52,267 bases of DNA, from positions 1 to 52,267 of the forward strand of contig JAFVAI010000030.1 of NCBI GenBank assembly GCA_017480545.1, in the 5' to 3' direction. Each line of letters begins with the position of its first letter. Position 1 is the stretch's first letter. This document shows positions 1-52,267 of this stretch, piece by piece. Made by a program: the position numbers and the translations under genes. The notes beneath the pieces are model-generated. The model saw nothing but the letters and a program-made list of their open reading frames with translations, made no database searches and was not told the origin of the DNA. This DNA comes from Schwartzia sp. (in: firmicutes). Lineage in GTDB: Bacteria; Bacillota; Negativicutes; Selenomonadales; Selenomonadaceae.

Positions 1-1
1 A

Positions 2-70
2 GAAAGACTGATACGCGCCGGCTTCTATGATTTAGCCTTAGCGTATCAGTCTGTGCACGTCAACTATTGA
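2..70 (+). CDS. ltrA: Group II intron reverse transcriptase/maturase, C-terminal 22 residues (partial)
   Basis: The second frame is open from the window edge to a TGA at 68-70 and reads RLIRAGFYDLALAYQSVHVN near its end, which resembles the extreme C-terminus of LtrA-type maturases as I remember them. It lies immediately upstream of domain V, exactly where the domain IV-encoded protein stops in these introns. Only the tail is visible, so reverse transcriptase, maturase and endonuclease motifs cannot be checked. A perfect 12-bp inverted repeat (5-16 with 41-52) falls inside this coding tail. Confidence 0.65.
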   Translation, partial: ERLIRAGFYDLALAYQSVHVNY

Positions 71-71
71 A

Positions 72-141
72 ACCGCCGTGTACCGAACGGTACGCACGGT
101 GGTGTGAGAGGACGGCGGCTAATCACCGCCTCCTACTCGAT
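72..141 (+). ncRNA. Group II intron domains V and VI
   Basis: Domain V: bases 72-80 pair with 95-103 (nine pairs including one G-U at the expected triad position, triad CGC), a two-base CG bulge lies at 93-94, and TACC 81-84 pairs with GGTA 89-92 around a GAAC loop. Domain VI: GAG 106-108 pairs with CTC 136-138, AGGA 109-112 with TCCT 131-134, and GGCGG 114-118 with CCGCC 126-130, leaving A135 bulged as the branch point. The linker GTGTGAGAGG is typical. A CGC triad is usual for bacterial class C introns, but the class is not settled by this fragment. Confidence 0.85.
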
Positions 142-164
142 CGCTATCGTTTGACGCTCGTCTT

Positions 165-1106
165 TTATGGCCGTTTTCGTCCGTCTGCATACGCGTTTCG
201 CGCACATTCCATGAATGCCTCCACGACGCTCCATTGGTAGGTTCGTTCCTGATAGCCGAATCGGATTTGATACCGGGCGTCTTTGCCCAACCGGAAGATT
301 TCCAAGGTTTGAAACTGTTTTTTGTCCAGCATCGCCCACGCGAAATTTTTTGGGCAAAAGCACGCACCCACGCCATGCATACACAGCGCCAAAAGCGTCC
401 CCGCATTATGCGACGATGCCCTGACCTTCGGGCGTTCCACGCCCGCACGCTTCAACACGTTGCGCCCGATGCGTCCGTCAATGTCTTCTGTGCCGCCGAG
501 CACAAGCGGACAGTCCGCAAGCGGCGAAAAATCCCCCGCTTGCAATTTGCACCGGACGTTTTCCGCGTCATCCGCATAGATTGAGGCAAAAAATGATTTT
601 TCCGCCATCAGCATGACTTCCTCGCGGTAAAAGTCCCGAAGCCCAATGTCAGGCAAAGCGGCGGGAAAATCCGCCATCGCAAGGTCGATTTCTCCTTCCG
701 TGAGTTTTTGATGCAGCGCTTCGTTGGAAGCCTCGGTCAAATCCACACAGATATTGGGATATTGGGCTTGAAACAGCGAAAGCGTGTCCGGCAGAAGCAT
801 CCGTCCCCGCGTGGCGGCAATGCCGACACGAAGCCTTCCCATCTGATTTTGCGAAATATCGCAAAACTCATGCCGCATGGCGGTATGCGCCTTTTGGAAA
901 TCCTCCGCGTAGCGAAGCAATACCTCTCCCGCGTAAGTGAGCTCCAGCGGAACATGGCGAACGAAAAGCCGACAGCCAAGCTCCTTTTCCATGCCCGCAA
1001 TATGGGAACTGAGAGACTGCTGCGTGATATGCAGCCGCTCCGCCGCTTTTGTAAAATTGCGCTCCCGCGCAAGCGCGGAAAAATATTCCATGGAAGAAAA
1101 ATTCAC
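165..1106 (-). CDS. LysR family transcriptional regulator
   Basis: A 313-residue protein has an N-terminal winged helix-turn-helix (FTKAAERLHITQQSLSSHI around residues 17-35) and a C-terminal substrate-binding domain with the usual two-lobe length. The start is taken as the GTG at 1106 because GGAGG lies about ten bases upstream; an extended frame exists but has no better site. It is divergent from a LysE-type exporter across a 119-bp gap that carries a palindrome. LysR proteins usually control the divergent neighbour, so it probably senses the exported amino acid or analogue. The effector is unknown. Confidence 0.93.
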   Translation of the reverse strand: MNFSSMEYFSALARERNFTKAAERLHITQQSLSSHIAGMEKELGCRLFVRHVPLELTYAGEVLLRYAEDFQKAHTAMRHEFCDISQNQMGRLRVGIAATRGRMLLPDTLSLFQAQYPNICVDLTEASNEALHQKLTEGEIDLAMADFPAALPDIGLRDFYREEVMLMAEKSFFASIYADDAENVRCKLQAGDFSPLADCPLVLGGTEDIDGRIGRNVLKRAGVERPKVRASSHNAGTLLALCMHGVGACFCPKNFAWAMLDKKQFQTLEIFRLGKDARYQIRFGYQERTYQWSVVEAFMECARNAYADGRKRP

Positions 1107-1136
1107 GGACGACTCGCCTCCAATAGAACAATTTTT

Positions 1137-1193
1137 AACTGTATTATATACCGATAATAACAGTTTCACAATGTAATTTGTTCATGCTATGAT
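1137..1193 (+). promoter_or_regulatory. LysR operator palindrome and exporter promoter
   Basis: AACTGTATTAT at 1137-1147 faces ATAATAACAGTT at 1154-1165, an almost perfect inverted repeat with a single-base offset. The -35 TTCACA (1165-1170) abuts its right arm, followed by 17 bases and the -10 TATGAT (1188-1193), pointing at the exporter gene. An operator just upstream of the -35 box is the normal activating arrangement for LysR regulators. Confidence 0.65.
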
Positions 1194-1225
1194 GTGGGCA
1201 CACAAAACGAAAGGGGCGATTCCTC

Positions 1226-1816
1226 ATGCCGTCGTCAATGATTCCGTCATTCATCCTGTACTGCGCCGTCTCGGCCATCACGCCGGGGCCCGCCAACCTT
1301 TGCTCGCTGTCTGCCGCCATGAAATATGGCAAGCGGCAAGCCCTGCGCCAATGGCGCGGAATTTTCTTCGGCTTTGCCGTGGTCGCGCTGTCTGCCTCGG
1401 CCGCCGTCTGGTTTCTCGGCTCGGCAATCAACGATTCCGTCCGTACCTTGGCATGGATCGGCGCGGCCTATATCCTTTGGCTCGCCTATCACATCCTGCG
1501 AAGCGAGGAAATGGGCGAAACAAAAGCCGCGGCGCACTGCAATTTTTTCACGGGTTTTCTCGTGCAAATCACGAACGTCAAAATCATGATTTTCTGCATC
1601 ACGGCATTGGCGACCTACTCCCTGCCGTATGCGGAAAATTACACGGACATTTTGAAAATTGCGGCGCTATTGCCTTTCACCGGCCCGGTTGCCAATCTCG
1701 CTTGGCTGTTCGCGGGAGCTTCCCTGCGCCGTTTTTTCCGGGAATACCAAAAAACGGCAAACGCAGTGATGGCGATTGCGCTTGCCGCCTGCGCCGTCAG
1801 CATTGTCCGCTCGTAA
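1226..1816 (+). CDS. LysE/RhtB family amino acid exporter
   Basis: A 196-residue membrane protein has about six hydrophobic segments. The family signature AITPGPANL is at residues 17-25 (P20-G21-P22) near the first membrane segment. LysE/RhtB proteins export amino acids (lysine, arginine, homoserine, threonine and others) using the proton gradient; the substrate cannot be told from sequence. The length fits the family (about 190-210). It is divergent from and probably controlled by the adjacent LysR regulator. The stop overlaps a lysR relic. Confidence 0.9.
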   Translation: MPSSMIPSFILYCAVSAITPGPANLCSLSAAMKYGKRQALRQWRGIFFGFAVVALSASAAVWFLGSAINDSVRTLAWIGAAYILWLAYHILRSEEMGETKAAAHCNFFTGFLVQITNVKIMIFCITALATYSLPYAENYTDILKIAALLPFTGPVANLAWLFAGASLRRFFREYQKTANAVMAIALAACAVSIVRS

Positions 1817-1934
1817 GCCTCCGTCCCTCGTCACCGTGCCCGTGGATTGGCAATATGAAATTCCTTACGGCGTCATTTACGCGCGCGATGCCGGCACGGA
1901 AATGAGGGCGTTTATCAAGGAATTGGAGCATTGA
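1815..1934 (+). pseudogene. LysR regulator C-terminal remnant
   Basis: An open frame without a start reads through VPVDWQYEIPYGVIYARDAG and ends in a TGA at 1932-1934. The VPVDW..IPYG.IYA pattern near the end is typical of the C-terminal tail of LysR-type effector domains. No N-terminal part exists upstream, where the exporter gene occupies the DNA, so about 40 codons of a formerly complete gene remain. It does not match the end of the intact lysR at 165-1106, so it is a relic of a different regulator. Confidence 0.6.
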
Positions 1935-1967
1935 CGGTGAACCTATCGTAAATTTTTTCAAAAAGGC

Positions 1968-1998
1968 TTGACCGGTATCCGCTGCCGGGTGATACAAT
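1968..1998 (+). promoter_or_regulatory. Promoter for flavoprotein gene
   Basis: The -35 TTGACC (1968-1973) and -10 TACAAT (1993-1998) have a long 19-base spacer. The sequence TTGACCGGTAT with the same 19-base spacing recurs at 8227-8257 before another gene. Confidence 0.55.
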
Positions 1999-2043
1999 AG
2001 TATTGGTTATAATGTTCATTTGATATTGCATGGGGGGATTTTA

Positions 2044-2661
2044 ATGAAGGTTTTGATGGTGAACGGCTCGCCGCACGCGAAGGGCAATACGGCGCTTGCG
2101 CTGGAGGAGATGCGGAAGGTGTTTGAAAAGGAGGGCGTGGAAACGACGCTGCTCCAGATCGGCAACAAGGCGATTCGCGGCTGCGTTGCCTGCGCGTCCT
2201 GCAAGACGAAAGGGAAATGCGTCTTCGACGACGATGTGAACGCGGCGGCGCCGCTTTTCGAGGCGGCGGACGGGCTGGTGGTCGGCACGCCGGTCTATTA
2301 CGCCTCGGCGAACGCCACGGCCATCGCGTTCCTCGACCGCCTGTTTTTCAGCACGGGCTTCGACAAGACGATGAAGGTGGGCGCGTCGGTGGTGGTGTCC
2401 CGCCGCGGCGGCTGCTCGGCGACCTTCGACGAGGTGAACAAGTATTTCACCATCGCGGGTATGCCCGTCGCGGCGAGCCAATACTGGAACAGCATCCACG
2501 GCCTCGTGCCGGGCGAAGCGGCGCAGGACGCGGAGGGTCTGCAAATCATGCGGACGCTGGCGCGGAACATGACGTTCCTGATGAAGAGCATCGCCCTCGG
2601 CAAGGAGAAATACGGCCTGCCGGAAAAAGAGGAGTGGATCGGGACGCATTTTATCCGGTGA
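2044..2661 (+). CDS. NADPH-dependent FMN reductase / iron-sulfur flavoprotein-like protein
   Basis: A 205-residue flavodoxin-fold protein. The phosphate-binding segment NGSPHAKGNT is at residues 7-16, and a Cys-rich stretch C47, C50, C53, C59 (GCVACASCKTKGKC) follows, as in iron-sulfur flavoproteins and Cys-containing FMN reductases. TPVYYASANA and the segment after it fit the FMN-contacting loop of the family. It is probably a cytoplasmic redox protein using FMN; the electron partners are unknown. The start ATG at 2044 has GGGGG upstream. It is monocistronic and ends at a bidirectional terminator. Confidence 0.88.
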   Translation: MKVLMVNGSPHAKGNTALALEEMRKVFEKEGVETTLLQIGNKAIRGCVACASCKTKGKCVFDDDVNAAAPLFEAADGLVVGTPVYYASANATAIAFLDRLFFSTGFDKTMKVGASVVVSRRGGCSATFDEVNKYFTIAGMPVAASQYWNSIHGLVPGEAAQDAEGLQIMRTLARNMTFLMKSIALGKEKYGLPEKEEWIGTHFIR

Positions 2662-2675
2662 TACAATAAAAAAGG

Positions 2676-2720
2676 GGCTGTCGCAGAAAAGAAAATTCTT
2701 TTTGCGACAGCCTTTTTTAC
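2676..2720. terminator. Bidirectional rho-independent terminator
   Basis: GGCTGTCGCA (2676-2685) pairs with TGCGACAGCC (2703-2712), with A-rich DNA before and a T6 run after. It serves the rightward flavoprotein gene and the leftward uspA operon. Confidence 0.88.
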
Positions 2721-3145
2721 CGCACGATCAGTACGGGAACGGTTGCGTAATGCAGGACGTAATGGCTTACGCCGCCGAGGACGACCGTTTCCATGGGGCT
2801 GAGTCCCCGGCTGCCCATGACGATGACGTCGGCGGCTTCGCGCTTCGCCACTTCAAGGATCGTGTCCGGCGGCGCGCCGACTTCGACAAAACTGGACATT
2901 TGGATGTCCGGCGGTACGCGGCGCGCGTGCTCCGCGAGAAGGGCATAGCCTTTTTCTTTCATCTCCGGCGGCACGCCGCCACCGGTCCATGCCCGTTCCA
3001 AGAGCGACAGCTTGCGGTTCAGGTCGGCGACGTGCAGCAGGCACAGCGACGCGCCGCTGAGTTTTGCGAGATAGACGGCATGGTCCAGTGCGCGGCCGCC
3101 CTCCGGCGAGCCGTCCACCGGCACGAGAATTTTCTTGTATTCCAT
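2717..3145 (-). CDS. Universal stress protein UspA family
   Basis: A 142-residue single Usp domain. The N-terminus KKILVPVDGSPEGGRAL is typical, and the C-terminal nucleotide-binding motif G-x2-G-x9-G is present (GSRGLSPMETVVLGG), so it should be an ATP-binding Usp. It has a strong AAGGAGG site and lies 18 bp after the ABC permease, as the last gene of the marR-hlyD-permease operon. Its precise role is not predictable. Confidence 0.92.
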   Translation of the reverse strand: MEYKKILVPVDGSPEGGRALDHAVYLAKLSGASLCLLHVADLNRKLSLLERAWTGGGVPPEMKEKGYALLAEHARRVPPDIQMSSFVEVGAPPDTILEVAKREAADVIVMGSRGLSPMETVVLGGVSHYVLHYATVPVLIVR

Positions 3146-3163
3146 GAATTTCTCCTCCTTTCG

Positions 3164-4297
3164 TCACGCTTCCGCGAGGGAGGCGTGATGTTCATTTTCC
3201 GTCAGTTTTTTTCTGTCGGTGTAAAACCGATGGCAGAAGAACAGCGCGACGGCGGCGATATAGACGAGGAACAGCCCGAAGAGCCGCGCGCAGTCCCAAA
3301 AGCCCGCGCCGCGCGTCACGAAGTCGCGCACGAGGTGAAATTCCCACGTCAGCGGGAAGAAGTGGGACAGCACCAACACCCATTTCGACAGGATCGGCAC
3401 CGGCCCCGTGGCGCCGCCGAGGATGAAGCCGCCCGGCAGGAACAGGATCATGCCGCTGGCGGCGACGCCGGGATTCAGCGCGTACCAACCGAAGAGCAGC
3501 GACATCATGCCCAACGCCCAGATGTAGAAAAACTGGGACAGGAAAAACCAAATCATGTGCCCGCCGATGACCATGTCGCCCCAAACCCGGAGGATTGCCA
3601 TGCCGACGAAGAACGCGACCAAGAGGCAAACGCCGTAGGGAACGAGTCGGAGCATCAGGTCGAAGGGAGAGCCGTTTTTCAAGAGCGGCTCCCATTTGTG
3701 CTCAAGCCGAAGGCGCGGCACCATGCCGATGGTGGCAAAGACGAAGAACATGGACGAGAAAAAGAACAGGAAACCCTGGGTCTCGCCGTTCGCCGTGGAA
3801 GCGGCGGGATTGAACATTCGGCGGCTGTAAAGCTGGATGCCGCCTTCCGCGCCGCCGGAGGCCATGGCGTTTTCCGTGGCAACGATTTCCGGCAGCGCCT
3901 CCATGATGTCGGCGTGCTGCGCCGTGTTTGTGTAGTCGTAGTAGACGCCGATGCTGCCCGCCGCGCCGTCGGTGTACCGCGCCTTTTCCAGCCCTTTCGG
4001 GAAGCAAATGACCGCGATGGCTTGGTCTTCATAGCAGAGGGTTTTCGGATCGGCGGGGGTGTTGAGAATCGCCGTGACGCGCATGAAGGGAGACGCGTCG
4101 ATTTTTTGCGCCAGCTCGTGGCTGTATTTCGAGTTGTCGAGGTCGATGATGGCCACGCGGGCATCGCGGATGCTGTTGTTGTAAAGTGCCAGCGTAAAGA
4201 ACACCGCGACGATGACGGCGACCACCAGCGAAACTTTCTGGTAGGGCATCCCCTTTCCAGACAGCAGGAACTCGATTTCGTCCTTAACGGAATCCAT
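3164..4297 (-). CDS. ABC-2 type transporter permease (YhgE/Pip or YbhR-like)
   Basis: A 377-residue protein from the ATG at 4297, preceded by GGAG at nine bases; a TTG at 4312 is the alternative. One membrane helix lies near residues 22-40, then an extracytoplasmic domain of about 150 residues, then five to six helices in the C-terminal half: the ABC-2 permease architecture. It overlaps hlyD by 14 bp. No ATP-binding subunit is encoded next to it, which is unusual; an ATPase would have to come from elsewhere or the system may be incomplete. Drug or envelope-compound efflux is the likely role. Confidence 0.85.
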   Translation of the reverse strand: MDSVKDEIEFLLSGKGMPYQKVSLVVAVIVAVFFTLALYNNSIRDARVAIIDLDNSKYSHELAQKIDASPFMRVTAILNTPADPKTLCYEDQAIAVICFPKGLEKARYTDGAAGSIGVYYDYTNTAQHADIMEALPEIVATENAMASGGAEGGIQLYSRRMFNPAASTANGETQGFLFFFSSMFFVFATIGMVPRLRLEHKWEPLLKNGSPFDLMLRLVPYGVCLLVAFFVGMAILRVWGDMVIGGHMIWFFLSQFFYIWALGMMSLLFGWYALNPGVAASGMILFLPGGFILGGATGPVPILSKWVLVLSHFFPLTWEFHLVRDFVTRGAGFWDCARLFGLFLVYIAAVALFFCHRFYTDRKKLTENEHHASLAEA

Positions 4298-5390
4298 TGG
4301 CGTCCACTCCAATCGTCATGCCCGGCAAAACGCCCTCCGTCGGCTCGGTGTAGATGCGCACCTGGAACGCGGTGAGGTCGGCCTGCCCCTTTTCCCGCGA
4401 CATTTTGAGGTCGGCGAAGCCCGGCGCCTGGGCGATCAGCCGGATCGTGCCGTCCACTTTCCTGTCCCCCGCGACGGTTGTTCCTGTCAGCGTGTCTCCT
4501 TCTCGCAGGTTCACGATCTGCTTTTCGCTCAAGTAGAGATCGTAATAGTACCGGGTGCTTTCCAAGAGAATGACCGGCACATTCGGCGCGATCATCTCGC
4601 CCTGCTTCGCAATGATTTTCAGGATGCGCCCGTCCTCCGGCGCGCGGAGCGTCAACCGGTTCTTGGAAACCTCCAATTCCTGCAACTGGACTTCCAGCGC
4701 CTTTTTCTGCTGATGAAGAGCCTCCACATCGTTCTCCCGGTTTTGCGTTTCGCGCCGCGCCTGCTCGATGGTGGGCAGCGCCATCGCGTCGGTGTTTCCC
4801 GTGTCCGCCGCGCCGGAGAGCAAGCGCGCCAAGCCTTCCTCGGCGGCGGCGAGATTCGCCCGGGCCGTGTCGTAGGCCGCCTGCGCCGCGTCCATCTCCG
4901 ACTGGGAAATGACGCTTTCGCCCCGGAGCTGCACGGCGCGATCGTATTCCAACGACTGCCGCGTGAACGTCGCCTGCGCCGCCGTCACCGAGGCGCGCTG
5001 GGCGTCCACCGAGCGGCGGCTCTGCACTTCGTCGTTGTCGATGCGGGAGAAGCCGAGCCGCACACTTTCCTCTTGGGAGCGGATGGTCGCGTCGAGCTGG
5101 GCAATCTGCGCTTTCAGTTTTTGCGTGGAAAGGTCGATATCGGTGCTGTCGATGACCATCAGCACGTCGCCTTTCTTCACCATCTGGCCTTCCTGCACGG
5201 CCTCGTTCACCATGCGGCCGCCCACGGAGTCGAAGGCCACCTTCACCTGCTCCGCCGTCAAAATGCCTTCCTTCTTTTCCAGCGCCACCGCCACCGCGTC
5301 GCTGCCGCTGTAAAAAAGCGTCAGCCCCGCGATCAGAAGGAGCGCCAGCAAACCGATCCCGATTTTTGTCGTCTTGTTTGACAAGTCCAT
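4284..5390 (-). CDS. HlyD/EmrA-type membrane fusion protein
   Basis: A 368-residue protein with an N-terminal membrane anchor (GIGLLALLLIAGLTLFYSG, about residues 12-30), a split lipoyl domain and a long Ala/Gln/Glu-rich coiled-coil hairpin (about residues 80-245), then a beta-barrel region. It links an inner-membrane transporter to the outside, as periplasmic adaptor in diderms. It is the first structural gene after marR, and overlaps the permease. Confidence 0.92.
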   Translation of the reverse strand: MDLSNKTTKIGIGLLALLLIAGLTLFYSGSDAVAVALEKKEGILTAEQVKVAFDSVGGRMVNEAVQEGQMVKKGDVLMVIDSTDIDLSTQKLKAQIAQLDATIRSQEESVRLGFSRIDNDEVQSRRSVDAQRASVTAAQATFTRQSLEYDRAVQLRGESVISQSEMDAAQAAYDTARANLAAAEEGLARLLSGAADTGNTDAMALPTIEQARRETQNRENDVEALHQQKKALEVQLQELEVSKNRLTLRAPEDGRILKIIAKQGEMIAPNVPVILLESTRYYYDLYLSEKQIVNLREGDTLTGTTVAGDRKVDGTIRLIAQAPGFADLKMSREKGQADLTAFQVRIYTEPTEGVLPGMTIGVDANGFR

Positions 5391-5414
5391 TTTGGTTCCT
5401 CCGTTGTCATGTGA

Positions 5415-5432
5415 TTAGCCATCTAACTATAT
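5415..5432 (-). promoter_or_regulatory. Predicted MarR operator, copy 2 (upstream of hlyD)
   Basis: On the minus strand the site reads ATATAGTTAGATGGCTAA, matching the site upstream of marR in all but two central positions. It lies 25 bp upstream of the hlyD start. Confidence 0.6.
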
Positions 5433-5466
5433 GGGCGCACATTGCCATTTGCCAGGAAAAGAAATA

Positions 5467-5949
5467 TTACGATGCCAACTTTTCCAAAAGCCCGGTCAGC
5501 GCCTTTTGTTCCTCCGTCGTCAGCCGTCCCATCAGTTTCGTGATGCGGAGGTAATGCTCCGGCAGCACCTTGTCGAGAAAAGCGCGCCCTTTTTTCGTCA
5601 ATCGTGCGCACTTGGCTCGCCGATCCTCGTCGTCGGAAACGAGGGTCACCAGCCCTTCCGTCTCCAAATTTCGGAGCATCACGCTGACGGAAGCGCGGGT
5701 GATGCCCGCCCGCTCCGCCAAAAGCGAAGGCGCGCATCCGTCCGGCGACTGGTGAAGCTGGATCAGCACGTAGAGCTTCCCCTCGGAAATCCGGTAGTCC
5801 CGTTGCAAGACGTCCATGATCCTGCTTTGGATCGTGCCCGCCGTCTGCAAGATTGTCAGCATCGTCAGCACCTCGCCCGGATGGATTTCCGGCACGGTCT
5901 TGGCATGGCGTTCCAACTCCGCCCGGGACGGCATCATCGACTGCTTCAT
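5467..5949 (-). CDS. MarR family transcriptional regulator
   Basis: A 160-residue protein with the MarR winged helix: recognition region LLAERAGITRASVSVMLRNL followed by the wing containing DDEDRRAK (D..DRR is the family signature). It probably represses itself and the downstream hlyD-permease-uspA genes, because matching palindromes precede both marR and hlyD. Ligand unknown, likely a small aromatic or toxic compound. Confidence 0.93.
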   Translation of the reverse strand: MKQSMMPSRAELERHAKTVPEIHPGEVLTMLTILQTAGTIQSRIMDVLQRDYRISEGKLYVLIQLHQSPDGCAPSLLAERAGITRASVSVMLRNLETEGLVTLVSDDEDRRAKCARLTKKGRAFLDKVLPEHYLRITKLMGRLTTEEQKALTGLLEKLAS

Positions 5950-5968
5950 GGAATCCCCCTTTACATTT

Positions 5969-5987
5969 ATATAGTTAGCTGACTAAC
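5969..5987 (+). promoter_or_regulatory. Predicted MarR operator, copy 1 (upstream of marR)
   Basis: ATATAGTTAGCTGACTAAC contains the palindrome GTTAG-N4-CTAAC and lies 20 bp upstream of the marR start. The second copy is at 5415-5432 in opposite orientation. Confidence 0.65.
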
Positions 5988-6400
5988 AGTATAACTGCCA
6001 AAAAAATTTTTGTCAAACCGTTTTATTCCGGCGGCGCCCCCGCCGCCTTTCCAAAACTTTCGTGTTTATTATCGCCGTGCTTGACACAAAAGGACGGAAA
6101 AAGAGCCGCTGTGGTGTGCGGACGAATGAATCAACACGCCCCAAAGGAATGGTATTCTGCCACATTCCTGAACCAATTTTTTGGGAGGGGGTGCATCGGT
6201 ATTTCGCTATCGTTTGATATTGCAAAGCTTTCGTCCCCTTTTGCAAAAAAATGATTCGCACTGTTTTGATAGTTTTCCTTTGCGCCCGGACGAAAAATTT
6301 TGGCGCGATTTGATAGAGATAAGGAATGGATTGACGTGGAAATATTTGTTTTTTCGTGATATGGTTTATATAAAGTTGTGCGCACATAAGGAGACGAACG
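5988..6400. other. Intergenic region between marR and araC
   Basis: About 410 bp without a convincing gene. It holds a GC hairpin (GGCGGC 6030-6035 with GCCGCC 6042-6047) and AT-rich DNA before the araC-type gene, including TATATAA at 6366-6372 that could be part of its promoter. No RNA gene is recognised. Confidence 0.5.
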
Positions 6401-7405
6401 ATGAAATCGGCAAAACGCTTTGTGTTGGAGGGGAACTACAAGCAGTTTCTCTCTTCCTACGGCATCAACATAGAGGCCGCTTTGCGAAAGGCGGGGCTGC
6501 CTGCCGATGCGCTGAACTACCGAAGCCCAACGATGACAGCCGAAGACTATTTTTCTTTCATGGAGGCGGCAAGCCGTCAGATGAACGATCCGGGCCTGCC
6601 GATACGCATGGGGACGGACGAGGCGCTCAGGACGTTTTCGCCGCCGATTTTTGCCGCGTATTGCAGCCGGAACGGGAAAAGCTGCATTGAACGACTGGCG
6701 CAATACAAGAGGCTTATTGGGCCATTGGTTTTTTTGGCGTCGGAACAAGGGGAAAGGTATTCCTTAGAGGTGACGGCAGAAGGCGGTAGGCAAAAAATCC
6801 CGTCGTTTCTCGTTGAAGTGGAATTTGTGTTCCTCGTGCATCTCCTTCGCAGCGCGAGCAAAGTACCGATGGTTCCGCGTGAGGTCTGCTTTCAAGACGC
6901 GTTTCCCGAGGAAGCGATGGCTGATTTTTTCGGTTGCGCGCCAACGCGGGGTGAAAAGAATGTGCTTGTCTTTTCCATGGACGACTTGGCATTGCCTTTT
7001 ATTTCATGGAATGAAACCATGTGGGACTATTTTGAGCCGGAGCTTCGACGCAGGCTCTCGGAGATGGAGATTGATGATTCGATGGGCGCGAGGTTGCGGG
7101 GCACACTCATCGAGCTTTTGCCCAGCGGAGAGAGTGGCATTCGGCGCGCGGCGGAGAAACTCGGCATCAGCAAGCGCACCTTGCAGCGAAAATTGTGTGA
7201 GGAAGGAACCACGTTCCAAATGCAACTGAATCATACCCGGGAACTTTTGGCGAAACATTATTTGCGGGACGGCGGCATGACCGCCGATGAGATTGCCTAT
7301 CTCTTGGGCTATCGGGAAACCAACTCGTTTTTGCGGGCTTTTGCTCTTTGGACAGGCATGAGTGTCAGCGAGTACCGCAAGCGGGAACATATTAAAGGAG
7401 AGTAA
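6401..7405 (+). CDS. AraC family transcriptional regulator
   Basis: A 334-residue protein with an N-terminal arabinose-binding-like effector domain (about residues 15-190) and a C-terminal double helix-turn-helix (residues 240-330, with AAEKLGISKRTLQRKL and the second motif ADEIAYLLGYRETNSFLRAF). This is the OruR/ArgR-like subgroup. AGGAG lies upstream of the ATG. The ferredoxin gene follows 4 bp later, so the two are likely co-transcribed; the regulator may control it. Confidence 0.92.
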   Translation: MKSAKRFVLEGNYKQFLSSYGINIEAALRKAGLPADALNYRSPTMTAEDYFSFMEAASRQMNDPGLPIRMGTDEALRTFSPPIFAAYCSRNGKSCIERLAQYKRLIGPLVFLASEQGERYSLEVTAEGGRQKIPSFLVEVEFVFLVHLLRSASKVPMVPREVCFQDAFPEEAMADFFGCAPTRGEKNVLVFSMDDLALPFISWNETMWDYFEPELRRRLSEMEIDDSMGARLRGTLIELLPSGESGIRRAAEKLGISKRTLQRKLCEEGTTFQMQLNHTRELLAKHYLRDGGMTADEIAYLLGYRETNSFLRAFALWTGMSVSEYRKREHIKGE

Positions 7406-7409
7406 CAGC

Positions 7410-8189
7410 ATGGTATTCTATTTCACAGCCACCGGGAATTGCCTGTATGTGGCAAGAGAATTGGACAAAGAAATTGTCAGCATTTCCCATGAGCCGTTGG
7501 GGAAGACGTATGCGTCGGAAACGATTGGGGTCGTATGCCCGATTTTCGGGCATGAAGTCCCGCCCCATATCAAGGAATTTCTGCAAGCGGCGACGTTTGA
7601 CACGAAGTATTTTTATATGGTGCTGACCTACGGCTTTTGCCAAGGCGGCGCGACGGTGCGCATCAAGGAGTTTATGGATCGGCAGGGAAAGCGGCTTGAT
7701 TATGTAAATGTGTTGAAGATGGTGGACAACGCGCTTCCGGCTTTCGACATCGAGGAAGAGCTTCGCATCGACCCGGAAAAGAAGGTGGAGGAACATCTTG
7801 CCGCCATCAAGAAAGATATTGCGAAACAACGGCAGTTTATCACCCAGCCTACGGCGTGGGATTTAGAGTACCATGAAATGTTTTTGCGCGCTCCGTTCAA
7901 GCTCGATCCGGAGGCGGATTTTCGCGCGAAGGGCAAAGAAATGTACCGCATCACGGATGCGTGTGTCGGTTGCGGAGTTTGCTCCAAGGTGTGCCCGCGG
8001 GAGTGCATCCAGCTCGAAAACAAAAAAGCGAGGCAAAATATGGCGCGTTGCGTCGCCTGTCTTGCTTGCATCCATGCTTGCCCAAAGCGGGCGATTCAGT
8101 TCACTTTCCCGGAAAAGAACCCCAACGCTCGCTACCGCAACCCCCATGTGTCCGTCAAGGATATTATAGAAGCAAACTGCCAGTTTTGA
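7410..8189 (+). CDS. EFR1 family ferrodoxin (flavodoxin plus 2x[4Fe-4S])
   Basis: A 259-residue protein. The N-terminal flavodoxin-like part begins VFYFTATGN, the FMN-phosphate loop. Two ferredoxin clusters follow: C185, C188, C191, C195 and C214, C217, C220, C224. EFR1 proteins combine an FMN domain with bacterial ferredoxin clusters and occur in anaerobes as electron carriers of undefined partner. The start at 7410 has AAAGGAGAG upstream; the gene is 4 bp from araC. Confidence 0.92.
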   Translation: MVFYFTATGNCLYVARELDKEIVSISHEPLGKTYASETIGVVCPIFGHEVPPHIKEFLQAATFDTKYFYMVLTYGFCQGGATVRIKEFMDRQGKRLDYVNVLKMVDNALPAFDIEEELRIDPEKKVEEHLAAIKKDIAKQRQFITQPTAWDLEYHEMFLRAPFKLDPEADFRAKGKEMYRITDACVGCGVCSKVCPRECIQLENKKARQNMARCVACLACIHACPKRAIQFTFPEKNPNARYRNPHVSVKDIIEANCQF

Positions 8190-8226
8190 GGCAGAAGCCT
8201 ACGGCGCAAAGCTTGCAAAATTTTTC

Positions 8227-8257
8227 TTGACCGGTATATGCTCCCGCCTGTTATACT
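8227..8257 (+). promoter_or_regulatory. Promoter of the MBL-fold gene
   Basis: TTGACC (8227-8232), 19 bases, TATACT (8252-8257). It shares TTGACCGGTAT and the long spacer with the promoter at 1968-1998. Confidence 0.55.
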
Positions 8258-8295
8258 GTAGGTGCAACATAATCAAATCGCATCGGGTGAAATGT

Positions 8296-9411
8296 ATGAA
8301 TCGAAGGAATTTTTTGCTTGGCGGGCTGGGATTGGTCGGCATGGCGGCGGGAGGCGGGGTTTTGTTTACGCGGCAGGAGAAATTCGGGCGGTTGCCGTCC
8401 GGGGCGCGGCTGGCGCGGATGCAGGCGTCGCCCCATTATGTGAACGGGCGGTTCGAGTGCCTGGAACCGGTGGAGATTCTTTCGGACAAGAGCGAGAACC
8501 GCGTCTGGATGACGATCAAATTTTTCATGCAGGACAAGTCCGCGCTGTTTCCGAAGCAGCCGATGATTTCCAAAAAGACGGATTTGAAAACGCTGCCGCC
8601 GTCGAAGGACGTCGCCGTTTGGATGGGACATTCCAGCTATTATTTGCAGCTTGGCGGGCAAAGGATTTTGATCGACCCCGTGTTTTCGAGCTACGCGTCG
8701 CCGATTTTTTTCATCAACAAGGCGTTTCCCGGCAGCAACATCTACGCGGCGGAGGATTTCCCGGAGATCGACGTGCTGGCGATTACCCATGACCATTGGG
8801 ATCATCTCGATTACGCCAGCGTCATGGCGCTCCGCCCGAAAATCCGGAACGTCGTCTGCCCGTTGGGCGTCGGCGCGTATTTCGAGCAATGGGGCTTTGA
8901 CCCCGCGATGATCCACGAGGAGGATTGGGGCGGGCGCGCGGAGTTTGGCGGGCTGACGGTTCACATCCTGCCGTCCCAGCATTTTTCGGGACGGTTCATT
9001 TACCAAAATCCCACCGAATGGTGCGCGTTCGCTTTCACAACCAAAAATCGCCGCGTGTTTTGCAGCGGCGACGGCGGCTATGGAAAGCACTTCGCGGAAA
9101 TTGGCGCGCGGTTCGGCGGATTCGACTTCGCCATCATGGAGAACGGGCAATATAATCAACGCTGGCACCAAATCCATTTGCTCCCCGACCAGACGGCGCA
9201 AGCCGCCGTGGACGTCCGGGCGGCGCGGGTGCTGCCCTCGCACAACGGAAAATTCGCGCTGGCGATGCACCCGTGGGACGAGCCGTATCGCGCCATCACG
9301 GCGGCGAGCGAGAGAAAACCATACAAACTCCTGACACCGAGAATCGGCGCGCTCGTGAAAATCGGGGACGATGCCCAACGGTTCGACGCTTGGTGGGAAC
9401 AGATGGAATGA
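8296..9411 (+). CDS. Tat-exported MBL-fold metallohydrolase (NAPE-PLD/UlaG-like)
   Basis: A 371-residue protein. The N-terminus NRRNFLLGGLGLVGMAAGG looks like a twin-arginine signal with a short hydrophobic core. The metal site H165-x-H167-x-D169-H170 (THDHWDHLD) is intact, and further metal-ligand candidates are in PSQHFSG and CSGDGGYG. The order of motifs resembles N-acyl-phosphatidylethanolamine phospholipase D and UlaG-like lactonases. It is likely an exported or envelope-bound phosphodiesterase or lactonase; the substrate is unknown. Monocistronic, ending at a bidirectional terminator. Confidence 0.88.
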   Translation: MNRRNFLLGGLGLVGMAAGGGVLFTRQEKFGRLPSGARLARMQASPHYVNGRFECLEPVEILSDKSENRVWMTIKFFMQDKSALFPKQPMISKKTDLKTLPPSKDVAVWMGHSSYYLQLGGQRILIDPVFSSYASPIFFINKAFPGSNIYAAEDFPEIDVLAITHDHWDHLDYASVMALRPKIRNVVCPLGVGAYFEQWGFDPAMIHEEDWGGRAEFGGLTVHILPSQHFSGRFIYQNPTEWCAFAFTTKNRRVFCSGDGGYGKHFAEIGARFGGFDFAIMENGQYNQRWHQIHLLPDQTAQAAVDVRAARVLPSHNGKFALAMHPWDEPYRAITAASERKPYKLLTPRIGALVKIGDDAQRFDAWWEQME

Positions 9412-9430
9412 TGCTTATATACGGCAAACA

Positions 9431-9465
9431 AAAAACGCCTGACAGAATTTTCGTCGGGCGTTTTT
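9431..9465. terminator. Bidirectional rho-independent terminator
   Basis: AAAAACGCCTGAC (9431-9443) pairs with GTCGGGCGTTTTT (9453-9465). It separates the converging MBL-fold and DsbA-like genes. Confidence 0.88.
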
Positions 9466-9473
9466 CTGTTTTG

Positions 9474-10361
9474 TCACTTTTCTTTTTTCGATTCCAAGAA
9501 CCAGCCTCGCGGCACGGGATGGACAGTCGCCTCGCCGGATTCGATGAGCAATCGGGCGAAGGCTTCCGCTTCTTCTGTGGTGGAGAAGTCGAACGCCTCC
9601 CGTATTTCTATCGGCGAAAGGAGCGGATGCGCCGCGAGAAATTCACGCAGGGCGGCGATGCTTGCGGCGGGGCGCGTCGGCTGTAATTCGCCGTTGGTCA
9701 ATTTTCCGATCAGCTCCGCGAAAGCGTCATACCCAATCATGCCGCTGGTGACGATTTTTTGTCCCCGGTATTCGAGCAGGCAGGCGGGGAGGGCGCGGAT
9801 GCCGTAGGCGCGTGCCAGCGCGAGGTCGGCGTTCAAGGCGCGCCGCGCGGCGGGGCCGTCGTACAGATTCCGAAATGCAGCTTCGTCGATGCCCGTCTCC
9901 GCCGCCACGGCGAAAATTTCTTCCCGTTTCGTGGTGGGGCGGCACTCCGCGACGGTGGCGAGGCGCAATCGGTAGAGGAACGCGTCGGCCTCTCTCGGCG
10001 CGACGAGCTGCGCTGTCTTGTAGGCAACGTTCAGCGGCAGGGAGGAGGGGCGCTCCGGCGCGAACAGGCAGAATCCCTCCATGTTGATCGGCAGTCCGCC
10101 GATGGGTTCTTCTTCCTCGTAAATTTTCGCGAGGCGGGCGTTGTATCGCTCAATGGCGGTCACCTCGCCGTCGGTCCAGTCGCTCGGCTCGACCAGTTCG
10201 TACACGTCCCGCACGAGGAGACTCATCACATAACGGAACGCAAGCCGCCCCGGAAAGTGCGTTTCCAGTTTCCGAAAGACGGGGGAGGTTTCGTAGGAAA
10301 GCCCCATCATCGGGTCGGTGAAAACGGAAACGAGCACCCGCTCCGCGTCCGCCGCGCTCAT
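9474..10361 (-). CDS. DsbA-family thioredoxin-fold protein lacking the CxxC site
   Basis: A 295-residue protein resembling the DsbA/FrnE family: an N-terminal strand with FTDPMMGLSYE, a helical insertion, and GIRALPACLLEYRG carrying the cis-Pro loop (ALPA). The position after DPM, where relatives carry a catalytic Cys, is Met, and no CxxC pair is present anywhere. A C-terminal extension of about 75 residues looks like a small winged helix. It is more likely an adaptor or binding protein than an oxidoreductase. It overlaps the tautomerase gene by 4 bp, as last gene of a four-gene operon. Confidence 0.7.
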   Translation of the reverse strand: MSAADAERVLVSVFTDPMMGLSYETSPVFRKLETHFPGRLAFRYVMSLLVRDVYELVEPSDWTDGEVTAIERYNARLAKIYEEEEPIGGLPINMEGFCLFAPERPSSLPLNVAYKTAQLVAPREADAFLYRLRLATVAECRPTTKREEIFAVAAETGIDEAAFRNLYDGPAARRALNADLALARAYGIRALPACLLEYRGQKIVTSGMIGYDAFAELIGKLTNGELQPTRPAASIAALREFLAAHPLLSPIEIREAFDFSTTEEAEAFARLLIESGEATVHPVPRGWFLESKKEK

Positions 10362-10717
10362 TGGAAATCTCCCCGGTCGAAATACGCGTCGCCGACGCCC
10401 CAGCCCTTGATGTCGTCGTATTTGACGTAGATATTTTCCGGCGGGATTTCCAACACGTCATGGAACGCCCGTGCAATCGCCGCCGTCAGCGCGTCGTAGC
10501 CAAGATGCGCCTCGTTGCCGAAGATGCTGGCTTCGATATAGACGACGGGCTGCTCCTCGCCCCGCAGATAAAAATGCCGGTTTTCCTCGAAACCCACCAA
10601 AAGCGATTGCTCGCTTTTTCCCGGCACAAGTCCGATGGCTTTGCCGAGCAGTGTCTTGATTTCCATTTCTTTCGCGCGTCCTATCGGTACATTGGTTTTT
10701 GCCATTAGGAAAGGCAT
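10358..10717 (-). CDS. MIF-like tautomerase superfamily protein
   Basis: A 119-residue protein from the ATG at 10717, preceded by GAGGAATAGAA. The start Met-Pro leaves Pro2 as the expected catalytic base after Met removal. PFLMAKTNVP and LVPGKSEQSLLVGFEE match the MIF/phenylpyruvate tautomerase pattern, and the length is typical (about 115). It could be a keto-enol tautomerase acting on a small aromatic keto acid. It is 2 bp from the upstream hydrolase. Confidence 0.85.
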   Translation of the reverse strand: MPFLMAKTNVPIGRAKEMEIKTLLGKAIGLVPGKSEQSLLVGFEENRHFYLRGEEQPVVYIEASIFGNEAHLGYDALTAAIARAFHDVLEIPPENIYVKYDDIKGWGVGDAYFDRGDFQ

Positions 10718-10719
10718 TT

Positions 10720-11601
10720 CTATTCCTCCTCGTGTTTTTCTGTCTCCGATGCCCGCCACTTCCCGACAATCCGCAGGATATGGTCGGCGAGTTCCTGCTC
10801 CTTTTGCTGGTAGGTGTGGCCCGTGCGCGGGATGAAGACCAGTTCGTTTTGCCGTGCCGTCGGTATGTGGTTGTTCAGGTTTTCCAAAAAGCGCACCGGG
10901 TCGCCTCGGGTGAAGTTGTCATACGTCCCGATGACGAGCGCGCCCGTGTGGGTGATTTGCGCCGCCTCGGAAAAATCCCCGTCCGGCTCGACGTGGGCGT
11001 TGTTCAGCGTCGGCGTGAACAGCCATTGATAGGCGGTATCCGCCACGCAGACCACCCAGCCCATGAAGTAGAACGGCAGGAGCTTTTGCCCTGCGCCTCG
11101 CGCGACCTGTGCGCGGACGAAATCTTTTTCCTCGTCTGTGACGCCCTGCATCATGTAGGCCAGATTCGCCGGGCTCAGGAAAATGAAATGCTCGATGCGC
11201 GGGTCGTGGTGGCGCGACAGGTAATAAATGACCTTGTTCGTGCCGAGAGAATGCCCCGCGAGGATAATATGGCGATAGCCTGCGCGCTCCGCGTAGTCAA
11301 GGTACGCTTCGATGTCTTCGTCCGTGTAATTGAAATCCTCGTTCCATGAGCCGATGAGCTCCGGCTGCCCCGTCTTGGCGTTGTACGTCTCGATTTTGCC
11401 GAAAGCGTCGTTCGTCTGCGCGTAGATGAAGTCGATGCCGCCCCGGTTCAGCGTGTCGCCGATATCATAATAGAAGGGATTGGAATAAAAATTCCCGTGG
11501 ATGCCCGTGATGGCGATAACGACGGTGTCCGCGCCGTCGGCGGCGAAAAGCTCGCCGTTCAGCACTGTGCCGCGCTTCGTCGCAACGTCCAGCGCGCTCA
11601 C
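10720..11601 (-). CDS. Alpha/beta hydrolase
   Basis: A 293-residue protein with the nucleophile elbow G116-H117-S118-L119-G120 and an oxyanion-type loop TGIHGNF near residue 35; a late His (RTGHTYQQK) is a plausible catalytic base. The start is the GTG at 11601, overlapping the stop of the upstream oxidoreductase (GTGA) with AGAGGCGG upstream. It probably works with the flavin oxidoreductase and tautomerase on one carbon compound; the substrate is unknown. Confidence 0.85.
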   Translation of the reverse strand: MSALDVATKRGTVLNGELFAADGADTVVIAITGIHGNFYSNPFYYDIGDTLNRGGIDFIYAQTNDAFGKIETYNAKTGQPELIGSWNEDFNYTDEDIEAYLDYAERAGYRHIILAGHSLGTNKVIYYLSRHHDPRIEHFIFLSPANLAYMMQGVTDEEKDFVRAQVARGAGQKLLPFYFMGWVVCVADTAYQWLFTPTLNNAHVEPDGDFSEAAQITHTGALVIGTYDNFTRGDPVRFLENLNNHIPTARQNELVFIPRTGHTYQQKEQELADHILRIVGKWRASETEKHEEE

Positions 11602-12620
11602 CTTGCCGCCTCTTTTCGAAAGATGCAGCGGTGCAGCGGCGACGAGTAGCAGGCGTTGCAGGACACGCATTTCGAAACATCGCTTTCGCCGCTTTCAAGT
11701 TTTCGCGGGAAATCCGGCTCGTGGAGCAGCGGGCGCGAAAGCGATAAAAGCTCGATTTTCGTATCGTTCAGGACGCGCTCCATCGTCGCACGGCTCCGGA
11801 GGCCGCCGACGAGGATCACGGGGACGGAAAATTTTTCCGCGAGGCGCGCGGCGAAGGGCGCGAAATACGCTTCATTGACATGGGGACGGATGCCGCTGAC
11901 CGAGGTACCGTTGCCGCTGACCTCGATGGAGTCGATGCCCGTGCCCGCGAGAAGTTCACAGACAGCGAGGCTCTCGTTCTCGGTCAGCCCGCCGGGGGTG
12001 AAGTCGTCGCTGTTGATTTTTGCCGTAATGTGGAGGTCGGGGGCGACGCTTCGGACGCCGCGCAGGATTTCGAGCAGGATGCGAGCGCGGTTTTCCGTCG
12101 AGCCGCCGTATTCGTCCGTGCGGCGGTTCACGCGGGGGCTGACGAAGCGGGACAGGAAAAAGAAATGCGCCGCGTGGATCTGCACACCGTCGAAGCCCGC
12201 CGCTTTTGCCCGCGCCGCCGCGTCCGCAAACCAGCGGATCACGGTTTGTATTTCGTCCGCGGTCATTTCGTTTGGTTCGGCTTGTTCGCCGCTTGGACGG
12301 TAAAACGCGCCGAGGGCGAGCTGGGCAATCACGGGGCAGCCTTCGCGGTGGATGATTTCGACGAGCTTCTTGTACTGCGGAATCAGCCTGTCGTCGGAGA
12401 GCCGCATCATGCCGCCAAAGTAAACGTCATTTGCCGCGACGCTGGTAAAGCCCGTGATGATCGCACCGACGCCGCCCTTCGCCAGTTCCTCGTAAATCGC
12501 GTACCCTTCGGCGGGAATCCCGCCGTCCGGCGCGGCAATCCCTTCCCACCTCGCGGATCGCACAAGACGATTTTTTAGCGCCAGATGGTTCAGCGTTACC
12601 GGCTCAAATAATTTTTTCAT
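11598..12620 (-). CDS. NADH:flavin oxidoreductase, old yellow enzyme family
   Basis: A 340-residue TIM-barrel protein. PVTLNHLALKNRLVRSA is the canonical N-terminus, and GFDGVQIHAAHFFFLSRFVSPRVNRRTDEYGGS is the signature region; the usual HG(A)HGYLL here reads HAAHFFFL. It ends with a short Cys-containing tail (CVSCNACYSS) in the place of the iron-sulfur motif of longer relatives. It likely reduces an enone or similar compound with FMN. It is the first gene of the leftward operon with hydrolase, tautomerase and DsbA-like genes. Confidence 0.92.
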   Translation of the reverse strand: MKKLFEPVTLNHLALKNRLVRSARWEGIAAPDGGIPAEGYAIYEELAKGGVGAIITGFTSVAANDVYFGGMMRLSDDRLIPQYKKLVEIIHREGCPVIAQLALGAFYRPSGEQAEPNEMTADEIQTVIRWFADAAARAKAAGFDGVQIHAAHFFFLSRFVSPRVNRRTDEYGGSTENRARILLEILRGVRSVAPDLHITAKINSDDFTPGGLTENESLAVCELLAGTGIDSIEVSGNGTSVSGIRPHVNEAYFAPFAARLAEKFSVPVILVGGLRSRATMERVLNDTKIELLSLSRPLLHEPDFPRKLESGESDVSKCVSCNACYSSPLHRCIFRKEAAR

Positions 12621-12744
12621 TTCCTGTCACGTTCCTTCCTTTACAAAATTTTTTTCTTATCGTAAAATAATCGCAACAGGAAAACAAGTATGAAGTTTTT
12701 TCTGTGTCGCTATATTTTTTATAGCAACAAGGCAGAAAATAAAA

Positions 12745-12772
12745 CAGCCCAAACGAATCATCGTCCGGGCTG
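12745..12772 (-). terminator. Rho-independent terminator of the DUF4160 pair
   Basis: CAGCCC (12745-12750) pairs with GGGCTG (12767-12772), with inner ACG/CGT pairs. On the minus strand it is followed by TTTTATTTT, so it ends leftward transcription. Confidence 0.75.
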
Positions 12773-12792
12773 TGTCAAAGCACAAAATCTGT

Positions 12793-13041
12793 TTAATAAG
12801 GGCGCGTCGAATATGTGATATGGCTGTCCGTGAATGGAATCGCCAGCATTGCGTCCGTTTCGTCACGGTCGGCGTCTGTCCATTGCGCGACCGCGCCGAG
12901 AAAATCCATGTTGCGAAATGTTTTCGCGTATTCAAATTTTGGGATGGGCAGTTTCTTTACGCCCCAAAAATCGGTGGCTTCATCATCGAGTTCAATATAT
13001 ACCGTCGTGTCGGATTTTCTCGTGGCATAGATTTTACACAT
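12793..13041 (-). CDS. Hypothetical protein, partner of DUF4160
   Basis: An 82-residue acidic protein with no family I can name with certainty. It begins CKIYATRKSDTTVYIELDDE, a pair of predicted strands, then becomes helical. It overlaps the preceding DUF4160 gene by 8 bp, so translation is coupled. DUF4160 genes are commonly paired with a small second gene (often DUF2442); this one lacks the clear DUF2442 pattern. Confidence 0.7.
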   Translation of the reverse strand: MCKIYATRKSDTTVYIELDDEATDFWGVKKLPIPKFEYAKTFRNMDFLGAVAQWTDADRDETDAMLAIPFTDSHITYSTRPY

Positions 13042-13267
13042 GCAATCTCCTCCATTCTGCTTCCAGAAAATCTTTATGTTTTAGAACCCATTGGATTGCT
13101 TCCGCTTGCAGCTTCCTGTCGTGCAAGTCGCCTGCCAGGATGGCGCCGTCCAAGGCAATCGAAGCGGAATATTTGCCGACATGGGCATGTACGTGCGGCA
13201 ACGAATGACCTTGTTCCCTGGGGCGGATTTCAATCCAAAGAGCACCGTATTGATAATATGTAGGCAT
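13034..13267 (-). CDS. DUF4160 domain protein
   Basis: A 77-residue protein with the family hallmark IEIRPREQGHSLPHVHAHVG (histidines in a HxPHVH-like cluster) and the C-terminal KHKDFLEAEWRR. DUF4160 proteins are small, often paired with another small gene, and suspected to be toxin-antitoxin-like, without firm proof. GGAGG precedes the ATG. It is divergent from hxlR. Confidence 0.85.
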   Translation of the reverse strand: MPTYYQYGALWIEIRPREQGHSLPHVHAHVGKYSASIALDGAILAGDLHDRKLQAEAIQWVLKHKDFLEAEWRRLHV

Positions 13268-13341
13268 GATTGTCCTCCTGTCTGCATTATAATATAAGTG
13301 CAATAAGGTGTCAAAACAATCACAAGGAAAGGAACAGAAGC

Positions 13342-13686
13342 ATGAACGGGATTGCATTGCCGGAGAAAGAAAATATTTACGAGACGCGTTGCCCGATTCT
13401 CTACGCGATGGATGTTTTCGGGCAGAAATGGAAGCTGCCGATCCTTTGGTACATCGCCGAGGGGGAAGTGCTCCGCTATAAGGAGTTGCAACGAAAAGTC
13501 GTGGGCATCACGCCGACGATGCTGACGAAAAGCCTGCGCGAGCTGGAAACCGACGGTCTCGTGCGCCGCAAGCAGTACGACACCATCCCGCCCACGGTGG
13601 AATATTCGCTGACCGAACGCGGAAAGTCGTTGATTCCCGCGCTGGAAGCTCTGTATCAATGGGCGGAAAAGGAAATGGGCGCGTGA
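13342..13686 (+). CDS. HxlR family transcriptional regulator
   Basis: A 114-residue winged-helix protein. CPILYAMDVFGQKWKLPILW and LRYKELQRKVVGITPTMLTKSLRELETDGLVRR are classic HxlR/YodB features, with the conserved Cys (C16 by my count) near the N-terminus that often senses quinones or oxidants. AAGGAAAGGAAC precedes the ATG. It is divergent from the DUF4160 pair; its target may be elsewhere. Confidence 0.93.
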   Translation: MNGIALPEKENIYETRCPILYAMDVFGQKWKLPILWYIAEGEVLRYKELQRKVVGITPTMLTKSLRELETDGLVRRKQYDTIPPTVEYSLTERGKSLIPALEALYQWAEKEMGA

Positions 13687-13718
13687 AAACAGGGGACGGC
13701 ATTTTTGCAATCGGCAAA

Positions 13719-13747
13719 TTGACGTTGGCGCAGCCGCTTGTTATAAT
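13719..13747 (+). promoter_or_regulatory. Strong sigma-70 type promoter for the SYLF gene
   Basis: TTGACG (13719-13724), 17 bases, TATAAT (13742-13747). AAAGGAGG lies 45 bases further on. Confidence 0.8.
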
Positions 13748-13791
13748 GGCTACAGAGAAGAAGTTCAAGTGATTCCAAAGGAGGAAAAGAA

Positions 13792-14439
13792 ATGAACAGG
13801 TTTATGAAACAAACGGCGACATGGTTGATGGCGGCGTTGGTGCTGTGCCTGATGACGGCCACCGTCTTGGCGGCCGGCGCGGACAAGAGTGCGAAGGAGC
13901 AGGAGAAACTCGCCAAGGAACAAGCGAAAATCGTGAAGCAGAGAGCGGAAATCGACGAGCTATCCGCCAAAGCACTTGCGCGGCTCTATGAGAAGGTTCC
14001 TTCGGCGGAGCGGGTCATTGAGAACTGTTACGCTTATGCCACGTTGAGCAATACGGGCGTCAAGCTCGGCTTGTTCGGCGACGCGCATGGCAGGGGCTTG
14101 GCGGTCAACAACGAGACAGGCGAAACGCTCTATATGCGCATGAAGGAAATGGGTCTCGGCATTGGCCTTGGGGTGAAAGAGTACGATCTGATTTTCGTTA
14201 TCGGCACGGAGACGGCATGGCACTCCTTTATTTCCGGCGACATAAAATTCGCCTCTGCGGCGGAAGCGGCGGCCAGCGACGGCGCAGCGGGCGATTCCAT
14301 GGAGGGGGCGTCCATCGCCGCGAACGGCGTTTGGGTCTATCAAATCACGAAAAAGGGCCTGACGTTGGACGCTTCTATCAAGGGAACGAAGATTTACCCC
14401 GACAAGAAACTGAACCAATCGTTTGAACAGAGCGAATAA
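13792..14439 (+). CDS. SYLF (Ysc84-like) domain lipoprotein-like exported protein
   Basis: A 215-residue protein with a signal peptide (residues 1-28, hydrophobic core WLMAALVLCLMTATVLAA), a Lys/Glu-rich helix (30-60), then a SYLF-like domain with CYAYATLSNTGVKLGLFGDAHGRGL and a glycine-rich remainder with the YDLIFVIGTETAW segment. SYLF proteins bind phospholipids; bacterial forms are periplasmic or surface proteins. Own promoter and terminator, so monocistronic. Confidence 0.82.
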   Translation: MNRFMKQTATWLMAALVLCLMTATVLAAGADKSAKEQEKLAKEQAKIVKQRAEIDELSAKALARLYEKVPSAERVIENCYAYATLSNTGVKLGLFGDAHGRGLAVNNETGETLYMRMKEMGLGIGLGVKEYDLIFVIGTETAWHSFISGDIKFASAAEAAASDGAAGDSMEGASIAANGVWVYQITKKGLTLDASIKGTKIYPDKKLNQSFEQSE

Positions 14440-14457
14440 ATGAATTTTGAAACAACG

Positions 14458-14516
14458 AATAAGTCCCGCCGCGAAACAACCCGTTGGATTTTTTCACGGC
14501 GGGGCTTATTTGGCCT
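14458..14516. terminator. Long rho-independent terminator
   Basis: AATAAGTCCCGCCG (14458-14471) pairs with CGGCGGGGCTTATT (14497-14510), 14 pairs with one wobble. It ends the SYLF gene. Confidence 0.82.
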
Positions 14517-14620
14517 TTTATATATAAAAACCAGATAACAGCATATATTCTTTTCGCTTCCCCTTTGCCTTGCGGCGCGCTACAATAGACGTATCGACGA
14601 TGCGGGAAGGAGGCGGCGCG

Positions 14621-15556
14621 ATGGCGGGGCAACGCGGCGCGAAGCAAAGCGCCCATACCGGGCACGACATGGGCGCGTATTTCGGGGAGCTACTTGTCAT
14701 TCTCTCGGCTGTGTGCTTTGGGTTGATGCCTTTCCTTGCGAAAATCATTGAGGCGCATGGCGGGGATGCGTATATGGCTGCGTTCGGACGCTTCTTTTTC
14801 GGCGGACTGATGCTGTTCGCGGTTCTCCTGCCGCGTGGCGTTTCTGCTTTGCGCCTCGACGGACGGCAGTTCAGCGCGGTTTTCCTTCTTTCTGTGTTCT
14901 ACGCGGTTACGCCGATATTGCTTTATTCTTCATACCGCTATATGGATTCGGGACTGGCGACGACACTCCATTTCACATTCCCCGTTATGGTGCTGGTTTT
15001 GGCGGCGCTATTGTTCCGTGTTCGCCCCAACGTGCGGCAGGTGGTGTGCGTGTTGGTTTGCATCGCGGGCGTCAGCCGTCTTTCGATAGGCGGGGCGATG
15101 GATGAAACGGGAATCGCGCTGTCGGTCTTGTCGGGCGTGACATACGCGCTGTATATCGTCTTTTTGGACAAAAGCAAGCTGCACGAGTTGCCTGTCTTGG
15201 TCATCGCGTTTTGGCTTTCGGCGTTGGCTTCCGTCGAGATTGCGGCGGGCGCCGCGCTGTCGGGAAATTTCCGGTTGCCGGCCGACGCGGCGGCATGGCT
15301 CGCAATGGCGGCGTTGGCGTTTGTATCGACCGTACTGGGACTGGTGTTGTTCCAAAAAGGCTTGCTGTATTGCGGCGCGGTACGGGCCTCGCTTTTGAGC
15401 GCGTTCGAGCCGTTGACCAGTGTTTTCGTCGGGTGCTTGGTTTTCCATGAGGTGTTGAGCCCGTCGTCCGCGTTCGGTATTTTCTGCATACTGTCGGCGG
15501 GCGTGTTGCTGGTATTTCCCGCCGCCCCGGCATTGTCCGGGCAAGACGGGCGATAA
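14621..15556 (+). CDS. EamA/DMT family permease
   Basis: A 311-residue protein with ten predicted membrane helices in two EamA repeats (first ELLVILSAVCFGLMPFLAK, second beginning near ALSVLSGVTYALYIVFLD). It is a drug/metabolite transporter of unknown substrate. The ATG at 14621 is chosen because GGAGG lies seven bases upstream. The tautomerase start lies 22 bp downstream, so the two were probably co-transcribed before the insertion. Confidence 0.9.
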   Translation: MAGQRGAKQSAHTGHDMGAYFGELLVILSAVCFGLMPFLAKIIEAHGGDAYMAAFGRFFFGGLMLFAVLLPRGVSALRLDGRQFSAVFLLSVFYAVTPILLYSSYRYMDSGLATTLHFTFPVMVLVLAALLFRVRPNVRQVVCVLVCIAGVSRLSIGGAMDETGIALSVLSGVTYALYIVFLDKSKLHELPVLVIAFWLSALASVEIAAGAALSGNFRLPADAAAWLAMAALAFVSTVLGLVLFQKGLLYCGAVRASLLSAFEPLTSVFVGCLVFHEVLSPSSAFGIFCILSAGVLLVFPAAPALSGQDGR

Positions 15557-15578
15557 TGCAGGAAAGGAGGGGAATGGT

Positions 15579-15611
15579 ATGCCGTATGTCAACATCAAGA
15601 TAGTTTGCTGA
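15579..15611 (+). pseudogene. 4-oxalocrotonate tautomerase, 5' fragment interrupted by prophage
   Basis: AAAGGAGG followed by an ATG at 15579 encodes MPYVNIKI and then Val-Cys-stop. MPYVNIKI with Pro at position 2 is the family N-terminus of 4-oxalocrotonate tautomerase, which should continue for about 60 residues. After codon 8 the sequence departs and stops, and prophage genes follow. The break is best read as the left attachment junction. Confidence 0.7.
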
Positions 15612-15627
15612 ATCTGACTAAATCCGG

Positions 15628-15656
15628 AAAGCCCGCAGTAATGCGGGCTTTTTTTG
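15628..15656 (+). terminator. Rho-independent terminator at the prophage left end
   Basis: AAAGCCCGCA (15628-15637) pairs with TGCGGGCTTT (15642-15651), loop GTAA, then T-rich. It would stop host transcription entering the prophage from the EamA-tautomerase operon. Confidence 0.88.
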
Positions 15657-15683
15657 TATGCAAAGAAAAGAGAGGATTCAGGA

Positions 15684-15953
15684 ATGATGAAGTTTTTTGC
15701 GGTGCTTGGAACAGCGGCATTGCTATCAGGCTTCATTTCGGATGATGGGAAGCCGATGTCCGAGGTGTACGTCGTAAAACCCGGTGACACAATTTGGAGC
15801 ATTTCGGAAAAGTTCTTGCCGAAGAATACGGCGGAACGAAAGTACATATTGCAATTCCAGGACGAAATCATAGCGGCGAATCCAGAAGTAAAAGCGAACG
15901 GATACAACATTCAGCCGGGTGACAAACTGGTCATCAATTATCGAGTAAAGTGA
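15684..15953 (+). CDS. Small exported LysM-domain protein
   Basis: An 89-residue protein with a weak N-terminal hydrophobic segment (MMKFFAVLGTAALLSGFIS) and one LysM domain (VYVVKPGDTIWSISEKFL ... YNIQPGDKLVIN), residues about 28-88. LysM binds peptidoglycan. It may be a wall-binding accessory protein or a lysogenic conversion factor; its position at the prophage edge fits a moron. AGAGGATTCAGG precedes the ATG. Confidence 0.8.
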   Translation: MMKFFAVLGTAALLSGFISDDGKPMSEVYVVKPGDTIWSISEKFLPKNTAERKYILQFQDEIIAANPEVKANGYNIQPGDKLVINYRVK

Positions 15954-15966
15954 GGAGGCAAACAAA

Positions 15967-16131
15967 ATGATCGGATTGGTGAAATTGCTCATGTTGCAGC
16001 GCAGAATGACGCGGAGAGAGGCAAAGGAGTTCAAAGAAGAATTGCACCGGCGCGTGAAGGAAGGCCGTGATCCGGAGGACGTTCTGAAGGAAAAGGGCCT
16101 CGCAGTAGATTTCTTTTTCGACATCGCATAA
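15967..16131 (+). CDS. Hypothetical small phage protein
   Basis: A 54-residue, charged, helical protein (MTRREAKEFKEELHRRVKEG in the centre). The GAGGAGG site lies eight bases upstream and the gene is 13 bp after the LysM gene. No family recognised. Confidence 0.65.
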   Translation: MIGLVKLLMLQRRMTRREAKEFKEELHRRVKEGRDPEDVLKEKGLAVDFFFDIA

Positions 16132-16157
16132 GAGACAAACGAAAGGTGGTAATCAAA

Positions 16158-16331
16158 ATGACGGCAATGGAACGTAAGCAAGCATGGAAACAGAGCGTGA
16201 TTCGCGCAGCCCAGCGGGGAGATTATGAGACGGCGATGAAAATGCTCGCGAACAACATCGGGAATCGCGGCAATGTAATCGAGTTCATCGAAGACATTTG
16301 CGAAAACAGCGATCCAAATGACGAAGAATAA
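16158..16331 (+). CDS. Hypothetical small phage protein
   Basis: A 57-residue, helical, acidic C-terminus (ENSDPNDEE). AAAGGTGGT lies upstream of the chosen ATG at 16158. No family recognised. It lies 26 bp after the previous gene, in the same rightward run. Confidence 0.6.
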   Translation: MTAMERKQAWKQSVIRAAQRGDYETAMKMLANNIGNRGNVIEFIEDICENSDPNDEE

Positions 16332-16613
16332 ACGCAGAGCGGCGGGGGCGCAAGCCCCTGTTAATGCAGGAGGGCAAAGCCTTCGCGGTCGCAACTCCGC
16401 ATCGGACATGGCAGAAAAGTCCGTATAAAACCCCGGTCGCAGACGCCTAGCGTGATTTTTCCCGGCTTTTGAAAGGAAAAACCGGGTGAGAAAGTCGAGT
16501 AGCTTTTCGGTACTTTTCAGGAAGCATCCGCGTGGGCGGGGTAACACTTGGAGAAAAGGACGCGGCGACCCTGCCGAAGACATCAGGGAATCAGCACAGA
16601 GGGAGGAAAGCCT
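16332..16613 (+). other. 282-bp non-coding stretch with several hairpins, possible structured RNA
   Basis: No frame here has a credible start and codon pattern. It has a GGGGC-GCAA-GCCCC tetraloop hairpin (16345-16358), a CGGAC/GTCCG hairpin near 16403-16423, an ACGC-CTA-GCGT hairpin near 16445-16455 and a CCCGG/CCGGG stem near 16465-16486. The motif GGTCGCA occurs twice. It does not match a riboswitch I know. It may be a leader RNA or a phage ncRNA. Confidence 0.4.
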
Positions 16614-16814
16614 ATGGCGAAGGAACGTAAGACTGTCGATGTATGGGAAATTCAAGGCAACTATGGGATGTTTTGGGAAACGCTTTGCTGCGAAAACACG
16701 CTGGAAGAAGCAGAGGCGCAGCTTCATTGCTACGACAAAAACGAGTGGCAGTACGAGCATAGAATCAAGCATCACAGGATTCCGAAAGAACGGTATGCGC
16801 GAGGCGACTTTTGA
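16614..16814 (+). CDS. Hypothetical small phage protein
   Basis: A 66-residue protein, aromatic-rich (VDVWEIQGNYGMFWETLCCE), reminiscent of small phage proteins with a single alpha/beta fold but unassigned. GAGGGAGGAAAG precedes the ATG. It is the first coding gene after the possible RNA. Confidence 0.65.
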   Translation: MAKERKTVDVWEIQGNYGMFWETLCCENTLEEAEAQLHCYDKNEWQYEHRIKHHRIPKERYARGDF

Positions 16815-16830
16815 GAAGGAGGTGGATTTG

Positions 16831-17202
16831 ATGAGCACAATCGAAGCTGTGGTGAAAATCCATGTGACGCAGCAAGATATTGATGACATCATGGCTACGG
16901 CGCTTGAAGGCGGGATTTGTTATTGGTGCAGAGAAGTTGAAGTTGTCGGAAAGTATTTGGGCATATATGCAAGTGAGCAGATTTCCCGCGGTGGTCAGCT
17001 AAAGTTGTACGACTATGATGATGACGGGCCGTACGCTCTTTCAAAGTCAATGGTATTGGGCGGATTAAAGCAATACATCGAAGAAGGAGCTTGCGGAAAC
17101 CAACTCGTCTACGAAGGAGCCATAGAAGCCGCGAATATTGACGCCGATATTGCGGACTGCATTATCCAGTATGCGTTATTCGGCAAATTGGTTTACGCCT
17201 GA
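16831..17202 (+). CDS. Hypothetical phage/plasmid protein
   Basis: A 123-residue protein: T-Q-Q-D-I-D-D-I-M-A-T-A-L-E-G-G-I-C-Y-W-C near the N-terminus, and a C-terminal helical part. Proteins with a GGIxYWC motif are common in Firmicutes phages and conjugative plasmids, function unknown. A perfect AAGGAGGTG lies six bases before the ATG. Confidence 0.75.
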   Translation: MSTIEAVVKIHVTQQDIDDIMATALEGGICYWCREVEVVGKYLGIYASEQISRGGQLKLYDYDDDGPYALSKSMVLGGLKQYIEEGACGNQLVYEGAIEAANIDADIADCIIQYALFGKLVYA

Positions 17203-17216
17203 AGGGAGGAATAGCT

Positions 17217-17426
17217 GTGAGGTATGCAAAAGCCCTGCAAGAATTTGAAAGGGTTTGCGGCAATCGCCAGTTGAGTGATGATTATTTGCGCGATCAAAAG
17301 TGTGAGACAAGAAAAAATGTGCCGGTGGCTATTGAATTCAGTTATGGCGTTGTGTATTTGCGGGATGATGCTGTGGATGCGTTGCTTGCACGAATCAAAG
17401 AACTGGAAGCGAGGTGCAAGAAATGA
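17217..17426 (+). CDS. Hypothetical small phage protein
   Basis: A 69-residue protein with a C-terminal coiled-coil-like helix (DAVDALLARIKELEARCKK). GTG start with AGGGAGGA upstream. It overlaps the next gene by 4 bp (ATGA), so the two are translated together. Confidence 0.65.
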   Translation: MRYAKALQEFERVCGNRQLSDDYLRDQKCETRKNVPVAIEFSYGVVYLRDDAVDALLARIKELEARCKK

Positions 17427-17614
17427 AAGTTTACGTTGACCGCGATGCCGTTCTTGAAATCCTGTCGGCAGATTCCAGTCTGCACGATGCGAAAAAGCTC
17501 GTCGAGGCTTTGCCGACCACAGCGGTATCCGAAGATGGCAAAACGGTATTTCACAGTTATGGCGTAAACCCGCAGTTCATCGGAAATGCGGGAACCATGA
17601 TTATCAATTTGTAG
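17423..17614 (+). CDS. Hypothetical small phage protein
   Basis: A 63-residue protein from the ATG at 17423; GAGGTG lies six bases upstream. The helical segment DRDAVLEILSADSSLHDAKKLVEALPT resembles small phage proteins of unknown function. The second half looks unstructured. Confidence 0.6.
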   Translation: MKVYVDRDAVLEILSADSSLHDAKKLVEALPTTAVSEDGKTVFHSYGVNPQFIGNAGTMIINL

Positions 17615-17626
17615 GAGGTGAGCAAA

Positions 17627-18007
17627 ATGCTGGAACTCGGAAATAACGGACTCAAATTTAGTCCGTTTGAGCTTGGTTATTTCACAGCTCTTGCGCTGCT
17701 CGGTGCTGACGATATGGAAATGGACAAGCGGGACGTCACGCCACAAAACATTCATCCTGATTGCGTAGAAGCACTTCTGCCGGGTGTCCGGGAGTTTTAC
17801 GAGAAGGAATTGCCGGAGAACCGCAAGCAGGACGAGAGCATCATCTACAATAGCGGCATGGCCTTTGCCATTGACCGGCACGGATACGGCGACGGATTTT
17901 GGCCGGACAAGAAACTCATGGAGGCGGCTCAGAAATATCGTTCCGATACCTCGGCTGCTCTCGGCGATGGGTACGGCGATGGTAAGATGTGGATTTTCAT
18001 TGAGTAG
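17627..18007 (+). CDS. Hypothetical phage protein
   Basis: A 126-residue, acidic protein with a C-terminal Gly/Asp-rich end (GDGYGDGKMWIF). No family recognised. GTAGGAGGTGAG lies before the ATG, in a run of closely spaced small genes. Confidence 0.65.
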   Translation: MLELGNNGLKFSPFELGYFTALALLGADDMEMDKRDVTPQNIHPDCVEALLPGVREFYEKELPENRKQDESIIYNSGMAFAIDRHGYGDGFWPDKKLMEAAQKYRSDTSAALGDGYGDGKMWIFIE

Positions 18008-18019
18008 GAGGTATGCAAG

Positions 18020-18400
18020 ATGAATGCTTTGAAGAAAATGCTGAACGGTTACAGCGGACATCAGTTCCAGTCCTCGTGCGGCGAAACGCCGGAGTTCAAG
18101 ACCTTCTGCGCGAAGCTCAAGAACGCCATGCGGAAGGAAATCCGTGAGGACTTTCCTGATTTGGATTTGACGGTATGGTCGAAAGGGCATTTCGATGTGT
18201 CCGGTTTCATCACCCGCAAGTCGGATGGGGCGATTTTCTATTTCAGCTTCCGCGATGTTCGTACCGCTAATGTGGCTGGAAAGCAGATGTACCGCTCGGC
18301 GAAGGACTTGAAAGATTATCGCGGCGGCATGAACCGGTGGACGGACGGCGGAAATCTGCTTGCCGCGATTGCGGTAGCTCGGAACGAATTTGAAATGTGA
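18020..18400 (+). CDS. Hypothetical phage/plasmid protein
   Basis: A 126-residue alpha/beta protein; the central segment SGFITRKSDGAIFYFSFRDVR suggests a strand-rich core followed by RTANVAGKQMYRSAKDLKDY. This resembles domains found as partners of large polyvalent proteins in plasmids, but I cannot assign it. AGGAGG lies before the ATG. Confidence 0.7.
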   Translation: MNALKKMLNGYSGHQFQSSCGETPEFKTFCAKLKNAMRKEIREDFPDLDLTVWSKGHFDVSGFITRKSDGAIFYFSFRDVRTANVAGKQMYRSAKDLKDYRGGMNRWTDGGNLLAAIAVARNEFEM

Positions 18401-18414
18401 AAGAGGTGGCAAAA

Positions 18415-18888
18415 GTGAAAATGGAATCCGGCAAATGCCCGCTGTGCGGCGGAGAGCTTGAATACCACGGGCAGGTAGCTTCCGAAGATTGCGTTTCGTA
18501 TCCGTGGAAATGCAAAAACTGTGGTGCTGAGGGTATTGAAAATGCGGCTGTCGTATTTGATTGTCACAGCTGTGTACGAGATGCTGATGACATTGAAGTG
18601 GAGTTACATCAGCCGTCAGATTGGTTTTGGGTATCGTGGATTACCCAAGACAGAAAAGGCGTAGTAAGCAGTCTGGGTGTGAACACAGGTTTCACGTCGC
18701 TTGAAAGAGCGATGCAAGAGGTAAAGTTCTGCGAGAACATATTTGGTGACAAGTTGATTGCGATATGGGTGGAACGCCACAACGAAGGGAAGAAACTCGG
18801 CATCCCGTTTCACAAGGTCTATGTTGACCCGTTTGGCGACAGGAGGAGGTGCGGAAAATGCCTGAGAGCCATCGAAGTAAATTTATAA
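18415..18888 (+). CDS. Zinc-ribbon phage protein
   Basis: A 157-residue protein from the GTG at 18415 (AGAGGTGG upstream). It begins with a treble-clef-like zinc ribbon (CPLCGGEL ... CKNCGAEG, two CxxC pairs), then a D-C-H-S-C pair, followed by an alpha/beta segment. It is close to phage proteins that recruit nucleic acid or modify transcripts, but the function is unknown. It overlaps the next gene's start by 31 bp. Confidence 0.7.
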   Translation: MKMESGKCPLCGGELEYHGQVASEDCVSYPWKCKNCGAEGIENAAVVFDCHSCVRDADDIEVELHQPSDWFWVSWITQDRKGVVSSLGVNTGFTSLERAMQEVKFCENIFGDKLIAIWVERHNEGKKLGIPFHKVYVDPFGDRRRCGKCLRAIEVNL

Positions 18889-19580
18889 AGCTGCTCCACC
18901 AAGCCAGCCAACGTTTCGATTTGTGGGACGTTTTCAACGATTTCTTGCTCGTGGCTGCAACGAGCATTGCCAACACAGCAGACTTGTGTCACGTTGTTAC
19001 GCCAGTTGAGGAATGGAACAAACGTGAAAAGAGATACCTCGAAACTATCGGCAAGTACAGCGAAGATGAGCAATCGCTTTTCCTGCGGATGTTCGCCGAA
19101 CTGGTTGAGGAGATGGACAGTCATGCAAAAGCAAAACATTTTGAGGACGTTCTGGGCGGCATGTTTCACGAGTTGAACTTGCAAAGCCAGTGGAGAAACC
19201 AATTTTTTACGCCGCAGGGTATTTGCGACTTGATGGGAAAGGTGGCAGCCGATAAGGAAAAACTGCGGCAGCAAATTGAAGCAAAGGGATACGTGAGCTT
19301 CAACGAACCGTGCAGCGGATCCGGAGCTACGATATATGGCTTTATGAACGCGATGCTGGAATACGGCTTCAACATCAGCAGTGATTGTTTGATTTACGCT
19401 GGCGATCTTGACGAGCGATGCGTTTGGATGACATATATCCAGTGCAGCTTGTATGGTGTGCCAGCCATAATCAGGCAACAAAATATGCTGACGGGTCAGC
19501 AGCTCGGAAGCCCGTGGTATACGCCCGTTTACATTTTGGGGCTGTGGCGTTGGAAAGAAGCGGGATCGAACAGGAGGTGA
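18858..19580 (+). CDS. Short N6-adenine DNA methylase-like protein
   Basis: A 240-residue protein with FFTPQGICDLMGK and the SAM-binding motif I region NEPCSGSGATIYGF (residues about 154-167), then an acidic strand end YAGDLDERCVWMT. The usual catalytic (N/D)PP(Y/F) motif IV is not visible; the C-terminal end reads SPWYTPVYILGLW. Similar short methylase-like proteins are known in phages and plasmids. It may be a SAM-binding protein or a methylase with an altered site. It protects phage DNA only if active. AGGAGGAGG precedes the ATG. Confidence 0.75.
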   Translation: MPESHRSKFIKLLHQASQRFDLWDVFNDFLLVAATSIANTADLCHVVTPVEEWNKREKRYLETIGKYSEDEQSLFLRMFAELVEEMDSHAKAKHFEDVLGGMFHELNLQSQWRNQFFTPQGICDLMGKVAADKEKLRQQIEAKGYVSFNEPCSGSGATIYGFMNAMLEYGFNISSDCLIYAGDLDERCVWMTYIQCSLYGVPAIIRQQNMLTGQQLGSPWYTPVYILGLWRWKEAGSNRR

Positions 19581-19586
19581 ATAACA

Positions 19587-19886
19587 GTGATAGAAGGTGT
19601 TGAAATCCGTGCGTTAAGCGCGGATGAACAAGAAAAACTTTTGGAGCGGTCGGAAAACGCGCTGCTCGCATTGAAGACATGGAAAAAATGTATGGGCGAA
19701 GACGGAGAAGAAGAATCCGACATGGAGAAGATGCTCCAAAGTGCAATCGACATTTTTACGGAACTTCGTCGCCAGTGGGCTATATCTATTGGCAAGCCAC
19801 AAGAAATCAGTGGGACGACATTGCAGAAGATTTTGGATGCGTCGTTGCGCATTTTGCGAGAAGAAATCAGAAAAGGGAGGCTATGA
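19587..19886 (+). CDS. Hypothetical helical phage protein
   Basis: A 99-residue, strongly helical, charged protein. GTG start with GGAGGTG upstream. No family recognised. It is 6 bp after the methylase-like gene. Confidence 0.6.
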   Translation: MIEGVEIRALSADEQEKLLERSENALLALKTWKKCMGEDGEEESDMEKMLQSAIDIFTELRRQWAISIGKPQEISGTTLQKILDASLRILREEIRKGRL

Positions 19887-19888
19887 CA

Positions 19889-20281
19889 ATGTTTGCGTTC
19901 AATCGGGACGTAAAGTCTCGGGATGAAATCATATTCGGCAGCTATGAACCGGAATTGTACGTTGGCGGTATCAGGCGTTTCGAGAACTTAACTCCGAGAC
20001 AGTTGGACGATTTGGTACTGCTTCGATTCATTGACCCGTTGGAAAAGCACAATCTTTGCCCGTGCGCCAAAGATATTTGGCGGTTTATGGAGAAGTATCC
20101 GGGCTATGTAGCAACGGGCTATGCCGTTTCTGTCCTGCGGGATGATTACCGGGTCAGTTTAGACGGCTTGCAGAAGGACGGCTACGACACGGAGACCGAA
20201 TTGGATGAGTTCTACCGTCAATTTCGTGAGGCCGATAATTTTGGCGTAGGGACGAAAAAGATGTATTGCTGGTTCGATTGA
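19889..20281 (+). CDS. Hypothetical phage protein
   Basis: A 130-residue protein. The first half (RDEIIFGSYEPELYVGGIRRFENL) is mixed; the centre has DLVLLRFIDPLEKHNLCPCAKDIWRFMEKYPGY, reminiscent of phage and plasmid helical domains. The ATG at 19889 has GGGAGG eight bases upstream, better than the ATG at 19883 that overlaps the preceding stop. Confidence 0.65.
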   Translation: MFAFNRDVKSRDEIIFGSYEPELYVGGIRRFENLTPRQLDDLVLLRFIDPLEKHNLCPCAKDIWRFMEKYPGYVATGYAVSVLRDDYRVSLDGLQKDGYDTETELDEFYRQFREADNFGVGTKKMYCWFD

Positions 20282-20295
20282 AGGAGGAGCGCCGA

Positions 20296-20541
20296 ATGAA
20301 GTATGAAATTTACCTCTATGACGTGTGGGGAAATGACGAGGACGGCTATGAAGTCAACGATGTTTTGCCAACGGGGACAGTGGTTGGCGAAGACGTAATT
20401 TCGGAGGATCGACTTTGCAAAGTTCTCGGTTTGGGCGATCCAGCAAAAATGGACATAGATGATTTGGGCGGGGATGCGCTTTCTGTCGATTATGACGGAA
20501 AGCCGTACTGCGAATTGAGGAGGATGGAAGACGATGATTAA
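20296..20541 (+). CDS. Hypothetical acidic phage protein
   Basis: An 81-residue, very acidic protein (D/E-rich) with a beta start (MKYEIYLYDVWGNDEDGYEV). Small acidic phage proteins of this kind include DNA mimics, but nothing else supports that here. AAGGAGGAG precedes the ATG; it overlaps the next gene by 8 bp. Confidence 0.65.
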   Translation: MKYEIYLYDVWGNDEDGYEVNDVLPTGTVVGEDVISEDRLCKVLGLGDPAKMDIDDLGGDALSVDYDGKPYCELRRMEDDD

Positions 20542-20941
20542 GAGTTTTACGCCGCGACCTTTTGCCAGAATGAATCCGTTGCCGAGTTATGTCACGAAGG
20601 TACGGACATATATTTTGACGGCGTTGGTAGTGGGGGGATATAAGATTACGCTGGCGATATTGTCGATTGGCGATTCAGTGAGTGCGGGGAACCCGCTCAC
20701 CCATGCTATGTTTGAGAGCTTTTCTGACCACGGAGAACGCATGAGCGTAACGAGAACCCGGGTAAGTGGTTGCGAGCGAGAATTTACGGCTGTAAAAAAT
20801 GCGATGGCGGGAGCGGGTGTAGAGTTCGATCCTGTCGCACCGTGCGAAAGCGAAAAAATGTTGCAGGCACTTGGCGACTGGTTTCAAGGGCAAAATCCTG
20901 AAATCCAATCTTGCTCGCTTGTGTCACAAACCTGTCATTGA
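20534..20941 (+). CDS. Hypothetical phage protein
   Basis: A 135-residue protein, no family recognised. Ser/Cys-rich tail. The ATG overlaps the previous gene's end (translational coupling), with GGAGG upstream. The codon pattern is less convincing than neighbours, so it may be only partly real. Confidence 0.5.
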   Translation: MIKSFTPRPFARMNPLPSYVTKVRTYILTALVVGGYKITLAILSIGDSVSAGNPLTHAMFESFSDHGERMSVTRTRVSGCEREFTAVKNAMAGAGVEFDPVAPCESEKMLQALGDWFQGQNPEIQSCSLVSQTCH

Positions 20942-20964
20942 TTTGTCATTATTGAGGTGATATT

Positions 20965-21429
20965 ATGATACCATCGAAAAATATGCTCACGCCCATGCGA
21001 TTGCATCTGGAAATCCGAAAAAAGTGCAATTTCTTCTGGCTACGCGATATTCGTGATGTGGACATCTCGCAATGCTGCGCAAAATGTTTCATCGGGGAAA
21101 AAGACAATCGCGTTTATTATGGGACGCTGCACAAGTCACAAGCAGTGCTGGACATCGAAATCAATCAGCATCCCGCCGCGAAAGCCTATTACCTGTGCGG
21201 ATTGAGCGATGGATTTGTGTGGGCGCTGAACACGCACTGCGCATTTGTGCCAGCTCCCGGTTCGGAAGTCCGTATCGACAACGACCGAATTTTTCTGGTC
21301 ATCACGAATGCGAAGCGCATCCACTTTTGGGATTACACGCCGCATCCAAAGGGCAATTATACAGAAGCCCAGAGAACCTGCCGCAACTGGATATTCGCGA
21401 ATTACATAAAGGACGGGATGCCGTTATGA
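20965..21429 (+). CDS. Hypothetical Cys/Trp-rich phage protein
   Basis: A 154-residue protein that overlaps the following DUF1848 gene by 4 bp (ATGA). It has several Cys (CNFFW, CCAKCF, YLCG, THCAF, TCRNW) and looks like a small metal-binding or beta-rich domain. Unknown function; the coupling suggests it works with the DUF1848 protein. Confidence 0.65.
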   Translation: MIPSKNMLTPMRLHLEIRKKCNFFWLRDIRDVDISQCCAKCFIGEKDNRVYYGTLHKSQAVLDIEINQHPAAKAYYLCGLSDGFVWALNTHCAFVPAPGSEVRIDNDRIFLVITNAKRIHFWDYTPHPKGNYTEAQRTCRNWIFANYIKDGMPL

Positions 21430-22262
21430 TTGTGAGCGCGAGTAGAAGGACGGACATTCCGGCGTTATTCTCCGAGTGGTTTTATAACCGTGTGGGGAAG
21501 GGATTTGTCCTCCTAAAAAACCCCTATAATCCTCTACAAGTCGGGCGTGTTACGCTCACGCCCGACAAAGTAGATGGATTCGTTTTTTGGACAAAAAATG
21601 CTGCGCCAATGCTGGGGCGGATTCACGAATTGGACGCATTCAAGTATTATTTCCAATTCACGATTACGCCGTATGGACGCGATGTTGAGAGGAATATCCC
21701 TGATAAAAAAGAGGTTGTTATTCCTGCGTTTAAACGAATTGAACCGGGAAAAGCCATTTGGCGTTATGACCCTGTTTTCCTGAATGACCAATACACATGG
21801 GATTATCATGTTCGAGCTTTTACAAAAATTGCTAGATCGCTGGAAGGTTGTGCTACAAAAGCCGTAATGAGCTTTGTTGATTCATACAGAACGGTGGATT
21901 TACAGCCTTTGAAAATACAGCAACTCACGGTTGAACAGCAAGCAGAACTTGCTCAGCAACTTGCAGACATTGCAAAGCAACACGGTATTGAACTTTCTTC
22001 ATGCGCAGAAGAATTAGGGCTTCCGCATTCTTGCTGCGTGGATGGAAAAATGTTCGGCGTGGATAGGCCGAAGGACAGAAATCAGCGCGGGCTGTGCAGA
22101 TGCGTTGAAAGCGTTGACATCGGAGCGTATAGCACTTGCAGCCACGGCTGCGCATATTGTTATGCAAACCATTACGGATACGTTCAGCCGAGGCCAGATG
22201 TAAATTCCGATTTGCTTGGTTCGCCGCTTACGGGAAACGAAAAAATTAAACAGAGGAATTAA
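21426..22262 (+). CDS. DUF1848 domain protein
   Basis: A 278-residue protein. The N-terminus IVSASRRTDIPALFSEWFYNR and the segment VDGFVFWTKNAAPM are diagnostic for DUF1848, and the C-terminus carries a radical-SAM-like cluster C-x3-C-x2-C in STCSHGCAYCYANH. DUF1848 proteins are thought to bind an iron-sulfur cluster; the reaction is unknown. They are usually chromosomal, so the phage location is noteworthy. It is the last gene of the early run, closed by a strong terminator. Confidence 0.9.
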   Translation: MIVSASRRTDIPALFSEWFYNRVGKGFVLLKNPYNPLQVGRVTLTPDKVDGFVFWTKNAAPMLGRIHELDAFKYYFQFTITPYGRDVERNIPDKKEVVIPAFKRIEPGKAIWRYDPVFLNDQYTWDYHVRAFTKIARSLEGCATKAVMSFVDSYRTVDLQPLKIQQLTVEQQAELAQQLADIAKQHGIELSSCAEELGLPHSCCVDGKMFGVDRPKDRNQRGLCRCVESVDIGAYSTCSHGCAYCYANHYGYVQPRPDVNSDLLGSPLTGNEKIKQRN

Positions 22263-22317
22263 GAGAGCCTCCGTTGTGCATCGAAAGATGCGAAGTACGG
22301 AGGTTCTCTTTTTTTAT
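22261..22317 (+). terminator. Rho-independent terminator with GNRA-capped inner stem
   Basis: AAGAGAGCCTCCGT (22261-22274) pairs with ACGGAGGTTCTCTT (22297-22310), 14 pairs with one wobble. Inside is GCATC-GAAA-GATGC. A T run follows. It ends the accessory gene run, and separates it from the ParB-packaging module. Confidence 0.9.
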
Positions 22318-22341
22318 TATTTCAACGGGAGGACAAAGACT

Positions 22342-22869
22342 ATGGAAGCCATCAACAAACGAGTTGACGAGCTGCGAATGTACGAAGGCAATGCCCGCCG
22401 CAATGACACCGGCGTGGCGAAAGTTGCTGCCAGTATCAAGCAGTTCGGATTTCTCAACCCCATCACCATTGATGAGAACAATGTTATCATCTCTGGTCAC
22501 ACGCGCCTGAAGGCGGCTATGCAGCTCGGCATGGAAGAAGTTCCTTGCGTGGTTCATAAGCTGTCAGAGGAAGACGCGAAACTCGCCCGCATTGTGGACA
22601 ATAAGAGCCACGAGTATTCGACGTGGGATGTCAACAAGCTACATCAGGAGTTGGACCATATTAAGCTCGATGCAAAGACGACCTTTTTTACGCCGAACCG
22701 CGACCGTAAATTCTTTCAAGACCATAAGCTCCTGATTTTCGGTAATAATGAGTTGCCGATAACTGAGGAAGAGTACGCCCGTCTGAAGGCCCTGTATGAC
22801 GATTACATCGCCGAAAATAAGACGTATCTGGGCTTCGTGATGTTTTTGACGGGAGGTAAGGAAGAATGA
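22342..22869 (+). CDS. ParB-like nuclease-fold protein 1
   Basis: A 175-residue protein with a ParB N-terminal domain (residues about 1-95), including the conserved VIISGHTRLKAAMQLG box and the LARIVDNKSHEYSTWD stretch. The C-terminal 60 residues form a small module ending ENKTYLGFVMFLTGG that resembles the end of the second ParB gene. Phage ParB-like proteins next to terminase are common and may act on DNA or nucleotides. Overlaps the next gene by 4 bp. Confidence 0.88.
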   Translation: MEAINKRVDELRMYEGNARRNDTGVAKVAASIKQFGFLNPITIDENNVIISGHTRLKAAMQLGMEEVPCVVHKLSEEDAKLARIVDNKSHEYSTWDVNKLHQELDHIKLDAKTTFFTPNRDRKFFQDHKLLIFGNNELPITEEEYARLKALYDDYIAENKTYLGFVMFLTGGKEE

Positions 22870-23720
22870 ATATCCGCGAGATTTCTACTTCTCGGCTGCA
22901 CGAGTATGAAAATAACCCTCGCAACAATGATTTGGCGGTCGAGAAGGTTAAATACAGTATTGAGCGGTTCGGGTTTCTGTTTCCTATCGTCGTTGACATG
23001 AATTTTGTCATCGTCTGCGGGCATACGAGAGTCCGTGCTTGCCGTGAGCTGGGGATTCAATCTGTTCCCTGCATTATCGCCGACGAGCTTTCGGAGGAGC
23101 AGATTAACCTGTTTCGGCTTATCGACAATAAGACCAGTGAGTACAGCGATTGGGATTTTGAGAAACTCAAAGACGAGCTGTCCACTGTCGATCTTACGTT
23201 GGATAAAAACCAGCTTCTGCTGGAACGGTTCGAGCTGACTGCCGAAGTATTCGACATCGAGCCGGAGCAAGCGGAAATCAAAATTCCTGCATTCAATTTC
23301 ATGGGCGTGGATGATGACAAGCCGAAAGAGAAAAAGCCGCCTGTAAGCACGATTTATTCCAACGGGCTGGTTGATGGTGAACCCGAAGACGTGGAAATCG
23401 TAGGTGAAATCCCAGAAATCGTTCAGGAAGAATCGGGAGGTTCCGAGCTGTCGGCCCCGGAGGAGAAACATGAAAGCTCCGAGAGCGGCGACCCGCAGCA
23501 GGAAAATGGCGACAGCGAGGAAGCTGTGACAGACAAGCCTAAAAAGTCCAAAGCTGTTCTGCCTTTTTGCCAGTTCCGTTTCGGCGATGTGGCGTTTTTC
23601 ATTTCGCAGGTTGAGCTTGACCGGATGAATGATAAATACGCGGAGTATATTGATTCCGGGGCGGCTTTGGAATGCAGCTTCGTGGATTATTTGCTGAAGG
23701 GAGTTGAAACCGGTGATTGA
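22866..23720 (+). CDS. ParB-like nuclease-fold protein 2
   Basis: A 284-residue protein: ParB domain at residues 1-115 (VIVCGHTRVRACRELG box, LIDNKTSEYSDWD), a Ser/Glu/Gly-rich linker (about residues 175-225), then a C-terminal module (CQFRFGDVAFFISQVELDRM) like the end of ParB 1. The linker is acidic and probably disordered. Overlaps neighbours on both sides, so the three are one translational unit. Confidence 0.88.
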   Translation: MNIREISTSRLHEYENNPRNNDLAVEKVKYSIERFGFLFPIVVDMNFVIVCGHTRVRACRELGIQSVPCIIADELSEEQINLFRLIDNKTSEYSDWDFEKLKDELSTVDLTLDKNQLLLERFELTAEVFDIEPEQAEIKIPAFNFMGVDDDKPKEKKPPVSTIYSNGLVDGEPEDVEIVGEIPEIVQEESGGSELSAPEEKHESSESGDPQQENGDSEEAVTDKPKKSKAVLPFCQFRFGDVAFFISQVELDRMNDKYAEYIDSGAALECSFVDYLLKGVETGD

Positions 23721-25107
23721 TTTCGTGGAAAAAGTACCCATTGAGGACGTTACCGGGTCAGAATACAACCCACGCGAAATAACGGAAGAAGCGTTGCAAG
23801 CATTACAGCATAGCATAAAGAGATTCGGAATGGTGAAGCCGCTGATCGTGAACTCCTCCAACAATGTCATCACGGCGGGGCACCAGCGCAAGAAAGCGGC
23901 GACGGCCATCGGCTTGAAATATCTTCCCTGCATCCGCATCAACAGCCCGAATTTGCAGGATGAAATCTTGTTCAACCTCATGCACAACTCCATTGAGACG
24001 AGCAAGACCACAGTGCGGCTGGAAGATTACAAGGTCGGCGCGTATCATTATTGCGAGCCAGCAAAAATCAAGATCGAGAGTGAGCCGAAGAACGTGCTGA
24101 TTTGCTCGGAAATCACGAAGCTCATGTCGCGATACGGCGAGTGGGGCAGCGTGGTCACGGACGGCGACGGCAACGTGATTCTCAACGCGGAATACGCCTA
24201 TTGCGCGAAGCGCTTGGGGTATGGCGTTCTCGCTTATGGGATTCCGAATGAAGACGTGCAGGAATTTTTGGCGTGCATGGGCGTCGAGTATGGCAAATAT
24301 AATTTCGACCACCTCGGCATCAAGACTTACCATCAGTTCCTCGCCCAGCCTAAACGGTTGAGTACGGATGGGCGGCAGTCCAACACGTCGATTCTGTATG
24401 AAAAGCATCTTATCCCGCGATTGAATAAGACGGACAGCATTATCGACATTGGCGCGGGTCGCATGGCTTATGTGAAGCTGCTGAAATCCAAAGGCTACAA
24501 CATCCATGCTTATGAGCCGTCGCTTATGGTAAAGGGCGCAAACAAGCTCGATATGAAAGGAATAATCGCAAACATCCTCAACGCTGAAAAACAGGTTCGG
24601 CTGAACGGCCTGTTCGATTGGTGCGTTTTGGAGGCAGTGATTAACTCTGTCGTAGATGATGAGTTTGAAAAAGCGGTTCTTACCGCTTGCAATGCCGTGT
24701 TGAAGTCCACGGGCGTTTTGATTACTTGCACGAGAAATATCGCTTACGTCCAGAAGGCATACGAAAAAACGAAGTTGTCGGCTGGCGCGGGAGATTGCCT
24801 CTGGTATCTCGATGACAAGAATTATACGCTTGGCGTGACCAACGGCATTGTATTCAAGCAAAAATTCCACACGAAGGAGAGCTTCGTCGAACTGCTCGGC
24901 AAATATTTCGAGCAGATTGAAGTGCTTTCGTGCTCGGCAGGGTATATTTATTGCGCGTGCTCCACTCCGAGGCAACTGCCGCGCGAGGTTTACGACGAGT
25001 ATCTTGAAAAAGAACTCAATATCGAATATCCGGGCGGTTTCAAGCACAACAAGCATCGGGGATTGATGGAAGCATTGCTCGCAAGGATTGCCGAGAGGTA
25101 TGCCTGA
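23713..25107 (+). CDS. ParB-like protein fused to a class I SAM methyltransferase domain
   Basis: A 464-residue protein from a GTG. ParB domain at residues 1-90 (VITAGHQRKKAATAIG), a linker with a second small domain (KIKIESEPKNVLICSEI), then a class I methyltransferase with motif I IIDIGAGRMAYVKLLKSKG (residue D245) and the acidic end HAYEPS of strand 2. The C-terminal tail is YGGFKHNK-like. ParB-methyltransferase fusions are known in phages and probably modify phage DNA. The start GTG at 23713 is 10 bases after GGGAG. Confidence 0.85.
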   Translation: MIDFVEKVPIEDVTGSEYNPREITEEALQALQHSIKRFGMVKPLIVNSSNNVITAGHQRKKAATAIGLKYLPCIRINSPNLQDEILFNLMHNSIETSKTTVRLEDYKVGAYHYCEPAKIKIESEPKNVLICSEITKLMSRYGEWGSVVTDGDGNVILNAEYAYCAKRLGYGVLAYGIPNEDVQEFLACMGVEYGKYNFDHLGIKTYHQFLAQPKRLSTDGRQSNTSILYEKHLIPRLNKTDSIIDIGAGRMAYVKLLKSKGYNIHAYEPSLMVKGANKLDMKGIIANILNAEKQVRLNGLFDWCVLEAVINSVVDDEFEKAVLTACNAVLKSTGVLITCTRNIAYVQKAYEKTKLSAGAGDCLWYLDDKNYTLGVTNGIVFKQKFHTKESFVELLGKYFEQIEVLSCSAGYIYCACSTPRQLPREVYDEYLEKELNIEYPGGFKHNKHRGLMEALLARIAERYA

Positions 25108-25534
25108 TTCCAAAAAGAAACGGGATTTGTTTGAGAAGTGGGTTGAGGCCGGAGTTGTCGATAGCAAATTGGCTCTTGTCCAATCCTTTTCCATGCAAGG
25201 GCAATCAATGGGGCAAATAGCTGACTTTCTGGAAATAACCCGGAAGACGTTGCAAAATTTACAGAATAAGCATCCCGCATTGAAAAAGGCCATTGAAAAC
25301 GGTCGCCAAACGGTTGTAGCAATGTGCCAAAACAAATTGATGGAGAAGGTAAATAACGGTGATACGACGGCGATAATTTACGCACTGAAGGTTTACGGGG
25401 GTGAGTTCTTCAACGACCGTAAACTCCCAGACGTAAAAGGTTCCGGCGCAGGTGCTTCTGTTCAGCCACAAGTCCAGATTTATTTACCTGCTGTGGACTC
25501 GGAAGCGGGTGATCACGATGCGAAAAAAGAGTGA
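25100..25534 (+). CDS. Terminase small subunit
   Basis: A 144-residue protein with a helix-turn-helix (QSMGQIADFLEITRKTLQNL, about residues 36-55) and the C-terminal pattern of small terminase relatives (NGDTTAIIYALKVYGGEFF). It recognises phage DNA for packaging. The start is ambiguous between 25088 (TTG) and 25100 (ATG). It overlaps the ParB-methyltransferase gene and the large subunit. Confidence 0.85.
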   Translation: MPDSKKKRDLFEKWVEAGVVDSKLALVQSFSMQGQSMGQIADFLEITRKTLQNLQNKHPALKKAIENGRQTVVAMCQNKLMEKVNNGDTTAIIYALKVYGGEFFNDRKLPDVKGSGAGASVQPQVQIYLPAVDSEAGDHDAKKE

Positions 25535-26942
25535 TTTAATAGACGAACCAATTATCATTCGTCCCCAAGAGGGTCGGCAGGAAATGTTTTTGCGTTCTTC
25601 TGCGGACATCTGCATTTATGGCGGCGCGGCGGGCGGCGGAAAAACATTTGCGCTCTTGCTGGAAGGGTTACGCCATATTGATAATAAGCATTTTGAGGCA
25701 GTTATTTTCCGGCAATCCCGCCCACAGATTCTGAGCGCGGGCGGCTTGTACGCCACAAGCAATGAGATTTATCCGCACTTGGGCGCAACAAGCGTTATCA
25801 CGCCGAATGTCCAATGGCGGTTTCCTTCCGGCGCGAAAATTACTTTCGCCCACATGTATTACGAGAAAGAGAAATACGGCTGGCAAGGTTCGCAGATACC
25901 GCTCTTGATGTTCGACGAGCTGGTGCATTTTTCTGAGGGGCAGTTTTTCTATATGCTCTCTCGAAATCGTTCCACTTGCGGTGTGAAGCCTTACATTCGG
26001 GCAACGTGCAATCCGGACGTGGACAGTTGGGTCGCAAGTTTTATTTCGTGGTGGATTGACTCGGAAACCGGCTACGCGATCCCGGAACGGGTTGGAGTGC
26101 TTCGATATTTTTACCGTGTAGATGGCGAGATCATCTGGGCAAATACCCGTGAAGAACTCGCGGAAAAATATTGCATCAGTCCGCAGCTTTGCAAAAGTGT
26201 GACATTCATTCCATCGAATGTTTACGATAATGCTGCGCTGATAAAAAAGAACCCAGATTACCTTGCTTCCCTGAATGCGCTGTCGTTTGTCGAACGAGAG
26301 CGGTTGCTTATGGGGAATTGGAAAATTCGTCCGGCGGCGGGGCTTTATTTCGGTCGGGGGCAGACGGTTATCGTGGATTCGATACCGGACAAAATTATTG
26401 CGATTTGCCGTTCTTATGACTTAGCGGCAACAGCGATCACTCCCGACAACAAAGACCCTGACCGCACGGCCTCGGTTCTCATGGCGAAAATGCGCGGCGG
26501 AATGTTCATCATTCTCGACGTGGTTCGGGTAGCGGAGAGTGCTTCGCAGGTTCGCGATCGAGTGAGAAACACGGCTCGGAGCGACGAAATGGTTTATAAG
26601 TGCCGAAAGATTACCATTCCGCAAGACCCCGGACAAGCGGGAAAAGAACAAGCGGAAAGCTATGTGCGAGAGCTGACGGGCTATCAGGTTATCATCTGTC
26701 CGGTCAGCAATAACAAGGTCGCACGAGCAGAACCATTTGCCGCCCAATGGCAAAAGGGAAATGTCTTGCTGATGAAAGGCAAATGGAACGATGTTTTTCT
26801 CACGGAGCTGGAAGGGTTTCCCGATGCAGTCCACGATGACCAAGTGGATGCGGCGAGCGACGCTTTCACTACGTTGGCGAATGTCGGAACGTATTCGGCG
26901 CCGCCTGATATGGAAACGAAAGAAAGCTATTGGGATTTGTGA
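25518..26942 (+). CDS. Terminase large subunit
   Basis: A 474-residue protein. Walker A GGAAGGGKT is at residues 35-43 with K42, Walker B is LLMFDEL, and the C-terminal nuclease domain has YDLAAT (first acidic residue), ILDVVRV and HDDQVDAASDAF. ATPase and nuclease signatures match phage terminases of the Mu/lambda group. The ATG at 25518 is preferred over an upstream frame that overlaps the small subunit more deeply. Confidence 0.95.
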   Translation: MRKKSDLIDEPIIIRPQEGRQEMFLRSSADICIYGGAAGGGKTFALLLEGLRHIDNKHFEAVIFRQSRPQILSAGGLYATSNEIYPHLGATSVITPNVQWRFPSGAKITFAHMYYEKEKYGWQGSQIPLLMFDELVHFSEGQFFYMLSRNRSTCGVKPYIRATCNPDVDSWVASFISWWIDSETGYAIPERVGVLRYFYRVDGEIIWANTREELAEKYCISPQLCKSVTFIPSNVYDNAALIKKNPDYLASLNALSFVERERLLMGNWKIRPAAGLYFGRGQTVIVDSIPDKIIAICRSYDLAATAITPDNKDPDRTASVLMAKMRGGMFIILDVVRVAESASQVRDRVRNTARSDEMVYKCRKITIPQDPGQAGKEQAESYVRELTGYQVIICPVSNNKVARAEPFAAQWQKGNVLLMKGKWNDVFLTELEGFPDAVHDDQVDAASDAFTTLANVGTYSAPPDMETKESYWDL

Positions 26943-26961
26943 TTGAGGGATGTGAAATGAA

Positions 26962-28215
26962 ATGGCCGAGGGCGTAGAAAGAGAAGTGGGTCGTACAGGC
27001 CAGTATCGTTTCGGTGGAGCTTTTTACGACGAGTTTCTCCCGAATTTACAGGGGTTGCACGGCGTAAGAGTTTATCAGGAGATGAGCGAAAACGATGATG
27101 TCGTTGGCGCTGTTCTGTTTGGAATTAAGATGCTCATTCGCCAAGCCGATTGGCTTATCCAACCGGGCGGCGACACCGAGGCTGACAAGGCCGCAGCAGA
27201 TTTTGTCAATAGCTGTATGCACGATATGCAATCGAGCTGGACGGATACGATTTCCGAAATCTTGTCTTTCTTGACCTATGGCTGGTCCGCTCACGAGATT
27301 GTTTATAAACGGCGCATGGGCCGGAGTTCAAACCCGATACTCAATTCCAAGCACGACGACGGTTTGATTGGATGGCGCAAGCTCCCTATTCGCGGTCAAG
27401 ACACGCTGTATCAGTGGGAATATAACTCAAATGACGAACTGATCGGCATGACGCAGAATCCAGCACCGTCGTACAAGCTCATTACGATACCGATTGACAA
27501 GCTGCTTCTGTTCCGAACGGAGAGCCGAAAAGATAGTCCGGAAGGGCGGAGTATTCTCCGCAACGCCTATCGTTCTTGGGCGTTCAAAAAGCGAATTCAA
27601 GAAATCGAGGGCATCGGCATCGAGCGCGATCTGGCTGGGTTTCCGGTTCTGACCGCGCCACCAGATGTCAACGTATGGGACGTGAAAAATCCGGAAATGG
27701 TTCAGCTCAAAGCGGCTTGCGACCGGCTCATAAAAAATATTCGCCGCGACAGCATGGAAGGTATTACTATTCCAAGCGGCTGGAAATTGGAACTGCTGAC
27801 TTCAGGAAGTCGCCGTCAGTTCGACACAGGCGCTATCATCGACCGATACGATACCCGAATCGCGATGACGGTGCTGGCGGATTTCGTGTTGCTGGGACAC
27901 CAGAGAACCGGATCGTATTCGCTGGCAAGCGACAAGACGGAACTGTTTATTTTGGCTATCGGCACTTATCTCGACAGCATTTGCGAAGTGTTCAACAACA
28001 AGGCTATTCCGCAGTTGATGGACATGAATAAAAAGGCTTTCGCAGATATTACTGATTATCCGCGTCTGTATCACGGCGACATCGAAACGCAGGATATTAC
28101 TGCACTTGGCAATTATATCAAGGACATGACGGGCATCGGAGTTTTGACGCCGGATGAACAGTTAGAAGATTATGTCCGACGGCAAGCGTCTCTACCGGCA
28201 CGAGTTGGCAGGTGA
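26962..28215 (+). CDS. Portal protein, DUF935 (Mu gp29-like)
   Basis: A 417-residue protein. SENDDVVGAVLFGIKMLIRQADWLI and WRKLPIRGQDTLYQWEYN resemble the DUF935 portal family found in Mu-like phages. It forms the dodecameric ring at the capsid vertex through which DNA is packaged. Next to terminase and MuF in the usual order. Confidence 0.9.
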   Translation: MAEGVEREVGRTGQYRFGGAFYDEFLPNLQGLHGVRVYQEMSENDDVVGAVLFGIKMLIRQADWLIQPGGDTEADKAAADFVNSCMHDMQSSWTDTISEILSFLTYGWSAHEIVYKRRMGRSSNPILNSKHDDGLIGWRKLPIRGQDTLYQWEYNSNDELIGMTQNPAPSYKLITIPIDKLLLFRTESRKDSPEGRSILRNAYRSWAFKKRIQEIEGIGIERDLAGFPVLTAPPDVNVWDVKNPEMVQLKAACDRLIKNIRRDSMEGITIPSGWKLELLTSGSRRQFDTGAIIDRYDTRIAMTVLADFVLLGHQRTGSYSLASDKTELFILAIGTYLDSICEVFNNKAIPQLMDMNKKAFADITDYPRLYHGDIETQDITALGNYIKDMTGIGVLTPDEQLEDYVRRQASLPARVGR

Positions 28216-28221
28216 AAATTT

Positions 28222-29670
28222 ATGTTCATGTTCAAAAAAGTAGTGCCTGTGGTTAAACATGACAAAGCTGGGCAGGAAATTTTGGATAGGCTGGACAGCT
28301 TTTTGGCGCAGGAATCGCCGGAACTGGTTTACTGGTTCGAGAGGCTGTTCGAGGAACAGCAAAACGCCGTAACTTATGCCGAGCTTCGGGAAGCAGTGCT
28401 CAACGGCTACGAACAGAATATCTGGAAGTGGCAGGAAGACTATGCAGTCTTTGTAAATGAGCACCTCGCGCCCGCATGGATTGCAGCTCTCCGATCCGGA
28501 GCTTCATCGTTGCAAAAACGGTTCGGTGAGTTTATACTGGATGACAGCAGCAAGCAACTCAAAGAATGGATGCGGCAGCATACCGCCGAGTTTATCACGA
28601 ACATCGGCGAGGATACCAGAGCCGCGATAAAAGCCATTCTCGCCCACGGGCAGGACGCGGGATGGTCGGCGCAGCAAATGGCGTATGCAGTAAGGCCGTG
28701 CATCGGTCTGACACGCCGCGATGCCCTCGCCAACGCTCGCTATCGGCAACACGTTCTGGACACGTTACTCAAACAAAATCCGAACATGATTCAAGAGGTT
28801 GCTGAGCGGAAAGCCCACGAAGCCGCCCTCCGATATGCTTCTATGCAGCATCGTCAGCGGGCAGAGATGATCGCGAATACGGAGCTGGCCTACGCTTATA
28901 ATCGAGGCAATTATGAGGGCGTCCGGCAAGCGATGGCGCAGGGGCTTATGGGCGCTTGCGAAAAGGTATGGCTCACCGCCGGAACCGAGCGGGTTTGTGC
29001 TCAATGTATGTCGCTCAACGGGCGGCGCATTGGCTTTGAGGATTCGTTCAATATTGCTGGCAAAGAACTTTATCGTGGAGCACACCAAGTTCCACCCGCA
29101 CATCCGCGTTGCCGGTGTGTTGTGCAATATGTGGAATACACGCCGCCCGCGAGGAATACTCCACGGCTCGGAGCAGGAGAAATGCCGCCGAAAAATTCCG
29201 CGTCAATTTCTCCGATAAGGCTCGGGAAGATAGATATTAACGACCCGCAAATTGTTAAAGCCACCATTGATTATTTTGAAAGACAGATTCTCGCTCAACC
29301 TGTGGAGAATGCAATCGTTATTGCTCCATCCGGCACAGTTTTTCGAGCTGTTGGGGATTTGAATAGCATTGATAGCGTTTGGGAAGTGGGTGAAGAATTG
29401 TCCGGGGCGATTGTTTTGCATAATCACCCGCCGGGATCAGTAAATGAGTGGTCGTTTGGCAACGACGATCTAAATTTTTTCATGGACGCCAAGCTGAAAA
29501 TATTGCGAGGCATAGATGAGATTTATATTTACGAATTAACACGAAACGCCAATGAAATAGATGAGATTTTATCCATTGCCGAATGGGATGAATTTACCAA
29601 TAGGCATTGTGATGTTATTCGTAGAGCGAAGTCAATGAGCGTAGGATATAGGCGGTGGAAGCATGACTGA
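28222..29670 (+). CDS. MuF-type minor head protein with C-terminal JAB-like domain
   Basis: A 482-residue protein. Residues about 1-310 are the phage Mu gpF-like head morphogenesis region (ANTELAYAYNRGN ... CAQCMSLNG ... AHPRCRCVVQYVE). The extra C-terminal part (about 325-482) has the JAB/MPN core: a strand IVIAPSGTVFRAVGD with a conserved upstream Glu, then H400-x-H402-P with G-S and S411, D415/D416. The spacing is not the canonical JAMM HxHx7Sx2D. MuF C-terminal extensions are known polymorphic toxin-like effectors. Two small genes follow in overlap. Confidence 0.85.
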   Translation: MFMFKKVVPVVKHDKAGQEILDRLDSFLAQESPELVYWFERLFEEQQNAVTYAELREAVLNGYEQNIWKWQEDYAVFVNEHLAPAWIAALRSGASSLQKRFGEFILDDSSKQLKEWMRQHTAEFITNIGEDTRAAIKAILAHGQDAGWSAQQMAYAVRPCIGLTRRDALANARYRQHVLDTLLKQNPNMIQEVAERKAHEAALRYASMQHRQRAEMIANTELAYAYNRGNYEGVRQAMAQGLMGACEKVWLTAGTERVCAQCMSLNGRRIGFEDSFNIAGKELYRGAHQVPPAHPRCRCVVQYVEYTPPARNTPRLGAGEMPPKNSASISPIRLGKIDINDPQIVKATIDYFERQILAQPVENAIVIAPSGTVFRAVGDLNSIDSVWEVGEELSGAIVLHNHPPGSVNEWSFGNDDLNFFMDAKLKILRGIDEIYIYELTRNANEIDEILSIAEWDEFTNRHCDVIRRAKSMSVGYRRWKHD

Positions 29671-29863
29671 TTTTGAGAAAGCTCAGATTGAATTTGACGC
29701 TGTCGGGAAATGGGTTTTGGCGGAAGAAGACAAGCTCGCGGCTCAAATAAAGTCCGAAGGGAAAAAGGTCGGCCTCGATACAAATAATTATCGCTATAAG
29801 CCTATTTACGATGAGGCCAAAAGGAGGATAAAAGAAATCAAAGAAAAGTATGGTATCGCATAG
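29663..29863 (+). CDS. Hypothetical protein coupled to MuF-JAB gene
   Basis: A 66-residue helical, lysine-rich protein. The ATG overlaps the MuF stop by 8 bp. I do not recognise a family. Its position directly behind a toxin-like extension makes it a candidate immunity protein, but this is only inference from gene order. Confidence 0.6.
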   Translation: MTDFEKAQIEFDAVGKWVLAEEDKLAAQIKSEGKKVGLDTNNYRYKPIYDEAKRRIKEIKEKYGIA

Positions 29864-30021
29864 TGAAAACACCGCAACAGGAATTACATGACGTTATTCA
29901 AAAAGCTCGCCAAGTATTTCCTGACGAGAACATTTTTTATGATTTAAGCTGTAAAGAAACCATACCGGAATTTATAGCAAATCTAAGAAAGCGAATCAAG
30001 GAAGCTGAAACGCAAAATTAA
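29863..30021 (+). CDS. Hypothetical 52-residue protein coupled to the previous gene
   Basis: The GTG at 29863 overlaps the previous TAG by one base. The product begins KTPQQELHDVIQKARQVFP and is helical. It is too short for most open reading frame cutoffs. No family recognised. It is the last gene before the first hairpin repeat. Confidence 0.55.
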   Translation: MKTPQQELHDVIQKARQVFPDENIFYDLSCKETIPEFIANLRKRIKEAETQN

Positions 30022-30033
30022 ATATCTGACACG

Positions 30034-30070
30034 AAGCGCAGCGTTTTATGACCTGCGCTTTTGTTATGCC
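30034..30070 (+). repeat. Hairpin repeat, copy 1
   Basis: Stem AAGCGCAG (30034-30041) pairs with CTGCGCTT (30053-30060), loop of 11 bases, then TTGTTATGCC. A 37-base copy with one mismatch in the loop occurs at 30777-30813. Confidence 0.8.
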
Positions 30071-30089
30071 TTGCTGAAGGAGGTTCGTT

Positions 30090-30776
30090 ATGCGGACAAA
30101 ATCGGAGATACTGGCTCGGTTGGAAGAACTGAAAAATGATCGTGCCGATGTGGACGAATTGTTCGCGCCGGTGATTGCCAAGATTGAAAAATATTTCGTC
30201 GGGGATTCTCAACTGACGCACGATGTTCAGTACACGCTCCACCAACTTGCACAGGACATAATGAACCGAAAGACGATTTACGAGAACCAATCGCGGATGC
30301 CGTCTTTCCCGACGAATTACCCGAAAGGGTACGAAGATGTCAGGGATTTATTCGTAGGCGGCGGCGCATTTGAGGAAATCATGGCAGTGAGCATAGAAGA
30401 TTTTGAAGCCGCCTATGTTTATGAGCCTCCCGAAGATGAAGGGGGTGGCGGCGAAGAATCAGCCGGAACTGGCGGCGACGGGGGCAGCGGGGAAAATCTG
30501 CCGCCCAGCAGCAACACTCTCTTGGATGCGTGGCTTGGCATGGTGGGAGCCGCCCGCGAAGGAGAATTATCTGGGCTTGGGGCCATAGCCGGATTCTGCG
30601 AAGGCGGCGGTTACAACGGCGGTTTAGCCATGCTGTTCGAGGAACTTGGCGAGGTTATATCTTCTATCGGCAAGCCGGAATTGGCAAAGCGGATATACGT
30701 TTCTGGGGGTTACAGAGAGGTTATAGAAACCTTCGGCCTGAACGTGTATATCGCGTCAACTGAATTACTGCAATAA
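30090..30776 (+). CDS. Hypothetical phage protein in hairpin-bounded cassette
   Basis: A 228-residue protein: an N-terminal helical part (residues 1-70, heptad-like), a Gly/Glu-rich linker (about 116-142), then a helical C-terminal domain (LLDAWLGMVGAAREGELSGL). No family recognised. It sits between two copies of a hairpin repeat and is followed by the XkdF-type protease. AAGGAGG precedes the ATG at 30090. Confidence 0.7.
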   Translation: MRTKSEILARLEELKNDRADVDELFAPVIAKIEKYFVGDSQLTHDVQYTLHQLAQDIMNRKTIYENQSRMPSFPTNYPKGYEDVRDLFVGGGAFEEIMAVSIEDFEAAYVYEPPEDEGGGGEESAGTGGDGGSGENLPPSSNTLLDAWLGMVGAAREGELSGLGAIAGFCEGGGYNGGLAMLFEELGEVISSIGKPELAKRIYVSGGYREVIETFGLNVYIASTELLQ

Positions 30777-30813
30777 AAGCGCAGCGTTTTACGACCTGCG
30801 CTTTTGTTATGCC
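30777..30813 (+). repeat. Hairpin repeat, copy 2
   Basis: AAGCGCAG (30777-30784) pairs with CTGCGCTT (30796-30803), then TTGTTATGCC. It starts directly after the stop codon of the 228-residue gene. Only one loop base differs from copy 1. Confidence 0.8.
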
Positions 30814-30833
30814 GCACCGAAGGAGGTGAGATT

Positions 30834-31271
30834 ATGAAGACATTTAACGACGTAATGAATCAAACCGCTATCCTCAAAGCCGATTTTGCCATTAAAAAGG
30901 CGGTCGAGGACAAGCGGCTCGCCTTCGGTTGGGCAAGCGTTGCGAATTTCGAGGACGGCAGTGTCGTTGTTGATTCGGATGATGACGTTATTGACATTGG
31001 CACGCTGGAAAAAGCCGCATATAAATACGTTCGTCTTTACCGCTCCGGCGGCGAGATGCACGAACGTGGCGCAGTTGCCGAACTTGTGGAAAGCATCGTG
31101 TTCACCAAAGAAAAAGCCCAAGCACTCGGTATCCCGGACGGCATTATTCCGGAGGGCTGGTGGGTTGGTTTCTTTGTGACTGACGAAGTTGTCTGGGAAA
31201 AGGTCAAATCAGGTGAGTATGCGATGTTCTCCATCGGAGGGAAAGCGCAGCGTGTAGAAGTGGAGGAGTGA
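30834..31271 (+). CDS. XkdF-like prohead serine protease (Peptidase S78_2-like)
   Basis: A 145-residue protein: FGWASVANFEDG, catalytic His in GGEMHERGAV (H76) and Ser in MFSIGGKAQR (S133). This fits the phage-like XkdF protease family, which cleaves scaffold in prohead maturation. The following gene appears to carry the linked scaffold part. GAAGGAGGTGAG lies upstream. Confidence 0.85.
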   Translation: MKTFNDVMNQTAILKADFAIKKAVEDKRLAFGWASVANFEDGSVVVDSDDDVIDIGTLEKAAYKYVRLYRSGGEMHERGAVAELVESIVFTKEKAQALGIPDGIIPEGWWVGFFVTDEVVWEKVKSGEYAMFSIGGKAQRVEVEE

Positions 31272-31275
31272 AAAA

Positions 31276-32295
31276 ATGGCGAAGAAACTGGAAAACTTGG
31301 ACATCACCAGTGTGGATTTTGTGCCGAAGGGCGCAAATCCCAAAGCCGACATTCTCGTGACCAAGAATAACAAAACCGACGGAGTTTTGGAGAAGTTGGC
31401 AAAAGCGCTTGCCAGCGTTTTCGGTGAAAAAACCGAAGACGTAGAAAAAGAAGCGGCTACTTTCTCGGAGGTCATCACCGAGCATCAGGTATATCTCATT
31501 CTCGACGAGGTTCGGGCGGCGAGTTGCGCTCTGACGTGCAGCTTTGAATCCATCCTGTCGGACGAGGAAGTAGTTGATAAGGCATCTACGCTGAATCAGA
31601 GCCTTGCCGAGTTTAACGCGGCGATGCAGGAGTACATTCAGAAATGGGCTTCGGGGCAGCTCGTGGGCATCGCGAAAACGGAAGGCGAGGCAGAGAAAGC
31701 GGATGCAGAACCTGTTGAGCAAAAGGAGGAAACTGATGTGAACATCGACAAGAGTAAACTCACGGCGGAGGAATTGGAGTTCCTCGCCAAAATCGAGGAA
31801 AAGGCTGGCATTGTTGCCGCAACGCAGGACGACGTTGCGCCCGCGTCGGAAGTTGCGCCGGAGACTGACGACGTTGCCAAGAGCGACACGAACGACGTGC
31901 TGACTCGTTTTGACGGCATTATGAAAGCCCTCGACGCCACCGTTGCCAAAATCGAGGACGACAAGCTGGCGGCGGTTGCGAAGAAGTACGGCGTGCTCGG
32001 TATGAAAGAGGAAGAGCTGGTTCCGTTCTTCAAGGAGCTGAAGAAGGACCCGAAGATGTACGACAGCATTATCCAGCGTTTCGATGCGGCGGTGGCGGCT
32101 GTTGAGGCTTCCGGCGTGTTTGACGAAATCGGCAAGCGAGGCGCGGAGAGTGTTGAAGGCTGCGCGGTCGTCAAGATTGCGAAGTTCGCCGACGAGATTC
32201 AGAAGCAGAATCCTGGCATGGGTCGCGTCAAGGCCGAGCAGACGGCTTGGGAGCAGCATCCTGAGCTGGTCGCTGAATATGAAGCACAGGCATAA
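31276..32295 (+). CDS. Capsid scaffold-like protein (XkdF C-terminal family)
   Basis: A 339-residue, acidic, alanine/glutamate-rich coiled-coil protein beginning ENLDITSVDFVPKGANPKA, the usual N-terminus of scaffold parts linked to XkdF proteases. It is followed by decoration and capsid genes. Likely guides prohead assembly and is processed by the protease. Confidence 0.75.
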   Translation: MAKKLENLDITSVDFVPKGANPKADILVTKNNKTDGVLEKLAKALASVFGEKTEDVEKEAATFSEVITEHQVYLILDEVRAASCALTCSFESILSDEEVVDKASTLNQSLAEFNAAMQEYIQKWASGQLVGIAKTEGEAEKADAEPVEQKEETDVNIDKSKLTAEELEFLAKIEEKAGIVAATQDDVAPASEVAPETDDVAKSDTNDVLTRFDGIMKALDATVAKIEDDKLAAVAKKYGVLGMKEEELVPFFKELKKDPKMYDSIIQRFDAAVAAVEASGVFDEIGKRGAESVEGCAVVKIAKFADEIQKQNPGMGRVKAEQTAWEQHPELVAEYEAQA

Positions 32296-32307
32296 GGAGG
32301 AAACGTC

Positions 32308-32697
32308 ATGTATAACGGAACTATTATCAATCCCAGCCCCACGATCATTGCAGCCGCTGGCGCGGCTATCACGGCGGGGCCGTTCACGGCGGTGGCTTTC
32401 GATGCGGCTGGCAAGTTTGTGACCGCGACGAAGAACTCCGTTCCGGTCGGCATTCTTGTTGCCGAGGAGGAAAAGGACATCGCCATCGGCGATGAGATCA
32501 CGGCGCAGGTCAAGGAGATGAGCGTGTGGAAAACCGGGGCGGCTGTTGCCGCTGGCGATCTGCTCGCCTCTGACGATGCTGGGCTGGCAATCAAAGCCAC
32601 GGAAGGTCTCTTTATCCTTGCGGTTGCGCTCGAAGCTGCCGATGCCGCTGGACAGGTTATCAAGGTCCAGATCACTAAGTCTGGCTACGCGAAGTAA
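32308..32697 (+). CDS. Head decoration/stabilising protein (DUF2190-like)
   Basis: A 129-residue, alanine-rich beta protein (FTAVAFDAAGKFVTATKNSVPVGIL, ATEGLFILAVALEAADAAGQ) resembling the lambda gpD / DUF2190-like capsid decoration family. Next to the major capsid gene, as usual. AAGGAGG precedes the ATG. Confidence 0.8.
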   Translation: MYNGTIINPSPTIIAAAGAAITAGPFTAVAFDAAGKFVTATKNSVPVGILVAEEEKDIAIGDEITAQVKEMSVWKTGAAVAAGDLLASDDAGLAIKATEGLFILAVALEAADAAGQVIKVQITKSGYAK

Positions 32698-32711
32698 TGG
32701 AGGGAAAAACA

Positions 32712-33728
32712 ATGGACAACAACGAAATCATGTATCGCATTGCAAAAAAGTGGAAGCCCAATCAGTATCTGAGCAATATGAGCATGGCGTATTTTTACGA
32801 GGGCGAATATGCCGCCCGCCGCCTGTTCCCGCTCTGCCCGGTGCAGCTTTCTTCGGGCTTCTTCTACACCTTCAGCAAGGCTGACCTTGCCCGCGACAAC
32901 GTGCAGCGCAAGCCGCTCTATGGCAAGGTTGCTCCGGCGGTCATGGGCGAGTCCGACCAGTCCTACCACTGCAAAGTGGATCAGGTCATCGCCGGTATCG
33001 ACCAGATTGCGACCTTGAATTTCACTCGCTCCGGCGCTCCCGGCGCTGCCGATCCGCGCCGCGCTCGCGTGCGTTTCATCTCCGAGCAGATGAACATTCA
33101 TCAGGACATCCAGTTCGCCAAAAACTTCTTCCACTCCGGCGTGTGGGCGGATGAATGGACTGGCGATGTCACCGAGGACAAGGCAAACAAGAAGTTTGTC
33201 AAGTTTACGGACGGCAACAGCAACCCGATTGAGCTTTTCGATGAGCTGATTACCCGCATCAAGCGCAACGGTCGCCGCACTCCGAACAAGTTGGCTCTCG
33301 GCGTTGATACGTTCATCGGTTTGAAGCATAACCCGTTCGTGATGGAGCGCATCAAGTACACTGGCACCAGCGCGAATCCGGCTGTGGTCAACGAGCAGGT
33401 TCTGGCGCAGCTTTTCGGCTTGCAGGAAGTTGTCGTTCTCGACAGCACTTACAACGCCGCTTCGCTCGATGCTCCTGCCGATATGCAGTTTATCTGCGAC
33501 AGCAAGGGCGCTCTGCTTTGCTACGCTACGGATAATCCGCAGATTGACGAGCCGTCCGCTGGCTACATCTTCACTTGGGATATGCTCGGTAACGGTCAGT
33601 ACATGAGCACGACTCAGTATTCCGCTGATGACGCGACGCATACGGACTATATCGAGGGCCTGATGAGCTACGATATGCACAAGTGCGCCGACGATCTCGC
33701 CGTGTACCTCGCGAACTGCGTTGACTAA
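32712..33728 (+). CDS. Major capsid protein
   Basis: A 338-residue protein. Its place between decoration and connector genes, length, and segments such as LFDELITRIKRNGRRTPNKLALGVDTFIGLK and RFISEQMNIHQDIQF fit the HK97-fold / Mu T-like major capsid family. The ATG at 32712 is chosen because GGAGG is 9-10 bases upstream. Confidence 0.85.
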   Translation: MDNNEIMYRIAKKWKPNQYLSNMSMAYFYEGEYAARRLFPLCPVQLSSGFFYTFSKADLARDNVQRKPLYGKVAPAVMGESDQSYHCKVDQVIAGIDQIATLNFTRSGAPGAADPRRARVRFISEQMNIHQDIQFAKNFFHSGVWADEWTGDVTEDKANKKFVKFTDGNSNPIELFDELITRIKRNGRRTPNKLALGVDTFIGLKHNPFVMERIKYTGTSANPAVVNEQVLAQLFGLQEVVVLDSTYNAASLDAPADMQFICDSKGALLCYATDNPQIDEPSAGYIFTWDMLGNGQYMSTTQYSADDATHTDYIEGLMSYDMHKCADDLAVYLANCVD

Positions 33729-33742
33729 GGAGTGAGACCGCG

Positions 33743-34021
33743 ATGGTAGTGTATATTGCAAAAAAGCCCTGCCGTTTCGGTGGACAGATTTATCGTATCG
33801 ACGACAAGATTCCCGCAGACAAAATCCAAGAGCGCAGGATCGGTAGTCTTGTGCGAATGGGTGTAATTGTTCAGGGAGGCGAAGTGGAAGGGGTGGCTTC
33901 TCAGCCTACCCCGCCCACTCCTGTTCTCGAAACGGAACAAGTAAATGAGGCGGATACGGTTGCTGCCAAGCAGGAACCGGAGAAAAAGACCGCCGCAAAG
34001 AAGACAAGCTCTAAAAAGTAG
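33743..34021 (+). CDS. Hypothetical small head protein
   Basis: A 92-residue protein with a beta start (VYIAKKPCRFGGQIYRIDDKIPADKI) and a Lys-rich, Pro/Thr-rich C-terminal tail, typical of small connector-region genes after the capsid gene. Confidence 0.65.
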   Translation: MVVYIAKKPCRFGGQIYRIDDKIPADKIQERRIGSLVRMGVIVQGGEVEGVASQPTPPTPVLETEQVNEADTVAAKQEPEKKTAAKKTSSKK

Positions 34022-34031
34022 GTGAGCCGCT

Positions 34032-34469
34032 ATGAGTGAACTCAAATACACATACGACGGCACGAAGATTGGCGAAAAAGGCAAAGACCGCATGAGGTTT
34101 GAGCTTGGCGATGTCATGGTAGCTGACGGCCCTCGAAACGCTTATCTTTCCGACGAGGAAATCGAAGCTATGATTGAAGCGCACAGCCCTTCGTGGTTGC
34201 GAGCCAAGGTTGCTCTTGTGGAAAGCGTGCTGCGCCGATTTTCGTACGAAGTAGACACAAAATCTGGTTCGTTGCAGCTTTGGATGTCCCAGCGCTACAA
34301 AGCGTGGGAAGCCATGTATAACAAGCTGAAAGCGGAAGCAGATGGCGCTTCGTCCATGCCGAACGACTATGGTGTTTTGGGTGCATCGAGGCCACCGTAT
34401 TTTTACGAAGGTATGCACGACAACCACGGGCTGATTGGAGGGAGACGCCATGTACCTCCGCCCCGGTAA
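34032..34469 (+). CDS. Putative head-tail connector protein
   Basis: A 145-residue protein with YLSDEEIEAMIEAHSPSWLRAKVALVESVLRRFS, reminiscent of phage gp6-like head-tail connectors. It overlaps the next gene by 20 bp. Confidence 0.65.
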   Translation: MSELKYTYDGTKIGEKGKDRMRFELGDVMVADGPRNAYLSDEEIEAMIEAHSPSWLRAKVALVESVLRRFSYEVDTKSGSLQLWMSQRYKAWEAMYNKLKAEADGASSMPNDYGVLGASRPPYFYEGMHDNHGLIGGRRHVPPPR

Positions 34470-34821
34470 TCTCTTGCGAGATTTTGTAGTCGAGAAGCAA
34501 TATATCGGCACAACTGATATGGGGAGGACAACGAGGTATTTCCTTCCTACTGGTAAAGTGCTGACGGGTGTTCTCACCGAGGCCAACTATAACGTTCGTT
34601 TTTTGTGGCAGCAGCGGCAACACCCTGTCACGCACACAATCGTCCAAAACGGCACACGGCTTATCGCTGATGTTGGTGACAGGCTTACGTTGGGGTCGAG
34701 AGTATTCTACGTTCAAGGGCGTGATGACATTTCCGACTTGGGAATCAGCACGCTTTTTTACGTGGAAGAAAGGGATGATTACAGTGACACCAGAGCAGGG
34801 AGCGGCTCATATTCAGGCTGA
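34450..34821 (+). CDS. Putative head closure protein
   Basis: A 123-residue beta-rich protein (YLRPGNLLRDFVVEKQYIG) fitting the head closure / gp9-11-like position between connector and tail completion genes. ATG at 34450, GGAGG upstream. Confidence 0.6.
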   Translation: MYLRPGNLLRDFVVEKQYIGTTDMGRTTRYFLPTGKVLTGVLTEANYNVRFLWQQRQHPVTHTIVQNGTRLIADVGDRLTLGSRVFYVQGRDDISDLGISTLFYVEERDDYSDTRAGSGSYSG

Positions 34822-35194
34822 AGTGGATGAGATTGTAAGTCAACTCAATCACGAGGCTCGTTCACGAGCAACGCGGGCTGTAAATGTTCTTCAAAACAAA
34901 GCCTTCGAGGTCTTGGGAAAAGACGGTCACGGGCGACAGTACGGCCCCCACAGAGCGTCAGCCCCCGGCGAACCGCCCGCGCCTGACAGCGGCAATTTGA
35001 GACGAAACTGGCGGAAGCAAGTGCTTGGGGAGGAACATCCCAAGGGCGTTCGGATCACATGCCGCATAAAAAGCGATATGCCCTATTCCGAGTATCTGGA
35101 AAAAGGTCACGGACGCACTGCGCCGCGCCCGTACAAAGAACGCATTCGCAGCAGCGCACGACCTGAAATTGACATAATTTACAGCAATTTATGA
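34775..35194 (+). CDS. HK97 gp10-like tail completion protein
   Basis: A 139-residue protein with SAPGEPPAPDSGNLRRNWR and SDMPYSEYLEKGHGRTAPRPY, the two stretches that define HK97 gp10-like tail completion proteins. Start could be the GTG at 34784 instead. Overlaps the head closure gene. Confidence 0.85.
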   Translation: MITVTPEQGAAHIQAEVDEIVSQLNHEARSRATRAVNVLQNKAFEVLGKDGHGRQYGPHRASAPGEPPAPDSGNLRRNWRKQVLGEEHPKGVRITCRIKSDMPYSEYLEKGHGRTAPRPYKERIRSSARPEIDIIYSNL

Positions 35195-35205
35195 GGAGGG
35201 ATTAG

Positions 35206-35550
35206 ATGTCGGTAATTCAACATCGAGACGAAGTATGCTTCGATAGGGAACAAGTACACGTTCGAGATTTCATACGAGCGCAATACCACACGTGGCCTGA
35301 ACCGCGAAACGGTTTAATCGTGAGCATTACGGATACTGTCTTGACCGCCATATTCCTTCCTGCTATTCACCAATCCGTCTGTTATTTCCGCGTGAAAGCG
35401 CAAGAAGTAGAGGACGGAAAATGGAAATTGCGGTATATCAGTTTCGACGATGCTTGGAACTCGGTAGTAGGTGGTGATGACTTTGCAGACGAATACAATC
35501 CTGCTTCAGCAGAAGATGGCGCTGATACGGTGTCGGCTGCTCACGAATAA
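35206..35550 (+). CDS. Hypothetical phage protein
   Basis: A 114-residue beta-rich protein, overlapping the next by 74 bp. The pattern (YFRVKAQEVEDGKWKLRYISFDDAW) is unassigned. AGGAGGGATTAG precedes the ATG. Confidence 0.6.
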   Translation: MSVIQHRDEVCFDREQVHVRDFIRAQYHTWPEPRNGLIVSITDTVLTAIFLPAIHQSVCYFRVKAQEVEDGKWKLRYISFDDAWNSVVGGDDFADEYNPASAEDGADTVSAAHE

Positions 35551-36379
35551 CCAAATAGTGATTCGCCTTGCGGTGTACGCTGAAAAGCCCGCTATTTTTT
35601 TCCAAAGTGTTCCCGATGACAAATCAAAAGCGTGGTCAAGCGTAGCGCAGTATCCTCGCATCGTGTTGTCGATGGAGATGTTTGCCAATGCCGAACGTAA
35701 CGCAATGGGCGCTTTGACAGTGGACGTGATCTGTACGGAAGCTGGTGTTCTACCGGAAGAAATCGAACCGTTTGTGAAAGAAGCGTTGGAGGGCGTGATT
35801 TTTACGCCTCGCGGCGCGGATTCGTTTTCACCCAAGTGGAAAAACACCCAGATATTCCGTGAGAAAAGCGTCGTCGATAAGTCATTCAACATCGGCATGA
35901 CGCTCAATTTCGACATCTACGAGTTTCCGCTTCTTGAAACCGGTGATCCTGACCCGATAGCGGCAATCAATCGGTTTGCCGAGGAATGGGACAAGGAATT
36001 AATGGTCGTAGGCGAAACTGATTTGCCCGAAATATACGAACCGACACGAAAAAATCCTGTGGCTTATTTTCGCCGCTTGAACGAAACCGTTGATCTGCAA
36101 ACCAATACCGTTGTTTGGATTAACAGCGATTTGGCGGTGCATTTGTTCGCGCCGACCTTGCGCGATCGCGCAGAATGGCTGGAACAATTCGCACAGTCTC
36201 TTGCACTGGATGGGGAAGTTACCATGCTGGATGGTTCGCCGATGTTCGTGAAAAGCATTAAGGGCAACGCCAAATCTGACGAGGTTACAGGACAGTTGAC
36301 GGTTAGTGTTCGGTATGGACTGCTCCGCAAACCGGAGTATGCGCACACAATGACGAAAGCAAATTGGAATGGAGGTTGA
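35477..36379 (+). CDS. Putative tail terminator/completion protein
   Basis: A 300-residue protein preceding the sheath gene. GALTVDVICTEAGVLPEEIEPFVKEALEGV and TLNFDIYEFP suggest an alpha/beta structure; the position fits tail terminator or completion roles but no family is certain. It overlaps the preceding gene. Confidence 0.55.
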   Translation: MTLQTNTILLQQKMALIRCRLLTNNQIVIRLAVYAEKPAIFFQSVPDDKSKAWSSVAQYPRIVLSMEMFANAERNAMGALTVDVICTEAGVLPEEIEPFVKEALEGVIFTPRGADSFSPKWKNTQIFREKSVVDKSFNIGMTLNFDIYEFPLLETGDPDPIAAINRFAEEWDKELMVVGETDLPEIYEPTRKNPVAYFRRLNETVDLQTNTVVWINSDLAVHLFAPTLRDRAEWLEQFAQSLALDGEVTMLDGSPMFVKSIKGNAKSDEVTGQLTVSVRYGLLRKPEYAHTMTKANWNGG

Positions 36380-36383
36380 GCAA

Positions 36384-36674
36384 ATGGCAAATGCGAGCAA
36401 GGCCAAAAACGCGGCAGGAACGGTCGAAAAAACCGCTGTGGATACGAAGACACCAGCAGCGGCAGGAAAGACCGTCAAAGACGATCCTGCGACGAAATAC
36501 ACCGTGCAGGAATTTATTGACGCGGCGGATACGCTTTTCGCCGACGTAGACAAGAGCAAACGTCCGAGCCGTTATATCATCATGGCGGCGTTCCGCTTCA
36601 ATAAAAAGACCGAAGCGACGAAAGAGGAAGGGCGGCAGCTCATCAAGGCTTTTATGGAACGGAAGGTGAATTAA
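36384..36674 (+). CDS. Hypothetical small protein before sheath
   Basis: A 96-residue protein with an Ala/Thr/Lys-rich disordered N-terminus and a helical second half (VQEFIDAADTLFADVDKS). GGAGG upstream. It ends one base before the sheath start codon; unassigned. Confidence 0.6.
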   Translation: MANASKAKNAAGTVEKTAVDTKTPAAAGKTVKDDPATKYTVQEFIDAADTLFADVDKSKRPSRYIIMAAFRFNKKTEATKEEGRQLIKAFMERKVN

Positions 36675-36675
36675 G

Positions 36676-38202
36676 ATGTCTGGGACTTTTACTATCGGCG
36701 AGAAGAAAATCCGTCCGGGTACGTATTTCCGCCGTGAGAACAGTGGCGGGCCTGATGTTGCCGGTGCTATCAATGGCTACGCGGCAGCGGTGTTTCAGTC
36801 GGATTGGGGGCCGTTGAACCAGCTTTTTGACATGGACGTGAGTATGCAGAATGACATCTCGGACTATTACGGGACGGACGAGCACACGCGCATCATCAAA
36901 GAGGCTTTTACTGGCGGTGCAACGACGGTGCGGGCAATCCGGTGTGGCGATGACGATGGTGAGCCGATGACCGTTACGCTGGAAATGGCGGAATCGCCCA
37001 CGGTTGAAGCCGGTGCGGGCGAAGGAGCTGCCTCCGGCGACGGTGCAGACCTTGACGCGCCGGACAGCGGAAGCTCCACCCCCGCAGCTTCGACGACGAA
37101 CGATGCCGTAAACGGTGTAGTTATTACGGCGGCTTATCCCGGCACACGTCCTTTCGCGGTCAGCGTTCGCACGAACCTGATTACGGACCAGCGCGAGTGC
37201 GTCATCTACGACGGCACGGTGATTTTTGAGAAGGTTTCCTTTGAGGCCGGAAATAACGAAGCTGCAAACCTTGTGGCTGCGATGAGCGCGTCCAAAAACT
37301 TCATCGCAAAAATTTCCGGTACGGCAACGGGCAAGCTGAAAACTGTCACGCAGGTTCCGATGGAAGGCGGCAAGAATCCGACCGTTACGACAGCTTCTTA
37401 TGACCGTGCTTTCAACGCGTTGGAGCGCGTAAAGTGGAACTGCCTCATCGTGGACACGGACGACGCGGCTGTGCATCTCTTGGTGCAGAGCTTCATTCAG
37501 CAGAGCTACGAGCAGGGTCATTTTGGTATTGGCTGTATCGCTGGTCTGCCGACGCAGGATTTCGACGAAAGGACGACGCTCGCAGCTTTGTTCAACGACG
37601 AAAAGATGGCTTACATCGTCAACGGCGGTTGGCTTGCAAGCGACGGCACTGAGTACAAGGGCTATATCGCGGCGGCTCGGATCGGCGGTATGATTGCTTC
37701 TTTCGAGACGAATTCCTCGCTGACGCACACCGTCATCAAGGGAGCCGTGAAGCTGCTTGAACCGCTGACGAACGGCGAAATGATTAAGGCAGAGAAGAAA
37801 GGCTGCATTTGCCTGTCGCTGAACGATGACGACCAAGTGTGGCTCGACAACGCCATCAACACTCTCGTAACCCCCGACGTGGATCAGGACGAAGGCTGGA
37901 AAAAGCTCCGTCGGACGAAGTGCCGCTTCGAGCTGATGGACCGCGTGAACACCACGACGGACAAGCTCGTTGGCAAGGTCAACAACGACACGGACGGGCG
38001 GCAGACGGTCATGGCGGCAGCGCAGAAAGTGCTGAACACGATGACTGGCGAGAAGAAAATCATGGATAACAGCTATATCTATGAAGACCCGGCTAATCCG
38101 GCTGAGGGCGATAACGCTTGGTACAAACTGGCGATTGATGATATCGACAGCCAAGAGCACATCTACCTCACCTATCAGTTCCGCTTTTCGCCGAACAGCT
38201 AA
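36676..38202 (+). CDS. Contractile tail sheath protein (XkdK-like)
   Basis: A 508-residue protein. The N-terminus FTIGEKKIRPGTYFRRENSG, the segment AAVFQSDWGPLNQL, and the C-terminal region with LTYQFRFSPNS fit phage tail sheath. It contains an unusual Gly/Ala/Ser/Asp-rich insertion at about residues 110-145. The sheath contracts to drive the tube through the envelope. Confidence 0.92.
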   Translation: MSGTFTIGEKKIRPGTYFRRENSGGPDVAGAINGYAAAVFQSDWGPLNQLFDMDVSMQNDISDYYGTDEHTRIIKEAFTGGATTVRAIRCGDDDGEPMTVTLEMAESPTVEAGAGEGAASGDGADLDAPDSGSSTPAASTTNDAVNGVVITAAYPGTRPFAVSVRTNLITDQRECVIYDGTVIFEKVSFEAGNNEAANLVAAMSASKNFIAKISGTATGKLKTVTQVPMEGGKNPTVTTASYDRAFNALERVKWNCLIVDTDDAAVHLLVQSFIQQSYEQGHFGIGCIAGLPTQDFDERTTLAALFNDEKMAYIVNGGWLASDGTEYKGYIAAARIGGMIASFETNSSLTHTVIKGAVKLLEPLTNGEMIKAEKKGCICLSLNDDDQVWLDNAINTLVTPDVDQDEGWKKLRRTKCRFELMDRVNTTTDKLVGKVNNDTDGRQTVMAAAQKVLNTMTGEKKIMDNSYIYEDPANPAEGDNAWYKLAIDDIDSQEHIYLTYQFRFSPNS

Positions 38203-38218
38203 AGGAGGGGAATGAGCT

Positions 38219-38686
38219 ATGTATAATCAGAGAGGCGCGGCAGATGTTCGCCGCGTTTTCAGTGGCAAGGACGGTATGCTTTTCGACGAGGAAGGCACGC
38301 TGCTTGCGCAGGTTGAGCAATATCAGGTGCAGGTAAGTTTTACAAACGCAGATTACCAGCCACTCGGCGACCCGCAGCAGCATGAGCATCTGACGAGCTA
38401 CAAGGTAACGCTGACGGCTACGAATACGGTCATCGAGGACACAAAGTTTATTCAAGGCGTGTTTGCGGTCATGCAGTCCGGCCAACCGGCTGACGCCGAG
38501 TGGACGTTCCAAGGCGTTCTCAAAGGCAGGAACGGCAGCGAGGAGCGCATGATCTTCCGTGATTGCGTACCGAGCGGAAACGTCGATTTGCAGAACCTTG
38601 AAACGGGAAGCCTTGTGAAGCGACAGTGGAGCATGGTGGTCAACCGTCCGCCTGAACTCCAGAATTTGCTGACGGCGAACGACTGA
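38219..38686 (+). CDS. Tail tube protein (XkdM-like)
   Basis: A 155-residue protein: YTNQ-like start, YQVQVSFTNADYQPLGD, ALSGK-like end. The size and position directly after sheath fit the XkdM tube protein family. Confidence 0.88.
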   Translation: MYNQRGAADVRRVFSGKDGMLFDEEGTLLAQVEQYQVQVSFTNADYQPLGDPQQHEHLTSYKVTLTATNTVIEDTKFIQGVFAVMQSGQPADAEWTFQGVLKGRNGSEERMIFRDCVPSGNVDLQNLETGSLVKRQWSMVVNRPPELQNLLTAND

Positions 38687-38703
38687 TATAGGAGGTCAGA
38701 AAC

Positions 38704-39210
38704 GTGGAAGACACTGAAAAGAAACTCGCATTGGACCAAATGAGCGACGACATGGTTGAGGAGTACGAGGGCGACTTAATGAGCGCCCTCCTCCGTGCTT
38801 CGAGCTACAAGCAGGATGAGAGCGAGCAGCGGCGGATCAAGATTCAGAGAAACGGCGTCGTACTGCTGACATTCATTATCCGGCCTTTGGACGATGAGGA
38901 GTTCAAGACGTGCCGCGATAAGAACCTGAAAGAAAAAGCAGGAAAGTTTGGTGTACGCACGGAGAAGCTGGACCGCAAGCGTTTTCTCAACCAAGCAATC
39001 TACACGGCGACAGTGCCGGACGAAAAGACTGGCGTGAAACTATGGGATTACAACAAAGCGGAGCTGTGGCCTAAATTGAGCGTTGCTTCCGGTGTGGACG
39101 CGGTTGGCGCAATCCTGAAACCCGGCGAAAAGGAATCTATCTATGACATCATAGAGCAGATTTCCGGCTACACGGATGACGAAAAAATCACGGATGACAT
39201 AAAAAACTAA
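38704..39210 (+). CDS. Tail assembly chaperone, XkdN-like (short product)
   Basis: A 168-residue acidic helical protein from a GTG with TTGGAGGT-like upstream. IRPLDDEEFKTCRDKNLKEK and KRFLNQAIYTATVPDEKTG match the XkdN-like tail chaperone group. The stop at 39208-39210 directly follows a perfect slippery heptamer, so a longer fused product is expected. Confidence 0.88.
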   Translation: MEDTEKKLALDQMSDDMVEEYEGDLMSALLRASSYKQDESEQRRIKIQRNGVVLLTFIIRPLDDEEFKTCRDKNLKEKAGKFGVRTEKLDRKRFLNQAIYTATVPDEKTGVKLWDYNKAELWPKLSVASGVDAVGAILKPGEKESIYDIIEQISGYTDDEKITDDIKN

Positions 39211-39273
39211 TCAAGCGCGGCGGGAAGTTGTATCGTCTCCACATAATGCTGTGGAAACTGCATATCCCGCCGC
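39201..39273 (+). promoter_or_regulatory. Programmed -1 frameshift signal
   Basis: The slippery heptamer A AAA AAC (39201-39207) is in the correct reading phase and ends one codon before the stop. Nine bases later a GC-rich stem starts: GCGGCGGGA (39217-39225) pairs perfectly with TCCCGCCGC (39265-39273). Inside the loop, CCACA and TGTGG form a second small stem. This is the standard layout of a -1 frameshift with a stimulatory RNA structure. Confidence 0.85.
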
Positions 39274-39368
39274 ACGTTTTCGCGAAACTTTCCAAGATGG
39301 AACAAGCCTTTATTTGGGCGAGCATCAACGCGGAAATGGAAATTCGCAAAGAATCAGAAAACCGATAG
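39207..39368 (+). CDS. Tail assembly chaperone frameshift extension
   Basis: The -1 frame opens with LIKRGGKLYRLHIMLWKLH and continues with IPPHVFAKLSKMEQAFIWAS, ending in a TAG at 39366-39368. It has no own start site or ribosome binding site. The fusion protein would have 168 plus 53 residues, as in the G/GT-type chaperones of other tailed phages. The C-terminal pattern HVFAKLSKMEQAFIWASI looks like a genuine conserved helix. Confidence 0.8.
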   Translation, partial: LIKRGGKLYRLHIMLWKLHIPPHVFAKLSKMEQAFIWASINAEMEIRKESENR

Positions 39369-39384
39369 GAAGGAGGTAGGCGCT

Positions 39385-42300
39385 ATGGCATCGGGCGATC
39401 ACGTCATCGACATAATCATTGAAACTTCTGACCGGACGGGCGGCGGACTGAAAAGCGCTCAGGAAAAACTCTTGCGCTTCGACCAAGCTGTCCAAAGGAC
39501 ACAGGTTCGGATGCGGCAAATGGCGAATCAGACGTTTCGTGTAACTCTTGACGCTATTGACCGTGTTACGCCGCAAGGAACGAAAATCAATTCTTTCCTC
39601 CGAGGCATAACCGGACGTGCCTACCGCTTTACCGTCGGCATTATCGACAGAACGACATCTGGTATTCGTTCTCTCGAATCACGCCTTGGGCGGCTCACGG
39701 CGAAAGCCTATAACGTCACCATGAACCTTCGCGGGTCAGCAGCGAGGGGGCTTCGCAATATGGCTGACAGCGCACTCGGCGCGGCTACCGGCATGACTAT
39801 GAATATGGCTGCGGGAGCCGGGATCGGGTACGGCATTTATGACACAGTGCAGACATACAAAAACTTCGAGCAGCAAATGAGTACGGTCGGGGCAATTCGA
39901 GGTCTCGACAACAGCTCGGAGGCGATGCAAGCCTTGACTGCAAAGGCAAAAGAAATGGGCGCGACGACCGTTTTCTCGGCTACGCAAGCAGGCAAGGCAT
40001 TTGAGTATATGGCTATGGCTGGTTGGGATACCGATCAAATGATGGGTGGCATCGAAGGCATTATGAATCTTGCTGCGGCATCCGGCGAAGACCTCGGACG
40101 CGTATCGGACATTGTAACTGACGCGTTGACGGCTTTTGGCATGGAAGCGAGTGAATCAGGAAGATTCGCAGATGTGCTGGCTATGGCAGCATCAAACTCG
40201 AACACAAACGTCGGCATGATGGGCGAAACATTCCAGTATGTTGCTCCTCTCGCTGGCGCTCTGAAATATAGTATTGAGGATGTCGCACTCGCGACTGGCC
40301 TCATGGCGAATGCGGGTATCAAAGGCGAAAAAGCCGGTACTTCCCTTCGCTACACATTTACGCAACTCCTCGATCCGCCAAAAGATGCGGCAGAAGCGCT
40401 CGACAAAATGGACGTTTCTCTTAAAAATGCAGACGGTTCTATGCGGCCTTTGCGTTCGGTGCTCACTGATTTACGAGCAGGATTCGCCAAAATGACCGAC
40501 GCGGAAAAAGCTGAGAACGCGGAAAAGATTGCTGGCGTTCACGCAATGTCGGGTTTCCTCGCCATGATGAATGCGTCAGAGGAAAGCGTAAATAAAATGA
40601 CGGAAGCGGTGGACAACGCATCCGGAGCTGCCGAAAGAATGGCAAAATTGCGGCTCGATAATTTGTCCGGCGATCTCACGCTGTTGAGCAGTGCTTGGGA
40701 ATCCTTGCAACTTTCCCTCATGGAAGGCAAAGGCGCAGATGGACTGCGGGCGTTTGTGCAAGGTGTCCGGGCAGATGTCGAAAAGTTGCACGGGTACATT
40801 GAAAAAGGTTTCGGTATCAAGGAAGCCGGACAATTTGTCCTCGACATTATCGGACAGCTCACGAGGAAATTCATGGAGCTGGACGGCATTGGTTCCATAC
40901 TCGCGGGAGGCGCGTTGGCGGCAGGGCTGTATAAAATCGCAAACCTCTCGCGAAAGGCGATGGGAGCATTACGGGCAGCTGGTGAGGGACCGCTCGGAGG
41001 TGCAATGGCTCCCGGCGGCGGAATGGGTGGTTTCGGCGGTGCGCTTTCTTCCATGACTGTCAATGCCAATTCTGTCATTGTAAACGGCGGTTCCGTCGCG
41101 GGCGGATCGAAAGTTCTCATGCCTGATGGAAAGCCGTATCCGGGCAAAGGCGGGCAAGCGCCAAACACTCCTCCACAGCAGCAACCGGCTCCCGCTGGCG
41201 GTATGAATACTTGGGGCAAAGGCTGGGGAATTGGCGGTGCTGTTGTAGGCGGCGTTATAGGCTATGCGAATTACCAAAGCACCCAAGATTATAACGCTCA
41301 AATGCTCGAAGAAGCAGATTGGCGAATCCACGAAGCAAAGGAAAGCGGCGACGATACCGAATATGCAAATGCACTGGATTACAAAGCGGCAGTCGAAGCG
41401 CAGAACTTCGAGAGAGAAGTGGTCGCGAGCGGCGAAGCGATCGGCGGTGTAATTGGCGCTGGCGTTGGCGCATACCTCGGCGGACCGGCTGGAATGGCAA
41501 TCGGTGAAGCGATTGGCTCCTATGCTGGAGGTGCTTTCGGAAAGCATCTTGCTGACAGGCCGGAAGAAATGAAGCAAGAGATTCACAGCGAAGAAGGACA
41601 CATTGACGACGGCATCGGCATCCGTGCGTGGAAGAACGACGAAACAGATCGTGTATATTACGACGCTGCAACCGGCAAAATTTCAGGCGGCGCGGATTAC
41701 GTCACGATGGACATTCCACAGGAAGAACAGGCCATGTGGGAACCCATCGACGAAATGAGCGCGGAGCAAACTTCAGCGGCGTGGAATACGCTGTGGAGCG
41801 GCATGGTGGATTCGGTGCGAGAGGAGCTGCAAGCGGCACAAGCTGAACTCGATGGGTTTAAGGTTGCGACACATGACGCAGCAAAAGAATCCGCCGACGC
41901 AATGAAGTCAGACTTCATTGAACCGACAAAGGCAGCGAATACGGAAGCTGCTAGTGCAATGCGAGATGAAAACGTCAAAGCCGCAACCGATTCCATCAGT
42001 GCTTGGGACGGCTTTGCGAGCGGCGTGGTCGAGGACGCGAGAGAAAACTTGGCGGCTGTTCAAGCCGAAATGGATGGCGTGAAAGCGGCAGCGCAAGAAA
42101 CAGCCATTGAATCCGCGAATACCATGAAGTCAGACTTCATCGAACCGACAAGGGCGGCAAACACGGAGGCGGCTGCGGCGATGCGGAATGAATCTGTCGC
42201 GGCGGCAAACGAGACAAAGAGCGCGTGGAGCGGCATCGCAAGCTGGATTTCCTCGCTGTTCTCCTTTGGCGGCGGAAAGAGCGAAGCTGTCCCGCATGCG

Positions 42301-43140
42301 GCTACTGGCAAAATTTCAGGCGGCGCGGATTCCGTCACGCAGGACTTTTCGCAGGAAGAAATTGATTCTTGGGAACCCATCGACGAAATGAGCGCGGAGC
42401 AAACTTCAGCGGCGTGGAATACGCTGTGGAGCGGCATGGTGGATTCGGTGCGAGAGGAGCTGCAAGCGGCACAAGCTGAACTGGACGGCTTCAAGGCGGC
42501 GGCGCATGATGCCGCGCAAGAATCAACAGAAGCGATGAAGTCTGAGTTCATCGAGCCGACGAAAGCGGCAAATACGGAAGCCGCAGGTGCGATGCGAGAT
42601 GAAAACGTCAAAGCCGCAACCGATTCCATCAGTGCTTGGGATGGATTTGCAAGCAGCATCAGCTCGTTTTTCTCGTCTTTGTTCTCTTTTGGCGGCGGAA
42701 AAAGCGAGGCCGTCCCGCATGCGGCTGGCGGTATTTTCAGCAACGCACACCTCGGCCTCGTAGCGGAAGACGGGCCAGAGGCGATTATCCCTTTGAGCGC
42801 AAACCAACGCGGCAGGGCGCTGGACATCCTCGACAGCATCATGCCGATGCTTGGCACGGATGAAACGGATACGGGCGGCTATTCTTTCCCAACCGGCGGA
42901 ACAGCACCGGCTGTTTCCGTTTCGGAAGGTTCAGGCGGCGGTGGCGGAACGCCAGCAATCACAATTAACATCGGCGGGTTGAGCCAGACAATCACCTTGA
43001 ATGGCGAAGACGCATCCAGCGTTGACGCCATCAGGAACTATCTGACAGAGAACATGGAGCAGCTGGCAGACCAGCTCAGCGGCATGATTGGCGAAAAGGT
43101 CAACGACATTTGGAACAATCAGGCGCTTGTGACGGGATAA
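39385..43140 (+). CDS. Tape measure protein
   Basis: A 1251-residue protein. The TP901-like core (about residues 145-400: MSTVGAIRGLDNSSEAM ... ALATGLMANAGIKGEKAGTS) is followed by hydrophobic segments and a repeat-rich helical C-terminal half. The region around residues 765-1110 contains duplicated units. The tape measure sets tail length and is ejected into the cell. AAGGAGGTAGG precedes the ATG. Confidence 0.95.
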   Translation: MASGDHVIDIIIETSDRTGGGLKSAQEKLLRFDQAVQRTQVRMRQMANQTFRVTLDAIDRVTPQGTKINSFLRGITGRAYRFTVGIIDRTTSGIRSLESRLGRLTAKAYNVTMNLRGSAARGLRNMADSALGAATGMTMNMAAGAGIGYGIYDTVQTYKNFEQQMSTVGAIRGLDNSSEAMQALTAKAKEMGATTVFSATQAGKAFEYMAMAGWDTDQMMGGIEGIMNLAAASGEDLGRVSDIVTDALTAFGMEASESGRFADVLAMAASNSNTNVGMMGETFQYVAPLAGALKYSIEDVALATGLMANAGIKGEKAGTSLRYTFTQLLDPPKDAAEALDKMDVSLKNADGSMRPLRSVLTDLRAGFAKMTDAEKAENAEKIAGVHAMSGFLAMMNASEESVNKMTEAVDNASGAAERMAKLRLDNLSGDLTLLSSAWESLQLSLMEGKGADGLRAFVQGVRADVEKLHGYIEKGFGIKEAGQFVLDIIGQLTRKFMELDGIGSILAGGALAAGLYKIANLSRKAMGALRAAGEGPLGGAMAPGGGMGGFGGALSSMTVNANSVIVNGGSVAGGSKVLMPDGKPYPGKGGQAPNTPPQQQPAPAGGMNTWGKGWGIGGAVVGGVIGYANYQSTQDYNAQMLEEADWRIHEAKESGDDTEYANALDYKAAVEAQNFEREVVASGEAIGGVIGAGVGAYLGGPAGMAIGEAIGSYAGGAFGKHLADRPEEMKQEIHSEEGHIDDGIGIRAWKNDETDRVYYDAATGKISGGADYVTMDIPQEEQAMWEPIDEMSAEQTSAAWNTLWSGMVDSVREELQAAQAELDGFKVATHDAAKESADAMKSDFIEPTKAANTEAASAMRDENVKAATDSISAWDGFASGVVEDARENLAAVQAEMDGVKAAAQETAIESANTMKSDFIEPTRAANTEAAAAMRNESVAAANETKSAWSGIASWISSLFSFGGGKSEAVPHAATGKISGGADSVTQDFSQEEIDSWEPIDEMSAEQTSAAWNTLWSGMVDSVREELQAAQAELDGFKAAAHDAAQESTEAMKSEFIEPTKAANTEAAGAMRDENVKAATDSISAWDGFASSISSFFSSLFSFGGGKSEAVPHAAGGIFSNAHLGLVAEDGPEAIIPLSANQRGRALDILDSIMPMLGTDETDTGGYSFPTGGTAPAVSVSEGSGGGGGTPAITINIGGLSQTITLNGEDASSVDAIRNYLTENMEQLADQLSGMIGEKVNDIWNNQALVTG
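41668..42730 (+). repeat. Internal 633-bp in-frame duplication in the tape measure gene
   Basis: A 113-bp block (41737-41849) is identical to 42370-42482, and a 50-bp block (41959-42008) is identical to 42592-42641; both pairs are exactly 633 bp (211 codons) apart. The motif GKISGGAD recurs at the same spacing. Within one unit are further related segments (KSDFIEPTKAANTEA), so there are three related helices in all. Confidence 0.88.
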
Positions 43141-43154
43141 GGAGGTGAGCCGGA

Positions 43155-43973
43155 ATGCCGTTCAACTTGAACAACACAGTGGGAAACATTTTACGCGGGC
43201 ATAGCGTAAGGTCATCCGTTTTGTCCGGGCTTGCGGCGTCGGGCCTCTCCGGGCCGCTTCGCTCCGTTGTCATGGCACTGCGGGAGAAAAGGTCGGCGGC
43301 TGACGTTTACATCACGGAGATTGATACGGGCGAACGCATCCAACTGGCTTATGTGCCGGAAAAGGTCACGGGCAGGGATTCCGCCCGCTTCCAGTCCTAC
43401 AACATCATCGAGCGCGGCGAGGTCAAAATCCCGAAGGGCGAAAACCTGAAAGAGATTTCATGGGATGCTATCCTGCCCGGGGAAGGTATGACAGACTACG
43501 CTTTTATCAAGTCCTACGCATGGCGCAAGCCGGAAGCCGTCATACGCCTGTGGAGCCGATGGAAAAGCGAAGGCTCGAAGCTGAACATCCTCATCACGCA
43601 AACCGGAATCAACCAAAGCGTTTATCTGCAAGATTTCAGCGCAACGCCGGAGGGCGCGATGGGAAATTTCCGATACCACATCTCCTTCATCGAGGCGAAA
43701 GACTTGGTGGTGAAAACGGTGGAGGAAGTGGACGCGGAAAACGCGATTGCGGAAGCGGAGGAAGCGGGAAATGGGGAAGCCCTGCCGGAACTGAACGACC
43801 GGGCAATGCCGCCTCTCCCATCGACCACGCCCTTCGGCATGGACGAAACCTTGTGGGAAGTGGCGCAGTCCACCCTCGGAAGCGGCGCGAAATGGATCGA
43901 GCTTGCGGGGATGAACCCGGACATTCGGGACGTGGAAAACATACCCGCAGGGACGGTGTTGAACATCCGATAG
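43155..43973 (+). CDS. LysM-containing baseplate protein (XkdP-like)
   Basis: A 272-residue protein. Strand-rich N-terminal domain (SADVYITEIDTGERIQLAYVPE) and a C-terminal LysM-like segment (ETLWEVAQSTLGSGAKWIELAGMNPDI ... IPAGTVLNIR). It lies after the tape measure, as XkdP does. The LysM may bind peptidoglycan on injection. Confidence 0.9.
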   Translation: MPFNLNNTVGNILRGHSVRSSVLSGLAASGLSGPLRSVVMALREKRSAADVYITEIDTGERIQLAYVPEKVTGRDSARFQSYNIIERGEVKIPKGENLKEISWDAILPGEGMTDYAFIKSYAWRKPEAVIRLWSRWKSEGSKLNILITQTGINQSVYLQDFSATPEGAMGNFRYHISFIEAKDLVVKTVEEVDAENAIAEAEEAGNGEALPELNDRAMPPLPSTTPFGMDETLWEVAQSTLGSGAKWIELAGMNPDIRDVENIPAGTVLNIR

Positions 43974-43989
43974 AAGGAGCGGCGCAGCT

Positions 43990-45057
43990 ATGATTGACCT
44001 GAGCAAAATCACTTACCGGCTTGTCGGCGTTACGGAGGACGGGACGCAAATCGACCTTACGCCGATTGCGACGAAGCTGGGCTGGGAGGAAGGGGAGAAC
44101 GAGCTTGCGGCCCGTGTTTCTGTGAAGATTTACAACGGGGAATATCAGGGCAAGCTCATCTCCGAGATTGTCCAGCCGGGTATGCCGCTGTTCGTTTATT
44201 ACAGCATCGACGGTGCGGAATATGAAGAAGCAGTCCGGGCGACAGTGGAGAAGTGGCGTCCCTCCTTTTCCAACCCGGAGTCCGTCTTGGACATCACCGC
44301 CTACGATATGTTGAACGCCCTGCGGCACAATCAGGACAACAAGCATTACCGCGACGGGACTGGCACGAAAGCCATCATCACCGACATTTTCGATAGCTGG
44401 GGCATCCCTTATGACTATCATGGACCGGACGTGCAGCACGGGAAAACAGACTTCAAGCGGCGTTACCTCTCGGACATGATTCTGACCGCTTTGAAAGAAG
44501 CCAAGCAGAAAGGCGCAGGCGTGTATTTCGCACGGGCGAAAGAGGGCGTCGTCGAGATTATCCCACGTGGTACGAATGAAACAGTGTATCACTTCGATGA
44601 AGCGGACAATGCCATTTCTGTATCGGATTCATTCGACGCGTCAAAGATTGTCACCTGCGTAATCATCGTCGGCAAGAGTGACGAGGAAGGCCATCAGTCA
44701 GTCGAAGCTACGGTAAACGGCAAGACTGAATACGGGCATCGGCAAATCATATACGAAATGCCGAAAGACAAGTCGTTGGACGAGGCAACCAAGACAGCGA
44801 ATGAAATGCTGAAAGAGAAAGGTTCGCTGGATCGGAAAACAACGCTGACGGCTCCCGACCTCCCGCTGCTCCGAAAGGGCGACAAAATCCGCGTCCGTGC
44901 GGCGACGGTGAACGGATTTTTCTTTGTGAAGTCCATTCGCCACAACGCCGAAGACCAGAGAATGACGCTGGACATCGACGAAGACAAGGAAGAAAACAGC
45001 TCGGAGATTGACACCAACGCCAGCGACGAATCCTCGGAGGATGGTGACGAATCGTGA
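43990..45057 (+). CDS. Baseplate hub protein, XkdQ/late control gpD-like
   Basis: A 355-residue protein: SKITYRLVGVTEDGTQIDLT, DGTGTKAIITDIFDSWGIPYDYH, LKGD-like. Fits XkdQ, which forms the hub beneath the tail tube. The C-terminal tail is Glu/Ser-rich (ENSSEIDTNASDESSEDG). Overlaps the next gene by 4 bp. Confidence 0.88.
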   Translation: MIDLSKITYRLVGVTEDGTQIDLTPIATKLGWEEGENELAARVSVKIYNGEYQGKLISEIVQPGMPLFVYYSIDGAEYEEAVRATVEKWRPSFSNPESVLDITAYDMLNALRHNQDNKHYRDGTGTKAIITDIFDSWGIPYDYHGPDVQHGKTDFKRRYLSDMILTALKEAKQKGAGVYFARAKEGVVEIIPRGTNETVYHFDEADNAISVSDSFDASKIVTCVIIVGKSDEEGHQSVEATVNGKTEYGHRQIIYEMPKDKSLDEATKTANEMLKEKGSLDRKTTLTAPDLPLLRKGDKIRVRAATVNGFFFVKSIRHNAEDQRMTLDIDEDKEENSSEIDTNASDESSEDGDES

Positions 45058-45464
45058 GCAAAGAAGGAAACCCCGGCGCAAATAAGCTGGCGAAAGTCTT
45101 CAAGAGCATGATGGGAAAAATGGCAGACCAGCCGCTTGTTTTGGACTTCGGAATCATCGGGCAGGATTACAGCCTGACGACGAACACCTTTCCGCGCCCG
45201 TTGGCGCAGGATGAGTACAGCGTGTGCAGGAGCGTAACCTACAATCCCGGTGTTCCGCTGACCGAAACGTATTTTGACGGTCTGCACGGACACCCGGACG
45301 CGGGTTATGCAGGGGCACACATCAACAAAGTGCGGCTTCCGAAGAAGATGCACTGGATCAAGCCGGGGGACAAAGTGCTGGTCGCTTGGGTGCAGAACGA
45401 GGCGGTCGTTATCGACCTCGTTTACAGTGCAGAAACCATAGGCCAGCAAGAGCCGGACTATTAA
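45054..45464 (+). CDS. XkdR / DUF2577-like baseplate protein
   Basis: A 136-residue protein: N-terminal helix GANKLAKVFKSMMGKMADQ, then a beta part (DFGIIGQDYSLTTNTF) and HWIKPGDKVLVAWVQNEAVVIDLVY, matching the OB-like DUF2577/XkdR. It is translationally coupled to XkdQ. Confidence 0.85.
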   Translation: MSKEGNPGANKLAKVFKSMMGKMADQPLVLDFGIIGQDYSLTTNTFPRPLAQDEYSVCRSVTYNPGVPLTETYFDGLHGHPDAGYAGAHINKVRLPKKMHWIKPGDKVLVAWVQNEAVVIDLVYSAETIGQQEPDY

Positions 45465-45479
45465 GGAGGCAGACGGGAA

Positions 45480-45848
45480 ATGGAAATTGCAATCAAGGGA
45501 AAGCCGGAGAACACACATTCCTCCGTCACGCTGACGGAAAAGGAAGCGCACTGCATCGCACGGCTGCTGCAAGGCGCGTTTTTCGGCGAGAGAAACGGCG
45601 GAAATGTTCTCGCGGCTTGCGCCTTCTGCAAGTTCAAATGCTTCGATGAAAAATGCGCGGATGAAACACGCAAAAAAGCGCCGTGGTTTTTCAGGGAAGT
45701 CCGGCAGACACTTGAATCAAAGACGGGCGTGGATTTAAGCCCGCGTGTTTATGGACATCTGTACGGGTGGCCGCCAATCAAAAAATTCCTGAAAAATGCC
45801 AACGAGGAGACGAAGGAATTTTGCAGGAAGTTTTTTGATGACATTTAA
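45480..45848 (+). CDS. Hypothetical Cys-cluster protein in tail module
   Basis: A 122-residue protein with a Cys cluster (CAFCKFKCFDEKC, a CxxCxxxCxxxxC pattern) and a helical C-terminal half. It interrupts the XkdR-XkdS order and sits beside the antisense gene, so the two may form a small inserted unit. AAGGAGG lies upstream. Confidence 0.7.
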   Translation: MEIAIKGKPENTHSSVTLTEKEAHCIARLLQGAFFGERNGGNVLAACAFCKFKCFDEKCADETRKKAPWFFREVRQTLESKTGVDLSPRVYGHLYGWPPIKKFLKNANEETKEFCRKFFDDI

Positions 45849-45851
45849 GGC

Positions 45852-46064
45852 TTACAGTACGTCCGGCGCGGATTCATACAAAGGGCATCCGTTGCGGCTT
45901 CGGCAGGAAGGCGCGTCCGAACAGTCGAACGTATCCTTGGTGTATGAGACAGCCGCTGTGCCGAGCGGCTGATACGGCAAAAAGGATATTCGTATTTCTT
46001 GGTTTTCGTTTTCCGTCTGCGGGCAATAGCCGGAATAGGTTTTGTAGACAGGCTGCGCACGCAT
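45852..46064 (-). CDS. Small Cys-rich antisense protein
   Basis: A 70-residue protein on the minus strand with the perfect site AAGGAGGTGATTTTG before its ATG. The sequence has C14, C48, C54 and C60 in the patterns YSGYCPQTE, FDCSDAPSC and NGCPLYESAP, like a zinc-binding small protein found in many Firmicutes. It is the only opposite-strand gene in the tail operon, between the Cys-cluster gene and XkdS. Confidence 0.8.
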   Translation of the reverse strand: MRAQPVYKTYSGYCPQTENENQEIRISFLPYQPLGTAAVSYTKDTFDCSDAPSCRSRNGCPLYESAPDVL

Positions 46065-46115
46065 CAAAATCACCTCCTTCTCGCGGCCCATTATATCACA
46101 AAGGAGCTGAACCCC

Positions 46116-46562
46116 ATGCCGAGCCTTTACCCGACATTCAAATTGCCAAAGATGGCGTTGCGTCAGCGAAAGCCGACAGAAAAGACGTACAAGCAAGCCC
46201 CAATGTTCGACTACGATACCGGCGATTTTGTCCGCGACGGTGCAAACCGCATCGTCATGGCGGACGGCAAAGAGGCTTATATGGAATGGTGCCTGAAGCA
46301 GTGCGTGACGGAGCGCGGCACAAAGCTGGCTTACTCGGACAAGCTCGGCGTGGAAATCGTGAAGGCGACCACGGGCGCAAGCGACCCCGCTGCCGTGCAG
46401 TCAGACATCGAACGGACCATTACGGAGGCAATCATGGCGAATCCCGCCACGGAGTATGTGCGGGATTTTAGTTTTTCGTGGGACGGCGGCGACAGCTTGG
46501 CGGTGTCGTTCAAAGTCAAAGGAAAAGAGTGGGACGAAGAAACCCTGCAAGCCGTGTATTGA
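46116..46562 (+). CDS. XkdS / DUF2634-like baseplate protein
   Basis: A 148-residue protein. TYKQAPMFDYDTGDFVRDG and the C-terminal RDFSFSWDGGDSLAVSFKVKG fit the DUF2634/gp25-like baseplate wedge group. AAGGAG precedes the ATG at 46116, which lies 52 bp from the divergent antisense gene start. Confidence 0.85.
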   Translation: MPSLYPTFKLPKMALRQRKPTEKTYKQAPMFDYDTGDFVRDGANRIVMADGKEAYMEWCLKQCVTERGTKLAYSDKLGVEIVKATTGASDPAAVQSDIERTITEAIMANPATEYVRDFSFSWDGGDSLAVSFKVKGKEWDEETLQAVY

Positions 46563-46577
46563 TGGGAGGTGTAGGCG

Positions 46578-47735
46578 GTGTCCCTTGTAGAATTTAAGTT
46601 GCCCGATTTTATCAAAGATGCGTCGGCGCGGGCAATCGAAAAGAAAATGATGGCGGCGCTTCCAAAGGACATTGACAAGACTGAGGGCGGCTTTGCTTGG
46701 GATTTGACATATCCGACCGCGTTGGAGAAATCGGAACTGCTGCAATATCATCTTGTCCTTGCGTTAAAGATGATGTTCCATATGTGGGCAGACGGCGAAT
46801 GGCTCGACCGACACGCACACGACGCTGGGCTTGTCCGCCGCGAGGCGAACAAGGCATACGGCTATGTGACGGTCACGGGCAAAGCGGGAACGGTCATTCC
46901 TGCCGGGTTTGTTTTCTCAGTGCCGTCAGACAGCGGCATCCCCGCCATCGACTTTGAGACACTGGAAGAAGTTGTGCTGCCGGACGGGGGAGAGGCCATG
47001 TTCCCGGTGCAAGCCGTGGAAGCTGGCAAAGGCTCCAACGTGGCGGCGGACACAATCACCATCATGCGAAGCCCGATGAAGGGCATCTACCATATCACGA
47101 ACGAGGAAGCCATCACGGGCGGCGCGGAAGCAGAATCCGACGATTCCCTCCGCAAGCGGGTGGATGACGCGCTGGCGGGAAAGGGAGACAGCTTTGTCGG
47201 GAACAACGCGGATTATGTGCGCTGGGCGATGGAAGTCTCCGGCGTTGGCTACGCGGTCACGATTCCCGAATACAACGGCCCGAACAGCGTCAAGGTGGTC
47301 GTCACAGACACCGATGGAATCCCTGCCAATGAGCAGATTTTGGAAAACGTGCTGCTGCACATCTTCGGCACGGACCGGAAAGACATGGACCGGCTCGCGC
47401 CTGTTGGCGTCATTGATTACGCGGTTGTTGCACCGGAGCCGGTGACGATTAACTACCGGTTCAAATTGCAGACAGAGCCGGGGGCGGACGTGGAGACCAT
47501 CAAAGAGAAGTTCAAGACCGAGCTACTGGAATACTACGCGAAAGTTTCGCAGGAGGACATGGAGGCGGAATCCAAGTACGTCCAGTACGTCCAAGCGGCA
47601 GCCATCCTCGCGCAGCAAGTACCGGGAGTGGCGGATTTCAAACGATTCCGCATGAACGGCGGGCTGGACAACATCGAGTTTCATAAAGACCAGTTCCCTG
47701 TGACGGGCGAGATCGAGGTGGAGCCGTATGAGTAA
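46578..47735 (+). CDS. Baseplate J-like protein (XkdT)
   Basis: A 385-residue protein from a GTG. It has GGFAWDLTYPTALEKSELL, LDRHAHDAGLVRREANKA, the GSNVAADTI segment and RVDDALAGKGDSFVGNNADYVRWA, all classic for baseplate J/gp47 family. It forms the wedge of the baseplate. It overlaps the next gene by 8 bp. Confidence 0.93.
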   Translation: MSLVEFKLPDFIKDASARAIEKKMMAALPKDIDKTEGGFAWDLTYPTALEKSELLQYHLVLALKMMFHMWADGEWLDRHAHDAGLVRREANKAYGYVTVTGKAGTVIPAGFVFSVPSDSGIPAIDFETLEEVVLPDGGEAMFPVQAVEAGKGSNVAADTITIMRSPMKGIYHITNEEAITGGAEAESDDSLRKRVDDALAGKGDSFVGNNADYVRWAMEVSGVGYAVTIPEYNGPNSVKVVVTDTDGIPANEQILENVLLHIFGTDRKDMDRLAPVGVIDYAVVAPEPVTINYRFKLQTEPGADVETIKEKFKTELLEYYAKVSQEDMEAESKYVQYVQAAAILAQQVPGVADFKRFRMNGGLDNIEFHKDQFPVTGEIEVEPYE

Positions 47736-48549
47736 GTTCGACATTGAAAACTTCCCGACCTCGGAAACAGCAAAGAAAATGCTTCGCCGTGTGTCGCCCA
47801 TTTACGGCAATTCCTACGTCGGCAAATGGCTCTATCAGGTGATGGGGCTGGAAATGGACGAAGCGGCGGCAATCGTCAAGAGCCTTCGGGATCAGAACTT
47901 TACGCAGACCGTCACATGGGGCATCGAATATCAGGAACACAAATACAGCATCGAGCCGGATGACAGCCTTTCGCTGGAAGAACGGCGGGCGCGGCTCTAT
48001 CGGCGCAAGACGGAAAAGTACCCGCTGAACCCAAGACGCTGCGAACTGTATTTTGAGAACGGCTGGGGCATGACCGTGGACGTGGATGAAACCTACGATT
48101 ATGGTATTTTGAAACTGTCCTTAATCAGCAGAATCCCGGAGAACGTCGTCGAAGCCATAAAGGATTTTCGCCGGATAAAGCCGTCGCATCTTTCGTTAAA
48201 ACTCGAAAGCAAGAGGGAAGTAGATTCCACAGTGTATATTGGGGCGCTTCCCTCTTTGCATAGGCGGTACACAGTGAATCCAAAATCGGCAGCCGACGCA
48301 GATATTACAGCGACGATTTACGCCAATGCGAAACCCTCGGTTCACCATCGTATCGTGGCGAACCCAGCGCGTCCCGACAACCCAAGCGTTTCGGCGACGA
48401 TTTACGTCAATGCGAAACCTTCGGCGCATCATCGCATTGTGGCAAGCCCACGAATCAAAACCATGAACGAGGCGCGAGCGACACCCCGCATAGGCGGGAA
48501 AGTCGGTGTGCATAAACGAGTAACAGAAGGAGTGATGAACAATGTCTGA
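47728..48549 (+). CDS. XkdU/YmfQ-like (DUF2313) baseplate protein with C-terminal repeats
   Basis: A 273-residue protein. Residues 1-155 resemble the DUF2313 tail protein (SPIYGNSYVGKWLYQVMGLE, LSLEERRARLYRRK). The C-terminal third has three imperfect repeats of about 28 residues (ATIYANAKPSVHHRIVANP and ATIYVNAKPSAHHRIVASP), not usual for the family. It may carry a docking or receptor-related extension. Confidence 0.82.
   Translation: MSKFDIENFPTSETAKKMLRRVSPIYGNSYVGKWLYQVMGLEMDEAAAIVKSLRDQNFTQTVTWGIEYQEHKYSIEPDDSLSLEERRARLYRRKTEKYPLNPRRCELYFENGWGMTVDVDETYDYGILKLSLISRIPENVVEAIKDFRRIKPSHLSLKLESKREVDSTVYIGALPSLHRRYTVNPKSAADADITATIYANAKPSVHHRIVANPARPDNPSVSATIYVNAKPSAHHRIVASPRIKTMNEARATPRIGGKVGVHKRVTEGVMNNV
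48310..48477 (+). repeat. Tandem 84-bp repeats in the XkdU-like gene
   Basis: GCGACGATTTACG at 48310 recurs at 48394, 84 bp (28 codons) later, with closely similar following sequence. An earlier more diverged copy lies just upstream. Confidence 0.75.
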
Positions 48550-49693
48550 ATGGACGCCACATGTCCTGACTGCGGCTGGGCGACGGCTGCAAGCCAAAGT
48601 GGAAGCCGGACTGACACCGCTTGCGCTGACGCGGATGAAGCTGGGCAGCGGCTTGGAAACCATAGATGAAGTAGACAATCTGGTTGACCTTGTTGCGCCG
48701 GAAGTGTCGTTCCCTATCAGCTCAGCAACCGTGAAAGGCGACGTTTGTACTGTCTTGGGAGTTTTTTCGACAGCGAACATCGAGCATGGCTTTTATTGCC
48801 GTGAGTGGGGCATTTTTGCGGAAGACCCGGACGAGGGCGAAATCCTTTACGCGATCCTCATTGATGAAAAGTATGATTCCATCCCCGCAAATCTGCCGAC
48901 AGAGCTGACAATCACCTTCGCGCTGAACATCGTCATAGCCAACGGTACGGCAATCACCGCACGGATTGGCCCGGCTGGGCTGGTTGACGTGGATATGCTG
49001 AACGCATACACCCACAGTGTCACACGAATGACGCAGTACAAGGAAGGGGACGTTCTCAAGCTGCCGACCTTGCCGCACGGTCTTGTCTTGGAATGCCAAT
49101 CCGGGGGCGAAACGGACGAAATCCTTCCCGACGTTTCCGGCATGGCTGTCGGCGATACGTTGATGGACGGCACGGTGCTGTGGCAAGCGAAACGTCTCAT
49201 GCTCGCACCGAGCGCGGCGTATTACTACAAGCCGGAATGGATTTACGAGGCTATCGGGCGGCTGGTGTCTTTCGGGCAATCCGTCAAAAAGACCGCCGCG
49301 AAAATCGTTGCCGACAACGGCGAAACCTTCTATCTCGGCGGCGCGGCCATGGACGTCGATATCGACGAAATCCTCATCCCAAGCGACCGCTACGCTGGAA
49401 CGGTATTCCTCTATTACACGGCGGCGCAGCCGCTCGCGGCAGGGTTCGCATGGATAAAATGCGATGACATCGAAGGCGAGATCGTCAACGCGAGGCCGAC
49501 GTTCCTGCTCGACGATGGAAGCCGTATCGGAGCGACGAAAGCGAAAGTCACGCGCTCTGACGGCCTGTTCTACTACGTCGATACGGTCAGCCGTGAGCCA
49601 ATTACCACCAGCGGCGCGTACAGTTACGAAATCGCCACAGAGGACGATATTGACGAAATCATAGACCGGCTGGGAGGTGAGCAGGATGGTTGA
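48542..49693 (+). CDS. Tail fibre/collar protein
   Basis: A 383-residue protein with the phage tail-collar fibre N-terminus (WTPHVLTAAGRRLQAKVEAGLTPLALTRMKLGSG). The family docks fibres to the baseplate. The later part is beta-rich. GGAGTG precedes the ATG; it overlaps the XkdU-like gene by 8 bp. Confidence 0.88.
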   Translation: MSEWTPHVLTAAGRRLQAKVEAGLTPLALTRMKLGSGLETIDEVDNLVDLVAPEVSFPISSATVKGDVCTVLGVFSTANIEHGFYCREWGIFAEDPDEGEILYAILIDEKYDSIPANLPTELTITFALNIVIANGTAITARIGPAGLVDVDMLNAYTHSVTRMTQYKEGDVLKLPTLPHGLVLECQSGGETDEILPDVSGMAVGDTLMDGTVLWQAKRLMLAPSAAYYYKPEWIYEAIGRLVSFGQSVKKTAAKIVADNGETFYLGGAAMDVDIDEILIPSDRYAGTVFLYYTAAQPLAAGFAWIKCDDIEGEIVNARPTFLLDDGSRIGATKAKVTRSDGLFYYVDTVSREPITTSGAYSYEIATEDDIDEIIDRLGGEQDG

Positions 49694-49997
49694 CAAGGAA
49701 AAAGCCGCCAAGCTGCTCACGCTTGGTACGTTCGAGTATGCCGTTGCAAGGCTCGACCTTTTATACCAACGGCGCGAGGACGGCAAAGGGCTTTCGCAAA
49801 ACGACTTCACGAATGAGCTGAAAGCGAAGCTGGAACAGCTTAACCCGGATGACCAGTTCGCCACCGCCGACGAGGTGGACGAAGTGCTCGACCAGTATTT
49901 TCCTGGTGACGTCGATCCGGACGAAACCACTTCGGGTGACCCGGAAGAACCCGGCCATGATGTTTCCGGCGAGGAAGCCGACCAAGACAACATTTAA
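49686..49997 (+). CDS. Hypothetical small tail protein
   Basis: A 103-residue acidic protein: helical start (KEKAAKLLTLGTFEYAVARLDLLYQ) and a Pro/Asp/Glu-rich tail. The ATG at 49686 has GGAGGTGAG upstream and overlaps the fibre gene. Unassigned. Confidence 0.65.
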   Translation: MVDKEKAAKLLTLGTFEYAVARLDLLYQRREDGKGLSQNDFTNELKAKLEQLNPDDQFATADEVDEVLDQYFPGDVDPDETTSGDPEEPGHDVSGEEADQDNI

Positions 49998-50036
49998 CTG
50001 AATATATCGCCGCCGCAAGGCGGATGATATAGATGA

Positions 50037-50077
50037 AGTCCGACAAGGAATGGCATACCTGTCGGGCTATTTTATTT
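50037..50077 (+). terminator. Rho-independent terminator
   Basis: AGTCCGACA (50037-50045) pairs with TGTCGGGCT (50060-50068), one wobble, then ATTTTATTT. It separates the baseplate run from the fibre genes and could limit expression of the latter. Confidence 0.75.
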
Positions 50078-50101
50078 CAATCCAAGAAGGAGGAGATTTT
50101 T

Positions 50102-50866
50102 ATGCCGACCAATTTCACTGACGACCAACTTGCAAAGGCCACTCGTCTCAAACACCTCAAGAGCCTCGCGGCTCGCACGAAAGCCGTCACGGATGCGCTC
50201 GATTCCCGCACTTCTGCATTGGAGGCAGTAGGCGCACAGGCCAACGTCCTTGAGAGCGTCAGCGTCAACGGCATGCCGCAGACCATCTCTGAGAAGAACG
50301 TGGACATCACCATGCCCACGAAGGTCAGCGACCTCACGAACGATTCCGACTTCCAGTCCGGGACGCAGGTGCAGAACGCCATCGCCGCGAAGATTTCCAG
50401 CGCGTACAAGGCGGGCGGCACCAAAGCGTTCGCGGATTTGCCGGCGCTGCTCGTGGCTGCGAATGAGGGCTACGTTTACAACGTGTCCGACGCGTTCACG
50501 ACCACGGCGGACTTCGTTGAGGGCGCGGGCAAGAAGCATCCGGCAGGAACGAACGTCGTTGTCATCAACACCGCTGACGAGGGCGAGACGGCGGTTTACA
50601 AGTTCGACGTTCTCGCGGGCTTCGTTGACCTCTCCAATCTCGTCGAGAAGGAAGCGGGCAAGGGGCTTTCGACCGAGGACTACACGACCACCGAGAAGGA
50701 CAAGCTCGCGGCTATCAGCCAGCAGGCCAACAAGACCACGGTGACGACCGAAAAGGCCGGTACCATCGAGATCGACGGCACGAGCAAGGTCATCGTCGAG
50801 TTCGCGACGGACGAAGAAGTTGCCAGCATGATTGACGACGAGCTTCCGGCCCCGGCTGGCGCGTAA
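50102..50866 (+). CDS. Putative tail fibre protein
   Basis: A 254-residue protein. The N-terminal KATRLKHLKSLAARTKAVTD shares LKSLAART with the next fibre gene, so it is likely an N-terminal docking module. The repeat-like DITMPTKVSDLTNDSDFQ segment is common in phage fibres. AAGGAGGAG precedes the ATG. Its own terminator-like hairpin follows. Confidence 0.8.
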   Translation: MPTNFTDDQLAKATRLKHLKSLAARTKAVTDALDSRTSALEAVGAQANVLESVSVNGMPQTISEKNVDITMPTKVSDLTNDSDFQSGTQVQNAIAAKISSAYKAGGTKAFADLPALLVAANEGYVYNVSDAFTTTADFVEGAGKKHPAGTNVVVINTADEGETAVYKFDVLAGFVDLSNLVEKEAGKGLSTEDYTTTEKDKLAAISQQANKTTVTTEKAGTIEIDGTSKVIVEFATDEEVASMIDDELPAPAGA

Positions 50867-50885
50867 TCACGCCTCAGAAACAAGG

Positions 50886-50919
50886 CAAACGGGGCGGCTT
50901 AGGTCGCCCCTGTTTGTTT
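50886..50919 (+). terminator. Rho-independent terminator
   Basis: CAAACGGGGCG (50886-50896) pairs with CGCCCC-T-GTTTG (50905-50916) with one bulged base, then TTTC. Confidence 0.7.
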
Positions 50920-50938
50920 CTGGATTGGAGGTAAGTAA

Positions 50939-51271
50939 ATGGCAGGGACAAAAAAAGCAATAACCACAGACCATTTGAAATCACTGGCGGCGCGGACGGA
51001 AGACTGCATCGCGGAAGTTGCTTCCGCAGCGGCAGAAGCCATCGAAGAAGCGGTGCAGCTATTGAGCGAAGTGATGGCAGGGGCTTCAGCGACGAAAGCC
51101 GGAGCCGGTGGCATGGTTCCGGGACCAGCCGCAGGAGACCAGACGAAATTTCTGCGCGGCGATGGAACATGGGCGCAGCCATCTTTGGCTGACGCGGCGT
51201 TTGCAGTCAGCACATCGGACCCGCCCGCTGACAATCAAATGATTTGGGTTAAGGCGCAAAGCCTTAGCTGA
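50939..51271 (+). CDS. Putative tail fibre protein
   Basis: A 110-residue protein. DHLKSLAARTEDCIAEV shares the docking motif with the 50102 gene; the centre has KAGAGGMVPGPAAGDQTKF and LRGDGTWAQP, the short fibre motif GDQTKFLRGDGTW found in many phage fibres. GGAGGTAAGTAA precedes the ATG. Confidence 0.85.
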   Translation: MAGTKKAITTDHLKSLAARTEDCIAEVASAAAEAIEEAVQLLSEVMAGASATKAGAGGMVPGPAAGDQTKFLRGDGTWAQPSLADAAFAVSTSDPPADNQMIWVKAQSLS

Positions 51272-51288
51272 GAAGGAGGAATCACTAA

Positions 51289-52158
51289 ATGGCAGTAAGG
51301 AAATCGCAGATGTTTCTTCCCAACCCGACCACGGGTCAGCAGGAAATTCATCACATGGAAACCGAGCTTGAACAGATTGCGGACATGGCCGCATTCATGC
51401 AAGGGCTGAACAAAAAAGCCTCCGCTGCGGAGGTCCGCAACGCTATCGAAGCCGGTTATTTTCGCCGCGCTCGGAAGGCGTTCACGCTTGCAGACCTGTC
51501 GGCTGCGGTGGCGTCCGGCAACTACAACAAGTACGGCATCCTGCCGGGGGACTATTTCACTGGCGCGTCGGGATACACCTATATCTTCGCGGGCGCGAAC
51601 CCGCTGAAAGGCACCGTCGCGGGTTATCCGATTACGGCTGACCACGCCGGGCTTATCGTGGACACGCACGAGACATCGAAGTGGAACAACACGGACGACA
51701 CGACGGGCGGCTATGTCAGCTCTGTCCTGCACAGTTACCTCGTCAACACGGTGCTCCCGAAGGTCAAGGCCGACCTCGGCGGCGATAGCCATTTGTACGC
51801 ACATAGGAAATTATACTCGACGTCAATCAACCCGACAGGCTACAACCGTTTTGGTACGGCTACGGGTTGCACGAACAACTGGGCGTGGTCGGAGAACCAG
51901 TATATCGCGGCTCTGTCGGAGATGCAGGTGTACGGCGGGACGGTTTGGTCTTCGTCCGGACACGACACGGGCGAGGCGGATCAGCAGCTCGACGTGTTCA
52001 AGCGGTTCAAGCATACGGAAATTTTCGGCAACGAATATCCGTGGCTCCGCGTTGTTGCTTCTGCCACGTACGCGGCGAGTGCGAACAACGGCGGGGCCGC
52101 GAGCCATAACAGCGCGTCGTACGCGTATTATGTCGCCGGGCTTATTGCTTTCCATTAA
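51289..52158 (+). CDS. Lectin-fold-like tail protein, candidate DGR target protein
   Basis: A 289-residue protein. N-terminal helical docking part (about 1-65), then a beta-rich region and a C-terminal domain with SENQYIAALSEMQVYGGTVW, YPWLRVVASATYAASANN and the final YYVAGLIAFH. WLR followed by a run of small and aromatic residues close to the stop is what DGR variable proteins with a C-type-lectin (FGE-like) fold look like. It is the most probable receptor-binding protein of this phage. AAGGAGG precedes the ATG. Confidence 0.78.
   Translation: MAVRKSQMFLPNPTTGQQEIHHMETELEQIADMAAFMQGLNKKASAAEVRNAIEAGYFRRARKAFTLADLSAAVASGNYNKYGILPGDYFTGASGYTYIFAGANPLKGTVAGYPITADHAGLIVDTHETSKWNNTDDTTGGYVSSVLHSYLVNTVLPKVKADLGGDSHLYAHRKLYSTSINPTGYNRFGTATGCTNNWAWSENQYIAALSEMQVYGGTVWSSSGHDTGEADQQLDVFKRFKHTEIFGNEYPWLRVVASATYAASANNGGAASHNSASYAYYVAGLIAFH
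52042..52158 (+). other. Candidate variable repeat (VR) of a diversity-generating retroelement
   Basis: The last 38 codons, beginning at the Trp of YPWLR, encode a run rich in Ala, Asn, Ser and Tyr. Many codons end in C (TAC, AAC, AAC, GGC, GCC, AGC, AAC, AGC, TAC), as expected where AAC codons in a template repeat are mutated at the adenines. The extent cannot be fixed without the template, which is outside the window. Confidence 0.6.
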
Positions 52159-52163
52159 AAATT

Positions 52164-52184
52164 CCCCGCCCCTTGTGGGCGGGG
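52164..52184 (+). promoter_or_regulatory. GC hairpin downstream of the candidate VR
   Basis: CCCCGCCC (52164-52171) pairs with GGGCGGGG (52177-52184), loop CTTGT, starting six bases after the stop codon. In the Bordetella phage DGR an 8-bp hairpin just downstream of the VR is needed for efficient homing, and this one has the same stem length and place. It could also be a simple terminator, but no T run follows. Confidence 0.65.
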
Positions 52185-52217
52185 ACATAGCAGCATAACA
52201 GGGAGGCGATATGGTAG

Positions 52218-52267
52218 ATGAGCGTCCCGAAAGGGAAACAGAATAAATCGAAGATTGAGTTCGACGC
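52218..52267 (+). CDS. Avd-like four-helix bundle protein, start only (partial)
   Basis: From the ATG at 52218 (GGGAGG upstream at 11 bases) the frame reads MSVPKGKQNKSKIEFDA to the window edge. MSVPKxKRxxSxxE is a frequent N-terminus in four-helix bundle proteins of the Avd type that accompany DGR reverse transcriptases. Only 16 complete codons are visible, so this is a family-resemblance call. Confidence 0.5.
   Translation, partial: MSVPKGKQNKSKIEFD

Follow-up and report, generated by a model that had tools for sequence, protein, structure and literature searches.

The window, the whole stretch of 52,267 bp analysed here, is the entire contig C5 of a draft Schwartzia sp. genome (115 contigs, 82% complete), and in it a host transporter gene gives way to phage genes. 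This boundary raises the question of which host gene was split, at which base, and by what kind of enzyme. The stop of the EamA gene at 15556 is followed by a GGAGG-type ribosome-binding site and by an ATG at 15579, exactly 22 bp past the stop. The frame opened by this ATG reads MPYVNIKIVC*, ten codons with the stop codon at 15609-15611. The initial annotation had described this arrangement exactly, and had read it as the start of a gene for 4-oxalocrotonate tautomerase (4-OT) into which a prophage had inserted at codon 8-10, with an attachment site within 15579-15611. Since the first 23-24 of 24 nucleotides of the remnant are identical to the starts of intact 4-OT genes of the same genus, the resemblance is not due to chance. 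The left junction comprises the following features:

14621..15556, + strand, host EamA-family transporter gene, the left chromosomal flank of the prophage (PF00892, E=1.4e-33)
15579..15601, + strand, host-derived 5' end of 4-OT, codons 1-7 plus two bases of codon 8
15573..15622, + strand, attL: B half-site 15573-15596, AA, P' half-site 15599-15622 (GATAGTTTGCTGAATCTGACTAAA)
15626..15653, + strand, phage-side stem-loop with a T-run, just inside attL (-19.3 kcal/mol, z=-4.4)

None of 200 shuffles was as stable as the stem-loop, which is probably an intrinsic terminator insulating the phage from host transcription on the EamA side. It was not listed by a consensus terminator scanner, probably because the stem takes up part of the T-run. 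From 15684 rightward, the contig carries phage genes in the order LysM, small ORFs, ParB-like, terminase, portal, F-like, head, tail and baseplate, among them:

15684..15953, + strand, first phage gene, LysM-domain protein (PF01476, E=8.9e-10; phrog_30153, E=2.8e-20)
16333..16400, + strand, type-P5 twister ribozyme between small-operon genes of the phage (RF02684, score of 49.9 bits, over the gathering score)
25584..26942, + strand, phage terminase large subunit (PF03237/PF17289; phrog_979, E=5e-157)
26962..28215, + strand, phage portal protein, Mu-type (PF06074, E=1.7e-39; phrog_113)
32712..33728, + strand, phage major head protein (phrog_1005, E=1.4e-74)
36676..38202, + strand, phage contractile tail sheath (phrog_279, E=5e-80)
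51289..52158, + strand, probable diversity-generating retroelement target protein (position matches the target genes of the related phages G030 and G221)

The contig ends about 100 bp past the probable target gene, in an avd-like gene, and its end MSVPKGKQNKSKIEFD is as in the avd-like gene of G030. In their TR/VR pairs, G030 (G030:C4) has 19 mismatched sites and G221 has 15, all of them at A. The segment 51289-52267 is probably part of a diversity-generating retroelement, and C5 probably breaks at the VR/TR repeat. Several other elements were observed in these phages. Like the twister, two type-II hammerheads, also small self-cleaving ribozymes, lie between small-operon genes, here of G221 (L093 3786-3850 and 10960-11024, minus strand). 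One phage holds two copies, ~61% identical, of an unknown protein family (FFWLRDI...CCAxCFIG; window 20965-21429 and L065 19058-19504), of which more members adjoin a large serine recombinase (LSR) in L082 and L088. At 23713-25107 of the window, a ParB-like domain is fused to a methyltransferase-like domain, directly 5' of the terminase genes.

The window ends inside the phage, and the right junction lies on another contig, C39. When the genome was searched with the 4-OT protein, C39 matched from about residue 5-6 onward, with the native start missing. This sequence (IKITKEGNVTADQKRQ...) is the remainder of the gene without its first codons, which the initial annotation had expected at the right prophage end. 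The order on C39 (locus L034) is an IS end, phage small ORFs, the 4-OT remainder, LysR and MFS, and the junction reads ...TTTAGTCAGATTCGGCAGAC-CATCAAGAT-CACCAAAGAAGG... ahead of the remainder. The segment L034 1801-1992 matches PF01361 (52.9 bits, profile positions 6-58), as expected of the 3' part of a 4-OT gene, and the LysR gene after it is the one that follows 4-OT in relatives. The two junctions share one sequence:

15593..15601, + strand, 9-bp CATCAAGAT common to attL and attR (attR copy at L034 1800-1808)

An identical short sequence at both phage-host junctions is the mark of site-specific recombination, and this direct repeat falls inside the interval in which the attachment site had been predicted. 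Phage genes lie directly inside both junctions, LysM and the terminase-to-tail genes on C5 and the phage-type small ORFs on C39, two of which have PHROG matches. A tautomerase fragment at the start of C76 was considered as the right half and rejected; it is of a different tautomerase type (SAFYVLIEENEPENWGVGGK), and the gene after it, named by eye, is alcohol-dehydrogenase-like. Close to the right end of the prophage, L066 5459-6022 encodes a phage-borne PemK/MazF-like growth inhibitor, whose position is conserved in G221.

Rejoining the host flanks over CATCAAGAT (to L034 1809-1992) gave an uninterrupted 68-aa 4-OT ORF like the intact gene at the empty site of relatives, again as site-specific recombination would have it. 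The same LysR gene is present in 4 of 10 other genomes of the genus, and in all four (G001, G006, G007 and G009) an intact 4-OT gene stands beside it. EamA, intact 4-OT and LysR are adjacent in G001, G007 and G009, with EamA 56-57% identical, whereas G006 has the intact 4-OT and LysR but another gene upstream instead of EamA. Thus the 4-OT of relatives is intact at the same place rather than truncated, and the right prophage boundary does not lie in another gene, either of which would have spoken against the prediction.

Both junctions establish that the gene is split, and the knock-out of the tautomerase by lysogeny proposed in the initial annotation would follow from this. The left fragment is MPYVNIKIVC* and the right fragment starts VGEAHAGNLFSQIRQTIKITKEG, so that in the lysogen Pro1 is separated from the body of the enzyme. 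Catalysis in the 4-OT family needs the free N-terminal Pro1. At the right junction, a single in-frame start was found upstream, and the product that it gives, VGEAHAGNLFSQIRQT-IKITKEG..., lacks this catalytic proline; therefore the split copy should be inactive in the lysogen. The other option raised at the outset, that the phage restores the 5' end of the gene, finds no support in this fusion. Only the EamA/LysR-linked copy is lost by the host: a full-length 4-OT paralogue is intact on C111 of the same genome and probably covers the loss. Precise excision would restore the split copy.

When the phage flanks were rejoined, the resulting attP was TTTAGTCAGATTCGGCAGACCATC-AA-GATAGTTTGCTGAATCTGACTAAA, a 50-bp palindrome of 24-2-24 structure whose arms match at 21/24 positions and whose central AA lies inside the shared 9 bp. 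As a control, all pairs of positions in both end regions sharing 4 bp were joined blindly (21,304 joins): the CATCAAGAT junction alone scored 21/24, and the next best scored 16. No other palindrome of the same kind scoring at least 18 was present elsewhere in the prophage contigs. Among 189 genomes of the family, the palindromic attP pattern occurred only in the present genome (G000), plus one match with 3 mismatches in G193 that was taken as chance. An imperfect palindrome of ~50 bp around a dinucleotide that is identical in attB, here AA, is what an A118-type site presents, and by analogy the form is that of the attP of large serine integrases. The crossover dinucleotide is most likely the AA at 15597-15598, in Lys codon 7. 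The prophage is therefore in 4-OT as the initial annotation had it, with the likely exchange point marginally to the left of codon 8-10.

Three LSRs were found in the genome, one on C45 and two adjacent on C96. The latter (591 and 526 aa; G000:C96 10472-13809, L064) follow lysis-like genes on a second phage-like contig. The C45 LSR (469 aa; PF00239, PF07508 and PF13408; phrog_95 integrase, E=7e-137) has the resolvase, recombinase and zinc-ribbon domains of the A118 type and resembles the A118 and TP901-1 integrases in sequence. It is the sole integrase found in the prophage. Contig C45 carries, in order, an RT-like end, an amidase, the LSR, a repressor, replication genes, a small-gene operon and an IS at its end. 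Its start looks like the C-terminus of a reverse transcriptase, with 32% identity to the G030 one, and the bridge from C5 to C45 is synteny with G030 and G221. The virus G221, which is one contig of 64.8 kb, has homologues of the C5 genes, of the LSR and of the replication genes of C45 arranged in the same order, and its homologues of the attL-side genes (C5 16614-17202) are found among those of genes from the right end of C45. The bridge from C45 to C39 is a shared IS, the start of C39 resembling the opposite end of the same kind of IS as the C45 end, with a 3-bp flanking match (GTT) and open frames in register on both sides. This multi-copy IS (L034 1-135 and 4380-4525; L066 right end, C45 26410-26559) breaks the assembly and appears to lie inside a small phage gene. 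Because of the G221 gene order and of the IS, GTT and frame match between C45 and C39, the three contigs, unjoined in the assembly, are most likely one prophage of an estimated ~67 kb, for which we infer the order C5-C45-C39.

Serine integrase genes normally adjoin attP. In the inferred contig order, the LSR gene is separated from attR by ~24 kb and from attL by ~41 kb, and the usual, though not strictly defining, placement of the integrase beside attP is not seen. In G221, a distance of about 17-20 kb separates the LSR from the homologues of the genes that flank attP here. The LSR relatives examined (~70% identical) lie neither at 4-OT nor at the same half-sites. A further integrase might conceivably be hidden in a contig gap, since the three phage contigs are unjoined. 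We give about even chances to the reading that, in this phage group, the LSR gene is placed between the modules for lysis and replication, ~20 kb from its attP, and state it as a possibility since it presupposes this order of the contigs and that no other integrase is present. If this were true, attP would be free to move in the phage genome independently of the integrase, and remote integrase-site pairs would escape discovery pipelines that demand an integrase within 500 bp of the site; proximity pairing of recombinases with att sites would miss a class if the remote enzyme acts here. In G221 itself (L095, L093), a 14-bp repeat, CCTTGACGGTATCA, is present near both ends as a candidate att core; its right copy adjoins a DNA-repair-polymerase-like gene (named by eye), and the attP rebuilt from it is not palindromic.

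Other ways of producing these junctions were weighed. The palindrome arms could be the terminal inverted repeats of a DDE-type (Mu-like) transposing phage, with the shared bases as a target duplication of 8 bp (ATCAAGAT). Formally the geometry would allow this, with arms GGTCTGCCGAATCTGACTAAAT and AGTTTGCTGAATCTGACTAAAT around 8 bp, and the structural families of the portal, F-like and gp48-like proteins are of Mu type. However, the symmetry runs on through the supposed duplication (ATC-AA-GAT, 3/3 pairs), and no MuA/DDE transposase was recognised among the phage proteins scanned, which comprise part of the small ORFs; an LSR is present instead. Moreover, transposable relatives would be expected to share their ends, yet the related phages G221, G030 and G199 lack these terminal sequences. 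We therefore regard transposition as very unlikely.

Integration by a tyrosine integrase with the 9-bp repeat as its core appears slightly less probable still. A 9-bp core in a disrupted gene is generally common for such enzymes too, but tyrosine integrases (PF00589) are absent from C5, C45 and C39, the four found in the genome being on C17, C18, C19 and C27, and G221 has none; the 24-2-24 symmetry about a dinucleotide fits serine integrases. From the length of the 4-OT remnant, 23-24 bp, and from the fragmented draft genome, it could be suggested that the remnant reflects chance similarity, gene decay or a chimeric assembly, with no attachment site at all; we give this next to no weight. Two junctions on separate contigs have the same core, together they give back an intact host gene and produce the 50-bp palindrome, and the gene order of the host flanks is that of relatives. 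An assembly chimera is thus excluded by the two independent junctions.

Taken together, we are highly confident that the prophage integrated at 4-OT by conservative site-specific recombination, likely through the C45 LSR, and that this copy should be inactive in the lysogen. In the proposed sequence of events, the attP of a temperate contractile-tail phage would recombine with an attB at the coding start of 4-OT, in the neighbourhood EamA / 4-OT / LysR, the exchange most likely falling on the AA in Lys codon 7 and the 469-aa LSR being the likely enzyme. After integration, the left side would keep MPYVNIKI and then a stop, and the right side IKITKEG onward without the native start; lysogeny would inactivate this copy and precise excision would restore it. 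These results define the attachment site to the base and offer a candidate serine-integrase/att pair from a bacterial family for which little phage biology was found. They also show that the boundary of a prophage, and the gene that it disrupted, can be predicted correctly from a gene remnant of 23 bp in raw sequence. A prophage in a coding gene is of a well-known kind; new here is another example, with 4-OT as the target, and no earlier description of a prophage in a 4-OT gene was found in the literature searched.

With Mu and Mu-like phages, the 4-OT prophage has in common related portal, F-like and gp48-like virion proteins; it differs by an LSR and a palindromic attP in place of a recognised transposase, and by ends that are not common to its relatives. 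The LSRs catalogued by Durrant et al. (2022) are of the same enzyme class, their attP and attB were likewise rebuilt from attL and attR, and coding sequences are common among their targets. In contrast, to be retained in that catalogue an LSR had to lie within 500 nt of its predicted att site (PMC10083194), a filter that would remove an arrangement like the one here; such a distant pair therefore could not be part of it, and the word 'tautomerase' is absent from the main text of that paper. The comparison with Listeria phage A118 shows both likenesses and differences. The target is comK for A118 and 4-OT here, the dinucleotide is GG there and most likely AA here, and the integrase gene of the 4-OT prophage would be ~24 kb from the nearer att site in the inferred contig order. 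Excision is regulated in A118, which is not known for the 4-OT prophage. In both cases, attB lies in a coding sequence that is split by the prophage (PMC3556126), attP is a 50-bp imperfect palindrome around the crossover dinucleotide (PMC3556126, PMC3783163), a length that an integrase dimer is expected to contact (PMC3783163), and the integrase belongs to the same three-domain family.

Follow-up and report, generated by a model that had tools for sequence, protein, structure and literature searches.

Introduction

A -1 shift in tail chaperone genes is widely conserved among long-tailed phages (PMC5009743). For phage lambda, this review draws on Levin 1993 and Xu 2004, 2013 and 2014 and describes a tape measure protein that is bound by gpG along with a minor share of gpGT, whose T part binds the tail tube subunit. 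For P2 E/E' the review cites Christie 2002 and gives P2-type frameshifting an efficiency 2-3 times higher than that of lambda. For a cluster of HK97-like chaperone frameshifts, an efficiency of 6-7% was measured (PMC3711429).

Here we describe a locus in a 52,267-nucleotide stretch of DNA (hereafter, the window), where the module around 38704-39210 appears to belong to a contractile-tail (PBSX/XkdN-type) prophage integrated in a bacterial genome. The window shares with lambda gpG/gpGT a chaperone gene between the tube and tape measure genes, a slippery heptamer near its 3' end, a -1 extension and the expectation that most product would be unshifted. It differs from lambda in that its tail is contractile, A AAA AAC sits in the final codons and abuts the stop, a stable stem-loop lies downstream and the 53-residue T part has no Pfam family. 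With P2 E/E' it has in common a contractile tail and a -1 shift, putative in the window, in the chaperone gene that precedes tape measure. Programmed -1 frameshifting of the lambda G/GT type at 39201-39207 is very probably the best explanation of the sequence. Its kind is already known from lambda and many other tailed phages, and the window locus is a clear new example.

Results

The genes of the tail module were assigned with Pfam, with which PHROGs was concordant, and run along the window in the order sheath, tube, chaperone and tape measure:

36676-38202, forward strand: contractile tail sheath protein, XkdK-like (PF04984, E 2.1e-16; phrog_279, E 5.3e-80)
38219-38686, forward strand: tail tube protein, XkdM-like, DUF2001 (PF09393, E 4.5e-7; phrog_365)
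38704-39210, forward strand: tail assembly chaperone, XkdN-like, 'G', 168 amino acids, GTG start (PF08890; phrog_389, E 8.6e-22)
39385-43140, forward strand: tape measure protein (PF10145, E 1.5e-57; phrog_1533)

The chaperone gene therefore occupies the place between the tube (PF09393) and tape measure (PF10145) genes that is typical of G/GT-type systems. The ribosome-binding site GGAAGGAGG, at about 39369-39378, precedes the tape measure start. Relatives of the tape measure protein come from gut and rumen records of Ruminococcus, Lachnospiraceae and Oscillospiraceae. The tape measure gene also carries a near-identical internal repeat in the region 41700-42700 of the window, with EPIDEMSAEQTSAAWNTLWSGMVDSVREELQAAQAELDGFK present twice, which is perhaps a length-changing duplication.

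The 168-residue protein matched PF08890 (Phage_TAC_5, XkdN-like) with 52.6 bits (E 5.8e-14), above the curated cut-off of 27. A PDB sequence search with the chaperone gave no meaningful relatives, so that fold comparison was needed. We modelled it with AlphaFold2 from an alignment with 48 relatives (pLDDT 89), and the best fold match of the model was Bacillus subtilis YqbN (3KLU; Z 9.1, rmsd 4.8 over 115 residues), followed by HK97 gp13 (2OB9; Z 7.1, rmsd 5.2 over 102 residues) and RBSTP2171 (3FGX; Z 6.8), with all remaining matches at Z of 3.8 or less. These three proteins are phage tail assembly chaperones (PMC9603447), and the modelled fold is that predicted for a chaperone of this class. 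XkdN and YqbN, from the B. subtilis PBSX and skin prophages, also have PF08890 in common with the window protein, and B. subtilis was the only control genome matched in a PF08890 search. HK97 gp13 has an equal role by position, but no sequence similarity to the window chaperone was detectable in the PDB search and the HK97 tail is non-contractile. PF08890, phrog_389 and the predicted fold, similar to YqbN and HK97 gp13, thus bear out the PBSX-type tail chaperone proposed in the initial annotation.

The 3' end of the chaperone gene and the sequence beyond it contain the following elements:

39201-39207, forward strand: slippery heptamer A AAA AAC, in phase (from sequence; identical in 87 of 93 distinct loci)
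39208-39210, forward strand: zero-frame stop TAA, adjoining the heptamer (from sequence)
39207-39368, forward strand: -1 frame extension 'T', adding 53 residues past the slip and ending in TAG (from translation, profile match and model)
39217-39225, forward strand: left arm of a 9-bp downstream stem, after a 9-nt spacer (from folding)
39238-39255, forward strand: inner 6-bp hairpin, pairing 39238-39243 with 39250-39255 (from folding)
39265-39273, forward strand: right arm of the 9-bp downstream stem (from folding)

In the chaperone frame the end reads ATA AAA AAC TAA. The heptamer is in phase, as had been noted before, whereas the single codon said to separate it from the stop is not there: TAA follows directly. 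Heptamers of the form X XXY YYZ at an equal distance from the stop occur in 7 of the 703 mechanical open reading frames of at least 40 amino acids in the window, so that by itself the heptamer would be a coincidence of about 1%; its conservation among relatives removes a chance origin. We observed no clear excess of an upstream Shine-Dalgarno stimulator (mean duplex energy -3.5 versus a background of -3.1). In E. coli, A AAA AAG slips better than A AAA AAC (PMC5009743), for which reason a strong stem would be useful here.

We gathered relatives through the chaperone and not through the heptamer, so the slippery site was not selected for. A protein search of the window's genome family yielded 10 loci, its own included, and PF08890 matched in 70 of 380 genomes across the class; 80 loci from these protein and PF08890 searches were read, loci from viral contigs and other genomes were added, and collapsing identical -1 products left 93 distinct loci including the window. 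These whole-genome searches succeeded where the window's own chaperone, used as query against genome and viral collections, found no relatives; an alignment of diverse chaperones was too variable for scanning the collections. In 92 of the 93 loci a slippery heptamer lay in phase at the stop or close to it, and the -1 frame was open and homologous. The heptamer was A AAA AAC in 87 of them, A AAA AAG in 2, and A AAA AAA, A AAU UUA and G GGU UUA in 1 each, and the heptamer started 7 nt from the stop in 76 loci, 10 nt from it in 15 and 31 nt from it in one. Absence of the heptamer from close relatives, which the initial annotation had named as evidence against a frameshift, is thus not what we found. 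At loci L118/L121 and L011, G GGU UUA or A AAU UUA replaces the usual heptamer at the same position. Where A AAA AAG, A AAU UUA or G GGU UUA has taken over, predicted slippability is preserved and sequence is not, and exchanges between heptamers sharing only this property would be difficult to account for without selection for slippage. One lineage, represented in two separate assemblies by L009 and its viral near-twin L117, is without the heptamer: its junction (L009:1900-1940) reads ATC CGA AAA TGA, the homologous -1 frame is kept and an ATG overlaps the stop (ATGA). This junction may work by stop-start coupling or by a single-codon slip. Across these loci, the putative signal is near-invariant and family-wide in XkdN chaperones from many bacterial genera.

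Folding of the RNA 3' of the heptamer in the window gave -31.3 kcal/mol (z -5.97), and 0 of 200 dinucleotide shuffles folded equally well. The GC-rich 9-bp stem reported earlier as lying nine bases on is present, with further base pairs below the inner hairpin, which had been given as 5 bp and is one pair longer. A 9-nt spacer is at the long end of the usual range for -1 sites. We surveyed the 70 nt beginning 3 nt after the heptamer in 77 loci, with five stretches from the same loci as controls. Mean z was -2.70 downstream, with 66% of loci below -2, compared with -0.56 to +0.08 and 5-14% in the controls (Wilcoxon p about 1e-10 or lower; the loci are related and not independent, so these p-values are too small, while the effect is large). 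A stem of at least 5 bp first appeared most commonly 7-8 nt after the heptamer (28 of 77 loci), and relatives such as L006 have a stem in the same place as the window's in a different register. The evidence from relatives is therefore a recurring structure, not compensatory pairs. We conclude that a downstream RNA structure, common though not universal at G/GT-type sites, is predicted here, with a putative stimulatory role.

These observations also bear on whether the fusion might arise during transcription, by RNA polymerase slipping on the A6 run to give transcripts with an altered number of A residues. Frames are known to be fused in this way (the title subject of PMC5009743) and the junction does contain six A, but exactly six A followed by C are found in 87 of 93 loci and seven A in only one, and A AAU UUA and G GGU UUA break the homopolymer yet keep tandem tRNA re-pairing. 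A structure that recurs about 7-9 nt downstream is in keeping with a stalled ribosome, and we regard polymerase slippage as extremely improbable.

No stop interrupts the -1 frame between 39201 and the TAG at 39366-39368, where the frame reaches the ribosome-binding site of the tape measure gene. Its translation, LIKRGGKLYRLHIMLWKLHIPPHVFAKLSKMEQAFIWASINAEMEIRKESENR, has the 53 residues claimed in the initial annotation and would extend the chaperone to a predicted fusion of 221 amino acids. A profile of the -1 products of the other loci, trimmed of their first two codons and made without the window, matched the window's -1 frame with E 4.5e-16, the sole match among 1113 window open reading frames. 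In nine independent close pairs from separate groups, substitutions beyond the zero-frame stop were distributed 92:60:191 over -1 codon positions 1:2:3 (chi-square p 2e-18); L006 and L114, the closest pair in the window's group, differ by 8, 6 and 26 substitutions at these positions. Codon-level conservation of the -1 frame, which had been suggested as a check, is thus found by both measures, and on such sequence comparisons the frame is under coding constraint. The window accordingly has the open, conserved -1 frame toward the tape measure gene that marks G/GT-type systems. K1 and P23 are invariant in the -1 alignment. The model of the -1 part has three helices (pLDDT 86.5), and a PDB fold search with this part alone gave nothing informative (best Z 4.7, mixed matches, 25 chains compared).

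Among eight isolated phages, seven have the A AAA AAC site: phiC2, MismyG, phiOH2, AQ113, Jimmer1, Abouo and Lj771. Their records contain no joined gene here, the -1 part being missing or annotated as a shorter open reading frame; in Jimmer1 and Abouo a short open reading frame just 3' of the chaperone is a separate hypothetical gene. Upstream of its AAAAAAC run, Streptococcus phage EJ-1 (L085, NC_005294.1) has one base more than MismyG. The chaperone and the -1 part are thereby fused in a single annotated ORF55, which is a fusion of natural origin or else the result of a sequencing slip. The EJ-1 arrangement, with both parts in one open frame, is what would be expected if the window carried a sequencing error or a decayed gene, a single frame broken by an indel. 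However, the equal frame relation recurs in nearly all of the 93 distinct loci, whose sources are separate genomes, viral contigs and isolated phages. This excludes an assembly error, and the -1 frame shows coding constraint; the probability of a broken frame is practically negligible.

The separate annotation in Jimmer1 and Abouo would agree instead with a small independent gene in the -1 frame, coupled to the chaperone stop and translated from its own start without any frameshift. Candidate starts exist at TTG 39228 and ATG 39246, the latter followed in frame by ATG 39297 and 39336, and the ATGA junction of the heptamer-less L009/L117 would suit stop-start coupling. None of these codons has a convincing Shine-Dalgarno sequence at the usual spacing, and TTG 39228 lies within the stem-loop. 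Conservation of the -1 frame begins at the heptamer itself (K-K-L-I-x-x-G), upstream of every start in the window, and a separate gene would leave the conservation of the heptamer without a reason. The earlier statement that the frame has no start of its own is thus wrong as to the presence of TTG and ATG codons and right in that they are without a convincing Shine-Dalgarno and the conserved part begins upstream of them. A separately initiated gene seems very unlikely, and programmed -1 frameshifting the better account.

In a 66-member alignment (A1) the -1 products matched seven function-less PHROGs (20560, 2722, 10943, 5646, 4503, 33439 and 28231), each matched by 10 to 20 of the 66, and no meaningful Pfam family match was found for them. 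In PBSX-type regions xkzB lies near xkdO (PMC9406221), and it may be a candidate counterpart of the -1 part. In the part of the literature that was searched, the phage paper naming XkdN has the word frameshift only in the title of a cited reference, and we claim no priority.

Discussion

All the G/GT features that can be read from sequence are found in the window. The signal, its conservation, the -1 coding constraint, the recurrent structure, the chaperone family and the modelled fold are directly supported, and from them we infer the occurrence of slippage, its efficiency and the roles of G and G-T. Most ribosomes would terminate at TAA and release the 168-residue chaperone G. The stem-loop would delay a minority of them, which would then shift by -1 at A AAA AAC, the Lys and Asn tRNAs re-pairing with AAA AAA, and would add the 53 residues that make the 221-residue G-T fusion. 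If the lambda gpG/gpGT system is a guide, the tape measure protein would carry many bound copies of G and few of G-T, whose T part would bring in tail tube subunits, the tube protein encoded at 38219-38686 being the expected partner of the -1 domain. With few G-T among many G, and T recruiting the tube, the ratio of G to G-T would matter for tail assembly. A G/GT-type system would further make the fusion at a low and fixed ratio and leave both products out of the virion.

The locus adds one more well-supported frameshift site. In practical terms, groups of proteins that lack annotation become candidates for the T part of a tail chaperone: PHROGs 20560, 2722, 10943, 5646, 4503, 33439 and 28231 are proposable as T parts of XkdN chaperones. 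It is conceivable, if rather doubtful, that the mode of expression can change within one chaperone family, being a tandem-slippery -1 shift in nearly all members, an ATGA junction in L009/L117 and one frame in EJ-1. If this is true, some contractile-tail phages would be able to do without a G to G-T ratio fixed by tandem-slippery frameshifting, or to replace it.
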